Origin: Pelagovum pacificum
GTDB lineage: Bacteria; Pseudomonadota; Alphaproteobacteria; Rhodobacterales; Rhodobacteraceae
Length of the DNA stretch: 64,000 bases
Direction: 5' to 3'
Assembly: GCF_016134045.1 (NCBI RefSeq)
Contig: NZ_CP065915.1
Span: 2,604,001-2,668,000 of the forward strand
Shown here: positions 1 through 64,000 of the stretch, piece after piece
How positions within the stretch are numbered: the first letter of the stretch is position 1
Layout of the letters: each line of letters begins with the position of its first letter
Translations under genes and position numbers: made by a program
Notes under the pieces: generated by a model
Told to the model about the DNA's origin: nothing
Seen by the model: the letters and a program-made list of their open reading frames with translations, nothing else
Database searches by the model: none

Positions 1-2096
1 GCGGGGTGAATGTTCACCTCGATCACACCGGGGTCGGGCGCCACGCGGATGACGTTGATGCGGGAATCCGGCGGCGGGGCATAGCCCTCGATATGGACCG
101 GCATCTGCAACCTGCTTGCCGTGTCCTCGACCGCGGCGAGCAGTTCGAGCCAGTCCTCGACTCGCTCGACCGGCGGCAGGAACACGCAGAGCCGTCCGTC
201 ACGCGGTTCGATCGCGATCGCGGTGCGCACCGCGCCGCCGTCGGCATTGAGTTCCTGCTCGACGCGATGCTGACCGGGCTCGTCCGCGGTGAAGCTGGCG
301 CGGGCCTGATCGCGGGACTCCTCCGGGGCGGCGGCCTCCGCACGCTCCGCCGGACGGTCGGGCCACGAGGGCGGTGCGGCGGGCCGATCGGGCAGCGGAT
401 CGGTCAGGACCGAGGGATCGGCGGTGTTGATGTAGGGATAGGACGAGGGCGGCACGTAGGGCAGCGCCTCGAGCGGCAGGCGATAACCGACCGGGCTGTC
501 ACCGGGGACAAGGAAGATCTTGCCGCGCCGGGGTTTCCACATCTCCGACTGCCACCGTTGCCCGGTCGCCCGGCCCTGCCAGCGCTGCACCGGCAGGACG
601 TAGCCGCGCGGCTCGGTCAGGCCGTTGGCGAAGACCTTGGCGATGCGGGCACGGGCCTCGGCGTCCTTCAGCTCGGAATTCTCGGGCGTCACGTTCGGCG
701 GCAGGTTGGCTTCCTTGAGCAGCCATTCGCCCGGATCCTCGTAGGCGGGCACCGCGTGCCCGGACTCGACGCCGAGCTCCTCGGCGACGCCGCGCAAGAG
801 CGACGCGGCCTGCTCCACCGTCGGCGCGGCATCGGCGCTTTCGTCGGCGATCAGGCTGGCATCGTTCCAGATCGGCTTGCCGTCGCGGCGCCAGTAGAGC
901 GAGAAGGTCCAGCGCGGCAGCGTCTCGCCCGGATACCACTTGCCCTGCCCGTAGTGCAGGATTCCGCCCGGCGCGAAACGGTCGCGCAACCGGCGGATCA
1001 GCTGGTCGGCGAGGCCGCGCTTCTGCGGGCCGACGGCGGCGGAATTCCACTCCTCCGACTCGAAATCGTCGATGCTGACGAAGGTCGGCTCGCCGCCCAT
1101 CGTCAGGCGCACGTCGCCCGCCGTCAGCTGGTCGTCCACCTTGCGGCCGAGCGTGTCGAGCGCCTCCCAGCTTTCTTCGGAGAAGGGCTTGGAAATGCGC
1201 GGATGCTCCGCCACCCGCGTGACGTTCATGTCGAAGGCGAAGTCGACCTCCGGCGCCCCGGCGGAGGAAAAGCCCCCCGCGATCGGCGCGGCGTTGCGGT
1301 AGTGCGGCGTGGCGGCAAGGGGAATGTGGCTCTCGCCCGTCAGCAGGCCGGACGTCGGGTCCAGCCCGACCCACCCGGCGCCGGGCAGGTAGACCTCGCA
1401 CCAGGCGTGGAGGTCGGTGAAGTCGTGATCCGTTCCCGACGGCCCGTCGAGCGCCTCGAGGTCCGGCTTCAGCTGGATCAGGTAGCCGGAAACGAAGCGC
1501 GCGGCGAAGCCGAGGTGACGCAGGAGCTGCACCAGCAGCCACGAGCTGTCGCGGCAGGATCCCTTGCCGATGCCGAGCGTTTCCTCCGGGGTCTGCACCC
1601 CTGCTTCCATCCGGATGACATAGCCGATCTCGCGCGCCAGCCGCGCGTTCAGCCCGACCACCATGTCGACGGTGCGCTGACCCGGCGTGCGGTCGACGCT
1701 GTCGAGCAGCTTCTGCAGGTGCGGGCCCGCCGGCTCCGGCTGGCGGTAGATGGTGAGGTCGTCGACATAATCGTTCGGGTAGTCGAAGGGCCATGCCTCG
1801 GCCTCTTCCTCCACGAAGAAGTCGAAGGGATTGTAGACGGACATGTCGGCGACGAGGTCGACTTCGATCTTCAGCTCGCGCACCGGCTCGGGGAAGACGA
1901 AGCGCGCCATCCAGTTGCCGTAGACATCCTGCTGATGGTTCACGAAGTGCCCGCCCGGCGACACCTTGAGAGAGTGCGACAGCACCCGCGTGCGGCCATG
2001 CGGCGCGGGACGCAGACGGATGATCTGGGGCCCCAGCGTCACCGGCCGGTCGTACTTGTAATGGGTGAGGTGGTAGATCGCAGCCTTGATCGCCAT
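1..2096 (-). CDS. Transglutaminase-like protein with DUF2126 region (3' end outside window)
   Basis: The gene starts at an ATG at 2096 preceded by a GGAAGG ribosome site and runs off the left edge, so 698 codons are visible. Residues 1-290 form a bacterial transglutaminase N-terminal domain plus cysteine-protease-like core. The triad is visible: C181 in GKGSCRDSSW, H230 in DLHAWCEVY and D246 in GLDPTSG. The rest, from about 300 on, fits DUF2126. Members of this family are usually around 1,100 residues, so about 400 residues should lie outside. There is no signal peptide, which suggests a cytoplasmic protein. Such proteins usually sit beside circularly permuted ATP-grasp and alpha-E genes, which may lie further left. 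The substrate is unknown. The family assignment is firm and the function is not. Confidence 0.88.
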   Translation of the reverse strand, partial: MAIKAAIYHLTHYKYDRPVTLGPQIIRLRPAPHGRTRVLSHSLKVSPGGHFVNHQQDVYGNWMARFVFPEPVRELKIEVDLVADMSVYNPFDFFVEEEAEAWPFDYPNDYVDDLTIYRQPEPAGPHLQKLLDSVDRTPGQRTVDMVVGLNARLAREIGYVIRMEAGVQTPEETLGIGKGSCRDSSWLLVQLLRHLGFAARFVSGYLIQLKPDLEALDGPSGTDHDFTDLHAWCEVYLPGAGWVGLDPTSGLLTGESHIPLAATPHYRNAAPIAGGFSSAGAPEVDFAFDMNVTRVAEHPRISKPFSEESWEALDTLGRKVDDQLTAGDVRLTMGGEPTFVSIDDFESEEWNSAAVGPQKRGLADQLIRRLRDRFAPGGILHYGQGKWYPGETLPRWTFSLYWRRDGKPIWNDASLIADESADAAPTVEQAASLLRGVAEELGVESGHAVPAYEDPGEWLLKEANLPPNVTPENSELKDAEARARIAKVFANGLTEPRGYVLPVQRWQGRATGQRWQSEMWKPRRGKIFLVPGDSPVGYRLPLEALPYVPPSSYPYINTADPSVLTDPLPDRPAAPPSWPDRPAERAEAAAPEESRDQARASFTADEPGQHRVEQELNADGGAVRTAIAIEPRDGRLCVFLPPVERVEDWLELLAAVEDTASRLQMPVHIEGYAPPPDSRINVIRVAPDPGVIEVNIHP

Positions 2097-2318
2097 GTCG
2101 CCTTCCGTCTCCGCTATCGGACGAGACTTACCGCAGGTGGTTGCAAATGCCGAGGGTGCTTGGACCGCCCGGGGGCCATCGGGTGTGCAGACGCCTGTTT
2201 TTTGGACTGTCCCGCGCCGCAGCGCGGTGCTCCATCCCGCGATGTCAGCTCATCATCTAGCGTGCAAAGGGGTCCCGGCATCGGCTGACGTGACATCCGC
2301 ATCGAATTGTTCGGAATT

Positions 2319-3233
2319 TCAGGCCCTGGCATTTACCGGCGCTTTACCTCCGCGTTGCAGGGTGACCCACATGGCGGCGGCAAGGATCAGGACCGCGCCG
2401 CCCCAGAAGCGTATGGTCGGGACCTCGCCGAACAGCAGGTAACCCGACGCCGTCGAGAAGACGAGGGTGAGGTAGCCGAGCACGCCGAGGAACCCGGCCT
2501 CGCCCAGCTTGTGCGCCTGGACGAAACAGAACTGCGCGCATTGCGCGAACAGCCCGATGCCGATCAGCGCCGGCCATGTCCCGGCCGGCACCGGCTGCCA
2601 GTTGAGGGCCGTGAACGGGGCCGTCAGGACGGTCAACCCGGCGGTGTAGAAGGTCATGAGCACCACGGTCGGCGCGCCCTTCAGCCGTCGCGTCAGGATG
2701 ACCGCCGAGGTGCCGAGCAGGACCGTCAGGAACGTCGCCGCAAGGCCGAGCGACGCCTCGATGCGGCCCGGCTCGACCGCGATCAGGACGCCGGCAAAGG
2801 CGATCGCGACCGCGATCCAACGGCGGCGACCGATCGTCTCCTTCAGGAGCAGCGCCGCCATGATGAGCATCACGATCGGCCGGGTGAAGCCGATGGCGGT
2901 GAACAGCGCGAAGGGCATCCGCGCGATGGCGAAGAAGCTCGCCGTCAGGGTCGCTGCCGAGAAGGCGACGCGCAGCAGGTGCAGCTTCAGGTCCGGCAGG
3001 CCGACGAAAGCCTCCCTGCGGCTGAGGATCCACGGCAGCATCAGCAGCAGCCCCGTGCAGGCCCGAATGGTCACCAGCTGCACCGACGGCAGGTCGAGCC
3101 CGACCGCCTTCACGATGGACAGCGCCCATATGTTGAGCGCCATGTCCCCGATCAGCCACGCGCCGCCAGTGAGGTTCGCGCGATCCGCCGCGTCGCCTCG
3201 TTCTGGCGGGCGCGCGGGATCAGCCCGCGTCAA
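2319..3233 (-). CDS. EamA/DMT-family transporter
   Basis: A 304-residue membrane protein with about ten hydrophobic segments in two homologous halves, the layout of EamA (drug/metabolite) transporters. The first helix begins near residue 24 (GAWLIGDMALN). The longest frame starts at a TTG (3233) that overlaps the end of the PIG-L gene by 14 bases. No clear ribosome site is seen, so translational coupling or an internal start are both possible. It is the last gene of the ROK-PIG-L-EamA minus-strand unit. It probably exports or imports a small metabolite linked to that unit; the substrate cannot be read from the sequence. Confidence 0.85.
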   Translation of the reverse strand: MTRADPARPPERGDAADRANLTGGAWLIGDMALNIWALSIVKAVGLDLPSVQLVTIRACTGLLLMLPWILSRREAFVGLPDLKLHLLRVAFSAATLTASFFAIARMPFALFTAIGFTRPIVMLIMAALLLKETIGRRRWIAVAIAFAGVLIAVEPGRIEASLGLAATFLTVLLGTSAVILTRRLKGAPTVVLMTFYTAGLTVLTAPFTALNWQPVPAGTWPALIGIGLFAQCAQFCFVQAHKLGEAGFLGVLGYLTLVFSTASGYLLFGEVPTIRFWGGAVLILAAAMWVTLQRGGKAPVNARA

Positions 3234-5529
3234 CGAGGTTCGCCATCAGTCGGAACGCGCCGGGCACGAGCCGTTCCATCTGGTGATGCAGGATCAGCGC
3301 GCAATGCGTGTGCCGGCCCTCGCCGATACTGGCCGACAGCAGCGATCCTTCGTGCGGCGCCTCGCCCGGATCGGCCATCGACAGGAGCGGTCGGTAGGCC
3401 TCGTCCCAGCTCTTGGCGAAATAGAGGCCCCGTTCCTTGTGCCAGCCGGTCCAGTCTTCCGGCACGATCCGGTTCGGCCCGGTCAGCAGCGGATGATCGG
3501 GGGCGAGCACCGTCACCTCGGCCTGCTCATCGGTGACCCGCCACCGCAGTGACGGTTGCCCGACCTCCAGACGCGCGGGCGGCGTGCTGTCCGGGTCCCA
3601 CAGGTCCCACGGCCGGTGGTAGAGCGTGACGAGGTTGCCACCCTCACGCACCCACTCATGCAGTATCGGGGCAAGATTGATCAGGCCGGGCCGGAAGCGG
3701 AAGGCGAAGACCCCGATCAGGATCGTGTCGTATCCTGCGAAGGGTGTGGTGCCGGCGAGGTCGGCATCGCTCAGCTGCGTGACGTCGGCGCCGATCGCGG
3801 CAAGCCAATCCCCGGCGCGGTCGTTACCTGCGCCGATATAGCCGATCCGCCCTCTCGGGGCGGCAATCGCGGCCGTCCGCACGTCGAGCTCCGCCGGCGT
3901 GGCGAGGAACCGGCTCGCCACGTGCGGATGTTCGATCCGGCGTACCGTGCTGGCAGGCGCGCCGTCCAGCAATAGCGGAAACGTTTGCAGGGCTTCGGAC
4001 AGGTCGTCGGGCGCCGTGATCGTCACGTCCCGCCCCTGCCAGTCCTGCCTCCAGCAGTCCGGCAGATCAAACGCGGGTGTGCCCCCGCCGGTGTCGGTGA
4101 TCGACAGAGACAGGCTCCGCCCCGGCAGCGTGGTGTTCAGGATCGCCCGCTGCCGCGACAGAGTCGCGCGGGGCGCGGGCAGGATCAGCGGCGGGTTGTC
4201 GAACGCGACGGCAGAGGTCGCCTCTGCCCCGTGCGCCGCAACATGCACCAACAGCGCCGGGGCCGCGGGCCGGAGCGGGTCGTAATCCATCGGCACAGGG
4301 CTTTGCGCGGCATCGGACGCGACGATCAGCGCGTCTTCCGTCGCCGTCACACCGTCGGGCAGCGACAGGTCGGTCCGGGTCTCGCCGTGATCGGGGTCAC
4401 GCGCCTCGACATGCAGCGGCACCGTGTCGCCGGGGGCGAGGAAGGTGCGCTCGGTCCGCGCGCTCGCGTCGGGCAGCGCGCAGAGCCGCATCACGCGGGC
4501 CAGCTGGTCGATCTTGCGGGCGAGGCGATGGTCTTCGCCCGGAACGGTCGCCTGTCGGATAACGGACAGCGCCTCCGCCGCCGCCGACAGGATCGCTGCC
4601 CGGTCGGGAAAGGCTGCGATGGCGCGGTCGATGGCCGCGTCGGCAGGGGCGAGCGCGGAGTCGATGTCGGACAGGCGTCGCGGCAGGTTGTCGGACGGAT
4701 GTCCGCTATCGGACCCGACGCGGGTCTCGAGCAGGTGCAGCGGAAACGTTTGCGACGTCCCCGACGGCACCCAGCGCCCCATGCCCTGCGTGCGGTGGAA
4801 GGCGCGCGACTGCTGTCCGATCCGGAGGTAGCCGAAGCCCAGCACGGGATCACTGCCGCTGGCGTCGACCTCGACCGTGGCGAGGGGCGGCGGTTCCTCG
4901 TCGTCGTAGGCGCCGCCGGCGCCGGACCATGCGGGCAGATAGAGCTTGCTGACCTCCCACGGCGGCAGGTCGTTACCGCCGAATGCCGGGTCGGCGGCCA
5001 GCGCCATGACCTCCTGCGCCGCCAGGGTCATGGCGCGGTGGTGGCCGTGTTGACCGGGAATGTTCAGAAAGGTCGGGCAGAGAATGTCGGGCCGCTCGGT
5101 GCGCACGATCTCGACGAAGCGGGCGAGCGTGCGGTCACGACCCCATCGGTCGATCGTCTCCTCCCCGGACTTGGAAAAGCCGAAGTCGTGGATCGGATCG
5201 GCAGGCCCCTCGCCGAACCAGTAGAGCCGCATGTCGAGCACGTCCGCCGCGCGCTCCATCTCGGCGGTGCGCAGGGTGCCGATCTCGGCCCCGGCCTCCG
5301 TGCCGATGTCGTTCTGGCCGCCCTCGCCGCGGGTCGAGCAGGCGTAGGCGAGCGCCATGCCGTCGCGCAGGCCGAGCGTGGCGAGCATCGCCGACGTCTC
5401 GTCATCGGGATGCGCGCCGGTCTGCATGAAGCTGGTCACCGAGCGCAGCGGCTGCAGCGCCTGCCAGAGGCGGGCAGCGAGCGGTCGCGCGGCTTCTGTC
5501 TCGATACGGGACTGGTCGGGCGTTGGCAT
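3220..5529 (-). CDS. PIG-L family deacetylase with long C-terminal extension
   Basis: A 769-residue protein. The first 220 residues or so are a PIG-L/LmbE zinc-dependent N-deacetylase domain with the metal motif AHPDDE (39-44) and a second histidine cluster GQHGHHRA (H161, H163, H164). Known members remove acetyl groups from GlcNAc-type substrates (MshB, BshB, PIG-L). The middle part (about 350-580) looks beta-rich. The last 180 residues (from GRIGYIGAGNDRAG) look like a Rossmann or class-I-amidotransferase-like fold. Stand-alone PIG-L enzymes are only 220-300 residues, although large forms exist. The gene begins 18 bases after the ROK gene and is probably cotranscribed with it. No signal peptide is seen. 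The substrate is presumably an N-acetylated sugar derivative, by inference. Confidence 0.87.
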   Translation of the reverse strand: MPTPDQSRIETEAARPLAARLWQALQPLRSVTSFMQTGAHPDDETSAMLATLGLRDGMALAYACSTRGEGGQNDIGTEAGAEIGTLRTAEMERAADVLDMRLYWFGEGPADPIHDFGFSKSGEETIDRWGRDRTLARFVEIVRTERPDILCPTFLNIPGQHGHHRAMTLAAQEVMALAADPAFGGNDLPPWEVSKLYLPAWSGAGGAYDDEEPPPLATVEVDASGSDPVLGFGYLRIGQQSRAFHRTQGMGRWVPSGTSQTFPLHLLETRVGSDSGHPSDNLPRRLSDIDSALAPADAAIDRAIAAFPDRAAILSAAAEALSVIRQATVPGEDHRLARKIDQLARVMRLCALPDASARTERTFLAPGDTVPLHVEARDPDHGETRTDLSLPDGVTATEDALIVASDAAQSPVPMDYDPLRPAAPALLVHVAAHGAEATSAVAFDNPPLILPAPRATLSRQRAILNTTLPGRSLSLSITDTGGGTPAFDLPDCWRQDWQGRDVTITAPDDLSEALQTFPLLLDGAPASTVRRIEHPHVASRFLATPAELDVRTAAIAAPRGRIGYIGAGNDRAGDWLAAIGADVTQLSDADLAGTTPFAGYDTILIGVFAFRFRPGLINLAPILHEWVREGGNLVTLYHRPWDLWDPDSTPPARLEVGQPSLRWRVTDEQAEVTVLAPDHPLLTGPNRIVPEDWTGWHKERGLYFAKSWDEAYRPLLSMADPGEAPHEGSLLSASIGEGRHTHCALILHHQMERLVPGAFRLMANLVDAG

Positions 5530-5547
5530 GGGCGTCTCCGGTGAGGG

Positions 5548-6720
5548 TCAGGCCGGGAGGGTGAGGCTCGGCGTCAGGGCCTGGTCGATGACCAGAGCGG
5601 CGGCGCCGAGGGTGGCGCTCATCCGGCCGGTCGCGCCGGCCATCAGGCGGGGTCGCTGGCGGTCCGCGCGGTTGGCGACGGAAGCGTCGGACAGCTGTAT
5701 GCTATCGGTCAGGTGTTGCAGCAGCGCGGGTGGCAGCGCGCCACCGAAGATCACTGTCTCCGGGTCCAACAGGTTTTCGAGCACGTGAACGGCATGGCCG
5801 AGCGCTGGCGTCGCGACGTCGAGCCATGCCTCCAGCGCGGGGTGCCGGGCAGTGAAGAGGCGATCGAGATCATCGACCGTCTCGGCCGCCTGTCCGCTTC
5901 CGCGCAACCGCGCGGCAAGGGCCATCCGGCTGGCGACGGCCTCGAGCGGGCGGACGCCGCCTTCGGCCGGGACCGGCATGTGTCCGATTTCTCCGGCGTT
6001 GCCGAAGGCACCGCGCAACAGGCCGCCGTTCGACACGAAGCCGAGGCCGATGCCGGTGCCGAAATAGACGTAGGCGTAGGTCGACAGGCCCGTAGCGACG
6101 CCGACGAGCCGCTCGGCCATCGCCGCGGCGTTGGCGTCGTTCTCGACCGTGACCGCGAGGCCGAGCGCGTCGGAGAGCAGCGCGCCCGGGTCGTCGTGTT
6201 CCCAGTCGGGAAGTTCGGTCGAGAGGCCGGAAAGACCGGTTTCGCCGAAGGGACCGGGAAGCACGACGCCGGCGCCGAGGATGCGGCTTGCGGGCACGCG
6301 TGTGCGGGCAACGGCCTGCGCATAGAGCGCGCGCACTTCCGGGACGACGTGGTCGGGATCGGCGGAGGACAGGGCGGCGCGGCCGGTGTGGACCACCCTG
6401 CCCTGCAGGTCGATCAGCGCGCAGAGGACGGCATCGGGGCGGATCTCCACGCCGAAGGCAAGGCCGGCACCTGCTTCGATCGCGTAGATGACGGACGGCA
6501 GCCCGCGCCCGCCGGTCCGCTTGCCGGCCTCGCGCAGCCAGCCGTCGGCGACGAGATCGGCGATGATGTTGCTGACCGCCTGGATCGACAGGCCCGATGC
6601 GCGTGCAATCTCGGCCCGGCCGGACGGGCCGGAGCGTTGGATATGGCTCAGCACAAGGCTGCGATTATAGGCACGGCTGCGCTCTGCATTCGATCCGGGG
6701 GGCGAAATCGTAAGGCTCAT
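5548..6720 (-). CDS. ROK family transcriptional regulator (NagC/XylR type)
   Basis: A 390-residue protein with an N-terminal winged helix (about 15-80: SGRAEIARASGLSIQAVSNI) followed by a ROK sugar-kinase fold with phosphate-binding GTGIGLGF. The histidine of the ROK zinc site is present in GEIGHM, but the cysteine cluster that normally follows (CxCGxxGCxE) is absent and replaced by VPAEGGVRP. The effector is probably a sugar or sugar phosphate from the adjacent importer. It is divergent from the binding-protein gene at 6824 with an operator-like palindrome between them. No ribosome site precedes the ATG. A -10-like box lies only six bases upstream, so the transcript may be leaderless. Confidence 0.9.
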   Translation of the reverse strand: MSLTISPPGSNAERSRAYNRSLVLSHIQRSGPSGRAEIARASGLSIQAVSNIIADLVADGWLREAGKRTGGRGLPSVIYAIEAGAGLAFGVEIRPDAVLCALIDLQGRVVHTGRAALSSADPDHVVPEVRALYAQAVARTRVPASRILGAGVVLPGPFGETGLSGLSTELPDWEHDDPGALLSDALGLAVTVENDANAAAMAERLVGVATGLSTYAYVYFGTGIGLGFVSNGGLLRGAFGNAGEIGHMPVPAEGGVRPLEAVASRMALAARLRGSGQAAETVDDLDRLFTARHPALEAWLDVATPALGHAVHVLENLLDPETVIFGGALPPALLQHLTDSIQLSDASVANRADRQRPRLMAGATGRMSATLGAAALVIDQALTPSLTLPA

Positions 6721-6726
6721 GGGATC

Positions 6727-6755
6727 GGATTAATTCAACTCGCTTGATAACTCAA
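6727..6755 (-). promoter_or_regulatory. Predicted promoter of the ROK gene
   Basis: On the minus strand TTGAGT (6755-6750) is followed after 17 bases by TAATCC (6732-6727). The predicted transcription start falls at or within a base of the ATG at 6720, and no Shine-Dalgarno sequence exists, so a leaderless message is expected. The -35 box overlaps the palindrome at 6749-6767. Confidence 0.4.
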
Positions 6756-6767
6756 ATGGTTTGACTT
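6749..6767. promoter_or_regulatory. Candidate ROK operator
   Basis: Nineteen-base interrupted palindrome AAcTCAAA-TGG-TTTGAcTT, with one mismatched pair, between the divergent ROK and binding-protein genes. AT-rich palindromes of this kind are typical of NagC/XylR-type operators. It overlaps the predicted ROK -35 box, and for the plus strand it lies between a TTGATA box at 6744 and weak -10-like sequence near 6766. Confidence 0.45.
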
Positions 6768-6823
6768 AACCGTAGGACATCTCGGCACTGAATCGGGAAC
6801 CTCAACGACAGGGAGCTTGCGAG

Positions 6824-6848
6824 ATGAATTCCAAAACGATGAATTCCA
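6824..6848 (+). repeat. Direct repeat of ATGAATTCCA at the start of the binding-protein gene
   Basis: The ten-base word occurs at 6824-6833 and 6839-6848, giving two in-frame ATG codons (MNSKT then MNSR). Only the first has a ribosome site at proper distance. It is probably a small local duplication. Confidence 0.6.
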
Positions 6849-8101
6849 GACTACGGACGACCATTGCCGCGACCATGACTTCGGGCGTCGCCCTTCTGTC
6901 CGCAGCGCCGGCCATGGCGCAGGTCGAAATCGAATATTGGCAGTATTTCTTCGACGCGCGGGTCACCGCGATGGAGCAGCTCATCGAGAATTTCGAGGAG
7001 GCCAATCCTGACATCACCGTCAAGATGACGACCTTCCCCTATGACAATTACCGCACGCAGGTCGCCGCCGCGATCCCGGCGGGTGAAGGGCCGGACGTCG
7101 TGCAGCTGTTCTACGGCTGGCTGAACGACTACGTCGAAGCCGAGCTGATTCAGCCCCTGCCGACCGACACGTTCCCCGCGGAGACCATCGAGTCCGAGTA
7201 CTTCCCGATGGTGCAGGCGATGGAGATCGACGGCGAATACTGGGCGCTGCCGACCGCCGTGCGCTCGCTCGCCCTGTTCTACAACAAGCGCCTGTTCGAG
7301 GACGCCGGCATCGAAGGCCCGCCCGAGACGCTGGACGAGCTGGTCGACTACGCGATCCAGCTGACCGAGCGCGACGGCGCGGGCAACCTCACCCAGGCCG
7401 GCCTGACCACGGGCATGACCGCGCAGGACCACCATTGGTGGCGCGAAGTCCTGGTGCGCCAGTTCGGCGGCACGCCCTACAACGAGGACTATACCGAGGT
7501 CACCTACGACGACGAGGCCGGCATCGAGGCGCTGGAATATTACCTCGCCTTCCAGACCGAGCACGGAGCGTCCGAGAGCAGCTTCATGGACGAGCCGCAG
7601 GCCGCCTTCCGGGCCGGCCGTGCGGGGATGCACATCGACGGCTCCTTCCGGATCGGCGCGCTGAACGACACGCGCGGGCTGGACTGGGGCGTGGCGGAAC
7701 TGCCGGCGGGGCCGGACGGCACGCAGTCGAACTATTCCTCCTACTGGGTGAACGCGATCACGAGCTCCGCCGAGGGTGAGGAGTACGAAGCATCCGTGAA
7801 GTTCATGGAGTACGTCACCTCCCCCGAGGCCATGCAGATCTGGCTGGAGGTGGTTGGGGAGCTTCCCGCCAAGCAGGCGGTCGGCATGACCGACGAAAAC
7901 GCCAATGACGAGGTCTACGGCCCCTTCATTCGCGGGCTCGAATATGCGCACACGACGATCTTCGCAGACGAGAGCGCGCAGCGGCAGTTGATGGTCGAGA
8001 TGGTCGAGCGGGTGTTCCTCGAGGATATGGACCCGGCCGAAAGCCTCGGCATCGCCGCCGAGGCGGAGCAGGCCATCCTCGACGATTACTACAGCGAGTG
8101 A
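6824..8101 (+). CDS. CUT1 ABC transporter sugar-binding protein
   Basis: A 425-residue family-1 extracellular solute-binding protein with a Sec signal peptide ending at AMA-Q (about residue 32). The mature part starts VEIEYWQYFFDARVTAMEQL, typical of CUT1 (MalE/UgpB-like) proteins. The start at 6824 has GGGAG eight bases upstream. A second in-frame ATG follows 15 bases later because ATGAATTCCA is repeated. It is the first gene of a six-gene operon (binding protein, two permeases, lyase, ATPase, PfkB kinase). A strong stem-loop follows the stop. The ligand is probably an oligosaccharide or sugar derivative, not identifiable from sequence. Confidence 0.93.
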   Translation: MNSKTMNSRLRTTIAATMTSGVALLSAAPAMAQVEIEYWQYFFDARVTAMEQLIENFEEANPDITVKMTTFPYDNYRTQVAAAIPAGEGPDVVQLFYGWLNDYVEAELIQPLPTDTFPAETIESEYFPMVQAMEIDGEYWALPTAVRSLALFYNKRLFEDAGIEGPPETLDELVDYAIQLTERDGAGNLTQAGLTTGMTAQDHHWWREVLVRQFGGTPYNEDYTEVTYDDEAGIEALEYYLAFQTEHGASESSFMDEPQAAFRAGRAGMHIDGSFRIGALNDTRGLDWGVAELPAGPDGTQSNYSSYWVNAITSSAEGEEYEASVKFMEYVTSPEAMQIWLEVVGELPAKQAVGMTDENANDEVYGPFIRGLEYAHTTIFADESAQRQLMVEMVERVFLEDMDPAESLGIAAEAEQAILDDYYSE

Positions 8102-8109
8102 TCGCGACC

Positions 8110-8148
8110 GGGGCGCGGGCGGGGTCTTCCCTGCCCCGTCCGCGCCCC
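8110..8148 (+). terminator. Intercistronic stem-loop after the binding-protein gene
   Basis: A 15-base-pair GC stem (8110-8124 with 8134-8148, one G-T pair) and a nine-base loop, starting eight bases after the binding-protein stop. No T-run follows. In such operons a hairpin here usually protects the binding-protein message or partially terminates, giving excess binding protein over permease. Confidence 0.7.
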
Positions 8149-8215
8149 ACCTGATTTCCGCGGGCCGTGATCCCGACACCCTAGCCACACCTGACACGCC
8201 GGAGAGCGAGCGGAC

Positions 8216-9157
8216 TTGGCCGACATACCTGACAGTACCGGACCCGGATCAAGTGGCCTGAAGGGCCGCTGGCACCGCCTGAGCATCCGCCAGAAACAGG
8301 TGGTGTGGGCGTGGGGTTTCCTCGCGATCCCGATCGTCTTCTACGTGGTGGTGCGCTTCTACCCGACCGCCGACGCCTTCATCCTGTCGTTCCAGGAATG
8401 GAACATGCTGAGCGACCGGGAATGGGTCGGCTTCGACAATTACGTCCGGCTCTGGAACGATCCGGTGTTCTGGAAAGTGTTCGTCAACACGTTCGAATAC
8501 CTCATTATCGGCACGCCGATCAGCCTCGTGCTCGCCTTCATCGTGGCCTACCACCTCGACAAGGTGCGCTTCATGCACGGCACGATCCGGGCGCTATACT
8601 TCCTGCCGTTCATGACCTCCGCCGTCGCGATGGCGTGGGTCTGGCGGTGGTTCTACCAGCCGGTGCCGACCGGGCTGTTCAACAACTTCCTCGCACAGTT
8701 CGGCATACCGCAGTTCCCGTTCCTGCAATCGACGACGACCGCCCTGCCCTCGATCCTCGCGCCGGCGGTGTGGGCCGGGCTGGGCTTCCAGATCATCATC
8801 TTCATGGCCGGTCTGCGGGCGATCCCGGTCACCTATTACGAGGCCGCGCGGGTCGACGGGCTCTCGAACTGGGCGCAACTCTGGCAGATCACCATCCCGC
8901 TGTTGAAGCCGACGATCGTGTTCCTCGTTGTGTTCAGCTCCATCGGATTCCTGCGGATCTTCGACCAGGTCTTCAACATGACCTCGACCAATCCGGGCGG
9001 GCCGCTCAATTCCACCAAGCCGCTGGTGCTGATGATCTACGAGACCGCGTTCGGGGGCCGCAGCCGCATGGGACAGGCCGCCGCGCAGACGGTGGTCCTG
9101 TTCACCATCCTGCTGATCGTGAGCCTGCTGCAGCTCCGCATTCTGAGAGACCGCTGA
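8216..9157 (+). CDS. CUT1 ABC transporter permease (MalF-like)
   Basis: A 313-residue inner-membrane permease with six predicted helices and the cytoplasmic EAA loop (EAARVDGLSNW, about residue 206) that contacts the ATPase. The start is taken as TTG at 8216, with GGAG eleven bases upstream; there is no better ATG that keeps the first helix. Its stop overlaps the next permease start by one base. It pairs with the permease at 9157 to form the channel for the importer. Confidence 0.92.
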   Translation: MADIPDSTGPGSSGLKGRWHRLSIRQKQVVWAWGFLAIPIVFYVVVRFYPTADAFILSFQEWNMLSDREWVGFDNYVRLWNDPVFWKVFVNTFEYLIIGTPISLVLAFIVAYHLDKVRFMHGTIRALYFLPFMTSAVAMAWVWRWFYQPVPTGLFNNFLAQFGIPQFPFLQSTTTALPSILAPAVWAGLGFQIIIFMAGLRAIPVTYYEAARVDGLSNWAQLWQITIPLLKPTIVFLVVFSSIGFLRIFDQVFNMTSTNPGGPLNSTKPLVLMIYETAFGGRSRMGQAAAQTVVLFTILLIVSLLQLRILRDR

Positions 9158-10044
9158 TGAGTGTCGCCGACGACATCGAAGTGCGCGCCTCCTCCGAAAC
9201 GCTGCTGAAGGCGGAGCGGGGGCCGCGCCGGCCGCGCAACATGGGGCAGATCATCCGCTGGATCGTGCTGTTCCTCGGCGGGATCCTGATGGTGATGCCG
9301 CTGGTCTACATGCTGTCGACCTCGCTCAAGTTCCCGTTCGAGGTCTACAACCTGAACCTGATCCCCGAGGAGCCGACGCTCGAGAACTATGCCTACGTGC
9401 TGGAGGACGGGCGCTTCTATCGCTGGCTGCTGAACTCGACCGTGATCGCGACGATCACCACGATCTCGACGCTGATCTTCGACAGTCTCGTCGGTTATGT
9501 CCTGTGCAAGTTCCGCTTTCGGGGCCGTTACATCGTCTTCATCGCGATCCTCTCCACGCTGATGATCCCGACGGAGATGCTGGTGATCCCGTGGTACCTG
9601 ATGAGCCAGGCGCTCGGCTGGCTCGACACTTACTGGGGCATCATGTTCCCGGGGCTGATGACGGCCTTCGGCACGTTCCTGATGAAGCAGTTCTTCGAGA
9701 CGGTGCCCGACGATTTCATCGAGGCGGCACGGATCGACGGTCTGAACGAGTTGCAGATCTGGTGGTCGGTCGCGATGCCTCTGGTGCGGCCTGCGCTGGC
9801 CGCGCTCGCCATCTTCGTCTTCCTCGGCAACTGGACGGCCTTCATCTGGCCGCTGATCGCGACGAACGATTTCGACAAGTTCACGCTGCCGGTCGGGCTC
9901 GCGACATTCGGCGACGAGGCGGACGTGCAATGGGAGCTCATCATGACCGGCGCGGCCATCGCGACGCTGCCGACGCTGATCTTCTTCCTAATCTTCCAGC
10001 GCTTCATCATCCGGGGCGTGGTCATGGCGGGGCTCAAGGGATGA
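9157..10044 (+). CDS. CUT1 ABC transporter permease (MalG-like)
   Basis: A 295-residue inner-membrane permease with a short N-terminal cytoplasmic tail, about six helices and the EAA loop EAARIDGLNELQIW. The ATG at 9157 overlaps the stop of the previous permease (TGATG), which sets the start. Its own stop overlaps the next gene by four bases (ATGA). It is the partner of the permease at 8216 in the same sugar importer. Confidence 0.92.
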   Translation: MSVADDIEVRASSETLLKAERGPRRPRNMGQIIRWIVLFLGGILMVMPLVYMLSTSLKFPFEVYNLNLIPEEPTLENYAYVLEDGRFYRWLLNSTVIATITTISTLIFDSLVGYVLCKFRFRGRYIVFIAILSTLMIPTEMLVIPWYLMSQALGWLDTYWGIMFPGLMTAFGTFLMKQFFETVPDDFIEAARIDGLNELQIWWSVAMPLVRPALAALAIFVFLGNWTAFIWPLIATNDFDKFTLPVGLATFGDEADVQWELIMTGAAIATLPTLIFFLIFQRFIIRGVVMAGLKG

Positions 10045-11531
10045 CGGACCGAAGCACCTTTCCCGATCCCGTCTACCGCGACACGGTCCTTGCCCCGCTG
10101 TTCGAAGGGGTGAAGACCCATTACGCCGGCCACATGGGCGAGATCGACCGCGCCCACCTCGTGATGCTCGTCGAGACCGGCATCCTGTCGGCGGAGGTCG
10201 GCGCGAAGATCGCGGGCGCCCTGTCGGAGATCGAGGCGGAGACGGACCCCGACGCGCTGACCTACACTGGCGAGTTCGAGGATTACTTCTTCTACGTCGA
10301 GAGCCGGCTGAAGGCGAAGCTCGGCGCGGACACCGGCGGCGCGCTGCATACCGCGCGGTCGCGCAACGACATCGACCACACGCTCTTCAAGATGGCGCTC
10401 AGGACCCGCGCGGACGGGATGGAGACGCTGCTGCTCGACCTTGCGGACGCGCTGATCGGCAAGGCGCGGGCGGAGGCGGCGACGCCGATCGTCGCGTACA
10501 CTCACGGTCAACCGGCGCAGGCCTCGACCTTCGGTCACTACCTGTCGGCGGTGATCGAGGTGCTGCTCGGCGACATCACCCGGCTGGCGCAGGCGCGCGC
10601 GTCGATCAACCTCTGCCCGATGGGCGCGGCGGCGATCACCACCTCGGGCTTCCCGATCGACCGGGGGCGCGTGTCGCACCTGCTGGGCTTCGCGGAGCCG
10701 AAGCGGAACGCCTACGGCTGCATCGCCTCGGTCGACTACATCACCGGTTATTACTCGGCGCTGAAGCTGCCCTTCCTGCACCTCGGCCGGGTGATCCAGG
10801 ACATGGCCTTCTGGTCGGCGTTCGAGGTCGGGCAGCTCTACGTGCCAAACGCGCTCGTGCAGGTCAGCTCGATCATGCCGCAGAAACGCAACCCGGTGCC
10901 GGTGGAGCACATGCGCCACTTGGCCAGCGTCACGGTCGGGCGGTGCGAGACGATGCTGACCACGATGCACAACACGCCCTTTACCGACATGAACGACAGC
11001 GAGGGCGAGGTGCAGTCCGCCGGCTACGGCGCGTTCGAGACCGGCGCGCGGGTCGCGGCGCTGATGGCGGCGTTCCTGCCGGCCTGCTCGATCCGGGCGG
11101 ACCGTGTCGCGGCGAACGCCGACGCCGCCTGCGTCACGATCACCGAGCTTGCCGACACGCTTGTGCGGGCCGAGGGGCTGTCCTTCCGGCAGGCGCATCA
11201 CGTCGCTTCCGTCACAGCCAAGGCGGTGATCGCGAAGGGCGAGCCGCTCGGCGCGGGCTACGACGCCTTCTCCGCCGCGTTCGAGGCCGAAGCGGGTCGC
11301 GCGACCACGCTGGACGCAGCCGCCTTCGCCGACGCGGTCTCCGTCGAGACCTTCATCGCCCGCCGCGACCGCTTCGGCGGGCCGGCGGAGGGCGCGCTGT
11401 CCGAGGCGCTCGACGCCTACACAGCAGACGCCGCCGATCTGCGCCTCACGCTCGAGGGTGACAAGGCGCGGCGCGACAAGGCCGGGGCGGAGCTCGCCGC
11501 GGCATTCCTGAATTTGACGGAGCCCCGCTGA
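10041..11531 (+). CDS. Argininosuccinate lyase-like enzyme (fumarase/aspartase superfamily)
   Basis: A 496-residue lyase with the ArgH hallmarks: HTARSRND (103-110), THGQPAQ (154-160) and the fumarate-lyase signature SSIMPQKRNP (276-285) carrying the mobile catalytic serine. Family members eliminate fumarate from succinyl-amino compounds. The start overlaps the permease stop (ATGA), and the stop overlaps the ATPase start, so it lies in the middle of a sugar-transport operon, far from any arginine gene visible here. This argues for a catabolic lyase acting on an imported sugar-linked aspartate or malate derivative rather than arginine synthesis, though that is inference. A second true argH elsewhere would support it. 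Confidence 0.85.
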   Translation: MTDRSTFPDPVYRDTVLAPLFEGVKTHYAGHMGEIDRAHLVMLVETGILSAEVGAKIAGALSEIEAETDPDALTYTGEFEDYFFYVESRLKAKLGADTGGALHTARSRNDIDHTLFKMALRTRADGMETLLLDLADALIGKARAEAATPIVAYTHGQPAQASTFGHYLSAVIEVLLGDITRLAQARASINLCPMGAAAITTSGFPIDRGRVSHLLGFAEPKRNAYGCIASVDYITGYYSALKLPFLHLGRVIQDMAFWSAFEVGQLYVPNALVQVSSIMPQKRNPVPVEHMRHLASVTVGRCETMLTTMHNTPFTDMNDSEGEVQSAGYGAFETGARVAALMAAFLPACSIRADRVAANADAACVTITELADTLVRAEGLSFRQAHHVASVTAKAVIAKGEPLGAGYDAFSAAFEAEAGRATTLDAAAFADAVSVETFIARRDRFGGPAEGALSEALDAYTADAADLRLTLEGDKARRDKAGAELAAAFLNLTEPR

Positions 11532-12580
11532 TGGCCACCCTTGCCCTGCGCGACCTCGTGAAGACCTTCGACAAGACGGAGGTTCTCCACTCGATCAGCC
11601 TAGACGTTGAGGACGGCGAGTTCGTCGTCTTCGTCGGCCCTTCCGGCTGCGGGAAATCGACCACCCTGCGGATGATCGCGGGGCTGGAGGAAGTGACCTC
11701 CGGCACCGTGTCGATCGGCGGCAAGGTCGTGAACAACCTGGAGCCGAAGGACCGGGACATCGCCATGGTGTTCCAGAACTACGCGATCTACCCGCACCTT
11801 TCGGTGCGCCGCAATATCGCGTTCGGGCTGCGGACCTCGAAGATGTCGAAGGCCGACAAGGAGAAGCGGATCGAGGAGGTTGCAGGCATTCTCGGCATGA
11901 CCGAATACCTCGACCGGCGGCCGAACCAGCTGTCGGGCGGTCAGCGGCAGCGTGTCGCGATCGGCCGGGCGATGGTGCGCGACCCGGCAGTATTCCTGTT
12001 CGACGAACCGTTGTCCAACCTCGACGCGCAGCTTCGGACGCAGATGCGCCTCGAGATCAAGAAGCTGCACAAGCAGGTCGGCAACACGATCGTCTTCGTC
12101 ACCCACGATCAGGTTGAGGCGATGACGATGGCCGACCGGATCGTCATCATGAAGGACGGCCATATCCAGCAGATCGGCACGCCCGCCGAGGTCTATCACC
12201 ATCCCGCCAACAGCTTCGTCGCGCAGTTCATCGGCGCGCCGGCGATGAACATGCTGCCGGTCGAGCTTGGCCCCCAGGGGGCGACCCTGCCGGGGGGCGG
12301 CGTGATCCGCCTTCCCGTCGACAGGACCGGCCCCGCGATGCTGGGGGTGCGGCCCGACGACCTGACGCCGGACCCGGAGATCGTGCTGATCGAGGGCGAA
12401 GTGACGGTGCAGGAGCCGCTCGGCTCGGAGACGCTGATCTACGTGACTACGCCGGCGGGCGAAGTCGTGGCGCGGGCGGACGGACGGACGCCACCTGCGC
12501 TCGGCTCGCAGGTGCGGCTCGGCGCGTCGCCGGACACGCTCCACCTGTTCGATGCAGAGACCGGCCAGGCCCTGAGATGA
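11531..12580 (+). CDS. Sugar ABC transporter ATP-binding protein (MalK/UgpC family)
   Basis: A 349-residue ATPase: Walker [10 protein letters not shown] (36-44), signature LSGGQRQR (134-141), Walker B with VFLFDEP (154-160), then a C-terminal TOBE/OB regulatory domain (about 240-349). The TOBE part carries the usual GVRPDD motif. It energises the two permeases at 8216 and 9157. The ATG overlaps the lyase stop, and the PfkB gene overlaps its end (ATGA). Confidence 0.94.
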   Translation: MATLALRDLVKTFDKTEVLHSISLDVEDGEFVVFVGPSGCGKSTTLRMIAGLEEVTSGTVSIGGKVVNNLEPKDRDIAMVFQNYAIYPHLSVRRNIAFGLRTSKMSKADKEKRIEEVAGILGMTEYLDRRPNQLSGGQRQRVAIGRAMVRDPAVFLFDEPLSNLDAQLRTQMRLEIKKLHKQVGNTIVFVTHDQVEAMTMADRIVIMKDGHIQQIGTPAEVYHHPANSFVAQFIGAPAMNMLPVELGPQGATLPGGGVIRLPVDRTGPAMLGVRPDDLTPDPEIVLIEGEVTVQEPLGSETLIYVTTPAGEVVARADGRTPPALGSQVRLGASPDTLHLFDAETGQALR

Positions 12581-13482
12581 GCGCCGCCCCCGCCCCTTCC
12601 GGCGGCGCGGTTCTCTGTGTCGGCCGGCTCTATTGCGACCTCGTCTTCACCGGCGTGCCACGGCTGCCGAGCCTCGGGACGGAGGTGTTCGCCGAAGGGC
12701 TGTCGCTTCATGCGGGCGGCGGGCCGACGATCACGGCCGCCTGCCTCGCCGCACTCGGCCGTCCCGTGGGGCTGGCCGCGACGCTTCCCGTGGCGCCCTT
12801 CGATACACCGATGCGGGCGGAGCTCGACCGGCTCGGCGTGTCAGACGCGCTCTGCGATGTCGCGCCGGAGGGGAGCGATCCCCAGCTGACGGCGGTCATG
12901 GTGTCGGGCGGGGAACGTGCGTTCCTAACGCGCGCTCCGGGTGCCGCCCTGCCCCGCCTCTCGGCTGGCGACCTCGACGGGTTCGCACATGTCCACATCG
13001 GCGAGCTGAAGTCGCTGATGGAGAACCCGTGGCTGGTCCCGCTGGCGCGGGGGGCCGGGTTGACCATCTCGCTCGACTGCGGGTGGGAGGACGTGCTGCC
13101 GGACGGCGCGGCGGACCTGATCGCGTCGGTCGATTTGTTCCTGCCCAACCGGGCGGAGTCTTTCCGGCTGGCGGAGGCCGGGCTGGGCGACAGCCCGGCA
13201 ATGCTGACGGTCGTGAAGGCCGGTGCAGACGGGGCCTTCGCTCACCAGTTCGACAACGTGCTGCATGTGCCGGCGGAGCCGGTCGCGGTCGTGGACACGA
13301 CGGGTGCTGGCGACGCCTTCAACGGCGGCTTCCTGCATCGCTGGCTGGAGAAGGCGCCGCTGGAAGAGTGCCTCGCGCTCGGCAACATCTGCGGGGCGCG
13401 GGCGGTCTCTGCCGTGGGCGGGACCGCAGGTCTTGCCGGACTGGGCGACAGACTTGCCGGAAAGCGGGCGACGACGGGCTGA
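12577..13482 (+). CDS. PfkB family carbohydrate kinase
   Basis: A 301-residue ribokinase-like sugar kinase with an N-terminal substrate region (LHAGGGPTITAACLAAL) and the C-terminal PfkB signature DTTGAGDAFNGG (240-251), in which D246 is the catalytic base and GAG forms the anion hole. It is cytoplasmic and presumably phosphorylates the sugar released after import and lyase cleavage. It is the last gene of the operon and overlaps the ATPase by four bases. The exact sugar is unknown. The ROK regulator and PIG-L deacetylase across the divergent promoter suggest an amino-sugar-like compound. Confidence 0.9.
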   Translation: MSAAPAPSGGAVLCVGRLYCDLVFTGVPRLPSLGTEVFAEGLSLHAGGGPTITAACLAALGRPVGLAATLPVAPFDTPMRAELDRLGVSDALCDVAPEGSDPQLTAVMVSGGERAFLTRAPGAALPRLSAGDLDGFAHVHIGELKSLMENPWLVPLARGAGLTISLDCGWEDVLPDGAADLIASVDLFLPNRAESFRLAEAGLGDSPAMLTVVKAGADGAFAHQFDNVLHVPAEPVAVVDTTGAGDAFNGGFLHRWLEKAPLEECLALGNICGARAVSAVGGTAGLAGLGDRLAGKRATTG

Positions 13483-13490
13483 CCGTCGCC
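13467..13490. terminator. Possible bidirectional terminator between convergent genes
   Basis: Stem of seven pairs, GGCGACG with CGTCGCC, loop of ten bases, spanning the PfkB stop and facing the sugar dehydrogenase stop 19 bases away. No strong T-run, so it is weakly supported. Confidence 0.3.
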
Positions 13491-13501
13491 GCCCCGTTTC
13501 A

Positions 13502-14791
13502 TCAGGCGCCGGTCACGCGCCAGACCACGTCGCCGACGTCGTCGGCCATCAGCAGCGACTTGCCGTCCGGGCCGACCTTCACGCCGACGGGACGACCGTA
13601 GGATGTCTTCTCATCCTCGGAGAGGAAGCCCGACAGGATGTCGCGCGGCGGGCCCGAAGGCTTGCCGTTCTGGAACGGGACGAAGATCAGCTTGTAGCCC
13701 GAGAGCGTCGAGCGGTTCCACGAACCGTGCTGGCCGATCGCCATGCCGTCGGGGAAGCCCGGCAGCGTGCCCGCCGGCACCCAGCAGAGGCCGAGCGAGG
13801 CGGTGTGACCGCCGAGCGCGTAGTCCGGCTTGATCGCGCTGTCGACCTTCGCCTTGTCCTGCGGGACGCGGTCATCGACGATCTTGCCCCAGTAGCAGTA
13901 GGGCCAGCCGTAGAAGCCGCCGTCCTCGACCGAGGTGAGGTAGTCCGGCGGTGTCTCGTCGCCGAGACCGTCGCGTTCGTTGACCACGGTCCAGAGCTTG
14001 TCGGTCGTCGGCTCGAACGCCGTGCCGACCGGGTTGCGCAGGCCGCCGGCAAAGACGCGCGCCTTGTCGGTGGCGATGTCGTATTCCCAGATGCAGGCCC
14101 GGCCCTCTTCGGCCTCCATCCCGTTGTCGCCGATGTTGGAGTCAGACCCGACGCCGGCATAGAGCTTGGTGCGGTCGGGCGAGACGATCAGGCTGCGCGT
14201 CCAGTGGCCGCCCGGCTTGAAGTCGACGAGCTTGCGGCCCGGCCCCTTGAGGGAGGTCGCGCCCTCCTCGTAGTCGAAAGCGACGATGCCGTCGGTGTTG
14301 CCGACGTAGAAGGTGCCGTCGACGAGGGCCATGCCGAAGGGCTGGCGCTGGTTCTCGAGGAACACGTGCCGTTCTTCCGCGACGCCGTCGCCGTCGGCAT
14401 CCCGCCAGAGCGTGATGCGGTTGGCGCTTTTGCCGAGCGCGCGGGCGCGGCGCATCGTGGCCTGCATCGCGCGTTCGAACATGCTGTTCGGCGGGCCGGC
14501 TTCCTGCAGCGCCTCGGCGATCAGGACGTCGCCGTTCGGCAGCACTTCGATCCAGCGGGGGTGCTGAAGCTCGCTGGCGAAGGCGTTGACCTTCAGGCCG
14601 GACGCAGTCTTCGGCACCTGCCCGTCCGACCAGCCTTTCGCGGTCGGCATCTTCAGGGTCATGATGCCCTGCTTTTTGGCGTCGGGGATCGAGGGGTCGC
14701 CCCCCATCGCCTGTGTCCCCGGCGCACCCATGCGCCGCAGGAGCACCATCGTTCCGCCCACCATCGAGGTGGCTCGCGCCATGAAGTCCAT
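13502..14791 (-). CDS. PQQ-dependent sugar (sorbosone/aldose) dehydrogenase-like protein
   Basis: A 429-residue beta-propeller protein of the soluble glucose/sorbosone dehydrogenase family. Propeller motifs seen are HPRWIEVLPNGDVLIAE, RQPFGMALV, GLRNPVGTAFEP and GGFYGWPYCYWG. The family oxidises sugars with PQQ, normally in the periplasm. I chose the ATG at 14791, with GGAGG five bases upstream, over a 21-codon longer frame. The N-terminus is basic and methionine-rich without a clear Sec signal, so location is uncertain. It follows ornithine cyclodeaminase by 63 bases on the same strand. The substrate is unknown. Confidence 0.82.
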   Translation of the reverse strand: MDFMARATSMVGGTMVLLRRMGAPGTQAMGGDPSIPDAKKQGIMTLKMPTAKGWSDGQVPKTASGLKVNAFASELQHPRWIEVLPNGDVLIAEALQEAGPPNSMFERAMQATMRRARALGKSANRITLWRDADGDGVAEERHVFLENQRQPFGMALVDGTFYVGNTDGIVAFDYEEGATSLKGPGRKLVDFKPGGHWTRSLIVSPDRTKLYAGVGSDSNIGDNGMEAEEGRACIWEYDIATDKARVFAGGLRNPVGTAFEPTTDKLWTVVNERDGLGDETPPDYLTSVEDGGFYGWPYCYWGKIVDDRVPQDKAKVDSAIKPDYALGGHTASLGLCWVPAGTLPGFPDGMAIGQHGSWNRSTLSGYKLIFVPFQNGKPSGPPRDILSGFLSEDEKTSYGRPVGVKVGPDGKSLLMADDVGDVVWRVTGA

Positions 14792-14854
14792 GGTTTCCTC
14801 CGGTATAAAGATCTTGATGTGTCTATCGCAAAGCTGCGGGTGATAGAACCGCAT

Positions 14855-15898
14855 TCACCCCGGCGCGGCCCTCAGCAGCATTCCGAACAGGTCGCGCGGT
14901 TCGTCGGGGTCGGCGAGCAGGTCGAGCTGCTCGCAATAGGGATGGGACTTCAACGCGGCGTGGATGTAGCGCAGGGCGGAGAAATCCTCCGTCGCGAAGC
15001 CGACGCTGTCGAACACGGTGATCTGCCGCTCGTCGCGGCGGCCCGTGGCGGTGCCGGTGATCACCTGCCAAAGCTCGGTGACCGGGTGGTCATCGTCGAG
15101 TTGCTGGATCTCGCCCTCGATCCGGGTCTGCGGCGGGTATTCCACGAAGATGTCCGACCGCAGGAGGATGTCGCGGTGCAGCTCGGTCTTGCCCGGGCAG
15201 TCGCCACCGACGGCGTTCACGTGCAGCCCCGCGCCGACCATGTTGTCAGTGAGGATCGTCGCATATTGCTTGTCCGCCGTCGCGGTGGTGACGATGTCCG
15301 CGCCCTCAACCGCCTCTTCGGGCGCCGCGCAGCACGTGATGTCGAAGCCGAAGGCGGCAAGGTTGGCGGCGCAGCGCTCTGTCGCGGCGGAGTCGATGTC
15401 GAACAGGCGCAGCCGGTCCACGCCGAGCAGCGCCTTGAAGGCGAGCGCCTGGAACTCCGACTGGGCGCCGTTGCCGATGATCGCCATCGTCTTCGCCCCC
15501 GGCCGGGCGAGGTATCTGGCCGCGACGGCGGATGTCGCCGCGGTGCGCAGCGCGGTGAGGATCGTCATCTCGGTCAGCAGCAGGGGATAGCCCGTCTCGA
15601 CCTCGGCGAGCAGGCCGAAGGCAGTGACCGTCTGCCGGCCGCTCTTCGTGTTGCCGGGATGGCCGTTGACGTACTTGAACCCGTAGAGCGTGCCGTCGCT
15701 GGTCGGCATCAGCTCGATCACCCCGATCTTGCTGTGGGAGGCGACGCGGGGCGTCTTGTCGAAGCTCTCCCACCGGGTGAAGTCATGCTCCACGTGCTCG
15801 GCCAGTTCGCGCAGGAAACGCTCGATCCCGATCGCGTGGACGAGCTTCATCATGTTTTCGACGCTGACGAAGGGAACGAGGTTTAGGTCCTTGAGCAT
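14855..15898 (-). CDS. Ornithine cyclodeaminase / mu-crystallin family protein
   Basis: About 347 residues, close to the usual length of ornithine cyclodeaminases (around 350). The NAD-binding motif GNGAQSEFQALAF follows the conserved LTALRTAATSAVAARYLA segment, and substrate-binding residues lie in the N-terminal half (KYVNGHPGNT). The family converts L-ornithine to L-proline and ammonia. Related paralogues act on other amino acids or ketimines. I prefer the ATG at 15898 with GGCAGGG upstream; a GTG two codons earlier is possible. It lies after the arabinose operon but behind a strong palindrome, so it may be transcribed separately. Confidence 0.88.
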   Translation of the reverse strand: MLKDLNLVPFVSVENMMKLVHAIGIERFLRELAEHVEHDFTRWESFDKTPRVASHSKIGVIELMPTSDGTLYGFKYVNGHPGNTKSGRQTVTAFGLLAEVETGYPLLLTEMTILTALRTAATSAVAARYLARPGAKTMAIIGNGAQSEFQALAFKALLGVDRLRLFDIDSAATERCAANLAAFGFDITCCAAPEEAVEGADIVTTATADKQYATILTDNMVGAGLHVNAVGGDCPGKTELHRDILLRSDIFVEYPPQTRIEGEIQQLDDDHPVTELWQVITGTATGRRDERQITVFDSVGFATEDFSALRYIHAALKSHPYCEQLDLLADPDEPRDLFGMLLRAAPG

Positions 15899-15919
15899 CT
15901 GCACCCTGCCTGAAACGGA

Positions 15920-15949
15920 AGACGGGGCGATGCTAGCATCGCCCCGTCT
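15920..15949 (-). terminator. Perfect 30-base palindrome, likely terminator of the arabinose operon
   Basis: Fully symmetrical over 30 bases (arms AGACGGGGCGATGCT and complement, no loop in DNA). It lies between the last permease stop (15972) and the ornithine cyclodeaminase start (15898). On the minus strand it is followed by pyrimidine-rich CTTCCGTTTC. It most likely forms a terminator hairpin; an operator role for a dimeric regulator is also possible. Confidence 0.6.
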
Positions 15950-15971
15950 CCCTTGGCTATCTCGGGAAAGA

Positions 15972-16799
15972 TCAGCCCTTCACGCCGGACGAGATCATGA
16001 CGGCCTCGGTGACCCGGCGCTGGAAGACAAGGTAGGCGACCGCGACCGGCATGGCGGCCAGCAGCGCGACGGCCATCAGCTTGGCGTAGAAGACGCCGAA
16101 GGTGTCGTTCACCTGCGTGATGCCGACCGGGATCGTCATCTTGCTTTCGGTCGTGGTGACGAGGAACGGCCAGAAGAAGTTGTTCCAGGCCCCGATGAAG
16201 GTGATGATCGCGAGCGCGGTCGTGATGCCCCAGTTCAGCGGCATGTAGACCTTGAACAGCAGGGTGTAGTCGCGGCCCCCGTCAAGCAGCACTGCCTCCT
16301 TCAGCTCTTTCGGCACGGCGTCGAAGAACTGTTTGTAGACGATGATGACCACCGGAACGACGAGCTGCGGGATGATGATCCCCGCCCACGTGTTGATGAG
16401 GCCGAACTGGTTCATCATGATGAACTGGGAGACGACGAGCGTCTGGCTTGGGATCATGAAGCAAGCCAGCACGATCCCGTAGAGGAGCCGCCGCCCGGGG
16501 AAGCGCATCTGGCTGATGGCATAGGCGCACATCATGCCGGAGATGATGACCAGCACCGTGATGATGAGCGCGGTGCCGATCGAGTTCAGATACCAGGTCA
16601 GGATCCGGGTGTTGGTCAGCGTCTGCACGAAGTTGTCGGGCACGAACTGGTCCGGCAGCAGCCCGGCCTGCGGGCTCACCACCCGCTCCTCGGTACGGAA
16701 CGAGGTGACGAGCGCCCAGTAGAGCGGGAAGAACCAGATCGCCCCGGCGATCAGCGTGATGAAGGTGAGAATGCGGTTCTCGATCTTGCGCGTTTTCAT
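15972..16799 (-). CDS. CUT1 ABC transporter permease (MalG-like)
   Basis: A 275-residue inner-membrane permease with six helices. The EAA loop reads EAVLLDGGRDYTLLF, a slightly degenerate form. Its start overlaps the stop of the MalF-like permease. It is the distal transporter gene of the arabinose operon and is followed by a 30-base palindrome. Together with the permease at 16799 it forms the membrane channel for the binding protein at 17771. Confidence 0.92.
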   Translation of the reverse strand: MKTRKIENRILTFITLIAGAIWFFPLYWALVTSFRTEERVVSPQAGLLPDQFVPDNFVQTLTNTRILTWYLNSIGTALIITVLVIISGMMCAYAISQMRFPGRRLLYGIVLACFMIPSQTLVVSQFIMMNQFGLINTWAGIIIPQLVVPVVIIVYKQFFDAVPKELKEAVLLDGGRDYTLLFKVYMPLNWGITTALAIITFIGAWNNFFWPFLVTTTESKMTIPVGITQVNDTFGVFYAKLMAVALLAAMPVAVAYLVFQRRVTEAVMISSGVKG

Positions 16800-17683
16800 C
16801 AGCGCCGCCCTCCGATCCGAAGAAGCTGGAATTGCAGGATGGACACCACGGCGATCAGCACGAAGGCGACGAGCGCGATGGCCGAGGCATAGCCCGAGTT
16901 ATTGAGCTGGAAGGCCTCGCGGTAGACCATCATCAGTAGCACGTAGGAGGAGTTGAACGGTCCGCCCTGCGACAGCAGATAGACCTGGTCGAAGATCTTG
17001 AGCTGCAGGATGAGCTGGAGCGTCAGGACGAGCGCGGTCACCGGCCAGAGCAGCGGCCATGTCACCCGCCAGAACTTCTGTCCCGTGGTCGCACCGTCGA
17101 GCGATGCCGCCTCGTAGAGTTCGGAGGGAATGTTGCGCAGGCCGGCGATGAACAGCAGCACGTTGAAGCCGTTGGTCCACCAGATCGTCACGACGGCGAT
17201 CATGGGCATGACCCAGTAGGGGTTGCCGAAGACCTTCACGGGCTTGCCGGTGAAATATTCGAAGAGCGGCTGAAGCACGCCGAAGGTGTTGTCCAGCATC
17301 CAGCTCCAGATGATCGTGACGACCGAGACGGGCAGGATGTAGGGTAGGAAGAAGACCGCGAGAATGAAGGCCTGCATCCGCCCCGACAGCCGGTTCACCA
17401 TCAGCGCGATACCAAGCGCGATGATTGTCGTCGGGATGACGGTCAGCAGGATGAAGTAGCCGTTGTTCTTGAGCGAGGTCCAGAACAGTCGGTCGCCGAA
17501 CAGGCGGGTGTAGTTGTCGAGGCCGACCCACTCACCCTCGCCGATCAGCGGCGCGTTGGTGAAGGACAGCCGTACGACGTCGATCATGGGGTAGAGGAAC
17601 GCCAGGGCGAACATGACCACGAACGGGGCGATCATTGTGTAGGCGACGATGATATGCCGTCTTCTGTTTCGTTTGCTGGCCAT
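16799..17683 (-). CDS. CUT1 ABC transporter permease (MalF-like)
   Basis: A 294-residue inner-membrane permease with a basic N-terminal tail (SKRNRRR), about six helices and EAA loop EAASLDGATTGQKFW. The ATG at 17683 is preceded by AGAAGGGC. It lies 87 bases after the binding-protein gene, and the gap holds a 12-pair stem-loop. It is part of an arabinose-type importer judged by its GH51 and AraD1-like neighbours. Confidence 0.92.
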   Translation of the reverse strand: MASKRNRRRHIIVAYTMIAPFVVMFALAFLYPMIDVVRLSFTNAPLIGEGEWVGLDNYTRLFGDRLFWTSLKNNGYFILLTVIPTTIIALGIALMVNRLSGRMQAFILAVFFLPYILPVSVVTIIWSWMLDNTFGVLQPLFEYFTGKPVKVFGNPYWVMPMIAVVTIWWTNGFNVLLFIAGLRNIPSELYEAASLDGATTGQKFWRVTWPLLWPVTALVLTLQLILQLKIFDQVYLLSQGGPFNSSYVLLMMVYREAFQLNNSGYASAIALVAFVLIAVVSILQFQLLRIGGRR

Positions 17684-17724
17684 GCGGTCGGGCGCCCTTC
17701 TGAGGTGTCTTGTCTTTGATGGAG

Positions 17725-17754
17725 GGCCCGCGCCGGGCGATGCCGGCGCGGGCC
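17725..17754 (-). terminator. Intercistronic stem-loop after the binding-protein gene
   Basis: Perfect 12-pair GC stem (17725-17736 with 17743-17754) and six-base loop between the binding-protein stop and the permease start. It probably stabilises the upstream message or attenuates permease expression. Confidence 0.7.
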
Positions 17755-17770
17755 TTGGTCATGTGACCGC

Positions 17771-19048
17771 TTAGCGGTTCATCATGCCGGAGAGTTCGGC
17801 CTTCATCTGCTCGATCGCGTCAGCGGGCTCGAGGTAGCCGGCGAGCGCCGGGACGAGCACGTTGAGCGCCTGGTCGTAGACCGGGGAGGCCACGCCGGCG
17901 ATCGGGTCGGCCGGGTCGAAGGACGCGGTGTCGGCGAGCGAGGCGTAGGTCGCGTTCGGCTCCATCGACTGGTACTCGTCGCTTTCGGTGGTCGCCACGT
18001 AGGCCGGGATGTGACCGGCGGAGGCCCAGCCGATGGAGTTCTCTTCCATCCAGCCGATGACGGTCATGACCGCTTCACGCTTCTCGGGGTCCATTTCCTC
18101 GTCCTGCGCCGGGATGGCGAAGGCGTGGGAGTCGGCCCAGGTGGCGGACTCGTCGAGAAGGGTCGGAACCTGCACGGCGCCCCACTCGAAGCCGAGCGTG
18201 CCGGCGTCGGCCATGTCGGTCATCGTCGGGACTTCCCAAACGCCGTTCAGCTGGAACGCGCTCTGGCCGCCGGTGAAGAGCGCGACGGAGGCTTCGTATT
18301 CCGCCTGGTCGGGCACCCAGCCCTGCTCGTTCCAGTTCGTCATGATCTCGAGCGCGCGCACCGCCTTGTCGGTGTTGTCGCCGGGGAGCACTTCGCCGTC
18401 GACGATGAACTCGCCGCCCTGCTGGCTGAGCAGGGTGTAGAAGACGCGCCACACGCCACCGTCACCACCGGTCTGGTAGGACAGCGGGGTCTGGGAGCCG
18501 TTCTCGGCCGCGGCCTGAAGGGCGGCTTCGAAGTCCTCGAGGCTCTCGATGCCGGTCAGGTTGCCGTCGGCGTCGAGGTAGTCGGTGCCTTCGAGGAAGC
18601 TCTTGTTGTAGTAGAGCACGAGCGAGTGGATATCGAACGGGATGGCGTAGAGTTCACCGTCCGGGCCGGTCGCGGCTTCGATCGAGGACGCGAAGAAATC
18701 GTCCTTGGTGAGGCCGGCCACTTCGAGGTCGGCATCGGTGATCGGCGACAGGACGCCCTCTTCCAGCGCGAGCGGCACGCGGGACAGGTGGTAGGTCATG
18801 ACGTCGGGGCCTTCGCCGACGGCGGCGGAGGTGCGGACCTTCGTGTAGAACGGCACGCCCCACTCGAGCGTGGTCGCGTCGATCTGGATGTCTTCGTGCT
18901 CTTCATTGAAGCCGTCGATCAGGGCCTTCATGCGAACGCCGTCACCGCCGGAAAGGAAGTCCCACCAGACAACAGTCTGCTGAGCCGCCGCGGGCAGCGC
19001 CAGAATGGACGCCGTCGTGGCCGCAAGGATAGTTCTCATACCGATCAT
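17771..19048 (-). CDS. CUT1 ABC transporter sugar-binding protein (arabinoside candidate)
   Basis: A 425-residue extracellular solute-binding protein family 1 with a Sec signal (MRTILAATTASILALPAAAQ, cleavage near AAA-Q). The mature start TVVWWDFLSGGDGVRMKAL is typical of CUT1 proteins. ATG at 19048 with GGGAGG seven bases upstream. It is fourth in an operon that begins with AraD1-like and GH51 genes, so the ligand is inferred to be L-arabinose-containing oligosaccharides or arabinosides. Confidence 0.92.
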   Translation of the reverse strand: MIGMRTILAATTASILALPAAAQQTVVWWDFLSGGDGVRMKALIDGFNEEHEDIQIDATTLEWGVPFYTKVRTSAAVGEGPDVMTYHLSRVPLALEEGVLSPITDADLEVAGLTKDDFFASSIEAATGPDGELYAIPFDIHSLVLYYNKSFLEGTDYLDADGNLTGIESLEDFEAALQAAAENGSQTPLSYQTGGDGGVWRVFYTLLSQQGGEFIVDGEVLPGDNTDKAVRALEIMTNWNEQGWVPDQAEYEASVALFTGGQSAFQLNGVWEVPTMTDMADAGTLGFEWGAVQVPTLLDESATWADSHAFAIPAQDEEMDPEKREAVMTVIGWMEENSIGWASAGHIPAYVATTESDEYQSMEPNATYASLADTASFDPADPIAGVASPVYDQALNVLVPALAGYLEPADAIEQMKAELSGMMNR

Positions 19049-19080
19049 TGGTTTTCCTCCCTGTTGATCGTTGGTTACCC

Positions 19081-19104
19081 CCTGCCCCGTTGGTCCGGGG
19101 CAGG
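19081..19104 (-). terminator. Stem-loop between ATPase and binding-protein genes
   Basis: Nine-pair stem CCTGCCCCG with CGGGGCAGG and a six-base loop, directly after the ATPase stop (19115) and before the binding-protein ribosome site. It may attenuate or process the message, and would let the binding protein be expressed at a different level. Confidence 0.5.
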
Positions 19105-19114
19105 AGACGATTGA

Positions 19115-20197
19115 TTAGCGGAGCCGCTGTCCATCCGGGTCGAAGACCAGGACGTCTTCCGGCTTCGCGCCGAGGCCGATGGTCTGGCCCTCGAGTGCTT
19201 CGCGCAGGCCGTGGCGTTCCACGACCAGCTGGGTGTCGTCAGCCATCTTGAGGTGCAGGTAGGAGACGCCGCCGAGCTGTTCGGCCATGTCCACCGTCGC
19301 CTGCACGCCACCTTCCACGATGTCGAAATGCTCGGGCCGGATGCCGATCAGCACGTGCTGGCCGGGCTCGAGCTTCGATTGCCGGACGGACGCCTTCATG
19401 TGCGCCGTTTCGCCGTCGGTCAGCTTCACCGTGACAGTTTCCCCCTCGACCGAGGCGACCTCGGCGTTGAGGAAGTTCATCGACGGAGAGCCGATGAAGC
19501 CGGCAACGAACCGGTTGTCGGGATCGTCGTAGAGCGACAGCGGCGTGCCCGCCTGCTGCACCACGCCCGACTTCAGCACGAAGATGTCGTCGGCGAGCGT
19601 CATCGCCTCCACCTGGTCGTGCGTGACGTAGATCATCGTCGCGCCGATCTGGCGGTGAAGCCGCGCCAGTTCGAGCCGCATCGCGACGCGCAGTTCGGCG
19701 TCGAGGTTCGACAGCGGCTCGTCGAACAGGAAGACCTTCGGTTCGCGCACGATGGCGCGGCCGATGGCGACCCGCTGACGCTGACCGCCCGACAGGGCGG
19801 ACGGCTTCTTGTCGAGGTGATCGGTGAGCTGGAGGATGCGCGCGGCTTCCTCCACCTTTTCCTTCACCGTGGCCTTCGGCGCCCGTGCGAGGCGCAGCGA
19901 GAAGGCCATGTTCTCGAACACGCTCAGGTGCGGATAGAGCGCGTAGTTCTGGAACACCATGGCGACGCCGCGGTCTGCGGCCTCTTCGTCGGTGACGTCG
20001 TCACCTTCGATCTCGATCCGCCCGCCGGACGTGTCCTCCAGCCCTGCGATCATGCGCAGGAGCGTGGATTTCCCACATCCGGACGGGCCGACGAAGACCG
20101 CGAAGTCACCCTTCGGTATTTCCATCGAAACGTCGTGAATGACGTCGGCGGCGCCGAACGACTTCTTGACGTTGGTCAGACGAACGCCTGCCGTCAT
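19115..20197 (-). CDS. Sugar ABC transporter ATP-binding protein (MalK/UgpC family)
   Basis: A 360-residue ATPase with Walker [10 protein letters not shown] (37-45), signature LSGGQRQR (135-142), Walker B KVFLFDEP and a TOBE domain with GIRPEH. I chose the ATG at 20197, because AGGAG lies six bases upstream and this places the start 13 bases after the GH51 stop; a frame seven codons longer would overlap GH51. It energises the importer at 15972-19048. Confidence 0.94.
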   Translation of the reverse strand: MTAGVRLTNVKKSFGAADVIHDVSMEIPKGDFAVFVGPSGCGKSTLLRMIAGLEDTSGGRIEIEGDDVTDEEAADRGVAMVFQNYALYPHLSVFENMAFSLRLARAPKATVKEKVEEAARILQLTDHLDKKPSALSGGQRQRVAIGRAIVREPKVFLFDEPLSNLDAELRVAMRLELARLHRQIGATMIYVTHDQVEAMTLADDIFVLKSGVVQQAGTPLSLYDDPDNRFVAGFIGSPSMNFLNAEVASVEGETVTVKLTDGETAHMKASVRQSKLEPGQHVLIGIRPEHFDIVEGGVQATVDMAEQLGGVSYLHLKMADDTQLVVERHGLREALEGQTIGLGAKPEDVLVFDPDGQRLR

Positions 20198-20210
20198 CGC
20201 GATCTCCTTC

Positions 20211-21722
20211 TCAGCCAACCTTGAGTTTCACGACATGATACGACAGCGGCGCGAGGCTGCCCTTCAAGGAACCGTCATCGACACCGATGCCCTTGCCGTC
20301 GGTCGGCGCGATGGCGTCGGGCTTGTCGGGGCCGTTGGTCGCTTCGAGGTCGTGACCTTCCATGACTTTGTGCATGATGACCTCGGCGCTGTCGAAGCCG
20401 GTAAGCGACATCGAAAGCTCCGCCGTCTCGGTCAGGTGCCGGTTCAGCGCGAAGACCGTCACGGTGCCCGCGGCACGGTCCCAGGTCGCGGCGATATCCA
20501 TGTAGGGAACGTCGCTGGCGACCTCGCAATTGTAGGTCGGACCATCGACGGAGACGTTCAGCGCCTCGCCGCGGCCGTGCAACGACGCGAACTGGTAGGG
20601 CCAGTAGATCGTCTGGCGCCATGCCGGGCCGCCCTTCTCCGCCCGGATCGGGGCGATGACGTTCACGAGCTGCGCGATACAGGCGATGCGGACCCGGTCG
20701 GAGCGGCGGATGAACTCGTTCAGCAGGCCGCCGATGAACAGCGCGTCCTCGAAGTTGTAGTCCTCTTCCAGAAGCGCGGGGGCTTCCGGCCAGTCCCACG
20801 TGTGCCAGCGCTTATGGTCTTCCTCGCGGATGTGATACCAGACGTTCCACTCGTCGAAGCAGATGTAGACGTCGTTCTTGGCGCGCTTCTTGGCCTTGAT
20901 GAAGTCGATGACGCCGCCGATCGCCTGGATGTAGCGGCCCGTCTCCTCGATCTTGCCGAAGAAGTTCAGCGTGTCCTTCGAGGAGTTGCCGAAATACTTG
21001 TGCAGCGAGATGTAGTGGACGTTCTCGTAGCACTCGTCGAGCACCTGGCGCTCCCACTCGGGGTAGGTCGCCATGCCGTCGTTCGAGGAGCCGCAGACGA
21101 TGAACTCGGCACCCGGCGTGATCTGACGCAGGGCTTTCGCGGTCTCGTCGGCGATACGGCCGTATTCCTTGGCTTCCTTGTGGCCGATCTGCCAGGGACC
21201 GTCCATCTCGTTGCCGAGGCACCACATCTTGACGTCGTAGGGGTCCTCGACGCCGTGGCTCTTGCGGAGATCGGACCAGAAGGTGCCGCCCGGCATGTTC
21301 ACGTACTCGACGAAGTCGCGCGCATCCTGCAGGCCCTTGGAGCCGAGGTTGACGGCGAGCATCATCTCGATGTCCGTCTCCTTCGCCCAGTGGGCGAATT
21401 CATTGATGCCGACCTGGTTGCTTTCGCGCGAACGCCACGCGAGGTCCATCCGCATCGGGCGATCCTCTTTCGGACCGATGCCGTCTTTCCAGTCGTAGGC
21501 CGAGACGAAGTTGCCGCCGGGATAGCGGATGGCCGGGATGTTGAGGCCCTTGACCAGCTCCATCACGTCCTTGCGGAAGCCCATGTGGTCCGCTTCGGGG
21601 TGGCCCGGCTCGTAGATGCCGGAGTAGATCGCCCGGCCCATGTGCTCGATGAACGCCGCATAGAGGCGGTCGTCGATCGTGCCGATCCGGAAATCGCGGT
21701 GGAGCGCCGCATTCACTTTCAT
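20211..21722 (-). CDS. abfA: Alpha-L-arabinofuranosidase, GH51
   Basis: A 503-residue glycoside hydrolase family 51 enzyme, the size of characterised bacterial AbfA. The acid/base E172 lies in WCLGNEMDGPW and the nucleophile E291 in ICFDEWNVW, at the same spacing as in the Geobacillus enzyme (E175/E294). RYPGGNFVSAYDWKDG is also a family hallmark. It releases terminal alpha-L-arabinofuranose from arabinan, arabinoxylan or arabinogalactan oligosaccharides. No signal peptide, so it acts in the cytoplasm on imported oligosaccharides, in line with the ABC importer directly downstream. It follows the AraD1-like gene by 54 bases. Confidence 0.95.
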   Translation of the reverse strand: MKVNAALHRDFRIGTIDDRLYAAFIEHMGRAIYSGIYEPGHPEADHMGFRKDVMELVKGLNIPAIRYPGGNFVSAYDWKDGIGPKEDRPMRMDLAWRSRESNQVGINEFAHWAKETDIEMMLAVNLGSKGLQDARDFVEYVNMPGGTFWSDLRKSHGVEDPYDVKMWCLGNEMDGPWQIGHKEAKEYGRIADETAKALRQITPGAEFIVCGSSNDGMATYPEWERQVLDECYENVHYISLHKYFGNSSKDTLNFFGKIEETGRYIQAIGGVIDFIKAKKRAKNDVYICFDEWNVWYHIREEDHKRWHTWDWPEAPALLEEDYNFEDALFIGGLLNEFIRRSDRVRIACIAQLVNVIAPIRAEKGGPAWRQTIYWPYQFASLHGRGEALNVSVDGPTYNCEVASDVPYMDIAATWDRAAGTVTVFALNRHLTETAELSMSLTGFDSAEVIMHKVMEGHDLEATNGPDKPDAIAPTDGKGIGVDDGSLKGSLAPLSYHVVKLKVG

Positions 21723-21776
21723 TCGTCCTGGTCCTTCTTTTTCGGCCGCGTCAGCGACGCGGGGGAGTCCGTGGTG

Positions 21777-22658
21777 TCAGAGCGGTGTGACCGCGATGGC
21801 GCGCTGTCCCGTCGCCGCGAGAGCGGGGCCGAGCGGGTTGCGCAGCGGCAGGCCGAAGCCGTCCGCCTCGATTTCGAAGATGTCTCCGGGCTCGGATCGG
21901 AACTCCTCCCCATGGGAGGAGACGACGCCGCCGAAAATGTGGATGTGGACGTCTCCCGGCCGGCGGAAGGCGTCGTAGCAGAAGTGCGTGCCCTCGAGCA
22001 TGGCGATGTCATGGGTCATCGTCGCCTCGCCCGTGTGGAAGCGCCGCTCGTGGACGATCGCCGTGCCCCGCCGGATGCGGGAGACGCCGATCACGTCGCG
22101 CGGCAGAGAGCCGAGCCGGAGCTCGGGGCCGACCGAGGCGGGCCGCAGCCGCGAGCGGGCGCTCGGCGCGTTCGCCCCGTCGGACGCCACGAACTCGTTG
22201 GCGAGCGCAAAGCCCAGACGGAAGGGCGCACCGTCGGTGCCGATGACGTAAAGCCCGGCGAGTTCCGGCTCTTCCGCGGCCTCGTGCGTCGGACGGGGCG
22301 GCGGCAGGTCCATGCCCGGCGCAACCAGCGAGTCGCCGTTGCCCTTGTAGTACCAGTCCGGCCCGGTGCCCTCGGCCCCGTCGCGGTCGTCGTTGCCTGC
22401 GCAGGTGAGATAGAGCCGGGACGGCTCGGGATGGGTCAGCGGCGGCAGGACGCGCCCTTCGAGGTAGCATTGCTCGAGGTCGATCACCGCGCCGAAGCCG
22501 AGCGACTGGATGCGGGCCGAGATGGTCACGCCCCGCTCGATGCAGTCACAGACCAGGTCGTAGACGGTCTGGAAGCCCCGCAGACGGTAGGCTTCCGTCC
22601 CTTCGCGCAGAACAACAGCAGTTCGTCCATCGTTATCCCTGACCTGAGAAAGCAGCAT
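21777..22658 (-). CDS. AraD1/GguC-like FAH-superfamily protein (sugar-acid dehydratase candidate)
   Basis: About 293 residues. The overall pattern fits the GguC/AraD1 branch of the fumarylacetoacetate hydrolase superfamily: an N-terminal half with CYLEGRVLPPLTHPEPSRLYLTCAGN, WYYKGNGDSLVAPG, a lid segment and a C-terminal HIHIFGGVVSS core. GguC genes sit next to sugar importers controlled by the LysR regulator GbpR in Agrobacterium, and AraD1 members are predicted L-2-keto-3-deoxyarabonate dehydratases. Both contexts recur here, since GH51 follows and a GbpR-like LysR is divergent. I start at the ATG at 22658; GGGGGGAGG is 13 bases upstream. A longer frame to 22736 is low-complexity and unlikely. 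Exact chemistry is inferred. Confidence 0.8.
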   Translation of the reverse strand: MLLSQVRDNDGRTAVVLREGTEAYRLRGFQTVYDLVCDCIERGVTISARIQSLGFGAVIDLEQCYLEGRVLPPLTHPEPSRLYLTCAGNDDRDGAEGTGPDWYYKGNGDSLVAPGMDLPPPRPTHEAAEEPELAGLYVIGTDGAPFRLGFALANEFVASDGANAPSARSRLRPASVGPELRLGSLPRDVIGVSRIRRGTAIVHERRFHTGEATMTHDIAMLEGTHFCYDAFRRPGDVHIHIFGGVVSSHGEEFRSEPGDIFEIEADGFGLPLRNPLGPALAATGQRAIAVTPL

Positions 22659-22831
22659 GTGTTGTTGTCGACCTCCCCCCGGCAGACAAGCAGGCAGCAC
22701 GCCCGGGCAAGGTGTTCCCGTCGAGCTGTCCAGCATCTCTGTCGAAGTCTCCTCCCCTGCGCCGCACGTTGTCCGGCGCGTTCTCCGACCACACGGTTAC
22801 CGGCGCCTCATATTTCATACAAATTCGATGT

Positions 22832-22862
22832 TTGACTTCCGATATAACGAGGCTGATATATC
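22832..22862 (+). promoter_or_regulatory. Predicted LysR promoter with overlapping palindrome
   Basis: TTGACT (22832-22837), a 17-base spacer and GATATA (22855-22860) form a good sigma-70-type promoter for the LysR gene. The inverted repeat GATATA-N10-TATATC (22841-22862) overlaps the spacer and -10 box, and ATTT-N5-AAAT lies just upstream (22812-22824). This AT-rich island in GC-rich DNA is the likely control region for both the LysR gene and the divergent arabinose operon. Confidence 0.55.
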
Positions 22863-22889
22863 CACGCAGTTTTTGCAGCGCAGCAAGGG

Positions 22890-23873
22890 GTGTCGCCGTT
22901 GGATCGGGACTCACTTATTCGTCAGGGACTTAAGCTGTCCCAGCTCCGTCTGCTGAGGGCAATCGGCGAGACCGGACAGGTCAGCGCCGCTGCAGCGCAG
23001 CTTGCGATGTCACAACCCGCTGCGTCGCGCATGATGGCTGACCTCGAGCGTCTGACGGGGGTCAAGCTCTACGAACGCCACCCGCGGGGAATCATGCTCA
23101 CCGATGCCGGGCGGATGCTGGCGGCGCGGGCGCGACGGATCACGCAGGAGCTGGAGGATGCCGGCCACGCCCTGTCGAAACTGTCGAGCGGCGTACGCGG
23201 ACGGGTCATGTTCGGCGCCGTGACCGGGCCCGCGCTGGAGGTCGTGATCCCGGCGATCCGGCAGGCCCGGCTCACCCATCCAGAGATCGAGTTGAGCGTG
23301 AACGTCGACACGTCCGACCACCTCGCCGAGGCGCTGGTGGGCGGGGAACTCGACTTCTACATCGGCCGTCTGCTCGGCAATATCGACGCGTCGGACGTCG
23401 AGTTGCGCGAGATCGGGCCGGAGTGGATCCACCTGCTCGTCCGCGCCGACCATCCGCTGCTGCGCCGGCCGCAGGTGACGCTGGACGAAGCGCTCGCCTA
23501 CGACTGGATCATGCAGCCGATCGGCGGTCTGATGCGCCATACGGTGGAGCTGTTCCTGCTCCACCAGGGGTTCGAACTGCCCGCCCGGACGATCAGCACC
23601 GCGTCCCTGCTCGTCACCCTCTCGCTCGTCGCGACAACCAACGCGATCGCGCCGGTACCCCGCGCGGTCTACGACTTCTACGCCAGCCAGCAGGGCCTCG
23701 GCGCGCGGCTCGACTACCTTCCGGTCGATACCGAGATCAGCGTCGTCCCCTACTCGATCATCACCCGCCGCAACGACCCGCTGTCCGCCTCCGCGCGGCT
23801 GTTCCTCGACATCATCGAGGCCCGGCTCGACGCGGAAGGGCCGGACCTGCGGGGCTGGCTGTCGAGCGAGTAG
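22890..23873 (+). CDS. LysR family regulator, GbpR-like
   Basis: A 327-residue LysR-type regulator: N-terminal winged helix (about 15-75, KLSQLRLLRAIGETGQVSAA and QPAASRMMADLERLTG) and a C-terminal periplasmic-binding-like effector domain (GRVMFGAVTGPALEVVIPAI). It resembles the GbpR group, which controls sugar-binding-protein and ggu genes in Agrobacterium. It is divergent from the AraD1-GH51-ABC operon and so probably controls it in response to arabinose or a derivative. The start may be GTG at 22890 or TTG at 22899; AAGGGG fits the TTG better. Confidence 0.9.
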   Translation: MSPLDRDSLIRQGLKLSQLRLLRAIGETGQVSAAAAQLAMSQPAASRMMADLERLTGVKLYERHPRGIMLTDAGRMLAARARRITQELEDAGHALSKLSSGVRGRVMFGAVTGPALEVVIPAIRQARLTHPEIELSVNVDTSDHLAEALVGGELDFYIGRLLGNIDASDVELREIGPEWIHLLVRADHPLLRRPQVTLDEALAYDWIMQPIGGLMRHTVELFLLHQGFELPARTISTASLLVTLSLVATTNAIAPVPRAVYDFYASQQGLGARLDYLPVDTEISVVPYSIITRRNDPLSASARLFLDIIEARLDAEGPDLRGWLSSE

Positions 23874-23902
23874 GCGGCGCCGGAGACGAAGACCGGTCCG
23901 CC
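23873..23902 (+). terminator. Possible terminator after the LysR gene
   Basis: Imperfect hairpin with GGCGG/CCGCC outer and CCGG/CCGG inner pairs right at the LysR stop. No T-run. Weak support. The remaining bases to 24036 show no gene. Confidence 0.3.
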
Positions 23903-24036
23903 AAGGAAATGCGAGACCACCTTGGTCGGGCAAGCGCGCTCTACAGCCTCAAGAACCGCGACATCTGAGACCTGCGTGCGGCGCATGGCGGGTTGCCGCA
24001 GCGCGGCCCGGGGCATTTTGCACTTGCGGCATGAGC

Positions 24037-24063
24037 GTTCAGTTCATACTGAACACTCTGAAC
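24037..24063 (+). promoter_or_regulatory. Nested palindrome, candidate operator of the GbsR-type regulator
   Basis: Four copies of the half-site GTTCA(G) arranged as nested inverted repeats: GTTCAG (24037-24042), GTTCA-TAC-TGAAC (24042-24054) and CTGAAC (24058-24063). It lies 12 bases before the regulator ATG, as expected for autoregulation of the regulator-RND operon. Confidence 0.5.
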
Positions 24064-24074
24064 GAAAGAAGCCC

Positions 24075-24545
24075 ATGCAAGACACCGACCTGAAGTTCAT
24101 CGAGTTGCTCGGCAGCATCGCCCAGGACCAGGGCAGCCCCAGGATCGCCGGAGAGATCATGGGCTACCTCACCTTGTCCGGAGACGATTGCAGTCTCAGC
24201 GAGATCGCCGAGGCGCTCGGCGTGTCCAAGGCCTCCGTCTCGACCAATGTCCGGCTGCTCGAGACACGGGGGTCCGCAGTCCGGGTGAACCGGCGCGGCT
24301 CCCGGCAGGATCACTGGCGCGCAAGCGATGACCCGCACAGCCGCATCCTCACCCGGATGTCGGAGACCTTCTACCGCTTCGCCCGGCAGATCGAGGACGT
24401 CGCCGGTGAGTTTCCCGACGACACCGAAAAACGACGGAAGGTCGAGGAGACCGCGTTCTTCTATCGCAAATCCGCCCGTTTCCTTGCGGCCTGGTCCGAG
24501 GATTTCGACCAGCCCGCCCCCGCAACGCCCGCCGAGACCGAGTAG
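24075..24545 (+). CDS. GbsR/MarR-type transcriptional regulator
   Basis: A 156-residue regulator with a winged helix (about 40-80, LSEIAEALGVSKASVSTNVR) and a helical C-terminal dimer region, closest in layout to the GbsR (COG1510) branch of MarR-like proteins. The ATG at 24075 follows a weak GAAAGAAG ribosome site and avoids a low-complexity extension. It precedes the RND pump genes with a six-base gap and probably represses them, with the palindrome at 24037-24063 as operator. The inducer is unknown. Confidence 0.87.
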   Translation: MQDTDLKFIELLGSIAQDQGSPRIAGEIMGYLTLSGDDCSLSEIAEALGVSKASVSTNVRLLETRGSAVRVNRRGSRQDHWRASDDPHSRILTRMSETFYRFARQIEDVAGEFPDDTEKRRKVEETAFFYRKSARFLAAWSEDFDQPAPATPAETE

Positions 24546-24550
24546 CCGCC

Positions 24551-25828
24551 ATGTCCGACAAACCGACCGAACCACCCAAGCCCGACTGGGCCCTCACCCG
24601 TCGCGAGCGCAAGGCGAAGCAGGCCATCGAAGACGGCCGCAAGCCGCCCCGGCGCAAGTGGCCGTGGGTAATCCTGCTGCTCGTCGCCGGGGGCTTCGGG
24701 CTCTACACCGCCAACGAACGCGGCCTCATCGACCTGCCCACCGGCGACATGACCGGTGAGGCGAGCGCCGCGCCGGCCGCCGAGGATGCCGAAGTACCCG
24801 TGGAAGAAACCGAACCGGCGGAAGAGCGGATCGTCCAGCTTCTGCCGAGCGAGATCGCCGAGATCGAGGTCGGAACGCTGCGCGAGACGGTGCGCATCAC
24901 GGGCTCCCTCGCGCCGAACCGTCAGCTCGCCATCTCCGCGGAAGTCTCCGGCCACGTCGATGAAGTGACGCGCCGCGCCGGTGAAGACGTGACCGAGGGC
25001 GACGTGCTGATCCGGATCGGCCTCGAGACGCTGCGCAACCAGCTCGAACAGAGCCAGGCGACCGCCGACGCGACCCGCGCCCAGCTCGAATTCGCGCAAG
25101 GCGAGCTCGAGCGGACGCAGAGCCTCGTCGACCGGGGTGTCGCCACCTCCTCCACGCTCGACAGCAACGTCTCGAACGTTCAGCAACTGCAATCCAACCT
25201 TGCCGCGCTCGAACGGCAGGTCGATACCGCCGAGCAGTCGCTTGAGAAGGCGACGATCACCGCGCCGTTCTCCGGCGTCGTGTCGTCGCTCGATGTCGAC
25301 CCCGGCGCGTTCGTGAGCACCGGCGCGCCGCTCCTGTCGATCGTCGACATCTCCTCGCTGGAGCTCGAGGGCGCCGTTCCGGTCTTCTACGCGCCGCGTG
25401 TGCGGACCGGGCAGACGGTCGAGATCCTCGTCGACGGCTTCGGCGACGACAGCTTCGAGGGCAAGGTGGAGCGCGTCTCGCCCGTCGCCGCGTCGGGCAC
25501 GCGGATGCTGCCGATCTTCGCGGCGATCAGCAATCCCGACGGCGTCCTGCGCGGTGGCATGTTCGCCTCCGGCGAGCTTCAGCTCGACCGCAAGGACGAC
25601 GTGATCGGCGTTCCGGTCGAGGCGATCCGCGAGGATGCCGAGGGCAACAGCTTCGTGCTGAAGATCGTCGACGAGATCGCCGTTCGGCAGGACATCACCA
25701 TCGCCCGCATGTGGGACCGTGGCCGGGTGGCCGAGATCTCCGAGGGGCTGGAGCCCGGTGACACCATCGTCGCCGTCGCCTTCGAACGCCTGCAACCCGA
25801 CACCAAAGTCACGTTGACAGGAGAGTAA
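24551..25828 (+). CDS. RND efflux periplasmic adaptor (membrane fusion protein)
   Basis: A 425-residue adaptor. A basic cytoplasmic tail and a single transmembrane anchor (about 38-54, WPWVILLLVAGGFGLY), then an acidic linker, a lipoyl/barrel-sandwich domain split by a coiled-coil hairpin (about 160-235), and beta-barrel and membrane-proximal domains. ATITAPFSGVVS is the family's barrel motif. It is uncleaved rather than a lipoprotein. It links the RND pump encoded next to an outer-membrane channel, for which no gene is present in the window. Confidence 0.93.
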   Translation: MSDKPTEPPKPDWALTRRERKAKQAIEDGRKPPRRKWPWVILLLVAGGFGLYTANERGLIDLPTGDMTGEASAAPAAEDAEVPVEETEPAEERIVQLLPSEIAEIEVGTLRETVRITGSLAPNRQLAISAEVSGHVDEVTRRAGEDVTEGDVLIRIGLETLRNQLEQSQATADATRAQLEFAQGELERTQSLVDRGVATSSTLDSNVSNVQQLQSNLAALERQVDTAEQSLEKATITAPFSGVVSSLDVDPGAFVSTGAPLLSIVDISSLELEGAVPVFYAPRVRTGQTVEILVDGFGDDSFEGKVERVSPVAASGTRMLPIFAAISNPDGVLRGGMFASGELQLDRKDDVIGVPVEAIREDAEGNSFVLKIVDEIAVRQDITIARMWDRGRVAEISEGLEPGDTIVAVAFERLQPDTKVTLTGE

Positions 25829-25833
25829 GCCCC

Positions 25834-28800
25834 ATGTTCCTGACGCGGATCTCCGTCAACCAGCCGGTCTTCGCCACCATGATCATGGTGGCGGTCTTCG
25901 TGATCGGCCTGTTCTCCTATCAGCGTATCCCGGTCGAGCAGCTGCCCGAGGTCGACTTCCCGATCGTCGCGGTCGTGACCTCCTACCCCGGCGCGACGCC
26001 GGAAGCGGTCGAGAGCGACATCATCGAGCCGATCGAGGACAGCGTCTCGACGCTTTCGGGCATCGACACGGTGACCTCCACCGCGCTGACCGGCTCGGCC
26101 ATGGTGCTGATCCAGTTCCAGCTGGAAGTCGACAGCTCGGTCGCGGCGCAGGACGTGCGCGACCGCATCGCCCAGATCGAAGGCTCGTTGCCTGACAACG
26201 CAGAGGACCCGCAGATCCTCCGCTTCGACCCTTCGGAGCTGCCGATCATCTCGATCGGGATCTCGTCGGACATCTACGACCCCGGCACGCTGACCGCGAT
26301 CGCCGAGGATCAGCTCGCCACACGGCTCGCCAACATCGCCGGCGTCGGCCGGGCCTCCGTCGTGGGTGGCCTGCCGCGCGAAGTCCACGTGCTGGTCGAT
26401 CCCGACCGGCAGGCCTCGCTCGGCATCGGCGCGTCCGAGATCGCCGCCGCGCTCGCCGCGGAGAATGCCGACCTGCCCGCCGGTTCCGTCACGAGCGGCG
26501 ACAGCACGCAATCGGTTCAGGTCGAGGGCCGGATCGAGACGCTTGGCGGCTTCGACGAGATCATCGTCGCCCGACGCGGCGGCTATCCCGTCCGCCTCGG
26601 CGACGTGGCCGACATCGACACCGACCTCGCCGAGCGCACCAGCCTCGCCATGCTGAACGGCGAGACGGCGCTCGCCGTCGACATCGTCAAGACCCAGGGC
26701 GCCAACACCGTCGCCGTGGCCGAAGCGGTGCGCGAAGAGATCGCCGAGCTCGCCGAGGATCCCTTCTACGAGGGGATCGACATCGAGATCATCCGCGACA
26801 ACGCCGTCCCGGTCGAGCACAGCTTCGAGACGGTGCAATCCATGCTGATCGAGGGCGCGATTCTCGCGACCCTGATCGTCTTCCTGTTCCTCAACTCCTG
26901 GCGGTCGACCGTCATCACCGGCCTGACGCTGCCGATCTCGATCATCGGCACGATGGCGGCGATCTACTTCCTCGGCTTCACGCTCAACATGATGACGATG
27001 ATGGCCCTGTCGCTGTCCATCGGCATCCTGATCGACGACGCGATCGTCGTGCGCGAGAACATCATGCGCCACTTGCAGATGGGCAAGAACCACCGGCAGG
27101 CCGCGCTCGACGGGACCAACGAGATCGGCCTCGCGGTGCTGGCCACGACCCTGTCCGTCATCGCGGTGTTCCTGCCGGTCGCCTTCATGGAAGGCATCCT
27201 CGGACGCTTCTTCCTGCAGTTCGGCGTGACCGTATCCGTCGCGGTGCTGATCTCGCTCTTCGTGTCCTTCACGCTCGACCCGATGATGTCGTCGGTCTGG
27301 TACGACCCGGCGGCGGACCCGAACCGCAAGCGGGGGCCGCTCGGCCGCCTGATCCACCAGTTCGAGCGGTTCTTCGAATGGCTCGGCCGGCGCTACGAGG
27401 GGCTGCTCCGGACGGCGCTGCGCTGGCGCAAGACCACGCTTATCGCGGCCTTCATGTTCTTCGTCGGCGGCCTTGCGCTGTTCCCGTTCGTGGGCGCCGA
27501 GTTCGTGCCCCCGGCGGACAATTCCGAGATGCAGGTCGACATCGAGATGCCGGTCGGCACGCCGCTGGAACGAACCGCCGAGAAGATCGCCCAGGTCGAC
27601 GCGCTCCTGCGCGAGTTCCCGGAAGTCATCGGCACCTACGCGACGATCAACTCCGGCACCAACTCGGGTGAGAACGCCGCCTCCGTCGTCGTGCGTCTGA
27701 CCGATCCGACCGAGCGCGAGATGGACCCGACGCAGCTGACACCGCTGGTGCGCGACGCGCTCGACCAGATCCCCGGCGCGCTGTTCCGGGCCGGGCCTCC
27801 CGGCTCCTTCGGCAGCGGCGTCGCGACGCCGGTCGAGGTGAAGTTCTACGGCAGCGACCTCGACGTGCTCACGCGGATCTCGTCCGAGCTCGCCGCGAAC
27901 CTCGAGGCGACCGAGGGCTTCACCGACGTGCGCACCAGTCTCGACGATCCGCAGCCGACCATCGGCATCCGGGTGGATCGCGACGCGGCCTCCGACCTCG
28001 GCGTGTCGCTGTCCCAGATCGGGCAGGCGCTGTCACCGATGATCGCCGGGCAGACCGTGTCCGACTGGACCGCGCCGAACGGCGACAGCTACGACGTGCT
28101 GCTGCGCCTGCCGGAAGAGGTGCGCAACGATCCCAACCGGCTCGGCTCCCTGCCCGTGGCGACCAACGCCGACGGCACGGGAGTGGTGCGGCTGGACCAG
28201 CTCGCCACCGTCGGAAGTTCCGTCGGACCGGGAGAGATCACCCGCGAAAACCGCGAGCGGTCGGTGTCGGTGACCTCCGGCCTCGACGGGATCGACATCC
28301 GCGCCGCGCAACCCCTGCTGCAACAGGCGATCGCCGACACCGAGATCCCGCCGGGCTACCGCACCGGCTTCGGCGGCGACAGCGAGCAGATCGCGGAATC
28401 CGGTGCTTCCGCCGCTGCCGCGCTGCTGCTGGCCGTGGTGTTCATCTACCTCGTGCTCGCCTCGCAGTTCGCCAGCTTCGTGCAGCCGATCGCGATCATG
28501 TCGTCGCTGCCGCTGGCGCTGATCGGCGTGATGGCCGGCCTGCTGGTCGGGGGATCGACGCTGAACATGTTCTCCATCATCGGCTTCATCATGCTGATGG
28601 GCCTCGTGGTGAAGAACGCGATCCTGCTGGTCGACAACGCCAACCAGCACCGGCGCGCGGGGATGAACCTGTTCGACGCGCTCGTCGAGGCGGGCACCAC
28701 CCGCTTCCGGCCGATCGTGATGACGACGCTTGCGATGATCTTCGGGATGCTGCCACTGGCGCTGAACATCCACGGCGGCTCGGGGCAGAATGCGCCGATG

Positions 28801-28941
28801 GCGCACGCCGTGATCGGCGGGCTGATCTCGTCCTCGCTGCTCACGCTCGTCGTGGTGCCGGTGCTGCTGACCTACATCGACAGCTTCCTGCGGGCGATCA
28901 AGCCGCTGCTGCCGCGCGCCCCGGACGAGGGCCACGCCTGA
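25834..28941 (+). CDS. RND (HAE1/AcrB-type) efflux pump permease
   Basis: A 1,035-residue inner-membrane proton antiporter with twelve helices and two large periplasmic loops. The proton-relay aspartates are visible in [13 protein letters not shown] (helix 4). The N-terminus [19 protein letters not shown] is typical. It forms a tripartite pump with the adaptor five bases upstream and an external TolC-like channel. Substrates (drugs, bile salts or lipids) cannot be predicted. Its end is convergent with the ATPase gene on the other strand, only nine bases away. Confidence 0.95.
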
Positions 28942-28950
28942 CGGCGCGGC

Positions 28951-30063
28951 CTACCGCATACGCTGGCCGTTCGCATCGAAGATGCGGACGGCATCCTCCA
29001 CCGGCGTGATCGTCACCGCCTGCCCCGGAGAGAAGTCCTCCTTCCCCCGGTACTCGGCAGAGACATCCGAACCGTCGGCGAGGGTGAGGTGCACGAACTG
29101 CGTGCCGCCGAGATATTCCGACAGCTCCACCGTTCCGGAGAGACCCGGCGCGCCCTCGCCCGACGGGCTGACGGACAGGTGTTCGGGACGCAGGCCGACG
29201 TCGATGGCGGCCCCGTCCGCCGGCGGCGCGGCGAGATTCACCGGGAAACCCTGCCCGCCGATCCACGCCTGCCCGTTCCGCCATTCGCCCCGCAGGAAGT
29301 TCATCCGGGGCGAGCCGATGAACCCGGCAACGAAGGAATTGTCCGGGTCCTCGTAGAGCTGCCGGGGCGTGCCGACCTGCTCGATCCGGCCACTCCTCAG
29401 CACCACGATCCGGTCGGCCAGCGTCATCGCCTCTGTCTGGTCGTGGGTGACGTAGATCACCGTGTTGCCGAGTTCGCGATGCAGGCGGGCGATCTCCACC
29501 CGCATGCCGACCCGCAGCTCCGCGTCGAGGTTGGAGAGCGGCTCGTCGAACAGGAAGGCGCGCGGCTTGCGCACGATGGCTCGGCCAATGGCGACCCTCT
29601 GCCGTTGCCCGCCCGAAAGCTGCGCCGGCCGCCTGTCTAGCAGCGGGCTGATATCGAGCACCTGCGCGGCAGCCTCCACCCGCTCGGCGATCTGAGCCTT
29701 CGGCAGACGCTCCAGCGACAGCCCGAAGCCCAAGTTCTCGCGCACCGTCATGTGCGGGTAGAGCGCGTAGGACTGGAAAACCATCGCGATGCCGCGCTTG
29801 GACGGGTCGTTGTCGGTGACGTCCTCTCCGCCGATCCAGACGTCGCCGGACGACACGTCCTCCAGTCCGGCGATCAGCCGCAGCAGCGTGGACTTGCCGC
29901 AGCCCGAAGGTCCGACGAAAACGCAGAACTCGCCGCTCTGGACGGAGAGGTCGACGCCGTGGATCACCTCGTGCCCGCCGAACTGCTTGCGCAGCCGGCG
30001 AAGCTCGATGGTGCCCGCGCCGGTGTCGGCGGTGAGCTCTTCGGTCAGTGTGTCCGCAGCCAT
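28951..30063 (-). CDS. Sugar ABC transporter ATP-binding protein (MalK/UgpC family)
   Basis: A 370-residue ATPase: Walker [10 protein letters not shown] (51-59), signature LSGGQRQR (149-156), Walker B AFLFDEP and a TOBE domain with GLRPEH. The ATG at 30063 follows GGGGGAG and overlaps the end of the GH127 gene by 19 bases. The frame stays open further upstream only as an antisense-like shadow inside GH127. It completes the importer at 32009-35175 and is the last gene of that operon. Confidence 0.94.
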
Positions 30064-31982
30064 ACCAGCATCTCCCCCGGTTCGCGGTTGTCCCACAGGT
30101 GATAGGGCACGAAGGTCCCCTGCCCTGCCGTGACGGTCGGCGCCGTCGTGCGGTAGAGCGCGCGGCCCCAGTCCTCGTGCGTCTCGACGGTGACCGGCAG
30201 GCGGAAGCCGACCGCGTCGCCGAGTGCCGGCAGCGGCACCGTCTCCGCCTTGTCGAGCCCGCCGTTCAGCAACACGGTGTCGAGTGTCACGTCGTTGTCC
30301 GCGCCTTCCATGCAATAGACCAGCGGCCCGCGCGTCAGCGCGGAGCGGCCCCGGTCGGCCCGGACGCGCGGGTCCGCCCGCAGCGCGGTGACCGCCATCG
30401 GCAGGTCGAGGGTGACGACATCGCCATCCGACCATTCCCGCTCGATCGTGACGTAGCCGGTGCCCTCCGTGCCCGAGAGATCGACCGCCTCGCCGCCGAG
30501 CGTGACGGACGGGTCCGCGCACCAGCCCGGCAGCCGCAGCGACAGGGCAAAGCGGGCCGGACCGTCGGTGCCGATCGTCAGCTTGATGCGCCCGTCCCAC
30601 GGATACTCGGTCTCCTGCTCGATGGTGACGGCGGACCCGCCGAGCGTGAAGCGCGCCTTGCTCGCCCCATAGAGATGCACGGCCAGCGCATCGTCCGCGA
30701 CCCCGTACATGTAGGTCCCGATCGAAGTCACGGCGCGGGCGATGTTGGGCGGGCAGCAGGGGCAGCGGTGCCAGTCCCAGCGATGGTGATGGCCGTGGCT
30801 TTCGAGCGGGTTCTCGTAGAAGAACTGCCCGCCGTCCATCGACAGCCCCGACAGCGCGCCGTTGTAGAACGCGGTCTCCATCACGTCCGCATATTCGCGG
30901 TCCGGGCCACGGCCCAGCATCCGGCTGGCCCACATCGCCAGCGCGATCGAGGCGCAGGTCTCGGCATAGGCGGTATCGTTCGGCAGGTGGTACGGATCGG
31001 AGAAGCCTTCGTTGTGCTCCTCGGGCCCGATGCCGCCGGTGATATACATCTGGCGCTGCGTGACATCGGCCCAGAGCGTCTCCAGCGGCGCGGTCAGGCT
31101 GTTGTCGTTGAACTCCGTCGCGACGTCGGCCATGCCGCTGTAGAGATACATCGCCCGCACCGCGTGGCCGACGACGCGGTCCTGCTCGCGGACCGGCTTG
31201 TGGCTCTGACTGTATTCATGGGTGCCGTGCACGAAGCCGTCGGGCGATGCGCCGCGCCGCTTCGCCTCCTCGTCGAAATAGTGGGGCTGCTGGCCCCGGA
31301 CATCGACGAAGAACTTCGCGAGCTCGAGGTAGCGCGGCTCATTCACCTCGCGGCCGAGCTTGATGAGCGCGAGTTCGATCTCCTCGTGGCCGCAATAGCC
31401 CTGCATCTGGTCCTCGCCCCAGCCGAACTTGCGGTCGATCAGGTCGGCGTAGCGGCACATCACGTCGAGCAGCACGCGCTTGCCCGTGGCCTGGTGATAG
31501 GCGACGGCGGCCTCCATCAGGTGCCCGGCACAGTAGAGTTCGTGGCAGTCGCGCAGGTTCGTCCATTCCTTGCCCGGCTGCATCCGCAGGTACCACGAGT
31601 TGCAGTAGCCGTCCTCGCGCTGGAGCGCGGCGAACATCGCGATGATCTCGTCCACCCGCGCCTCGAGCGCCGGGTCGCGGCGGCGATGGACGGCATAGGC
31701 CGCGGCCTCGAGCGCCTTGGCGACGTCGCTGTCCCAGAACATCTGGGTGGTCACGGTCGACTCCTTGCCCTCGCGGCGGTGAAACTTCAGCCGCTGCTCG
31801 GGCACCGGGCGGGAGGGGTCGATCTGGTCGAACATCCCCGCCTCGGCACAACGGTCGAGCAGGATATGCACGGTCTTCGCCGACACCGCGTCGGCACGCT
31901 CGCCCCAGAAGCCGCGAAGCTCGACATCGGGGATCGCTGGCGGGCGGTACTGGCGGGTCGCCTTGTCTGTCACGGCATCCAT
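30045..31982 (-). CDS. Beta-L-arabinofuranosidase, GH127 (DUF1680)
   Basis: A 645-residue GH127 enzyme, close to Bifidobacterium HypBA1 (658 residues). By motif and spacing the acid/base is E325 (HNEGFSD). The zinc ligands are E341 and C343 (ETCAS) with C409 and C410 (CPCCPPN), where C409 is the expected nucleophile. The family removes terminal beta-L-arabinofuranose, as found on plant hydroxyproline-rich glycoproteins; some relatives act on other beta-arabinosides. There is no signal peptide, so it acts on imported substrate. ATG at 31982 with AAAGGA upstream. It lies between the permeases and the ATPase of a LacI-controlled importer. Confidence 0.93.
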
Positions 31983-32008
31983 GTCGTTGGTCCTTTCAGG
32001 TCGTACCG

Positions 32009-32905
32009 TCACTTGACGGCCCCGGCGGTCAGTCCGCGCAGGTAGTAGCGTTGCAGGGTGATGAAGAGGATCAGGCAGGGCACCATCATGACGGTGACCC
32101 CGGCCTGAACCGCGCCCCAGTCCACCGCGCCGAAGTTGCCGGAGCGCACGGCGGCGATGAGAATGGGAAGCGTGTAGTTGTCCTGGTCCGTCATCAGGAC
32201 CAGCGCGGCAAGGAACTCGTTCCACGCGGCGAGGAAAGCGAAGATCGCGACGGTCACGAGCCCCGGCAGCACGAGCGGCGCCATGACCCGGATCAGCACG
32301 GTGAAGACCCCGGCCCCGTCGACGCGGGCGGCTTCCTCCAGCTCCTTCGGGATGCCGTCGAACGCGTTGCGCATCATGAAGACGGAGAACGGCAGTTGCA
32401 GCGTCGTGTAGATCAGGATCAGCCCGAACAGCGAGTTCTGCAGGCCGATCTTCGACAGCAGCAGGAACAGCGGCGTCAGGATCGACTGGAACGGGATCAT
32501 GATCGTCGAGATGATGAGCACGAACAGCAGGTTCTTGAACGGGAAGCTGAACCGCGAGAACCCGTAGCCGGCGAAGAAGCTCACCACGATCGACAGGGCC
32601 ACCGTCGCGACTGAGACGATCACGCTGTTCATCGCGTGGGTCCAGAGGCCCGATCCCACGGTGCCGAGCACTTCGTAGCTGTCGGTGCTGAAGCCGGTCG
32701 TCGGCCACGGCGGGATCGGCGGCTGGCGCGCCTCGGTCGTCGGCTTCAGGCTCGCCAGCAGGGCCCAGGCCAGCGGGGCGAGGAAGATGGCAGATATGGT
32801 GATGCCGAACAGATGTCTGAGGACCTTCTCGATCCGGCGGCGTGGCTTGCGGCGTTCCCGCGGCGCATCGGCGGGGGCGAGGTCGTGGTCGGTGATGTCC
32901 GTCAT
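32009..32905 (-). CDS. CUT1 ABC transporter permease (MalG-like)
   Basis: A 298-residue inner-membrane permease with a charged N-terminal tail of about 35 residues, six helices and the EAA loop EAARVDGAGVFTVL. The ATG at 32905 overlaps the MalF-like permease stop (ATGA), with GAGGGAC upstream. GH127 begins 26 bases after its stop. It is part of the importer for the arabinoside handled by GH127. Confidence 0.92.
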   Translation of the reverse strand: MTDITDHDLAPADAPRERRKPRRRIEKVLRHLFGITISAIFLAPLAWALLASLKPTTEARQPPIPPWPTTGFSTDSYEVLGTVGSGLWTHAMNSVIVSVATVALSIVVSFFAGYGFSRFSFPFKNLLFVLIISTIMIPFQSILTPLFLLLSKIGLQNSLFGLILIYTTLQLPFSVFMMRNAFDGIPKELEEAARVDGAGVFTVLIRVMAPLVLPGLVTVAIFAFLAAWNEFLAALVLMTDQDNYTLPILIAAVRSGNFGAVDWGAVQAGVTVMMVPCLILFITLQRYYLRGLTAGAVK

Positions 32906-33849
32906 TTCGTGTCCCTCGGGTCGCGCAGCAGGCGGAGCTGGATGGTGCTGATGATGACGAGGATGATGAGCAGCACGATCGACAGTGCCGACCCGTAGCC
33001 GAGGCGGAACGAGACGAACGACTGGGTGAAGATCCAGTAGACCGCCGTCAGCGTGCTGTTCCTCGGGCCACCGCTCGAAATCAGGTAGAACTGGTCGAAC
33101 GCCAGCATCGAGCCCGCGACCGACAGCGTCAGCGCCAGCGCGATGGTGCGCCGCATGAGCGGCAGGGTGATCCGCCGGAAGCGCTGCGCCGGCGAGGCGC
33201 CATCGATGCGTGCCGCCTCGAGGATGTCGCCGGGCACGCCCTGCAGACCTGTCATCAGGATCACCATCGTCAGGCCGGCAGTCTTCCAGACGACCATGAT
33301 GATGACCGACCAGAACACGCCGTTGAAGCTGGCGAGCAGGTTGACCGGCTCTTCCGTGATGCCGAGCGCCACGGCGGCGGGGCTGAACAGGCCGGTGTCG
33401 ACGTTCATCAGCCACACCCACAGAAGCGCGGCGGAGCCGAAGCCGACGACGACCGGCAGGAAGATCGCGGTGCGGTAGAAGCTGTTGGCGCGGTTGGGCT
33501 GCTGCACGAACAGCGCCAGCGGGAAGGCGACCGCGAAGATCGCGATGGTGACGACGATCGTGTAGTAGATCGTGAACTGCATCGCGTCCCAGAAGCGCGT
33601 GTCGCCCCACATCCGCACGTAATTGTCGAAGCCGATGAAGCGGGCCTCGCCCATCAGTGGCCAGCGGTGGAGCGACATCCACGCGGCGCTGCAGAGCGGG
33701 ATCAGGAAGAAGACGACCACGAGCAGCACGGCGGGGCTCACGAAGAGGAACCCGGCGAGCGCCCTGCGGCGCTGCTTGCGCCGGCCGCTTCTCGTCCGGT
33801 CGGGGCCGGCGATCGCTGCGGCCTCCGCGGTGTGTTCGGTGATGCTCAT
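32902..33849 (-). CDS. CUT1 ABC transporter permease (MalF-like)
   Basis: A 315-residue inner-membrane permease: basic N-terminal tail (RTRSGRRKQRRR), six helices and EAA loop EAARIDGASPAQRF. It is separated from the binding-protein gene by 72 bases that contain a ten-pair stem-loop, and overlaps the next permease by four bases. Confidence 0.92.
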   Translation of the reverse strand: MSITEHTAEAAAIAGPDRTRSGRRKQRRRALAGFLFVSPAVLLVVVFFLIPLCSAAWMSLHRWPLMGEARFIGFDNYVRMWGDTRFWDAMQFTIYYTIVVTIAIFAVAFPLALFVQQPNRANSFYRTAIFLPVVVGFGSAALLWVWLMNVDTGLFSPAAVALGITEEPVNLLASFNGVFWSVIIMVVWKTAGLTMVILMTGLQGVPGDILEAARIDGASPAQRFRRITLPLMRRTIALALTLSVAGSMLAFDQFYLISSGGPRNSTLTAVYWIFTQSFVSFRLGYGSALSIVLLIILVIISTIQLRLLRDPRDTK

Positions 33850-33880
33850 GGGTCTGCCTGCCAGCTCATCTTCGGGATGA

Positions 33881-33905
33881 CGCCCGCCCCGCGAGGGGGC
33901 GGGCG
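33881..33905 (-). terminator. Intercistronic stem-loop after the binding-protein gene
   Basis: Perfect ten-pair stem CGCCCGCCCC with GGGGCGGGCG and a five-base loop, between the binding-protein stop (33922) and the permease start (33849). No T-run. Likely message stabiliser or attenuator. Confidence 0.7.
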
Positions 33906-33921
33906 ATGGTGGTCACGCGTC

Positions 33922-35175
33922 TCAGTAGTCGGACATGTCGATGATCGACTGCATCTCGTCCTGGAGGTACTCGAAGGTCCCGTCGACGTCGTCGGTATAG
34001 AAGACCTCGCCGATGAAGCTGCTCCACGGGCTGGTGGAGGAGTTGATGAGGTCGTTGTAGATCGGCGTCGCCGGGGTCTTGCCGTTGGCCATAGCCTCGG
34101 TCGCGGTCACGTACCGCTCGTCCAGCCCTTCGAGCGCGGCATCCGCCACCGCGCCGTTGACCGGAACGCCGGTCGCCTGGGCCAGCATCGTCTGGCCTTC
34201 CTCGGAGTACATGAAGTCCACGAACTCGCGGACCGGGGCCATGTCCTCGATGCCGGCCGTGACGACGAAGTTGTCGCCGCCCGCGAAGGAGGAGAAGCCG
34301 CCCTCTTCGCCGGGGATGAAGCCGACACCGTAGTCGAGATCGGGGTAGTCGTTCTTGAGCGCACCGATCGCGAAGGCGCCGGAATATTGCAGCCCGATGT
34401 TGCCCCCCGCGAAGGCGGCGAGGAAGTTCGCGCCGCTGTCGGTCTGCGCGCCCGCCGGGACCAGCCCGTCCTCGATCATGCCGCGATAGAGGTCGACCGC
34501 CGCCCGCATCTGCGGCGTGTCGAGCGTGACGGTGCGCGTGTCGTCGGAGAACAGCGTGCCGCCCGAGGCCCAGACCATCGGCAGGAAGGTGAAGGCGTTA
34601 CAACCCGGACAGGCCCCGGCGTAGTAGAAGCCGTGGATGTCCTCGCCCAGCGCGTCGACCGCGGCGGCATGTTCGGCCACTTCGGCGAACGTGGTCGGCG
34701 GGGCCTCGGGATCGAGACCGGCCTGCTCGTAGAGGTCCTTGTTGTAGATGATGAGCGAGGCGTCCGCGCCGAGCGGCAGGCCATAGATCTTGCCATCATA
34801 GGTTCCGACGCCGACGTGGGCCGGGGAAAGCTGGTCGAAGTAGGGCAGCTCCTGCGCGAACTCGGTGAGGTCCTCGAGCTGACCGGCCGCCGCGAAGGCT
34901 GGGGTGTAGATCAGGTCGATCGAGACGAGGTCGGGCGCGGAACCACCGGCGGCGGCGGTCGCGTACTTCTGAACCATCTCGGCGCTCGGTACGATCTGCA
35001 GGTCGATCTGCGTCTCGTGGCTGGCGTTGAAGGCCTCCACGAGGTCCGGCAGGAAGACGGCGACGTCGTCCCTGCCCCACATCGTGAGGGTCTCCTGCGC
35101 CGCCAGCGGCGTCGTCGTCGCGAGCAGCGTCGCGATCGTCAGTCCGGTCGTGAACTTGCGTGTCGTAAGTGTCAT
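33922..35175 (-). CDS. CUT1 ABC transporter sugar-binding protein (beta-arabinoside candidate)
   Basis: A 417-residue family-1 solute-binding protein with a Sec signal ending near LAA-Q (residue 27) and mature start ETLTMWGRDDVAVFLPDL. The ATG at 35175 has GAGGAGG six bases upstream, which rules out a frame six codons longer. Two cysteines in a short loop (GACPGCNAF) could form a disulphide. It is second in the operon behind LacI; the ligand is inferred from GH127 to be a beta-L-arabinofuranoside oligosaccharide. Confidence 0.92.
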   Translation of the reverse strand: MTLTTRKFTTGLTIATLLATTTPLAAQETLTMWGRDDVAVFLPDLVEAFNASHETQIDLQIVPSAEMVQKYATAAAGGSAPDLVSIDLIYTPAFAAAGQLEDLTEFAQELPYFDQLSPAHVGVGTYDGKIYGLPLGADASLIIYNKDLYEQAGLDPEAPPTTFAEVAEHAAAVDALGEDIHGFYYAGACPGCNAFTFLPMVWASGGTLFSDDTRTVTLDTPQMRAAVDLYRGMIEDGLVPAGAQTDSGANFLAAFAGGNIGLQYSGAFAIGALKNDYPDLDYGVGFIPGEEGGFSSFAGGDNFVVTAGIEDMAPVREFVDFMYSEEGQTMLAQATGVPVNGAVADAALEGLDERYVTATEAMANGKTPATPIYNDLINSSTSPWSSFIGEVFYTDDVDGTFEYLQDEMQSIIDMSDY

Positions 35176-35205
35176 TGTGGTCCTCCTCCTCAAATGACGG
35201 TCCGG

Positions 35206-36240
35206 TCAGCCGGCCGGGCCGATGGTCGACGCCCTCGGCACCAGCGTGCAGGGCAATCGGGTCGTTCCTGTTGCCGGGCTCTCCCCCGCGATCATACGCG
35301 TCAGGGTGCGCCCGACTTCCCTGCCGAGCTCCGGCAGGTTCATGTCGATCGAGCTCAGCGGCGGGCGGGCCTGCGCGGCCAGCACCTGCCAGTTGTCGAA
35401 GCCGATCACCGCGATCTGGCCGGGCACGTCGATGCCGCGCTCCCGGAACGCGTCGATCATGCCGAGGCCGATCTGGTCGCTGCCGCAGAACACCGCGTCG
35501 GGCCAGTCGGAGGCCGGGCGCCCGTCGATCAGGTGCGCCGCCGCCGTGTGACCCCAACCTTGCGACCAGTCTCCGTGAAGCGCCTCGCCCTCCTTCCAGA
35601 GACCCTCTGCCGCGAGCGTGTCGCGCCAGCTTTCGGCGCGCTCCATCGCGACGCGGAACCGGCGCGGGCCGGTGACGTGGGCGATCCTGCGGCGCCCGAT
35701 CTCGATCAGGTGCGAGACGGCGAGCGCCGCACCGTGGCGTTCGTCCGGGGCCAGCGTCACGCCGTCCGCCGGGCCGTGGCTCAGCGCGTAGACGGTCGGC
35801 ACCGTCACCCCGGTCAGGTCGATGTCGGGCAGCCGGTCGACCCGGCGGCCGGATATGATGAGCCCGTCGACGCGCTTCTGCAGCAGCGCGTCGAGATGCG
35901 TCGCGCCGAGCTCTTTCGGGCCGTCGATCACACAGAGGAACACCGACATGCCCTGCGCGATCAGCCCCTCGGTCAGCCCCGCCATCAGCGGAAGGCTGAA
36001 GCGGCCGTAGGTATCGTCCGTCAACAGCCCGACCGAGGAGCTACGGTTCGACTGCAGCGCCCGCGCCATCGCGTTAGGGCGGAAGTCGAGCTCCCGCGCG
36101 GCCTCGAGAACCGCCTTGCGAGTCTCGGCAGACACTCTGCCCGTCGCGTTCATCACCTTGGAAACGGTCGCGGTGGACACGCCTACCGCGTTGGCGACAT
36201 CACGAATCGTGGCGCGCCCGCTCCCCCCTTGGTCCTGCAT
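35206..36240 (-). CDS. LacI family regulator of the GH127 operon
   Basis: A 344-residue LacI-type repressor: helix-turn-helix at 10-34 (TIRDVANAVGVSTATVSKVM), hinge helix with NAMARALQS, and a periplasmic-binding-like effector domain. ATG at 36240 with GGGAGAGAG upstream. It is the first gene of the minus-strand operon, 30 bases before the binding protein, so it is autoregulated. Two TAAACGxTTA operators flank its promoter. The effector is presumably L-arabinose or an arabinoside. Confidence 0.93.
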   Translation of the reverse strand: MQDQGGSGRATIRDVANAVGVSTATVSKVMNATGRVSAETRKAVLEAARELDFRPNAMARALQSNRSSSVGLLTDDTYGRFSLPLMAGLTEGLIAQGMSVFLCVIDGPKELGATHLDALLQKRVDGLIISGRRVDRLPDIDLTGVTVPTVYALSHGPADGVTLAPDERHGAALAVSHLIEIGRRRIAHVTGPRRFRVAMERAESWRDTLAAEGLWKEGEALHGDWSQGWGHTAAAHLIDGRPASDWPDAVFCGSDQIGLGMIDAFRERGIDVPGQIAVIGFDNWQVLAAQARPPLSSIDMNLPELGREVGRTLTRMIAGESPATGTTRLPCTLVPRASTIGPAG

Positions 36241-36251
36241 ACTCTCTCCCT

Positions 36252-36267
36252 GAGTAATCGTTTAACC
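36252..36267. promoter_or_regulatory. LacI-type operator O1
   Basis: GAGTAATCGTTTAACC contains TAATCGTTTA, which matches the inverse complement of TAAACGGTTA at nine of ten positions with the central CG typical of LacI-family sites. It overlaps the -10 box and start region of the LacI promoter. Confidence 0.65.
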
Positions 36268-36293
36268 AATACGAAAAGGTGCGCGATTCGCAA
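36266..36293 (-). promoter_or_regulatory. Predicted promoter of the LacI-GH127 operon
   Basis: On the minus strand TTGCGA (36293-36288), 16-base spacer, TATTGG (36271-36266). It is sandwiched between the two LacI-type operators, the expected arrangement for repression. Confidence 0.5.
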
Positions 36294-36294
36294 A

Positions 36295-36310
36295 GGGTAA
36301 ACGGTTACCC
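36295..36310. promoter_or_regulatory. LacI-type operator O2
   Basis: GGGTAAACGGTTACCC, a 16-base palindrome with one mismatched pair and a central CG. Its centre is 43 bases from O1, about four helical turns, so one repressor tetramer or two dimers could bind the same face. It abuts the -35 box. Confidence 0.7.
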
Positions 36311-36474
36311 ATGCAATTTTCTGATGTCTGGCAAATCAGCACGGCGAAGTCGTTCAGCGATTCCAGACACCTGGCGACCGGGCCACACAGACAGCGGCGA
36401 CCACCGCCGGGATTGTCGCGAAACCGACATGAAGCCTTTGTCCGGCTGTCACCGAATCCACCGATGGTCCGGCC

Positions 36475-36490
36475 TTGCACACGAGTGCAA
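36475..36490 (+). promoter_or_regulatory. Second, different LacI-type palindrome
   Basis: TTGCACACGAGTGCAA, symmetrical except for one central pair and with a central CG. It lies 32 bases before the binding-protein start at 36522. Its half-site (TTGCAC) differs from the TAAACG half-sites, so it probably binds the second LacI protein, encoded at 42586 inside this same operon. Confidence 0.55.
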
Positions 36491-36521
36491 CGGACATGAA
36501 ACCGAACATCTGGGAATTGCC

Positions 36522-37877
36522 ATGACCATTCTCGACAAGCCCGTCCGCCTCGGGCTCGGCGCTGCGCTGCTCTCCTGCTGCGCCGTCTCCGCCCTCGCGC
36601 AGGACTACACCATCACCGTCTGGTCCGGAGGGACCGGCGACGATTCCAACTACCGCTACGACGCCATCGGCATGGCCGCCGAGATCCTCGAGCGCGAAGC
36701 CGAGATTCGCGGCGAAGAGCTCAACATCACCGTCGAAAGCCAGGCCTGGTCCGGCTGGGACGATTTCAAGCAGGCCTTCACCCTGGCCGCCGAAGCGGGC
36801 AACGCGCCCGACATCCTCGTCTCCGGACACGAAGACATAGGCCCCTGGTCCGAAGCCGGCCTGATCGTGCCGATCGAGGATTACACCTTCTTCGACGTCT
36901 GGCCGCTGAGCTCGATCTACCCGAACCTGATCGACGTCGCGAGCTACAACGGTCAGATCTGGGGCGTGCCGCAGGACGCCGAAGCGCGCGTCATGTACTG
37001 GTCGATCCCCGCGCTGGAGGCGATCGGCTGGTCCGCCGAAGAGATCGAAAGCCTGCCCGCCCGCGTCGAATCCGGTGAGTTCACGCTCTACGACATGCTC
37101 GACGCCGTGAAGCAGATGCAGGACGAGGGCGTCATCGAGGCCGGCATGGGCTTCGGCCCGCGCGTGTCGAACGGTCCGGACTACTGGCAGTTCTACCAGT
37201 CCTTCGGCGGCGAGATGGCCGACCCGGAGACCGGCAAGCTCGTGGTCGACACCGAGGCGCTGACCGGCATGTACCAGTTCTTCACCGACGCCGCCGAGAT
37301 GGGCGTCGTGTCGGACACCCACCTCGGCACCGAGTGGGACAGCTGGCACCAGAACGCGGCGTCCGGCAATTACGGCGTCTGGCACGGCGGCACCTGGCAC
37401 TATGCCCAGTGGACGAACCAGTTCGGGCTCGAGGATTTCTTCGGCACGGTGCAGTACACGCTGATCCCCGCCGGGGACGAGAACGGCCGCGCCAACTCGA
37501 TCACCCACCCGCTCGTCTACCTGCTGACGTCCGCCGCGTCCGAGGACGAGGCGATGATCGCGGCCGAGCTGATCGCCATCGCCTCCGAACCGCGCATCAA
37601 CGCGCTGCACGCGGTGAAGTCCGCCCACCTCGGCATCTCCGAGGCAGAGACGCTTGTGCCGATCTACGCCGACGACCGCTGGCTCTCCGCCGCGTCCGAG
37701 CGGCTGGCGCCCCACACCAATGCGATCCCGAACAACTCCGACTTCGGGACCTATTGGACGGCGATGTTCGACGGGCTCGAAGCCTCGTGGACCGGCGTGA
37801 CCTCGGTCGAGGACGCTGTCTCGGAAGTCGAAGCCAACGTGACTCAGGCGCTCGGCGATGATGTCATCGTTCGCTAA
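36522..37877 (+). CDS. CUT1 ABC transporter binding protein of the phosphodiester operon
   Basis: A 451-residue family-1 solute-binding protein with a signal peptide ending at ALA-Q (about 27). The mature start DYTITVWSGGTGDDSNYRYD and an aromatic-rich centre (WQFYQSFGG, WHGGTWHYAQW) fit a sugar ligand. ATG at 36522 with GGGAA upstream. It overlaps a tiny ten-codon frame by ATGA and the next permease by 20 bases, so unlike the other importers there is no stem-loop after it. The ligand may be a sugar or glycerol phosphodiester, judged by downstream enzymes. Confidence 0.9.
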   Translation: MTILDKPVRLGLGAALLSCCAVSALAQDYTITVWSGGTGDDSNYRYDAIGMAAEILEREAEIRGEELNITVESQAWSGWDDFKQAFTLAAEAGNAPDILVSGHEDIGPWSEAGLIVPIEDYTFFDVWPLSSIYPNLIDVASYNGQIWGVPQDAEARVMYWSIPALEAIGWSAEEIESLPARVESGEFTLYDMLDAVKQMQDEGVIEAGMGFGPRVSNGPDYWQFYQSFGGEMADPETGKLVVDTEALTGMYQFFTDAAEMGVVSDTHLGTEWDSWHQNAASGNYGVWHGGTWHYAQWTNQFGLEDFFGTVQYTLIPAGDENGRANSITHPLVYLLTSAASEDEAMIAAELIAIASEPRINALHAVKSAHLGISEAETLVPIYADDRWLSAASERLAPHTNAIPNNSDFGTYWTAMFDGLEASWTGVTSVEDAVSEVEANVTQALGDDVIVR

Positions 37878-39243
37878 GCCGATGACGGACGGGACGGCGC
37901 GCGCGACGCGCCGTCCCACTCGCCGAAAGGCCCGGGGGCATGTCTCCGGGCTCGGCCTGCTGATGATGGCGCCCGCGCTGATCATGCTGCTGGCCTTCTT
38001 CTTCACGCCGGTCGCGCTGACCGGGGTCTTCGCCTTCACCGACCTCTCGACCTCGACCGGGATCGGGCGGGGCACTTTCGTCATCACGCCGACCGACCTG
38101 CGCCAGCTACGCGACCGGGGCCTGACCGAGGACGAGGCGCTCGCCATTTCCGCCGCGACCTACTCCGTCGATGACGCGGGGCTCGCGGCCGCGCGCGCTG
38201 CCGGCGCCGACGCCGCCTTCGTCGACCAGATCGCAGAGCGCCTGACGGGCGAAAGCTACGAAGACCAGCGCGATTTCGAGCGCGTCCTGCGCGACCTCCC
38301 CGCCGCGCCCCGCAGCCCGCGCGCGATCAAGTCCGCCGCCGAAGCCTTCGGCCAGTCCGTCCTGAACCGCCGGCACGAGACGCGCGACGCGCTTGCCGCG
38401 CAGCTCGACGCGACCGCGCCGGACCTGTCGGACGCCGTGCGCGACATGGTGCTCGACGCCTCCTACACCGGCGCCGTCTTCACGACTGAGAACTTCACCC
38501 GCCTCGCCACGCAGCCCGAAACCGGACGGCTGATCGCCAACACCGCGCTCTACGTCGGCGCGACCCTGTCGGTCTTCAACGTCGGGCTCGGTCTCTTCCT
38601 CGCCATCGTGCTGTTCTACATGCCGAAGCCCGTGACAGGCTTCTTCAGCACCGTCTGGCTGTTGCCCCGGATCACGCCGGTCGTGCTCTACACGATCATG
38701 TGGAAGTGGTTCACTTGGGAGGACGGCTTCCTGCCGATCCTGGCCGAGCAGGTCGGCCTGCCCTCGTTCAACTACATGAAGGGCTCGGTCGTCACCGCGT
38801 GGATGACGATGATCTCCGTCAACGGCTTCATCGGCGCCTCGTTCGGACTGATCCTGTTCTCGGGCGCGCTGCGGGCGATCCCGGTGCAGCAGCTCTGGGC
38901 CTCAGAGGTCGACGGCGCGACGCGGCTCCAGCAGGTGCGTCGGATCATCCTGCCGCAGATGCGCTGGCCGATCCTGTTCGTGACCGCCTACCAGACGCTT
39001 TCGCTGCTCTCGTCCTACGAGCAGATCTGGCTCACCACCAACGGCGGCCCCGGCAAGACGACGACGGTCTGGGCGCTCGAAGCGTTCAAGACCGCGCTGT
39101 CCAACTACTCGGGCAACCTCGAATACGGAATGGGGGCAGCGATGGCGCTGATCCTCGTCGTGGTCGGGCTGGCGCTCTCCATCATCTACCTCATGATCTT
39201 CAAGTTCGGCGAGCTCGTCTCGCGTCCGAAGATCGAATTCTGA
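37858..39243 (+). CDS. CUT1 ABC permease (MalF-like) with large insertion after helix 1
   Basis: A 461-residue permease, about 150 longer than its counterparts here. Helix 1 spans about 31-58. Residues 65-205 or so form an alanine-, arginine- and glutamate-rich, apparently helical insertion (LRQLRDRGLTEDEALAISAA). The normal permease sequence then resumes (ENFTRLATQPETGRLIANTAL), with helix 2 near 226. By topology the insertion is periplasmic. E. coli MalF also has a periplasmic insertion (P2), but between helices 3 and 4. The coupling loop is atypical (ASEVDGATRLQQ). The start may instead be ATG 37882, just after the binding-protein stop. Confidence 0.9.
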   Translation: MMSSFAKPMTDGTARATRRPTRRKARGHVSGLGLLMMAPALIMLLAFFFTPVALTGVFAFTDLSTSTGIGRGTFVITPTDLRQLRDRGLTEDEALAISAATYSVDDAGLAAARAAGADAAFVDQIAERLTGESYEDQRDFERVLRDLPAAPRSPRAIKSAAEAFGQSVLNRRHETRDALAAQLDATAPDLSDAVRDMVLDASYTGAVFTTENFTRLATQPETGRLIANTALYVGATLSVFNVGLGLFLAIVLFYMPKPVTGFFSTVWLLPRITPVVLYTIMWKWFTWEDGFLPILAEQVGLPSFNYMKGSVVTAWMTMISVNGFIGASFGLILFSGALRAIPVQQLWASEVDGATRLQQVRRIILPQMRWPILFVTAYQTLSLLSSYEQIWLTTNGGPGKTTTVWALEAFKTALSNYSGNLEYGMGAAMALILVVVGLALSIIYLMIFKFGELVSRPKIEF

Positions 39244-39252
39244 GGCACCGCC

Positions 39253-40077
39253 ATGACGCGCAACTTCTCCACCATCCCGCTGATCCTCGCCATCACGCTC
39301 GTCAGCCTGCCGCTGATGGTGATGTATGGCTTCCTGATCCTCGACACCTTCACCGACGCCCCGCCGGGAGAGCTGTGGCCCGACCGGTTCACGCTCGAGC
39401 ACTGGCGGTTCCTGTTCGATACGTCGGTGGTCGGCAACGTCTGGGCGGCGACGGGCAACAGCCTCATCCTCGCCCTGTCGATGATGGTGATTGTGCTGTC
39501 GCTGTCGACCACGGCGGCCTACGCGATCTCCCGGCTGCACCTCCCCTACCGGCGGTTCTTCCTCGCCGGAATCATGGTGATGCACGCCTTTCCCGCCGTG
39601 ACCCTGCTGATCGGAGTGTTCTTCGTTCTGAACTTCACCGGGCTCTACAATTCGATGATCGGGGTGATCCTCGTGAAGGGCGCACTGATGCTGCCCTTCG
39701 GCATCTGGATCATGAAAGGCTTCTACGACGCCGTCCCGTGGGAGATCGAGATGGCGGGCGTGCAGGACGGGGCGAGCCGCTTCACCGTCTGGCGCCGCCT
39801 GATCCTGCCGCAGGTCAAACCCGGCCTCGTCGCGCTCGGCGTGTTCTCCTTCCTCGATGGCTGGGGCGAGTACCTGCTGCCGCGCATCCTCGCGCCCGGC
39901 TCGGAGATGACCGTGCTGTCGGTCTTCCTCAATGAACTCATCGCTGCCGACCAGCTCGGCTACGACTTCAACCTCTTCAAGTCGGTTGGCGTCTTCTACA
40001 CCCTGCCGGTGATCCTGCTCTTCGTGATCTTCCAGAACCGGCTCATGAACATCTTCGGCGGAGGCACCAAGGGCTGA
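39253..40077 (+). CDS. CUT1 ABC transporter permease (MalG-like)
   Basis: A 274-residue inner-membrane permease with six helices. The coupling loop reads EMAGVQDGASRFTVW, which departs from the usual EAAxxDG. It starts ten bases after the larger permease and overlaps the ATPase start by one base. It forms the channel with the insertion-bearing permease at 37858. Confidence 0.91.
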   Translation: MTRNFSTIPLILAITLVSLPLMVMYGFLILDTFTDAPPGELWPDRFTLEHWRFLFDTSVVGNVWAATGNSLILALSMMVIVLSLSTTAAYAISRLHLPYRRFFLAGIMVMHAFPAVTLLIGVFFVLNFTGLYNSMIGVILVKGALMLPFGIWIMKGFYDAVPWEIEMAGVQDGASRFTVWRRLILPQVKPGLVALGVFSFLDGWGEYLLPRILAPGSEMTVLSVFLNELIAADQLGYDFNLFKSVGVFYTLPVILLFVIFQNRLMNIFGGGTKG

Positions 40078-41138
40078 TGCGACTGCACCTCGACAATTTC
40101 ACCAAGCGGTTCGACGGGACCGCTGTCATCGAAGACCTCGACCTCGTGGTCGAGGACGGAGAGATGATGGCCCTGCTCGGTCCCTCCGGCTGCGGCAAGT
40201 CCACGACGCTCCTGTCCATCGCCGGTATCTACCGCGCCGACGGCGGGCGCATCCTGTTCGGCGAGCGCGACGTCTCCAACCTGCCGAGCCAGCGGCGCAA
40301 CGTCGGCGTCGTGTTCCAGAACTACGCGCTCTACCCGCACATGAGCGTTGAGGAGAACATCGCCTTCCCGCTCACCGTCGGCGCCAACCGCGCCGACGCG
40401 GCCGAGGTCACGCGCCGGGTGCGCGAGACGGCGGAACTGGTCCACATCGAAGAGCTGCTGGCCCGCAAACCCGCGCAGCTGTCCGGCGGCCAGCAACAGC
40501 GCGTCGCCCTCGCCCGCGCCATCGTGCGCCGGCCGGACGTGCTACTGCTGGACGAGCCGCTCGCCAACCTCGACGCCAAGCTGCGGCTCGAGATGCGCTC
40601 CGAGATCCGGCGCATCCAGCTCGAGACCGGGATCACCGCGATCCTCGTCACCCACGACCAAGTGGAAGCGATGTCCATGTGCGACCGCGTCGCGATCATG
40701 AACAAGGGCGAGATCATCCAGCTCGACCGGCCGACCGAGATGTATCGCTCGCCCGTGAACCGCTTCGTCGCCGGCTTCCTCGGCAACCCGCCGATCGTGT
40801 TCCTCGACGGGCGGACCGCCGAGGGCGGACGGTTCGAGATGGATGGCCTGTCCCTGCCCCTGCCCTCGCACCTCGGCGCGATGCCGGGCGGACGTCCGAT
40901 CAGCCTCGGCCTAAGGCCCGAACATTTCGGCGCCGGCGGAAGCGCAAGCGCGACGGGCCGCGTGACCTTCGTGGAGCCGCAGGGCCGCGAGACGCTGTTC
41001 GACGTGGAGGCTGCGCCGGGCATCGTGCTGCGGTCGGTCCAGCCGGTGCGCGAGGATGTCTCGGTCGGCGACACGGTGACCTGGCCCGTCGACACCGAGA
41101 AGATGCTTGCCTTCGATGCGAACGGAGCACGACTGTGA
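40077..41138 (+). CDS. Sugar ABC transporter ATP-binding protein (MalK/UgpC family)
   Basis: A 353-residue ATPase: Walker [10 protein letters not shown] (35-43), signature LSGGQQQR (135-142), Walker B VLLLDEP and a TOBE domain with [14 protein letters not shown] is shared with UgpC/MalK-type proteins. The start overlaps the permease stop. The GDPD gene starts with a GTG overlapping its stop by four bases. Confidence 0.94.
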   Translation: MRLHLDNFTKRFDGTAVIEDLDLVVEDGEMMALLGPSGCGKSTTLLSIAGIYRADGGRILFGERDVSNLPSQRRNVGVVFQNYALYPHMSVEENIAFPLTVGANRADAAEVTRRVRETAELVHIEELLARKPAQLSGGQQQRVALARAIVRRPDVLLLDEPLANLDAKLRLEMRSEIRRIQLETGITAILVTHDQVEAMSMCDRVAIMNKGEIIQLDRPTEMYRSPVNRFVAGFLGNPPIVFLDGRTAEGGRFEMDGLSLPLPSHLGAMPGGRPISLGLRPEHFGAGGSASATGRVTFVEPQGRETLFDVEAAPGIVLRSVQPVREDVSVGDTVTWPVDTEKMLAFDANGARL

Positions 41139-42589
41139 GACCCTCTCTCACCCATCCCTGGCCCACCCGCGCCGATGGAAGACCGTTCTGCATCGCGCAT
41201 CGCGGAGCCTCCGCCCACGCGCGCGAAGGCACGCCGCAGGCGTTCGACTTCGCCGCCGACCTCGGCAGCGACATGTGGGAAGCCGACATCTGGCTGACAT
41301 CGGACAAGTGTCCGATGGTGAGCCACGACCCCAGCTTCACCGCCACCGATGGCAGCATGGTGGAGATCGCCGCGCTGACCGCCTGCGAGATGGCCGAACG
41401 TCACCCCGAGGTGCCGACGCTCGCGGCGACCATCGCGCAGGCGCGGCAACGCGGACAGGCGCTCTACCTCGACCTGAAGGCGCCCGGTGCGGGGCCGCTC
41501 GCGGTCGTGGAGCTCGAGAAAGCCGGCTTTGCGCCCGCCGCGCTCGGCGCATTCGACGACGCAGAGGCCCGCGCCCTGATCGAGGCGGATTGCCCCTGGC
41601 CCGTCACCGTGCTCGTCCGGCTCGGCGAGGATCCCTTCGCTCGTGCCGACGCGACCGGTGCGGACATCATCCACCTCTGCTGGGAACATGCCGGCGACCG
41701 GCCGCAGGACCTCGTCACGCCCGACCTGCTGGCCGAAGCCGACCGGCGGGGCCTCGGCGTCGCGATCTGGCACGAGGAACGGCCCGAGGTTCTGGCCGAT
41801 CTCGTCGCGCTGCCGGTCCTCGGCATCTGTACCGACAATCCCGAACGGCTCGGCGGTTTCCACGCCCTGCCCCCGACGGGCATCGAGGTGGTCTGCCATC
41901 GCGGCATCAATCATATCGCGCCGGAGAACACGATGGAGTCCGCCGCGCTGACCTACGACATGGGGTGCGACTGGCTGGAGCTCGACGTGCGGCAGGCGAA
42001 GGACGGCACGATCGTCGTGATGCATGATCCCACCGTCGACCGGACGACGGACGGCACCGGACGTGTGTCCGAGATGACGGCGGAGCAGCTCGTCAGGCTC
42101 GACGCCGGTTACTGGAAAGACCCGCACTGGCGCGGCGCGACGGTGCCGACGCTCGACGCCGCGATCGACCTCTGCCGCGCGCGCGGGCGGCGCATGTATA
42201 TCGAGGACAAGGATGTCCCCGCGCAGGCGCTTGTCGATTTCGTCCGCTCAAAAGGCTTCATGGCCGACTGCTTTTTCTGGTCGCCCCACTCCGAGCTCTT
42301 GCAAGAGATCCGACGGCTTGCGCCGGAGGCGAACATCAAGGCCAACATCTTCCACTTCGACGGTTTCGACGCGATGGTCGCCACGCTGGACCCGCAGATC
42401 TGCGAGATCCAGGTCAGGGACTGGGAGGTCGAGGCGCCGCTCTGCCGGGCGCACGGCATCCGTCCGATGCTCCAGTATTTCGGCTCGGAGCCGGAGGTCT
42501 TCGACCGGATCGCGGCGTGGCGGCCCGAGATGATCAACCTCGACCGGGCGGACCTGCTGCTCGCGGCGCTGCGCAAGACGATCCGATGA
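41135..42589 (+). CDS. Tandem-domain glycerophosphodiester phosphodiesterase
   Basis: A 484-residue protein made of two GDPD domains. Domain 1 (about 15-240) has H22-R23, E49/D51 and H64; domain 2 (about 248-484) has H255-R256, E282/D284 and H297 (MHDPTVDRTTDG). Both therefore keep the HR-ExD-H metal and catalytic set, but only domain 2 has the usual APENT segment after HRG. GDPD enzymes cleave glycerophosphodiesters to an alcohol and glycerol-3-phosphate, and Agrobacterium AccF cleaves agrocinopines. GTG start at 41135 overlapping the ATPase stop. No signal peptide, so it acts on imported substrate. Confidence 0.9.
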   Translation: MRPSLTHPWPTRADGRPFCIAHRGASAHAREGTPQAFDFAADLGSDMWEADIWLTSDKCPMVSHDPSFTATDGSMVEIAALTACEMAERHPEVPTLAATIAQARQRGQALYLDLKAPGAGPLAVVELEKAGFAPAALGAFDDAEARALIEADCPWPVTVLVRLGEDPFARADATGADIIHLCWEHAGDRPQDLVTPDLLAEADRRGLGVAIWHEERPEVLADLVALPVLGICTDNPERLGGFHALPPTGIEVVCHRGINHIAPENTMESAALTYDMGCDWLELDVRQAKDGTIVVMHDPTVDRTTDGTGRVSEMTAEQLVRLDAGYWKDPHWRGATVPTLDAAIDLCRARGRRMYIEDKDVPAQALVDFVRSKGFMADCFFWSPHSELLQEIRRLAPEANIKANIFHFDGFDAMVATLDPQICEIQVRDWEVEAPLCRAHGIRPMLQYFGSEPEVFDRIAAWRPEMINLDRADLLLAALRKTIR

Positions 42590-43593
42590 AGGACAGGAAC
42601 GTGACTGCGCTCGACGTGGCGCGCCATGCCGGGGTGTCCCGCTCCGCCGTCAGCCGCACCTTCACCGACGGGGCGAGCGTCTCGGAAGAGACCCGCGCCA
42701 AGGTCATGTCCGCGGCAGAAGAGCTCGGCTACCGGGTGAACTTCCTCGCCCGCAGCCTGATCCGGCAGCGTTCGGAACTCGTCGCGCTCGTCGTCTCCGA
42801 CATGGACCACTCGTTCCGCGCGATCCTCGTCGACCAACTGTCGCGCGGACTGGTGGCGCGCGGCTATCGCCCGGTCCTCCTGCCGTGGACCGACGGGGAC
42901 GAGCCGCGACGTCTGATCGACATGATGCTGCACTACAACGTCGCCGGCGCCATCGTCACGTCGGACACACCGCCGGTGGAGATCGCCGACGAATCCGCCC
43001 GCTGGGGCGTGCCGCTGGTGCTGGTGAACAAAGCACCGGTGCACGAACGGGCCGCGCGGGTGATGCAGGATACCGACGCGGCCGGCCTGCTCGCCGCCGA
43101 AGCGCTCTACGAGGCGGGGTGCCGCCGGGTGGCTTATGCCGGACAGCGGCGGCGATCCTTCACCATCGACGCGCGGCGTTTGGCATTCGAGCGGCGGCTG
43201 GCCGAGCTCGGCATGTCGCTTGCCGGATCGGTCGCCGGAGCGGCGCAGAACCACGCCGGCGGGATGGAGGCCGGAGAGGCGTTCCTCGCCTCGGGCCTGT
43301 CCGTCGACGGCGTGCATTGCGCGAACGACTTCATCGCGCTCGGCTTCATCGACCGCTTGCGGCAGGCCGGCATCACCGCGCCGGAGGATGTGAAGCTGGT
43401 CGGTTGCGACGACATCGCGGAGGCGGCGTGGCCCGCCTACGACCTCACCACGATCCGTCAGGATGTAGACGCGCTCGCGCAGGCCGCGCTCAAGGCGCTG
43501 GCGGGGCGTATCGAAGCGCCGCAGACGCCGGCGGACCTCTCGCTGCTCGGCGTCGGCCTCGTGCGGCGCGGCTCGACGGGGGTGCCGTCATGA
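42586..43593 (+). CDS. LacI family regulator of the phosphodiester operon
   Basis: A 335-residue LacI-type regulator: helix-turn-helix at about 6-30 (TALDVARHAGVSRSAVSRTF), hinge segment FLARSLIRQRS and an effector domain ending with CDDIAEAAWPAYDLTTIRQD. ATG overlaps the GDPD stop (ATGA). Being inside the operon it is likely autoregulated, perhaps through the palindrome at 36475-36490. The effector is unknown. Confidence 0.92.
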   Translation: MKDRNVTALDVARHAGVSRSAVSRTFTDGASVSEETRAKVMSAAEELGYRVNFLARSLIRQRSELVALVVSDMDHSFRAILVDQLSRGLVARGYRPVLLPWTDGDEPRRLIDMMLHYNVAGAIVTSDTPPVEIADESARWGVPLVLVNKAPVHERAARVMQDTDAAGLLAAEALYEAGCRRVAYAGQRRRSFTIDARRLAFERRLAELGMSLAGSVAGAAQNHAGGMEAGEAFLASGLSVDGVHCANDFIALGFIDRLRQAGITAPEDVKLVGCDDIAEAAWPAYDLTTIRQDVDALAQAALKALAGRIEAPQTPADLSLLGVGLVRRGSTGVPS

Positions 43594-44375
43594 CTGGCCT
43601 CGAAGACCGTTGCGACGCGGGGGCGCGGATCGTCGGTCATGCCGGGGACCTCGCGCTCGACTATTTCGCGCGGCGGGCGGAGCTCGACGTGTCGGCCAAG
43701 GCAAACCCACAGGACCTCGTCAGCGAGGCGGACCGCGCCGTCGAACTGCTGATCCGCGACGCGATCCACGACGCTGTCCCCTGTGACGGGATCATCGGCG
43801 AGGAACACGGATGCGCGGCCGGTGACAGCGACTGGAACTGGATCGTCGATCCGATCGACGGCACCTCCTCGTTCCTGCACGGCTTGCGCGGATGGTCCGT
43901 GTCGGTCGCGCTCCGCCACGGTACGCGGACGGTCGCGGGCTGGGTCGCGGACCCGAGCGGCGGGCGGCTCTACCGCGCGGTCGCCGGACAAGGCGCTTGG
44001 CTTGGCGACAGCCGGTTGCGCGTGTCAGAGGCGCGCCTGCTCGAAGACGGGCTGACGGCGGTCGGCTCCGGCCATCCCGACCGGATGGGGGCACTTATCG
44101 CCGCGCTCCTGTCGCGAGGCGGCGCGTTTCAGCGGAACGGATCGGCCGCGCTCAGCCTCGCGCATGTCGCCGCTGGTCACTACCTCGGCTTCTACGAACC
44201 CAGGCTGTCCCCGTGGGACTGCGCCGCCGGGCTGCTGCTGATCGAGGAAGCCGGCGGCGTCAGCGACCCCCACCCGCTCGACCGGCCTGCGCCGGTCCTT
44301 GCCGGGGCGCCGGGCGTGATCGCGGAACTGCGCAACCTCGTGGCGACGACCGAACTCGCGGAGCCGGTGGACTAG
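43590..44375 (+). CDS. Inositol monophosphatase family phosphatase
   Basis: A 261-residue Mg-dependent phosphatase of the IMPase/FIG superfamily. Metal and catalytic residues are visible: GEEHG (E71-E72), DPIDGTSSF (D87, D90) and PWDCAAG near residue 213. Relatives hydrolyse inositol-, histidinol- or sugar-phosphates; Agrobacterium AccG, which follows the GDPD AccF, is of similar type. It would remove phosphate from the product of the GDPD enzyme. It overlaps the LacI gene by four bases and is the last gene of the operon, converging with TauE by a four-base overlap. Confidence 0.9.
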   Translation: MTGLEDRCDAGARIVGHAGDLALDYFARRAELDVSAKANPQDLVSEADRAVELLIRDAIHDAVPCDGIIGEEHGCAAGDSDWNWIVDPIDGTSSFLHGLRGWSVSVALRHGTRTVAGWVADPSGGRLYRAVAGQGAWLGDSRLRVSEARLLEDGLTAVGSGHPDRMGALIAALLSRGGAFQRNGSAALSLAHVAAGHYLGFYEPRLSPWDCAAGLLLIEEAGGVSDPHPLDRPAPVLAGAPGVIAELRNLVATTELAEPVD

Positions 44376-45115
44376 GCGCCCAACAGCTCCGCCCCGCCGC
44401 GGAACAGCAGCGCGACGGACAGGATGAACAGCATCGCCTGGATCACCTTGAGATAGCCGTCCTCCGACAGCCACGCGGTCACGGCCTTGCCGATCACCGT
44501 GCCCACGATCCCGGTCACGGCGAGCCCGGCGATCAGCGGCCAGTCCAGCCCATCGAGCTGGCCGATCGCCCAGTAGGCCGGCAGCTTCACGAGGTTGCCG
44601 ATCGCGAAGGCGATGGCAACTGTGCCCGCGAACTCCAGCTTCGGCAGCTTCTGCGGCAGCAGGTAGGCCTGGCTCGGCGGCGCGCCGGAATGGGTGATGA
44701 AGCTCGCGATGCCGGTGAGCGTGCCCCAGAAGATGCCGGGCAGCACCTTGGCCTCGGTCCTTTCCACCGTGCCGCGTTTCAGCCAGCTGCGCAGGCAGTA
44801 CCAGAGGCCGATGAGACCGGTGAAGATCAGCAGCAGCGACTCCGGCGTGTAGGGCGTGATGATCGTCGCGACGCCGACGCCGAACAGCAGGGAGGGCGTG
44901 AGGATCCAGAGGTTCCGGCGCGAGTAGCTCCTGCGGTAGAGCCAGACGCCGACCCAGTCGGTCACGATGTAGACCGGCAGCAACATCGCCGCCGCCGTGA
45001 CCGGGTTCATGAAAAGCGCCAGCAGCGGCACGGCGATGGCGGCCGCCGAGGCGAGGCCACCCTTCGACATGCCGACGATCAGGGCGGCGGCGATCAGCAG
45101 TACGGTTTCGGTCAT
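44372..45115 (-). CDS. TauE/SafE family permease (sulfite exporter-like)
   Basis: A 247-residue membrane protein with about eight helices in two repeats, matching the TSUP/TauE-SafE family that moves sulfite, sulfoacetate or other organosulfur or small anions. No sulfur gene is near. The motif GTLTGIASFITHSGAPP is typical. Its end overlaps the phosphatase end by four bases (convergent). The substrate is unknown. Confidence 0.88.
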   Translation of the reverse strand: MTETVLLIAAALIVGMSKGGLASAAAIAVPLLALFMNPVTAAAMLLPVYIVTDWVGVWLYRRSYSRRNLWILTPSLLFGVGVATIITPYTPESLLLIFTGLIGLWYCLRSWLKRGTVERTEAKVLPGIFWGTLTGIASFITHSGAPPSQAYLLPQKLPKLEFAGTVAIAFAIGNLVKLPAYWAIGQLDGLDWPLIAGLAVTGIVGTVIGKAVTAWLSEDGYLKVIQAMLFILSVALLFRGGAELLGA

Positions 45116-45132
45116 CTGTCGTCCGGTTGAGC

Positions 45133-45161
45133 GGGCCGCGACGGTCGATCCGCCGCGGCCC
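45133..45161 (-). terminator. Stem-loop after the aldo/keto reductase gene
   Basis: Eight-pair stem GGGCCGCG with CGCGGCCC and a 13-base loop, seven bases after the reductase stop and before the TauE start. Possible terminator, no T-run. Confidence 0.45.
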
Positions 45162-45167
45162 CGTTGG

Positions 45168-46121
45168 TCAGGCTCCCGCCGCCGTCAGCCGGGAGAGGTC
45201 GTCGTCCGACAGCTCCATCGCCGCCGCTTTCGCGAAGCTCTCGACCTGCGCGACGCTGGTGGCGCTGGCGATCGGCGCGGTGACGCCGTCCTGCGCCATG
45301 AGCCAGGCGAGCGCCACTTCGGCGGGCTGCGCATCATGGCCCTCGGCGACCTCGTTCAGCACGTCGATCAGCCGGGTGCCGCGCTCGGTCAGGTACTTCT
45401 CGACCATGCCCCCGCGCTTGCGCCCTTCGAGGTCGGCCTTGGTGCGGTACTTGCCCGACAGGAAGCCGGCGGCAAGCGAGAAATAGGTGACCACGCCGAT
45501 GTCCTCAGCCTTGCAAAGGTCCTGCAACGGCCCCTCGAAGGAGGCGCGATCGTAAAGGTTGTACTCGGGCTGCACGACCTCGTAGCGCGGCAGCCCTTCC
45601 GCCGCCGCGGTGTCGAGCGCCGCCTTCAGCAGGTCGGCATCGTAGTTCGACGCGCCGATGGTTTTGATCTTGCCGGCCTTGATGAGCGTGTCATAGGCAC
45701 CGAGCGTTTCGGCATGGCTTACGTCCGGATCGGGCCAGTGCGAGAAATAGAGGTCGATCACCTCGATCCCGAGCCGGTCGAGCGACTTGTCGACAGCCCT
45801 GGTGATCCAGTCCTTCGACAGCCCCTTCTCACCCGGACCGCCCATGTCCGAGCCGACCTTCGTGAAGATCTTCACCCGGTCGCGCATCCCGGGCCGCGCG
45901 GCGAGCCAGCGGCCGAGCACCGTCTCGGACTCGCCGCCCGAATGGCCGTCGGCCCATGCCGAGTAGACGTCGGCAGTGTCGATGGTGTCGAAGCCGTGGT
46001 CGACGAAGGCGTCGAGGACGCGGAAGCTCTCCGCCTCGTCCGCAGTCCAGCCGAGCACGTTGCCGCCGAAGACGATCGGGGCGGTCTCGAAGCCGGTGGT
46101 GCCGAGCTTTGCGGTTTTCAT
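45168..46121 (-). CDS. Aldo/keto reductase
   Basis: A 317-residue NADPH-dependent oxidoreductase with the catalytic tetrad D48, Y53, K88 and H128 (DTADVYS, FTKVGSD, FSHWPDP). The C-terminal cofactor part has PIASATSVAQVESF. The ATG at 46121 has AAGGAGA upstream, which I prefer over a frame 14 codons longer. It lies behind the CocE gene and a predicted terminator. Substrate probably a sugar or aldehyde, not resolved. Confidence 0.92.
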   Translation of the reverse strand: MKTAKLGTTGFETAPIVFGGNVLGWTADEAESFRVLDAFVDHGFDTIDTADVYSAWADGHSGGESETVLGRWLAARPGMRDRVKIFTKVGSDMGGPGEKGLSKDWITRAVDKSLDRLGIEVIDLYFSHWPDPDVSHAETLGAYDTLIKAGKIKTIGASNYDADLLKAALDTAAAEGLPRYEVVQPEYNLYDRASFEGPLQDLCKAEDIGVVTYFSLAAGFLSGKYRTKADLEGRKRGGMVEKYLTERGTRLIDVLNEVAEGHDAQPAEVALAWLMAQDGVTAPIASATSVAQVESFAKAAAMELSDDDLSRLTAAGA

Positions 46122-46272
46122 GGTGTCTCTCCTTCTGGGGCGGGCCGCGCTCGGGTCGCGCATCAGTCGATGCCGAACCCGACCGCAGGCCCTGAATGTC
46201 GGGGCCGGGAAACTCCGGCGGGACGAAGCCCTTGAGTTATCCCGGCTTTCCGACGCTTCAAGCGCAGAAGGG

Positions 46273-46314
46273 ATGTGCGCAGTCCGCCGACCGGAAGGGC
46301 CGGCGGCGGCACAT
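46273..46314 (-). terminator. Predicted terminator of the peptide-transport/CocE operon
   Basis: Two stacked stems, ATGTGC/GCACAT (46273-46278 with 46309-46314) and CCGCCG/CGGCGG (46284-46289 with 46301-46306), beginning four bases after the CocE stop. The rest of the 196-base gap to the reductase shows no gene. Confidence 0.5.
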
Positions 46315-46317
46315 GTG

Positions 46318-48318
46318 TCAGTAATCGACCTCGTGGCGCCATTTGCGCTCGAATACCTGCTCCTCGCCCTCGAAGGCCTCGTACTTCGAGACGAGCACCA
46401 TCTTGCCGCCCTCCCAGAACACGTCGGAGGAGGATTTCATCCGCACGGTCCAGTCGTCTCGCGTGAAGTGCTGCTCTCCGACGAAACGGGCGCGGGCGGA
46501 CTGGCCGTCGTCGGGCAGGATGGCATAGCTGTGCCCGCCCTGCCCTCCGATGGTCAGCCCGTCGATGGTCCAGGTCGCCCGCTGGTTCTTCGAGATCACC
46601 TCGACCTGCCCGCTGGCGAGGTCGGTGACGATGTCGCGCGAGATCGAGCCGGGGGCGACCGTCTCGGTCGGAACCGGGCAGGCATGGACCGGCGGGCCGT
46701 ATTCGGGCTGCGTGTGGTCCGTCTCGGGCGGCATCCCCGGCAGGGTGAAGGACAGGCTCGCCGGATCGAAGGTGACCGCGTTGTCCTTGCCCTCGGGCCA
46801 TGCCATCGGCCAGTAGCTCGTCGAGACGGCGAGACGGATGCGGTTGCCGGGGCTGAACTCGTGCGTGACGCCCTTGAGCGGGATCTCGGCCTCGAACATC
46901 TCGCCAGGCGCGACGCCCTCGGGACGCGTCAGCCGACGCAGCGCGAAGGTGATGCGGCCGGAGGTGCCGTCGGGCATCACTTCGTTCAGACGCAGCACGA
47001 CGAGCGCCTTCGGCCCCATGAAGGCCAGACGGGTCTTCAGTACCGGATAACCGACGAGGTACAGCGGCTCGGTCAGCGGCATCGTCTCGAAGCAGACCGA
47101 CTGGCCGTCATCGGCGCGGGCATCGGCCGCGAACTCCGGCCCGTTGCCACCGCCGTCCAGCGGGCACCACTCCCCCCCGTAGGTTCCGAGGCTGAGCGGC
47201 GAGTCGACCATGATCGCCTTCTCCGTCGCCGTGCCGCCGGACAGCGACAGCCGCCGGTCGTCGAGCGTGAACACCTGGTCCTCCTGCGTCGGCGGCCAGG
47301 ACGGCAGGCCGATCCAGCGGCCGCCGATCTCGGGGTTGCGGGTGTCGGGCTCGGGATCCTTGCCGAGCCACAGCTGCAACTGCGGCTCGTCCATGATCCC
47401 GGTGTCCTCGTCCATGAGCCAGTGGCGCCACCAGCGCATGCACTCCTGCAGGAAGCCGATCTTCGGCCCAGGCTGACCCCACGTCGGATACATGTGCGTC
47501 CAGGGGCCGATCAGGGCCTTCTTGGGCGCGGACAGGTTCTCCATCAGGCGCAGGATCGGGTCGGTGTAGCCGTCGACCCAGCCGCCCACGGCCCAGACGG
47601 CGCAGGTGATGTCGTCGTAATCCTCGCAGACCGAACCATGCTTCCAGAACTCGTCGTACTCCGTGTGCTGCATCCACGTGGCGAGCGGCGGCTCGTCGAT
47701 GCCGTTCAGGCGGTTCAGCCAGATCTCCTTCCAGCGGTCGCCGACGTGCTTGGGGTCGGCCGGCCGGCCGAGCTGCGCGAACAGGCCGTTGCCCCACTGC
47801 ATCCCGTCCGACAGCAGCGTGCCGCCCATGTAATGGACGTCGTCCGTGTAGCGATTGTCGGTCGAACAGGCCGTCACGATGGCCTTCAGCGCAGGCGGGC
47901 GGCGCGCGGCGATCTGGAGGCCCGCGAAACCGCCCCACGAGATGCCGATCAGACCGACGCTGCCGTTGCACCAGTCCTGGCTGGCGAACCACTCGATCAC
48001 CTCGCAGGCGTCGTCCTGTTCCTGCTTGAGATACTCGTCATGCAGCAGCCCGTCCGAGTTGCCCGAGCCCCGGATGTCGACCCGCGCGGCGGCGATGCCG
48101 CTCTCGGCGAAGTAGCCGTGCATCATGCTGTCGGCGAGCGCGGTGCCGTCCGATTGACGGTAGGGGATCCACTCGAGCACGAGCGGCACCTTTTCGGCCA
48201 GCGGCTTTTCAGGCAGCCAGAGACGGGCGTGCAGGATGGTGCCGTCTGACAGCGGGATCTTGATCTGCTGAAATGGCGCGGGCGTGTCGCTGGTGACGCT
48301 CACCGAATAGTTCTGCAT
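46318..48318 (-). CDS. CocE/NonD family serine hydrolase
   Basis: A 666-residue X-Pro dipeptidyl-peptidase/cocaine-esterase family hydrolase. Triad by motif: S127 in GISWGG, D249 in GGWVDGY and H275 in GPWTHMYP; a C-terminal jelly-roll domain follows (from about 390). Characterised members cleave cocaine, alpha-amino-acid esters or beta-lactam acyl groups, or X-Pro dipeptides. No signal peptide, so cytoplasmic. ATG at 48318 with AAGGA nine bases upstream. It is last in an operon with a peptide-type importer and an MFS transporter, so it probably hydrolyses the imported compound. Confidence 0.91.
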   Translation of the reverse strand: MQNYSVSVTSDTPAPFQQIKIPLSDGTILHARLWLPEKPLAEKVPLVLEWIPYRQSDGTALADSMMHGYFAESGIAAARVDIRGSGNSDGLLHDEYLKQEQDDACEVIEWFASQDWCNGSVGLIGISWGGFAGLQIAARRPPALKAIVTACSTDNRYTDDVHYMGGTLLSDGMQWGNGLFAQLGRPADPKHVGDRWKEIWLNRLNGIDEPPLATWMQHTEYDEFWKHGSVCEDYDDITCAVWAVGGWVDGYTDPILRLMENLSAPKKALIGPWTHMYPTWGQPGPKIGFLQECMRWWRHWLMDEDTGIMDEPQLQLWLGKDPEPDTRNPEIGGRWIGLPSWPPTQEDQVFTLDDRRLSLSGGTATEKAIMVDSPLSLGTYGGEWCPLDGGGNGPEFAADARADDGQSVCFETMPLTEPLYLVGYPVLKTRLAFMGPKALVVLRLNEVMPDGTSGRITFALRRLTRPEGVAPGEMFEAEIPLKGVTHEFSPGNRIRLAVSTSYWPMAWPEGKDNAVTFDPASLSFTLPGMPPETDHTQPEYGPPVHACPVPTETVAPGSISRDIVTDLASGQVEVISKNQRATWTIDGLTIGGQGGHSYAILPDDGQSARARFVGEQHFTRDDWTVRMKSSSDVFWEGGKMVLVSKYEAFEGEEQVFERKWRHEVDY

Positions 48319-48352
48319 GGGAATGTCCTTCTGGTCGTTTGGCCCGGTCCGC

Positions 48353-49669
48353 TCACGGAGCCGGGGGAATGGAGCGCGCGGCCTGGGCCGAGATGCGTTC
48401 TGGATTGCTGGTCGGGCCGTCGTCGAGCAGCCCGTCGGGATGGCGCAGGCGGTGCCACGCGGCTCCGAGCGCGGTGGCCGTGCAGAGCAGTCCGCCGATG
48501 ACGAACACCGCCGGCATCCCGATCAGGCTGGCGAGCCCCCCGGCGACGAGGGAGCCTATCGGCACGGTGCCGAGCATCATCATCGAATAGATCGCCATCA
48601 CCCGCCCCCGCATCCCCGGCGGCGCGAAGTGCTGGAGCATCGTGTTGCTGGCGAGGTTCTGGGACAGGATCGCGAAGCCCATCGGCAGCGCGAAGAGGCA
48701 CGTCAGCCAGACGCTGCGCGACAGGCCCATGCCGATCAGCAGAAGGCCGAGCGCGAAGGAGGACCAGACCGGCCAGAAGCGCATCGACTCCAGCCGGTCG
48801 TTGAAGGTCAGCGTCAGCCCCGCCGCGACCGCGCCGATGCCCGAAACGCTCATCAACAGTCCCGCGAGGCTGGCGTCGGCGCCCAGCATATCGCCCGCCA
48901 GCACCGGCAGGAACGAGAAGTAGGGCACCGAGGTGAAGCTGCAGATCCCGACGAGGATCAGGATCCGCGCCGCCTCCGCGTGGGAGCGCACGAAGGCGAG
49001 CCCCTTTCGCATGTCCTCGAAGAAACGCCCGCGCGAGGTCGGCTCGGGACGGGGCAGCTTCATCGTGGCGATCACGTAGATCGGCGCGATGAAGGCGACC
49101 GCCTTGAGCGCGAAGGCCCAGCCCTCGCCCGCCCATGCCGCGACCACGCCGCCGATCGCCGGCCCGACGAGACGGGCGGAGTTGAACAGCAGCGAGTTCA
49201 GCGCCAGCGCGTTGCGCAGGTCTTCCTGCGGCACCAGTTCGGCCACGAGCGTATGGCGGGCCGGGCTCTCGAACGCCTGCACGATGCCGATGGCGGGGGT
49301 GAGCAGCAGCATGACGAGGATCGTGACGCTGTCGGTGATCGACAGGATCGCCAGGAGGCTCACGAAACAGAAGTTCAGCCCGAGCAGGATCAGCAGCAGC
49401 TTCCGCCGGTCCACCCGGTCGATCACGGTCCCCGTCAGCGGCCCCAGAAGGAACGTCGGGCCGAGGTCGCAGAGCGCCAGCACACCCAGCATGAAGGGCG
49501 AGGCCGAGAGCCGCCACATCAGCCAGCCGAGCGCGATGGAGTGGATCCAGTTGCCCACCACCATCGGGATCTGGGCATAGAAATATCGCTTGTAGGCGGG
49601 TTGCCTGAGGGCACGGAAGGCGCGCTGCCAGCGATCTATCGCCGGGGTCTGCACGGACGGACTGGACAA
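48353..49669 (-). CDS. MFS transporter (EntS/MFS_3-like)
   Basis: A 438-residue twelve-helix transporter. DRVDRRK and the extended ALALNSLLFNSARLVGPAIGG motif match the MFS_3/EntS-like exporter group. Start is a TTG at 49669 with AGGAG seven bases upstream. It lies between a peptide-type binding protein and the CocE hydrolase, so it may export a hydrolysis product or the toxic parent compound. Direction and substrate are inferred. Confidence 0.9.
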   Translation of the reverse strand: MSSPSVQTPAIDRWQRAFRALRQPAYKRYFYAQIPMVVGNWIHSIALGWLMWRLSASPFMLGVLALCDLGPTFLLGPLTGTVIDRVDRRKLLLILLGLNFCFVSLLAILSITDSVTILVMLLLTPAIGIVQAFESPARHTLVAELVPQEDLRNALALNSLLFNSARLVGPAIGGVVAAWAGEGWAFALKAVAFIAPIYVIATMKLPRPEPTSRGRFFEDMRKGLAFVRSHAEAARILILVGICSFTSVPYFSFLPVLAGDMLGADASLAGLLMSVSGIGAVAAGLTLTFNDRLESMRFWPVWSSFALGLLLIGMGLSRSVWLTCLFALPMGFAILSQNLASNTMLQHFAPPGMRGRVMAIYSMMMLGTVPIGSLVAGGLASLIGMPAVFVIGGLLCTATALGAAWHRLRHPDGLLDDGPTSNPERISAQAARSIPPAP

Positions 49670-49724
49670 GGGGGGTCTCCTGCCGGGCGCGACGGTCCGG
49701 TTTGCTTGGTGGTCTGGAATTGGT

Positions 49725-49763
49725 CCTCCGGCGGACGGGCAAGGGGATGCCGCCCGCCGGAGG
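49725..49763 (-). terminator. Intercistronic stem-loop after the peptide-binding-protein gene
   Basis: Ten-pair stem CCTCCGGCGG with CCGCCGGAGG, with a smaller inner stem GGCA/TGCC. It begins ten bases after the binding-protein stop (49773) and precedes the MFS gene. It probably stabilises the upstream message or limits read-through. Confidence 0.6.
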
Positions 49764-49772
49764 CAGGGGACA

Positions 49773-51338
49773 TCACTCGGTTCCGGTGAAGTCCCGCAGC
49801 AGGGCCCACTGGGCGTCCGCGCTGTAGGCGGGGTCGACGTCGGGCGCCGACACCCACGCGTTCACACCGTGGTAAAGGAAGACGTAGGCGCCGGTTTCCT
49901 CGAGCTGGTTCTGGAGGTCGATGTACATCTCGGCGCGGGCGGCCTCGTCCGTCTCTTCGGCGGCGGCGGCGTTCTGCGCGTCCCACTCCTCGGAACAGGT
50001 GCGCTGGAAGTTCCAGACGCCGACCTGGCTGCAGGTGAACCACTCGGTGACCCAGCTCGGGTCGGGGGCGGTGGTGAAGGTCGAGAAGAAGAGCTCGATC
50101 TCCTTGTAGGTGCCGCCCTCGTTATCCTGCTGCTGCGCGGTCAGCGTCGCCCCGTCCATCGACCGGATCTCGAGCGAGATGCCGGCGGCGGCGAGGTGCG
50201 CCTGGATCACCTGCGCGGCGATCAGCAGGTCCGGATCGCCGCCGAAGGACAGCGTGACCGACAGGCCCTCCGCCCCGGCCCCGGCCAGCAGCGCCTGCGC
50301 CGCCTCGGGATCGTAGCCGTAGATGTTGCTCTCCCGCGCGCCGAGCAGCGGCGGCGGCACGACGCCGTAGGCCGGGGTGACCGCCTCGCCGAAGGTGGCC
50401 AGCACGACTTCCGCCGGGTTGATCGCCTGCTGGATGGCGCGGCGCACGCGAACGTCCTGCAGCTTCTCGTTCTCGACGTTCATGCCCAGCCACGTGTAGG
50501 CCAGCGCCGGCTTGACGACGAGGTTGTCGGCCTCCGGGTCGCGGGTGACGATCGAGTTCACCGCGATCTGCGTCACGTCGAGGTCACCGGCGTCGAACGC
50601 GGTCTCGGCGGCGGTCAGATCGTCGATCGGCAGGATCTCGATCGTGTCGTAATAGGGCTCCGGCCCGGTCCAGCCGGGGTTGCGCACCAGCCTGATGATC
50701 TCGCGCGGGCGCCATTCGCCGATCTGGTAGGGCCCGGAACAGGCGAGCGGGTCCGTCTCGATGTTCGGGCTGCCGGACGCCTCCATCGCAGCCTTCGAGA
50801 CGATCAGGCCCGAGGCGTGGGGCATGGTCGAGGTCAGGAGCGGCGCGAACGGCTGCTTGAGATGGATGATGCCGCTGTAGGTGTCGGTCACCTCGACGGA
50901 GTCGAGCGCCACCCAATCGGAGCCGTAGACCGCGTTCACTGCCGGATCGAGGAACCGCTCGTAGGAGAACTTCACGTCCTCGGCCGTCAGCTCGCCGAAG
51001 TCGTTGGTGAACATGATGCCCGGCCGCAGGGTGAAGGCGATGTTCAGCGGGTCGCTGTCGTCGATGCTCTCGGCCGCGTCGAGCTGCCAGCCCCACTCGT
51101 CGCCGGAGGTGTAGCGCACGAGGCCGGCGTAGATCGCGAACATGATGGTCTCGTCGTACCAGCCGCCGCGCGTGGCGGGATCGAGCCGGCGGATGTCTCC
51201 GTCGTTGCGGATGCGCAGCGTCCGGCCTTCCTGCGAGATCGCCGCGCCGACGGCCAGCAGGTTGCCCGCCGACATCGCGAGGCCCCCTGCCCCGAGTGTC
51301 TTCATCAGCTGGCGTCGGTTGAGTTTGAATTCGGTCAC
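49773..51338 (-). CDS. Peptide-type ABC transporter binding protein (family 5), Tat-exported
   Basis: A 521-residue DppA/OppA-like binding protein. The N-terminus LNRRQLMKTLGAGGLAMSAG is a twin-arginine signal, so the protein is probably exported folded. Family features are RIRNDGDIRRLDPATRGG near the mature start and GPYQIGEWRPREIIRLVRNP. It overlaps the preceding ATPase by four bases and is the fifth gene after two permeases and two ATPases, an unusual position since binding proteins usually come first. Substrate may be a peptide or an amino-acid ester. Confidence 0.91.
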   Translation of the reverse strand: MTEFKLNRRQLMKTLGAGGLAMSAGNLLAVGAAISQEGRTLRIRNDGDIRRLDPATRGGWYDETIMFAIYAGLVRYTSGDEWGWQLDAAESIDDSDPLNIAFTLRPGIMFTNDFGELTAEDVKFSYERFLDPAVNAVYGSDWVALDSVEVTDTYSGIIHLKQPFAPLLTSTMPHASGLIVSKAAMEASGSPNIETDPLACSGPYQIGEWRPREIIRLVRNPGWTGPEPYYDTIEILPIDDLTAAETAFDAGDLDVTQIAVNSIVTRDPEADNLVVKPALAYTWLGMNVENEKLQDVRVRRAIQQAINPAEVVLATFGEAVTPAYGVVPPPLLGARESNIYGYDPEAAQALLAGAGAEGLSVTLSFGGDPDLLIAAQVIQAHLAAAGISLEIRSMDGATLTAQQQDNEGGTYKEIELFFSTFTTAPDPSWVTEWFTCSQVGVWNFQRTCSEEWDAQNAAAAEETDEAARAEMYIDLQNQLEETGAYVFLYHGVNAWVSAPDVDPAYSADAQWALLRDFTGTE

Positions 51339-52369
51339 GTCGATACCTCCAGGTCAGGTCCTGTTGTTGTCGGTTTCTTGGATTGGGCGGCTGCGCCCGC
51401 CATCACCGCCTCGGCGAAATGGCAGGCCACGATGTGTTTGCCGCCGAGGCTGCGCAGCGATGGCGCCTCGGTGCGGCAGCGGTCGGCGACGAGCGGGCAG
51501 CGCGTGTGGAATTCGCACCCTTTCGGCCGGGAGGTCAGGCTCGGGACTTCTCCCTTGATGGGCGTGCTGATGCCGCCCTTGCGCCGCGCGCCGAGAAGCG
51601 CACGGGTGTAGGGATGGGCGGGCCGGGCGAAAATCTCGGTCGACGGGCCCGTCTCGACGATCCGGCCGAGGTACATGATCGCGATCCGGTCGGTGACGTG
51701 TCGCGCCACGGCGAGGTTGTGGGTGATCAGCAGGAAGCTGATCCCGAGCCGCGCCTGCAGGTCGTTCAGAAGGTTCAGAAGTTCGCCCTGCACCGACAGG
51801 TCGAGCCCCGCCGTCGGCTCGTCCGCGATCACCAGCGACGGGTCGAGCGCGAGCGCCCGCGCCACGGTCGCCCGCCGCGCCTGCCCGCCCGACACCTCGT
51901 GCGGGAAGCGGTCGGCGAATTCCTCGCCGAGGCCGACCTGCGCCAGGAGCTCCACCGCCTTCGCGCGGCGGTCGCCGTTGAGCATCCGGTGGATCACCAG
52001 CGGCTCCGTCACCGAGGTGCCGATCCGCATCCGGGGGTCGAGCGCTGCGACCGGGTCCTGGAACATCAGGCCGACGTCGCGGCGCATCCGGTCCCAGGTC
52101 GCGCCGCCCTGCATCGAGGTCGCCTCCTCCCCGATCCGGATCGTCCCGCCCGAGATCGGCGCCAGCCCGACCGCCGCGCGGCCGAGTGTCGTCTTGCCCG
52201 AGCCACTCTCGCCGATCAGCCCCAATGTCTCGCCCGGCGCGATGTGCAGGCTCGTGCCCGGCAGGATCGTCACCTCGCGCGGCCCACCGGCGAGGCGCGA
52301 CAGGATCGACCCGGAGGGATAGCGCACGGCGAGGTCGTTGATCTCGAGCAGCGGAATGGCTTGGCTCAT
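51335..52369 (-). CDS. Peptide-type ABC transporter ATPase (OppF/DppF-like)
   Basis: A 344-residue ATPase: Walker A GESGSGKTT (53-61), signature VSGGQARR, Walker B LVIADEP and the oligopeptide C-terminal cysteine motif (KGCEFHTRCPLVADRC). The Q-loop and signature are normal, but ARR replaces the usual QRQR/QRV. Overlaps both neighbours by four bases. Confidence 0.93.
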   Translation of the reverse strand: MSQAIPLLEINDLAVRYPSGSILSRLAGGPREVTILPGTSLHIAPGETLGLIGESGSGKTTLGRAAVGLAPISGGTIRIGEEATSMQGGATWDRMRRDVGLMFQDPVAALDPRMRIGTSVTEPLVIHRMLNGDRRAKAVELLAQVGLGEEFADRFPHEVSGGQARRATVARALALDPSLVIADEPTAGLDLSVQGELLNLLNDLQARLGISFLLITHNLAVARHVTDRIAIMYLGRIVETGPSTEIFARPAHPYTRALLGARRKGGISTPIKGEVPSLTSRPKGCEFHTRCPLVADRCRTEAPSLRSLGGKHIVACHFAEAVMAGAAAQSKKPTTTGPDLEVST

Positions 52370-53337
52370 GCGGGCTCCTCCACCAGAAGGCAGGCGGCGG
52401 TGCGGCCCGGTCCGGCATTTCGCAGCGCGGGATCCTTGGTGCGGCAGGCGGCCATCGCCTCCGGACAGCGGGGCGCGAAGACGCAGCCGTCCGGCCGGTC
52501 GTCGGGCGGCGGCACCGTGCCGGGGATGGTCGGCAGGTTTCGGGTCGCCACCTCGATCTCCGCCGGATCGCAGGCGAGCAGCGCCTTGGTGTAGGGATGC
52601 TTCGGCGCGGTGAAGATCTCGGCCACCGGACCGGCCTCGACCACCTCCCCCGCATAGAGCACCGCGACCTTGTCGCAGAGCCGCCGGACCACGCCCATGT
52701 CGTGGGTGATGAAGACCACCGCGCCCTCGATCGCCTCGCGCGCCTCGCGGATCAGTTCAATGATCTGGTCCTCGGTCGTCGCATCGAGCGCGGTCGTCGG
52801 CTCGTCCGCGATCAGCAGGCGCGGCGCGACCAGAAGCGCGGCGGCGATGGCGACCCGCTGCCGGATGCCGCCCGAGAGCTGATGGGGGAACTGCTTCATC
52901 CGCATCTCCGGATCGGACAGGCCGACCTGCTTCAGCATCTCCGTCGCCCGCGCCCAGCGCGCCTTGCGGTCGAGGTCGCTGCGCCAGTGCTGGAACTCGA
53001 CCAGTTGCCGGCCGATCCGCACGACGGGGTTGAGCGAGGTGAAGGGATCCTGCGCGATGGTCGCGATCGACGCGCCGAGCAGCCTGCGCCGCGCGTCGGG
53101 CGCCATCGCCGCGATGTCGGTGCCCTCGAACCGGATCGCGCCGTCGACGCGCGCCGACTTCGGCAGCAGCCCGGTCATCGCGGCGGCGAGGCTCGACTTG
53201 CCCGACCCGCTTTCGCCGACGAGGCCGAGCGTCTCGCCCTCCTCCACGGTCAGGGTCACGTTGCGCACCGCCGGGGCGACCTTCGGGTCGCGCGAGTAGC
53301 GGATCGAAACGGCGGTGAGATCGAGAACGGCGGTCAT
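52366..53337 (-). CDS. Peptide-type ABC transporter ATPase (OppD/DppD-like)
   Basis: A 323-residue ATPase: Walker A GESGSGKSS (41-49), signature LSGGIRQR, Walker B LLIADEP and the C-terminal cysteine-rich motif (DGCVFAPRCPEAMAAC), which in this family can hold an iron-sulfur cluster. The ATG at 53337 overlaps the permease stop (ATGA). Pairs with the OppF-like ATPase. Confidence 0.93.
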   Translation of the reverse strand: MTAVLDLTAVSIRYSRDPKVAPAVRNVTLTVEEGETLGLVGESGSGKSSLAAAMTGLLPKSARVDGAIRFEGTDIAAMAPDARRRLLGASIATIAQDPFTSLNPVVRIGRQLVEFQHWRSDLDRKARWARATEMLKQVGLSDPEMRMKQFPHQLSGGIRQRVAIAAALLVAPRLLIADEPTTALDATTEDQIIELIREAREAIEGAVVFITHDMGVVRRLCDKVAVLYAGEVVEAGPVAEIFTAPKHPYTKALLACDPAEIEVATRNLPTIPGTVPPPDDRPDGCVFAPRCPEAMAACRTKDPALRNAGPGRTAACLLVEEPA

Positions 53338-54233
53338 TTGCGGCCTCCCGCGGCCTTGGGATCGAGCGCGTCGCGCAGGCTCTCTCCGAAGAAGGTGAAG
53401 GCGATGGTGGCGAAGATGATCGGCAGGCCGGCCGTCATCGCGATGTGCGGCGCCTGGCGAAGGTAGGCGTAGCCTTCCGACAGCATGGTGCCCCAGCTCG
53501 CCTCGGGCGGCTGGACGCCCTGACCGAGGAACGACAGCCCGGACTCGATGCCGATGACTGCGGGGATGTCCATCGCGACCAGCACGAGGATCGGCCCGAT
53601 AAGGTTGGGCAGCAGGTGCGTCACGCCCAGTCGCAGCTTCGAGGCGCCCATCGCCTGCGCCGCAATGATGTAGTCGGCGTTGCGCAGCACCAGCACCTGA
53701 TTGCGCACGACCCGGAAGTAGCCCGGCGCCATCGAGATCGTGATGACGGTGATGAGCGTCACCATCGACGGCCCGTAGATCGACACGAGCGCGAGCGCGA
53801 ACAGCACAAGAGGCAGCGCCTTCAGCGAGTCGTTGAGCAGCACCAGCAGGCTGTCGAGCCACTTCGGCCCGAGCCCCGAGATCATACCGAGCGCGATCCC
53901 GACCGCCAGCGCCCCGAAGGTGCCGGACAGCGCGACGCGCATCGCGGTGCGGGTGCCGTAGATGATCCGGCTCAGCACATCGCGGCCCAGCTGGTCGGTG
54001 CCCAGCCAGTGCGCGAGCGACGGCCCCTGCATCCGCTCGAGCGGCGAGATCGCGATCGGATCGTAGGGCGCAACCAGCGGCGCGAAGATCGCGGCGAGGA
54101 ACATCACGACGATGAAAGAGAGTGATGTCGCGCCGACCGGGTTCTTCAGCAGCCGGCCGAGGATCGCGGCGGCGGGCCGGGCCTTGGCGCGGCGGGCTTT
54201 GGCGGGGGGCATGGTGGCGGTGATGTCGGTCAT
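53334..54233 (-). CDS. Peptide-type ABC transporter permease (DppC-like)
   Basis: A 299-residue permease with a cytoplasmic N-terminal part (OppC_N), about six helices, GTDQLGRDVLSRIIYGTR typical of DppC, and coupling loop AAQAMGASKLRLGVTHLLP. The ATG at 54233 lies five bases after the DppB-like stop. It forms the channel with the permease at 54239. Confidence 0.93.
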   Translation of the reverse strand: MTDITATMPPAKARRAKARPAAAILGRLLKNPVGATSLSFIVVMFLAAIFAPLVAPYDPIAISPLERMQGPSLAHWLGTDQLGRDVLSRIIYGTRTAMRVALSGTFGALAVGIALGMISGLGPKWLDSLLVLLNDSLKALPLVLFALALVSIYGPSMVTLITVITISMAPGYFRVVRNQVLVLRNADYIIAAQAMGASKLRLGVTHLLPNLIGPILVLVAMDIPAVIGIESGLSFLGQGVQPPEASWGTMLSEGYAYLRQAPHIAMTAGLPIIFATIAFTFFGESLRDALDPKAAGGRK

Positions 54234-54238
54234 CCGTC

Positions 54239-55183
54239 TCACCCCTGTTCCGCCACGCGCGGGTCGAGCAGCGCGATCGCCGCGTCGGCGAGAAAGTTCG
54301 CCGCGACATAGAGCGCCGTCGTCACCACCACCGAGCCGAAGAGAACCGGGAAGTTCCGGCTGATGACCGCATCGTAGGCGAGGCTGCCGAGGCCGGGCCG
54401 TGCGAAGACCACTTCGACCAGCACCGCACCCGACAGCAGGTTGCCCATACCAACGCCGAGGACCGACAGGACCGGCACCACCGCGATCGGCAGCACGAAG
54501 CGCATCGCGATGCGGAAGTCGGAGACGCCGAAGGCGCGGTATGTCTTGACGTGGTTCTCGCCCAGCACCTCCAGCATGGAGACCCGCACCAGCCGCGCGA
54601 TATAGCCGACCCACGCGATCCCGACGGCGAGCGATGGCAGCACGAGGTGGCTGATCTGGTCGCCGAGGTCGCCCGGCTCCCCTGCGCCGATGGCGGGGAA
54701 CCACTTCAGAGTGACGGCGAACAGCATCAGCCCGTAGATCGCCATCAGGAACGCCGGCAACGCGACGACCGAGGTCGAGATGATACCGACGATCCGGTCG
54801 ATCCAGCTGTTCGGCTTCAGCGCCGACCACACGCCGAGCGGCAGCCCCACGACGATCGCCCAGCCAAGCCCGGTGATGGCGAGCACCACGGTGCGCGGCA
54901 GCGCCGCAAAGACGAGATCGGTCACCGGCCGCTGCGACAGCAGATCGGTTCCCATGTCGCCCTGCAGCAGCGACAGTATGTAGTTGATCGCCTGTACGAA
55001 AAGCGGATCGTCGAGGCCCATCCGCTCGCGGAACGCCTCCTTCTGAAGCTCCGTCGCACGAGGGCCGAGCGCGATCGTCGCCGGGTCGCCCGGCACCGCG
55101 TAGATCAGCAGGAACAGGACCATGAGCGCGATCACCAGCACCGTCAGGGCCAGCAGGAATCGTCGTGTCAGGTAAGTCGCCAT
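54239..55183 (-). CDS. Peptide-type ABC transporter permease (DppB-like)
   Basis: A 314-residue permease, first gene of the importer operon. The N-terminus YLTRRFLLALTVLVIALMV is typical of DppB proteins, followed by a periplasmic region with RERMGLDDPLFVQAINYI. ATG at 55183 with AAGGGA five bases upstream. It is divergent from a GntR regulator across a 153-base gap that holds two palindromes. Confidence 0.93.
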   Translation of the reverse strand: MATYLTRRFLLALTVLVIALMVLFLLIYAVPGDPATIALGPRATELQKEAFRERMGLDDPLFVQAINYILSLLQGDMGTDLLSQRPVTDLVFAALPRTVVLAITGLGWAIVVGLPLGVWSALKPNSWIDRIVGIISTSVVALPAFLMAIYGLMLFAVTLKWFPAIGAGEPGDLGDQISHLVLPSLAVGIAWVGYIARLVRVSMLEVLGENHVKTYRAFGVSDFRIAMRFVLPIAVVPVLSVLGVGMGNLLSGAVLVEVVFARPGLGSLAYDAVISRNFPVLFGSVVVTTALYVAANFLADAAIALLDPRVAEQG

Positions 55184-55218
55184 ATCGTCCCTTCGCGTCG
55201 CGCCAGTGCCGCAATCTG

Positions 55219-55243
55219 GTAATATATTACGCAATACGTTGCG
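55219..55243. promoter_or_regulatory. Adjacent palindromes between divergent importer and GntR genes
   Basis: GTAATATATTAC, a perfect 12-base palindrome (55219-55230), is followed directly by CGCAA-N4-TTGCG (55230-55243). This AT-rich spot in GC-rich DNA is the probable promoter and operator region for the GntR gene and the peptide importer. Confidence 0.45.
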
Positions 55244-55336
55244 GCAGACAGTTGCCGTGTGGAAGAAGGGACCGAAGTTAATCGTGACGCGACGGACAAA
55301 CGGCGGACTTTTGGGCGTAATGAGTGGAGGAATGAC

Positions 55337-56101
55337 GTGCGATTGAGCAGTATCGAGGCGGAACGCCACTATGTCCTCGAGATCGAGGCCCCCGAGCGGA
55401 GCCCGAAACGCGTCTCGCTGACCGATCAGGCCTACGAGATCATCCGCCGCAGGATCGTTCTCTGCGAACTCGAACCGGGGCACACCTTCACCGAGGCGGA
55501 GCTCTCCGACCAGATGGCGATGAGCAAGACCCCGATCCGCGAGGCGCTCCTGCGGCTTCAGGTGGAGCGGATGGTGCAGGCGATCCCCCGGCGCGGCTAC
55601 ACCGTCACCCCCATCCACGTCTCCGACATCAACGACATCTTCGACTACCGCGTCATTATCGAGGGCGCCTGCGCCGAGCTCGCCGCGACGCAGGCCAGCG
55701 AAGACGACGTGGCCAAGCTCGCCGCGCTCGCCGAGCGATCCTCCGAGGAGTTCGACAGCATCGAGGGCTCCGACATCGACAGCGTCACGGAGCAGTCGCT
55801 GCTCAACAACGTCTTTCACGAATCCGTCGCCATCGCGGCCCGCAACGCGCGGCTGCACCGGGCGGCGGTCGGCGCGATCCGCGAATACGACCGGTTCTTC
55901 TTTCTCGAGTGGAGCGCGCCGTCCGTCTACCCGGAAAGCCACAGCGACCACCGCGAGATCGCCGCACGGATCGCCGCCCGCGATCCGCAGGGCGCCCGGC
56001 GCGCCATGATCTCCCACATCGAGAACGCCCGCGCCTCGCTGCTGGCCGCCGTGACGAACGCGACGGCCTCGGGCGCAGGTGAACTGCTACGTCTGCGCTG
56101 A
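55337..56101 (+). CDS. GntR family regulator (FadR/FCD type)
   Basis: A 254-residue regulator: winged helix (about 25-90, LTDQAYEIIRRRIVLCELEPG and SKTPIREALLRLQVE) and a helical FCD effector domain with the metal histidines (NNVFHESVAIAA, HSDHREI, ISHIENA). I chose the GTG at 55337 because GGAGG lies seven bases upstream; an upstream extension to 55259 lacks a site. Divergent from the peptide-importer operon, it probably controls it; FCD proteins usually respond to carboxylates. Confidence 0.9.
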   Translation: MRLSSIEAERHYVLEIEAPERSPKRVSLTDQAYEIIRRRIVLCELEPGHTFTEAELSDQMAMSKTPIREALLRLQVERMVQAIPRRGYTVTPIHVSDINDIFDYRVIIEGACAELAATQASEDDVAKLAALAERSSEEFDSIEGSDIDSVTEQSLLNNVFHESVAIAARNARLHRAAVGAIREYDRFFFLEWSAPSVYPESHSDHREIAARIAARDPQGARRAMISHIENARASLLAAVTNATASGAGELLRLR

Positions 56102-56180
56102 CCACGTCGGCGTTGCGGGCTTTCCCGGCGGCGCTATTCTCCCCGGTGCGGCAGGGCCGGCCGCGGAAGGACTCCCGCCG

Positions 56181-57074
56181 ATGGATATCGAGGATTTGCA
56201 GACCTTCGTGGTCGTCGCCGACACCGGCGGCATCTCCGCCGCCGCCCGACGGCTGGGAATTGCGAAGTCCGTCGTCAGCCGCAGGCTCGCCAAGCTTGAA
56301 GCGGAACTCGGCGTGCAACTTCTGGCCCGAACGACCCGCGGCGCCGCGCTGACCGAGGCCGGCGCGATCTTCCGCGACCACGCCGCGCGGGCGGGGGCGG
56401 AGATCGACACCGCGCGCGAGACGATGCAGCCCGACGGCGCGCTTCAGGGACGGCTGCGGGTGGCGATGCCGCTGACCTTCGGGCCGACGCACTTCGCCCA
56501 TGTCCTAGCCGAGATGGCGCGGCGCAATCCCATGCTGCGCATCCAGAGCGACTACAGCGACCGCTATGTCGACCTGATCGCCGAGGGGTTCGATTGTGCG
56601 ATCCGTGTCGGACACCTGCCCGATTCCGACCTGCTCGCCCGGCGGGTCGGGCCGATCCGGGGCCAACTGGTTGCAAGCCCCGAATACCTCGCCGCGAACG
56701 GCGCGCCGGAGAGCCCGGCCGATCTCACCCGGCACGAGGCGCTGATGCAGGGGACGGAGGCCTGGCGGCTGACGGTCGAGGGCGAAATCGTCACGGTTCA
56801 GCCTCAGGGGCGCTACAAGGCGGACAACGGCACCGCGCTGCTCGCGGCGGCGCTGGCGGGCATCGGGATCGGCTACCTGCCCGATTGCGTGACCCATGAG
56901 CATCTCGAGTCCGGCGCCCTCGTCCCCGTTCTGACCGACTGCCCGCCGCCGCCGGCCGCAGCCTACGTCGTGCGGCCGCCGGGCCGGAACCCGGCACGCA
57001 AGATCAGGGTGCTGACCGAGATGCTGATCGAGGACTTCGAGACGAACCCCGCCCGATGGGGTCTCGCCGAATGA
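56181..57074 (+). CDS. LysR family regulator upstream of pirin
   Basis: A 297-residue LysR-type regulator: winged helix (1-60, FVVVADTGGISAAARRLGIA, KSVVSRRLAKLE) and a C-terminal effector domain (RLRVAMPLTFGPTHFAHVLA). ATG at 56181 with GGAAGGA nine bases upstream; a longer frame to 56079 overlaps the GntR end and is less likely. Same strand as the pirin gene, with a TTCC-N7-GGAA palindrome in between, which suggests control of pirin. Confidence 0.91.
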   Translation: MDIEDLQTFVVVADTGGISAAARRLGIAKSVVSRRLAKLEAELGVQLLARTTRGAALTEAGAIFRDHAARAGAEIDTARETMQPDGALQGRLRVAMPLTFGPTHFAHVLAEMARRNPMLRIQSDYSDRYVDLIAEGFDCAIRVGHLPDSDLLARRVGPIRGQLVASPEYLAANGAPESPADLTRHEALMQGTEAWRLTVEGEIVTVQPQGRYKADNGTALLAAALAGIGIGYLPDCVTHEHLESGALVPVLTDCPPPPAAAYVVRPPGRNPARKIRVLTEMLIEDFETNPARWGLAE

Positions 57075-57093
57075 CGTCGCGGCCCCGCCCGGC

Positions 57094-57162
57094 GTTCCGC
57101 AAACCGGAACAGGGCACGCCGCCTCCGACAACTAGCGTTCGACCTCTTCGGACATCTATGTC
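57094..57162 (+). promoter_or_regulatory. LysR-type box and palindrome before the pirin gene
   Basis: GTTCCG-N5-CGGAAC (57094-57110) contains the LysR-type T-N11-A pattern (TTCC-N7-GGAA). A second palindrome GACAT-CT-ATGTC lies at 57151-57162, followed by a -10-like GATAAC. The 145-base gap between the LysR and pirin genes holds no gene. Confidence 0.45.
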
Positions 57163-57219
57163 GGTCACGATAACAGAGGCCGCGGACCATGGGCCGGGCC
57201 GCAACGGAGGATCACCGAA

Positions 57220-58155
57220 ATGAGTTGGAACCCAGCCTTCGATCCGGCATGCCCCGACGACGTCGGCCCCGACGCGATCGAGACGCTCATCATCCCGCGT
57301 TCGCGCGATCTCGGCGGGTTCGAAGTGCGCCGCGCGCTCCCCGCGCCGAAACGGCAGATGGTCGGGCCGTTCATCTTCTTCGATCAGGCCGGCCCGGCCG
57401 AATTCCTCACCGGACAGGGCGTCGACGTCCGCCCCCACCCGCACACCGGGCTCGGCACGGTGACCTACCTGTTCCAGGGCGACTTCCATCACCGCGACAG
57501 CACCGGGGCCGATCAGGTCATCCGCCCCGGAGAGCTGAACTGGATGATCGCGGGGCGTGGCGTGTCCCATTCCGAGCGGACCTCCTCGACCGCCCGCAGC
57601 GGCCCGAACAGCCTGTTCGGCATCCAGACGTGGCTCGCCCTGCCCGACGCGCACGAGGACATGGATCCGAGCTTCGAACATCACGGCAAGGGCACGCTCC
57701 CGGTGATCGAGGACGACGGCCTCTCCGTCCGGCTGATCCTCGGCACCGCCTACGGCGAGTCCGCCCCCGCGACGATGTTGTCGGAGACGTTCTATGCAGA
57801 CGTCACCCTCGGCGCCGGCAAACTGCTGCCCATGCCGGACGATCACGAGGACCGGGGCATCTACATCGTCAGCGGATCGATCAGCGTCGCAGGACAGATG
57901 TTCGAAGCCGGACAGATGATGGTTTTCCGACCCGGGGACAGGATCTCGGTCGCCGGCGGGGAGCGGGGCGCACGACTGATGATCCTCGGCGGCGCGACGC
58001 TGCCCGGCCCGCGCTACATCTGGTGGAACTTCGTCGCGTCCTCGCGCGAACGGATCGAGGCCGCGAAGGCCGAGTGGCGGGCGGAGAAATGGGGCACCGG
58101 CCGCTTCGACCTGCCCGTCGACGATCGTGAAGAACATATCCCGCTGCCGACCTGA
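57220..58155 (+). CDS. Pirin family protein
   Basis: A 311-residue bicupin. The metal-binding residues are visible in the first cupin: H73 and H75 (RPHPHTGLG), H117 and E119 (GVSHSER). The second cupin (from about 180) lacks them. Pirins are iron proteins; some oxidise quercetin and others act as redox sensors. ATG at 57220 with GGAGG nine bases upstream. It lies after a LysR regulator and before the DUF5996 fusion gene, with a 30-base gap. Confidence 0.93.
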   Translation: MSWNPAFDPACPDDVGPDAIETLIIPRSRDLGGFEVRRALPAPKRQMVGPFIFFDQAGPAEFLTGQGVDVRPHPHTGLGTVTYLFQGDFHHRDSTGADQVIRPGELNWMIAGRGVSHSERTSSTARSGPNSLFGIQTWLALPDAHEDMDPSFEHHGKGTLPVIEDDGLSVRLILGTAYGESAPATMLSETFYADVTLGAGKLLPMPDDHEDRGIYIVSGSISVAGQMFEAGQMMVFRPGDRISVAGGERGARLMILGGATLPGPRYIWWNFVASSRERIEAAKAEWRAEKWGTGRFDLPVDDREEHIPLPT

Positions 58156-58185
58156 TCCGACGCCCTCCGCAAGAAAGCGAGTCCC

Positions 58186-59442
58186 ATGACGACCCACTGG
58201 CCCGAACTCGACTACCTCGGCTGGCGCGACACCTGTGCGGCGCTGCACCTCTACCTTCAGGTCGCCGGCAAGTACCGGCTGGCGCATACGCCGTGGCTGA
58301 ACCACTCGTGGAACGCGACCTTCTACGTCACGCCGCGCGGGCTGACCTCGTCGCTCATCCCGGACGGTCCGGGGATCGAAATCACGTTCGACTTTCACGC
58401 CCACAAAGTGCGCGGCGCCTCCGGCGACGGGCGGGAGGCCTCATTCGCCCTCCGGCCCATGACCGTCGCGTCGTTCCACGCCGACTTCGTGACGCTGGTG
58501 CGCGACCTCGGCGGCACGCCGACCTTCAACGGCGTCCCGAACGAAGTGCCTTTCCCGCAGCCGTTTCACGAGGATCACCGCGACCGCCCCTACGACGGCG
58601 ACGCCGCGCGCCGCTACCACCAGGCGCTTCTGGCCACCGACCGCGTGTTCAAGACGTTCCGGTCGTCGTTTCTCGGCAAGTCGAGCCCGTCCCACCTGTT
58701 CTGGGGGGCGCTCGACCTTGCCGTGACCCGCTTCTCCGGCGGGCGCGCACCGCTGCACCCCGGCGGCATTCCCGCCCTGCCCGACGAGGTGACGCACGAG
58801 GCCTATGACCGCGAAGTCTCCTCCGCCGGGTTCTGGCCGGGCGGCAACGGAATCGACTATCCCGCCTTCTATTCCTACGCCTACCCCACGCCGAACGGCT
58901 TCCGCGCCGCGAAGGTCGAGCCCGACGCGGCCTTCTGGAGCGAGGAGCTTGGCGAGTTCCTGTTGCCCTACGAGGCCGTTAAGGCCTCCGCCGATCCGGC
59001 CGCCACGTTGCTGGCGTTCCTCACGTCGACCTACGAGGCAGCGGCGGATCTCGCCGGCTGGGACCGGGAGCGGCTCGACTGCCTGCCGGGCCGACGCGGA
59101 CAGGCGCGGCCCCACGATGCCGAGACGCCCACCGCGCCCGAGCCGCCAGCGGACGACACGCCGATCTCGCGCGAGGACACGGGCCCCAAGGGCCGCTACG
59201 TGATGGTGGTCGACGGTGTCGAGGCGGAGATGACCTTCAGCCGCGCCGGTGAAGGCATGCTCATCATCGACCATACCGAGGTGCCCGCTGCGCTGCGGGG
59301 CCGCAAGGTCGGCGAGAAGCTCGTCCGCCGGGCCATCGAGGATGCCCGGCGCGACGGCACGATCATCGTCCCGCTCTGCCCCTTCGCGAAGGCCCAGATC
59401 GACCGGCACCCGGACTGGCAGGACGTGTTGTCCCGGCGGTAG
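58186..59442 (+). CDS. DUF5996 protein fused to a GNAT-type acetyltransferase domain
   Basis: A 418-residue protein with two parts. Residues 1-305 match DUF5996 by pattern (WPELDYLGWRDTCAALHLY, NHSWNATFYVTPRG, DFHAHKV, WPGGNGIDYPAFYSYAYPTP). A proline- and acid-rich linker follows (306-335). Residues 336-418 look like the short YjdJ-type acetyltransferase: HTEVPAALRGRKVGEKLV is the acetyl-CoA loop and VPLCPFAKAQIDRHPDW the conserved end. The DUF has no known function. No signal peptide. It may act with pirin in a stress-response unit, by position only. Confidence 0.82.
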   Translation: MTTHWPELDYLGWRDTCAALHLYLQVAGKYRLAHTPWLNHSWNATFYVTPRGLTSSLIPDGPGIEITFDFHAHKVRGASGDGREASFALRPMTVASFHADFVTLVRDLGGTPTFNGVPNEVPFPQPFHEDHRDRPYDGDAARRYHQALLATDRVFKTFRSSFLGKSSPSHLFWGALDLAVTRFSGGRAPLHPGGIPALPDEVTHEAYDREVSSAGFWPGGNGIDYPAFYSYAYPTPNGFRAAKVEPDAAFWSEELGEFLLPYEAVKASADPAATLLAFLTSTYEAAADLAGWDRERLDCLPGRRGQARPHDAETPTAPEPPADDTPISREDTGPKGRYVMVVDGVEAEMTFSRAGEGMLIIDHTEVPAALRGRKVGEKLVRRAIEDARRDGTIIVPLCPFAKAQIDRHPDWQDVLSRR

Positions 59443-59459
59443 CGGCAGTCACCGCCGGG
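59432..59459. terminator. Likely bidirectional terminator
   Basis: Perfect nine-pair stem CCCGGCGGT with ACCGCCGGG and ten-base loop, spanning the stop of the plus-strand fusion gene and next to the stop of the convergent aldo/keto reductase. Confidence 0.5.
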
Positions 59460-59466
59460 CACGTCA

Positions 59467-60435
59467 TCAGACGTGGCCGGCGACCGGCTTGGGCGCATAG
59501 GGCGCTTCCAGCGTCGCGACTTCCTCGTCCGTCAGCGTGATGTCGAGCGAGGCCACCGCATCGGACAGCAGTTCGGGGCGCGAAATGCCGACGAGCGGCG
59601 CCGTGATCGCCGGCCGGGTCGCGACCCAGGCATAGGCGACCTGCGCCATCGGCACGCCCCTCGCCTCGGCCACGGTGCGCACCGCGTCGGCCACCGCGTC
59701 GTCCTGCGTCTTCGTCGCCTCGTAGAGCGCCTTCACCTGCCCGTCCGTCTCGGACCGGACGGAGCTGCGCTTGCCCGCCAGCACACCACGGGCGAGCGGG
59801 CTCCATGGCAGCACACCGACCCCTTCCGACAGGCAGAGCGGCAGCATCTCGCGCTCTTCCTCGCGGTAGATCAGGTTGTAGTGCGGCTGCATGGAGACGA
59901 ACTCCGCCCAGCCGTTCGCGCGCTGCATCCCGATCGCCTTCATGAACTGCCACGCGAACATCGAGGACGCGCCGAGGTAGCGCACCTTGCCCGAGCGGAC
60001 GACATCGTTCAGCGCGTCGAGCGTCTCTTCCAGCGGCGTCTCGTAGTCGAACCGGTGCAGCTGCCAGAGGTCGATGTAATCGGTGCCAAGCCGCTTCAGT
60101 GTGCCGTCGATCGATTCGAAGACGTGCTTGCGGGACAGCCCGCGGTCGTTCGGGTCGTCGCTCATCGGGTTGTAGAGCTTGCTCGCCAGCACGAGCTTGT
60201 TGCGCGGCAACTTCGGCAGAAGCACCTCGCCCAGCACCTCCTCGCTCGCCCCGCGCGAATACATGTCAGCCGTGTCGAACAGGTTGATTCCCGCATCGAC
60301 GGCCGCTTCGATGATCGGGGTGGAGGCCTTCGCATCCAGAACCCACGGCGCCCAGTCGGGCGAGCCGAAGGTCATGCAGCCCAGCCCCAGACGGGACACC
60401 TTGAGGCCGGTCCGGCCGAGATTGACATAGTCCAT
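59467..60435 (-). CDS. Aldo/keto reductase
   Basis: A 322-residue NADPH-dependent reductase with the tetrad D54, Y59, K86 and H127 (FDTADMYS, ASKLYNP, WQLHRFD). The C-terminal cofactor segment has TAPLVGISRPELL. The ATG at 60435 follows AAAGG eight bases upstream; a frame extending to 60636 lacks a site. Close in layout to the YajO/Tas-like group. Substrate unknown. Confidence 0.92.
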   Translation of the reverse strand: MDYVNLGRTGLKVSRLGLGCMTFGSPDWAPWVLDAKASTPIIEAAVDAGINLFDTADMYSRGASEEVLGEVLLPKLPRNKLVLASKLYNPMSDDPNDRGLSRKHVFESIDGTLKRLGTDYIDLWQLHRFDYETPLEETLDALNDVVRSGKVRYLGASSMFAWQFMKAIGMQRANGWAEFVSMQPHYNLIYREEEREMLPLCLSEGVGVLPWSPLARGVLAGKRSSVRSETDGQVKALYEATKTQDDAVADAVRTVAEARGVPMAQVAYAWVATRPAITAPLVGISRPELLSDAVASLDITLTDEEVATLEAPYAPKPVAGHV

Positions 60436-60647
60436 TGTCACACCTTTCGCAGTCGTTTCGACGCTGAATGCGTACTGCCCTCGCCGCCGTGCGCGACCGG
60501 GTCTGATCGACCCTAGGCAGCCGAATCGTCTTGGCACAAGGGTTAATGGGCGATTTCGGGGCATGTGAGCCCCGCGACCTGCACAATAATTAGGCAAACA
60601 GAGAGCACTTAGGACCGACTTCGGCGCCGCCGGCAAAAAGTTCTTGC

Positions 60648-60699
60648 GTGATGGAGCGCATCACACCCAGCGTTGAAGTGTTCTGGATCAGTATAACAC
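60648..60699 (+). promoter_or_regulatory. Two inverted repeats before the GntR gene
   Basis: GTGATG-N5-CATCAC (60648-60664) and GTGTT-N12-AACAC (60678-60699), the latter only 12 bases before the ATG. Either could be the autoregulatory GntR operator. A TATAAC box lies at 60692-60697. The rest of the 276-base gap from 60436 shows no gene. Confidence 0.35.
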
Positions 60700-60711
60700 C
60701 CCGAGTCACGC

Positions 60712-61731
60712 ATGGCCTTCGACATCGACCCGAGCATCATCGACAAGTCCCTGCCCGTTCCGGTGGGGCGTCAGCTCTATGGGTTGCTGAGCTACCAGCT
60801 CTCTCATGGCGACATTCCCAAGGGCACGCGCCTGCCCTCGGTGCGGCGACTGGCGAGCGATCTCGGTATCGCGCAGGTCACGGTGGCACAGGTCTACCAA
60901 CAGCTCCGCGACGCCGGGCTGCTCGAGATGCGCAAGGGCAGCGGGGCCTTCACCCGGCTCGACGTGCCCGACCATCACGACACCACGGCGCTGAAGACCG
61001 ACGTCGACCTGCTGCTGAGCAAGGCGGAGCGTATGGGCATCGCGCCGATGGCCCTCGTCGCGATGGTCAGCGCGCAGGCCCAGATGCGCCGCTCCCGCGC
61101 CGGGCTGACGATCATCTTCGTCGGCGTGTTCGAAGGACCGGGCAACGACTACGTCGCCGAGCTTCAGCCGCTGCTGACCTCCCGCGACCGGATCTCGCTG
61201 GTCACGCTGGAACAGCTCCGCGACGACACCGACGCCCGCGCTGCCTGCGAGGCGGCGGACCTCGTCCTGACCTTCGTGCACCGCAAGACCGAAGTCGCCG
61301 GCATGGTGCCCGGCGCGGACATCCTCGGCCTGCGCTTCATCCCCTCCGACGCGACCCGCGCGGCGCTGGCGCGGATCGACCCGCGCGCCCGCGTGGCGGC
61401 GATCACCCAGCTGCGCGACTACATCGCGATCATGCGGCCGAGCGTGCAGCGCTTCGCGCCCCACGTGTCCAACATACAGGTGAGCTGGTCCTACGCGCCC
61501 GAGCTCGACGAGATCCTCGCCGGGTCAGACGTCGTGATCTACGCCTCTGGCGCCGACCACATCGCCCGCGCCGTCCGGCCCGGCGTCACCTGCTTCGAAT
61601 ATCGCCACGCCCCCGACCCGGCGGCGATCGAGAACGAACTGCTGCCCTACCTCGCCGCGCTTCGCGAAACCCGTGCCCGCGGTGACCTCAAGGTCGTCTC
61701 CGGCGGCAGGGCAGTCACGGACGACCAATAA
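60712..61731 (+). CDS. GntR family regulator with atypical effector domain
   Basis: A 339-residue protein with a GntR winged helix (about 17-85: VGRQLYGLLSYQLSHGDIPKG, LPSVRRLASDLGIA, VTVAQVYQQLRDAGLL). The C-terminal 250 residues do not look like FCD, UTRA or MocR aminotransferase domains. Instead they have alternating strands and helices (LTIIFVGVFEGPGNDY, ADLVLTFVHR, SDVVIYASGADHIARAV) that suggest a periplasmic-binding-like or Rossmann fold. It stands before a peptide-type binding protein and an M24 peptidase and probably controls them. Confidence 0.85.
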   Translation: MAFDIDPSIIDKSLPVPVGRQLYGLLSYQLSHGDIPKGTRLPSVRRLASDLGIAQVTVAQVYQQLRDAGLLEMRKGSGAFTRLDVPDHHDTTALKTDVDLLLSKAERMGIAPMALVAMVSAQAQMRRSRAGLTIIFVGVFEGPGNDYVAELQPLLTSRDRISLVTLEQLRDDTDARAACEAADLVLTFVHRKTEVAGMVPGADILGLRFIPSDATRAALARIDPRARVAAITQLRDYIAIMRPSVQRFAPHVSNIQVSWSYAPELDEILAGSDVVIYASGADHIARAVRPGVTCFEYRHAPDPAAIENELLPYLAALRETRARGDLKVVSGGRAVTDDQ

Positions 61732-61758
61732 ATTACTCAACAGGAGAGACTTGTAACC

Positions 61759-63288
61759 ATGAGGAAATATGCACTCCGCGGAACCGCCGCGACGCTCCTC
61801 GCCCTGGTGGCGGCCGGTGCCGTCTCTGCCCAGGAAAGCCTTGTTATCGGGACGGATGTCGATGCCGGCACGCTGGACCCCCGGCTGTCGCGGGACACCA
61901 CGGCCTACCGCACGAACAACCTGATCTACGCGGGTCTCGTGCACCTGACGCCCTCGCTCGAGCCGGTGCCCGATCTCGCCGAGAGCTGGGAAAGCCCCGA
62001 CCCGCAGACCGTGGTCTTCAAGCTGCGTGAAGGTCTGACCTTCTCCGACGGCTCGCCGCTCACGGCCGAGGACGTGGTCTTCACCTTCTCGACGATCACC
62101 GATCCCGACTTCAACGCACCCCAGCGCACGCTCTACGAACCGATCGAGAGCGTCGAGGCGATCGACGAGACCACGGTGCAGTTCAACCTGTCGACCCCCT
62201 ACGCCCCGCTGATGAGCTATCTCGACATGGGCATCGTTCCTTCCGACTACGAAGGCGACCTCGCGACGGAGCCGATGGGCGCGGGCCCGATGGTGCTGGA
62301 CGCGTGGAACCGCGGCAGCTCGCTCGAACTGTCGGCGTCCGACAGCTACTGGGCCGGTGCGCCCGAGATCGAAGAGGTGACGATCCAGATCGTCGGCGAC
62401 AACTCCGCCCGCGCGCAGGCATTCGAAGCCGGCGACCTCGACGTGATCCAGTCGCCCCTGTCGCCCAACGACATCCAGCGGCTCGAAGCGGACGACCGCT
62501 TCGGTGCGGAGATCATGGCCGGCCTCGGCGTGACCTATCTGAACTTCAACGTCGCCGATCCGATCCTGTCGGACCCGGAGATGCGTCAGGCGCTCGCGAT
62601 GCTGGTCGACCAGGACACGATCGTGAACCAGATCTACCAGGGCGTGGACGAGGTCGCGACGTCGATCATCCTGCCGTCCTCCTGGGCCTACGATCCCTCG
62701 ATCACGCAGCCCGGCTTCGACATCGAAGGCGCGATGACCAAGCTGGCGGAACTCGGCTGGTCCGACAGTGACGGTGACGGCATCCTCGACCAGGACGGCA
62801 CGCCGCTGTCGATCACCCTGTCGACGCACTCCGAGGACCCGAACCGGATCCAGGCGACCGAATATATCCAGGCCGTGATGCAGTCCGCCGGGGTCGACGC
62901 CCAGATCCAGATCTCGGATTGGCCATCCTTCTCCACCGGGTATGTCCAGCAGGGCGAGCACCAGATCGCGCTGCTCGGCTGGCTGAACCTGACCGACCCG
63001 GACCGGCTCGGCTACGCGCAGCTGACGACCGGCGGCTCCCAGAACTGGGGCGGCTACTCCAACGAGGCGGTCGATGCCGCGCTCGAGAAGGGCCGCACGT
63101 CGACCGATCAGGAGGCCCGCGCCGCCGCCTACCAGGAGGCCGCGTCGATCATCGCCGAGGAGCTGCCCTACTACATCATCTCCTACCAAGGGTATCAGAT
63201 GTTCTACGCCAGCGACCTGCCCGTCGAAGTGACCGCCAACCCGCGCGGCAACTTCCGCGGCCTGATCGGCATGCCCGAGACAGAGTAA
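61759..63288 (+). CDS. Peptide-type ABC transporter binding protein (family 5)
   Basis: A 509-residue DppA/OppA-like protein with a Sec signal (LRGTAATLLALVAAGAVSAQ, cleavage after VSA). Mature start ESLVIGTDVDAGTLDPRLSR. A short aspartate-rich loop (DSDGDGILDQDG, about 334-346) resembles a calcium-binding repeat and occurs in several relatives. AGGAG lies twelve bases before the ATG. The cognate permeases and ATPases are not in the window and probably lie to the right. A stem-loop follows the stop. Confidence 0.92.
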   Translation: MRKYALRGTAATLLALVAAGAVSAQESLVIGTDVDAGTLDPRLSRDTTAYRTNNLIYAGLVHLTPSLEPVPDLAESWESPDPQTVVFKLREGLTFSDGSPLTAEDVVFTFSTITDPDFNAPQRTLYEPIESVEAIDETTVQFNLSTPYAPLMSYLDMGIVPSDYEGDLATEPMGAGPMVLDAWNRGSSLELSASDSYWAGAPEIEEVTIQIVGDNSARAQAFEAGDLDVIQSPLSPNDIQRLEADDRFGAEIMAGLGVTYLNFNVADPILSDPEMRQALAMLVDQDTIVNQIYQGVDEVATSIILPSSWAYDPSITQPGFDIEGAMTKLAELGWSDSDGDGILDQDGTPLSITLSTHSEDPNRIQATEYIQAVMQSAGVDAQIQISDWPSFSTGYVQQGEHQIALLGWLNLTDPDRLGYAQLTTGGSQNWGGYSNEAVDAALEKGRTSTDQEARAAAYQEAASIIAEELPYYIISYQGYQMFYASDLPVEVTANPRGNFRGLIGMPETE

Positions 63289-63296
63289 TCCGGACC

Positions 63297-63322
63297 GGCC
63301 GGCCGCAGTCGCGCGGCCGGCC
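63297..63322 (+). terminator. Intercistronic stem-loop after the binding-protein gene
   Basis: Perfect ten-pair stem GGCCGGCCGC with GCGGCCGGCC and a six-base loop, nine bases after the binding-protein stop and before the M24 peptidase. Same position as the loops after other binding-protein genes in the window. Confidence 0.65.
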
Positions 63323-63348
63323 ACCCTCCCCCAGCTGGAGACGATCCC

Positions 63349-64000
63349 TTGCCCGACGACCAGAAACGCACTTTCCGCCAGTCGCTGCCGAAGCGCCATT
63401 ACGAGGCGATCCACGCCAAGATCCGGCTTCGCATGGCGGCCGAGGGGCTCGACCTCCTGCTGCTCGATTCAAACGATGACGTGATCTACACGACCGGCTT
63501 CTCGCACTACACGACCGAACGGCCCGTGGTCTTCGCGATCACCGCCGACGACGCGTTCCTGCTGGTGCCGAAGCTGGAAGAGCGCCACGCCGCGCACCAG
63601 TCGGTCCACGCCGACCTCGTCACCTATTTCGAATTTCCGGGCGTCGAGAGCCCCTTCTCCGCCCTTGCCCGCATCCTCGGAAACCGCTCTGGCACCATGG
63701 GCGTCGGCCCCGCCATGTCGCTGGCCCGGTTCGACGCCGTGCGCGCCGCCTTTCCGAAGTTCGAGGCCCGGCCCACCGGCCTCGTCGGCACGATGCGTCT
63801 CACCAAGACCGCCGACGAAGTTGCGCTCCACCGCGAAGCCGGCCGCATCGCCGACGCGATGGTCTCCACCGGGGTGGAGATGATCGCCGACGCGATGAAG
63901 ACCGGCGGCGACCTGCCCTCCGAGATCGAGATCGAAAGCGCCGTCTCCCGCCGCGCGATGCGGATCATGTACGAAGAGCACGAGGACCAGATGCTGGTGC
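63349..64000 (+). CDS. M24 family metallopeptidase (Xaa-Pro aminopeptidase-like), 3' end outside window
   Basis: The visible 217 codons hold the N-terminal creatinase/prolidase domain (RMAAEGLDLLLLDSNDDVIYT, TGFSHYTTERPVVFAI) and the start of the catalytic domain (MRLTKTADEVALHREAGRIA); the five metal ligands lie outside. Start is a TTG at 63349 with GGAG nine bases upstream. The family cleaves X-Pro bonds or related amides such as creatine. It follows a peptide-type binding protein, so it presumably processes the imported peptide in the cytoplasm. Confidence 0.87.
   Translation, partial: MPDDQKRTFRQSLPKRHYEAIHAKIRLRMAAEGLDLLLLDSNDDVIYTTGFSHYTTERPVVFAITADDAFLLVPKLEERHAAHQSVHADLVTYFEFPGVESPFSALARILGNRSGTMGVGPAMSLARFDAVRAAFPKFEARPTGLVGTMRLTKTADEVALHREAGRIADAMVSTGVEMIADAMKTGGDLPSEIEIESAVSRRAMRIMYEEHEDQMLV

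Follow-up and report, generated by a model that had tools for sequence, protein, structure and literature searches.

The seven-gene operon at 36522-44375 of the window, the whole 64,000-nucleotide stretch of Pelagovum pacificum DNA analyzed here, is a genuine and conserved operon of the Ugp/Acc kind, yet without description in the literature searched: a full-text search returned no title or abstract describing it, most subscription papers lying outside its coverage. Judged from its sequence, it probably serves the catabolism and scavenging of a small, soluble phosphodiester carrying a sugar or polyol and is repressed locally, with a glycerophospho-polyol, a glycosyl-phosphoglycerol or similar as candidate substrates. 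According to this model, (i) the binding protein and CUT1 transporter would carry the diester inside intact; (ii) in the cytosol, one or both GDPD barrels would cleave it into a sugar- or polyol-phosphate and an alcohol such as glycerol; (iii) the IMPase-family enzyme would strip the phosphate, making carbon and Pi both usable; (iv) the LacI-family regulator would occupy the palindrome at 36475-36490 and be released by a pathway intermediate; and (v) in several relatives, and only doubtfully in the window, PhoB would add activation under phosphate limitation. Intact import and the order of the reactions are predictions from gene content; the presence of GDPD and IMPase genes alongside the transporter in many genera supports the logic of import, cleavage and dephosphorylation proposed by the first-pass annotation.

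The ORF check recovers seven tightly packed ORFs on the + strand, at the place and strand reported earlier, and Pfam agrees for all seven with the previously proposed gene set of CUT1 importer, tandem GDPD, LacI and IMPase. The locus comprises the following features:

36295..36310, no strand: second palindrome, GGGTAAACGGTTACCC, proposed from its position to be an operator that belongs to the divergent arabinoside operon rather than to the seven-gene operon
36435..36452, + strand: degenerate PHO-box-like site, 9/14 positions, with a good match confined to the second half-site (CTGTCAC)
36475..36490, no strand: 16-bp palindrome, TTGCACACGAGTGCAA, located 47 bp ahead of the SBP gene's start and proposed as operator of the in-operon LacI
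36522..37877, + strand: extracellular solute-binding protein (SBP), CUT1/MalE type, 451 aa (Pfam SBP_bac_1)
37858..39243, + strand: permease 1, 461 aa as called, with a long segment ahead of the core at 242-447 (BPD_transp_1)
39253..40077, + strand: permease 2, MalG-like, 274 aa (BPD_transp_1)
40077..41138, + strand: ABC ATPase, UgpC/MalK-like, 353 aa (ABC_tran with TOBE_2/OB_MalK)
41135..42589, + strand: tandem GDPD, 484 aa, GTG start (Pfam GDPD in two stretches)
41135..41872, + strand: GDPD N-terminal barrel, residues 1-246
41873..42589, + strand: GDPD C-terminal barrel, residues 247-484
42586..43593, + strand: LacI-family regulator, 335 aa (Pfam LacI and Peripla_BP_3)
43590..44375, + strand: IMPase-family phosphatase, 261 aa, with GEE and DPIDGT motifs (Pfam Inositol_P)

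The description of all seven genes as overlapping holds for four junctions, which overlap by 1 or 4 bp, and fails between the two permease genes, separated by 9 bp; the overlap of the SBP and permease 1 genes depends on the start chosen, later permease 1 ATGs lying at 37882 and 37963. Inspection by eye agrees with the reported lack of signal peptides in the enzymes and, likewise by eye, discloses a typical export signal at the start of the SBP. A scan of 36200-44600 returned zero promoter-like sites on the + strand and three terminator-like sites against 2.6 expected, and the Rfam and tRNA scans of the 64-kb window were both empty.

The transporter displays the complete Pfam composition of a CUT1 sugar ABC importer, comprising SBP_bac_1, two BPD_transp_1 domains and an ATPase with a MalK-type OB/TOBE region, the permeases matching the MalG and MalF models with scores under the model cut-offs. 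The predicted structure of the SBP (pLDDT 90.1) resembles MalE3, GacH, SmoF, UgpB and others, a set of fold matches that is not diagnostic of the ligand. Both barrels of the tandem enzyme are complete GDPD folds by structure comparison, their top-ranked solved structures being glycerophosphodiesterases, and both contain the paired His, acidic metal ligands and Lys of the family, to which catalytic roles are generally assigned. Across 46 tandem proteins, the C barrel preserves H255, E282, D284, H297, E357 and K359 in all 46; the N barrel preserves E49, H64 and K115 in all 46, D51 in 45 with one gap and H22 in 43 with three gaps, and has its own conserved C182-W-E and W212-H-E-E. The phosphatase belongs to the IMPase superfamily, with an Inositol_P match of 167 bits in Pfam and the GEE and DPIDGT-type motifs both present in 37/37 sequences (the window and 36 loci); the inositol-1-monophosphatase model scores 136.6 bits, under its cut-off of 332.

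A search for conservation of all seven genes, called for by the first-pass annotation, was run with the GDPD as query and disclosed the complete gene order in 26 of the 46 loci found, and the core from SBP to GDPD in 40. The SBP as query selects 15 genomes, own included, with a GDPD adjoining in 14; a contig end cuts the locus of the fifteenth, leaving 14 assessable. As to homologous operons devoid of GDPD and phosphatase, the case earlier named as adverse, loss of the GDPD occurs in 0/14 of these genomes and the phosphatase is absent nearby in 3/14, lying within the operon or close to it in the other 11; one of the three is L032, and this absence was counted against the main reading. The locus counts are not independent because the genomes are related; the arrangement is not a matter of chance, since the order is kept across several alphaproteobacterial families.

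In the own genome, TTGCACACGAGTGCAA is the sole site at ≤1 mismatch, and upstream of the homologous operons a palindrome within two mismatches accompanies 36 of the 44 loci with a LacI versus 0/6 without. We infer both the binding of LacI to this palindrome and the nature of its ligand. A link of the phosphatase to the same regulon comes from L070, whose IMPase gene has the reverse orientation and is preceded, 72 bp before its start, by its own copy of the palindrome. Palindromes outside the operon are also found at iol operons and at two further places for which there is no explanation, which was counted against the main reading. The second palindrome, GGGTAAACGGTTACCC, precedes the start of the divergent LacI gene by 55 bp and so would serve the divergent operon.

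PHO-box-like repeats, scored with the consensus given in an excerpt of PMC3131613, are enriched among the relatives (16/46 loci versus 10/125 control promoters), although at the stricter threshold of 11/14 one of 199 permuted units equals the real one, also counted against the main reading. The site in the window, whose reduction to a half-box was likewise counted against the main reading, lies 40 bp upstream of the operator, with a similar spacing of 39 bp in L007, and stronger boxes occur in relatives (13/14 in L010, 12/14 in L007 and L043). The pattern suggests PhoB control in several relatives, which for the window is only doubtful.

An architecture nearer than that of acc is ugpBAECQ, which mediates the uptake of sn-glycerol-3-phosphate and glycerophosphodiesters, includes the cytosolic GDPD UgpQ and has the gene order B-A-E-C-Q. 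The window operon may accordingly be viewed as a general glycerophosphodiester scavenger, with the GDPD releasing sn-glycerol-3-phosphate and an alcohol and the phosphatase being accessory, a view that we regard as rather unlikely. A CUT1 SBP, two permeases, an ATPase and a GDPD follow in identical order, the best model of the ATPase is UgpC, the solved structures closest to both barrels are those already mentioned, and Pi-starvation control is plausible in relatives with PHO-box-like sites; nevertheless, the UgpC score of 349 bits lies below the cut-off of 432, no UgpB model gives a match to the SBP at 1e-3, and the window displays a tandem GDPD, its own LacI with palindrome and an IMPase phosphatase, when glycerol-3-phosphate needs neither a dedicated LacI nor a conserved co-regulated phosphatase. 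Glycerophosphoinositol, among the substrates first put forward, would be cleaved to inositol phosphate and glycerol and then dephosphorylated to myo-inositol for the iol pathway. The phosphatase family fits, the own genome carries iolB over cut-off with iol-like genes alongside, and in three other genomes (L104, L105 and L106) an iol-operon LacI adjoins nearly the same palindrome. Against this, L001 (G402) and L014 (G691), the two closest relatives, retain both the operon and its IMPase, iolB being absent or a 27-bit match, and iolB exceeds the cut-off in 9/14 operon genomes of the family versus 167/388 family genomes, with no clear enrichment (9/14 versus 158/374, Fisher p 0.17, an approximate value as at least G691 lies outside the 388). 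Furthermore, the own iol region (L107) is without such a palindrome, and the iol LacI has the recognition helix RWTVNR, compared to RSAVSR in the operon LacI. The proposal is thereby weakened, and we consider it unlikely.

An agrocinopine-like sugar phosphodiester, from which the GDPD would form a sugar-2-phosphate and the IMPase the free sugar, is a distinctly improbable substrate. The likeness to acc is right in kind: in pTiC58 (L073), the GDPD-family AccF and IMPase-family AccG genes lie side by side next to an importer, with a Na/Pi transporter close by, as also found after the IMPase gene in L041, L042 and L072 and near it in L071. A close tie is not supported, identity being low (the GDPDs share 39% over 117 aa, the phosphatases 32% over 226 aa), the window SBP giving zero significant match to the acc binding protein, and the single GDPD, AccF, sitting on a long branch of the tree and in neither of the barrel clades. 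Pfam also bears out the two differences noted by the first-pass annotation, CUT1 instead of the Opp-type AccABCDE and LacI instead of the DeoR/GlpR-type AccR. Enzymes acting on L-arabinosides are indeed among the neighbours of the operon, namely a GH127 beta-L-arabinofuranosidase (30045-31982, - strand) and a protein whose C-terminal domain is that of an alpha-L-arabinofuranosidase (20211-21722, - strand), but as an argument for the substrate they are weak, GH127 being near homologous operons in only 1/56 other loci (L013; L009 shows a transporter-only resemblance). Uptake of phosphonate esters is highly improbable, and for the window this reading was rejected, the own genome containing the IMPase and no PsrA at 1e-90. 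It derives from (i) L032, in which a phosphonate-associated Fe-ADH (PsrA; 436.8 bits, cut-off 423.7) takes the IMPase position; (ii) L033, flanked by PhnW, a phosphonate HD oxygenase relative (201.2 bits, cut-off 214.6) and a PsrA relative (367.1 bits); (iii) L034, L035 and L040, with the same flanking genes by BLAST; and (iv) the rarity of PsrA, over cut-off in 4/198 genomes of the family, two of which (G471 and G547) carry the operon, elsewhere in the genome. The association is confined to two lineages, and the IMPase, present in the window and in most relatives, is not an enzyme able to cleave C-P bonds. The marine loci L033, L034, L035 and L040, of one clade, are without LacI and IMPase amid phosphonate genes, which was counted against the preferred reading of a sugar or polyol phosphodiester.

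The GDPD and IMPase pair also accompanies a third ABC type in L109, besides the Opp type in acc. That the pair recurs with transporters of three types suggests that sugar phosphodiesters are generally processed by a two-step route; the use of agrocinopines may be a specialized instance of it. Under the preferred sugar or polyol phosphodiester reading, the operon would be counted among those for the use of organic phosphorus, and identifying its substrate would reveal a phosphodiester nutrient passing between plants or algae and bacteria. In L113 and L115, a LacI that shares the operon LacI's recognition helix and type of palindrome adjoins an IMPase gene and an AfuABC-type importer, which differs in SBP and permease family, is without a GDPD and would take a monophosphate; its SBP is closest to 4r72-4r75 (3.6e-92), which we take to be AfuA, a hexose-phosphate binder. 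A broader and quite speculative joint reading, to which we give little credence, combines barrels of different specificities, acting as a two-step enzyme for unusual sugar/polyol diesters beyond known importers, with one LacI subfamily running phosphate-ester importers that all end in an IMPase, and with pelagic phosphonate-enzyme swaps. If true, the CWE/WHEE signature would mark a specificity of the N barrel's own; diesters would enter via CUT1 and GDPD and monophosphates via AfuA-type transporters; and pelagic bacteria would have swapped the last enzyme for phosphonate enzymes, the family there including ABC importers that take up phosphonate esters intact from marine organic matter.

SmoF, the sulfoquinovosyl glycerol binding protein of Agrobacterium, is about 15% identical to the window SBP, and to our knowledge its pathway comprises neither a GDPD nor a phosphatase. 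The distribution of the operon is patchy, comprising roseobacters and rhizobia, in the latter of which it is often plasmid-borne. The operons on pRL9 of R. johnstonii 3841 and p42b of R. etli CFN42, for which the literature search found no description in papers, share the gene order and an SBP 57-58% identical to that of the window, but display only the N-type GDPD barrel, together with a second, convergent GDPD.

Seven closely packed plus-strand genes of the window form the operon, whose features, assigned from Pfam and NCBIfam for the genes, are as follows.

Features of the operon and its upstream region
36475-36490: palindrome, candidate LacI site
36522-44375, plus strand, first gene: MalE-type binding protein (SBP)
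36522-44375, plus strand, second and third genes: two CUT1 permeases
36522-44375, plus strand, fourth gene: MalK/UgpC-like ATPase
36522-44375, plus strand, fifth gene: GDPD protein, two matching stretches
36522-44375, plus strand, sixth gene: LacI regulator
36522-44375, plus strand, seventh gene: IMPase-family phosphatase

The first-pass annotation described all seven genes as overlapping, which holds from permease 2 onward, where every junction downstream of its start overlaps by 1 or 4 bp, but not for permeases 1 and 2, separated by a gap of 9 bp, whereas the SBP/permease 1 overlap is contingent on the start codon chosen. An upstream operon on the opposite strand contains its own LacI gene and a GH127 arabinofuranosidase gene. 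In addition, the window carries an ornithine cyclodeaminase-family gene (14855-15898, Pfam), and a similar-looking gene follows the IMPase gene in Martelella lutilitoris (L028:12630-13679).

The gene families and their order agree with a pathway in which an intact diester would be imported, cleaved in the cytosol, and the cleavage product then dephosphorylated. In the agrocinopine operon acc of pTiC58 the GDPD and IMPase pair accompanies a transporter of the Opp type, and in Devosia riboflavina (L109) an importer of a third ABC type. Na/Pi transporter genes lie directly after the phosphatase gene in three loci (L041, L042, and L072), nearby in L071, and near acc, a neighborhood that would fit a pathway with intracellular release of phosphate. 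The operon would work in a mode similar to that of UgpBAECQ, although it lacks a demonstrated UgpB, and of acc; the proposed likeness to acc stands for the shared enzyme pair but fails for two defining features, the types of transporter and regulator. The operon is best filed as a variant of the same kind as both systems; a full-text literature search, with subscription papers largely outside its scope, found no description of it.

The scan of species genomes with the window GDPD as query yielded 46 loci, of which 26 preserve the complete seven-gene order (27 if the 31%-identical IMPase of L019 is counted) and 40 the core from SBP to GDPD. Three of the remaining six loci end at a contig end (L017, L045, and L046), with all five core genes visible in L045 and its GDPD cut; the others comprise an SBP gene reduced to its last part (L022), a partial GDPD gene without adjoining transporter (L039), and a GDPD accompanied by a different transporter (L036). 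By eye, a transposase-like ORF, probably an insertion, lies between GDPD and LacI in a Roseicyclus MAG (L020:11028-11693). Because these loci had been selected by GDPD, a second search used the SBP as query, with matches at 1e-70 in 14/394 genomes of the family and 2/385 of the class, the own genome being in both sets. Among the 15 distinct genomes (own included; 8 overlapping the GDPD-selected loci, 6 examined separately), GDPD adjoins the ATPase in 14, the fifteenth (G674) ending at a contig end. In 11 of the 14 assessable genomes IMPase belongs to the operon or stands close by it, a count that takes in one gene on the opposite strand (L070), one located one gene away (L068), and one divergent sequence (L019); it was not found in or near the operon in G583 (L032), G592 (L006), and G040 (L067).

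SBP matches at 1e-100 appear in 131 plasmid records, 121 of them from Rhizobium, including R. johnstonii pRL9 and R. etli CFN42 p42b. Since bacterial families are intermingled in the SBP tree and the SBPs of two Devosia species are the same, the sequences point to a likely spread by horizontal transfer.

Upstream of the SBP gene lies a 16-bp palindrome with a central CG, TTGCACACGTGTGCAA or TTGCACGCGCGTGCAA, mostly 35-106 bp from the SBP start and 129-223 bp in a few loci. Comparison of 52 upstream regions found it with up to two mismatches in 36 of the 44 LacI-bearing loci and with up to four in 43, whereas the best match in the six loci without LacI (L029, L033, L034, L035, L040, and L044) has 6-8 mismatches; the two loci cut before LacI show 1 (L045) and 2 (L069). 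At ≤1 mismatch, the window copy is the sole match in its own genome, and 30 of the 37 operon genomes searched contain a match. Nine genomes, all inspected, carry it away from the operon: four at an IMPase gene or IMPase-bearing operon, three at iol operons, and two unexplained, one preceding another ABC operon (G784, L108) and one within a gene (G786, L114). The first four comprise (i) G686 (L070), 72 bp before the start of a flipped IMPase gene; (ii) G040 (L113) and G793 (L115), between a LacI gene and an SBP-permease-ATPase-IMPase operon; and (iii) G777 (L109), where it separates a LacI gene from an importer operon encoding another type of GDPD and an IMPase with 41% identity to the window protein. 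The L113 and L115 regulators share the recognition helix RSAVSR and the palindrome type with the window operon, and the nearest structures to the L115 SBP are 4r72-4r75, which we take to be AfuA, a hexose-phosphate binder. These sister operons suggest that the LacI/IMPase pair may handle sugar phosphates, imported as such or freed by GDPD. In both loci the LacI gene faces the AfuA-like importer operon with its terminal IMPase gene (L113:2358-8816 and L115:3377-9812), and Devosia riboflavina carries a second, analogous operon at L109:3050-10319, in which LacI accompanies an ABC importer of another kind, a GDPD of a different type, and IMPase. In G639 (L105), G746 (L104), and G795 (L106) the palindrome lies between a LacI gene and an inositol-catabolism operon; there, two or three copies of a sequence almost identical to it stand in tandem (L104:14204-14265, L105:3874-3912, and L106:9603-9641).

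The PHO box consensus is given as the direct repeat CTGTCAT-N4-CTGTCAT (PMC3131613). Scanned from -180 to -40, 16 of 46 upstream regions contain a similar repeat matching at least 10/14 positions, against 2, 2, 2, and 6 for other spacings and 3 for the reverse strand, and none of 199 permuted units attains that count; at 11/14, six regions remain, a count attained by 1/199. Control promoters of the same loci score in 10/125 (Fisher p 5e-5, kinship ignored). The window region reaches only 9/14, and PhoB control is therefore proposed, from these motifs, for part of the operon family, and only doubtfully for the window.

The SBP structure was modeled with good quality, but the known structures that it resembles point to no particular ligand. 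An inositol-containing substrate would suit the IMPase family of the phosphatase, the iol genes of the own genome, and the palindrome type common to iol LacI operons elsewhere; nevertheless, the own iol region lacks the palindrome, the two closest relatives have no convincing iolB, and iolB is not clearly enriched (9/14 operon genomes vs 167/388). A sugar diester would fit the CUT1 type of the transporter and the sister operons with their AfuA-like importers; DUF5054 genes, which by eye resemble GH38, point the same way and lie close to the operon in 7/56 loci of three lineages. Arabinose compounds would fit the nearby GH127 gene, although this neighbor is confined to the window and L013. For some relatives a phosphonate-type substrate may be considered: four near-identical genomes (L033, L034, L035, and L040) make up a marine clade, the SBP-to-GDPD operons of these pelagic bacteria are flanked by genes for PhnW and for relatives of a phosphonate HD oxygenase and of PsrA, and PsrA itself occupies the phosphatase position in L032 (L032:11409-12530).

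Other neighbors comprise (i) a second GDPD gene of another type converging on IMPase in rhizobial and related loci (L043:11535-12410, L044:10586-11560, L049:11547-12401, and L050:11556-12413); (ii) a CehA/McbA-family metallohydrolase beside or near the operon (L001:12475-13890 and L072:2362-3765 by NCBIfam, L023:14232-15653 by BLAST); and (iii) a small nucleotidyltransferase just upstream of the SBP gene in one SBP subclade (L023, L027, L029, L032, and L072), assigned by PF10706 in two scanned loci and by BLAST in the remainder.
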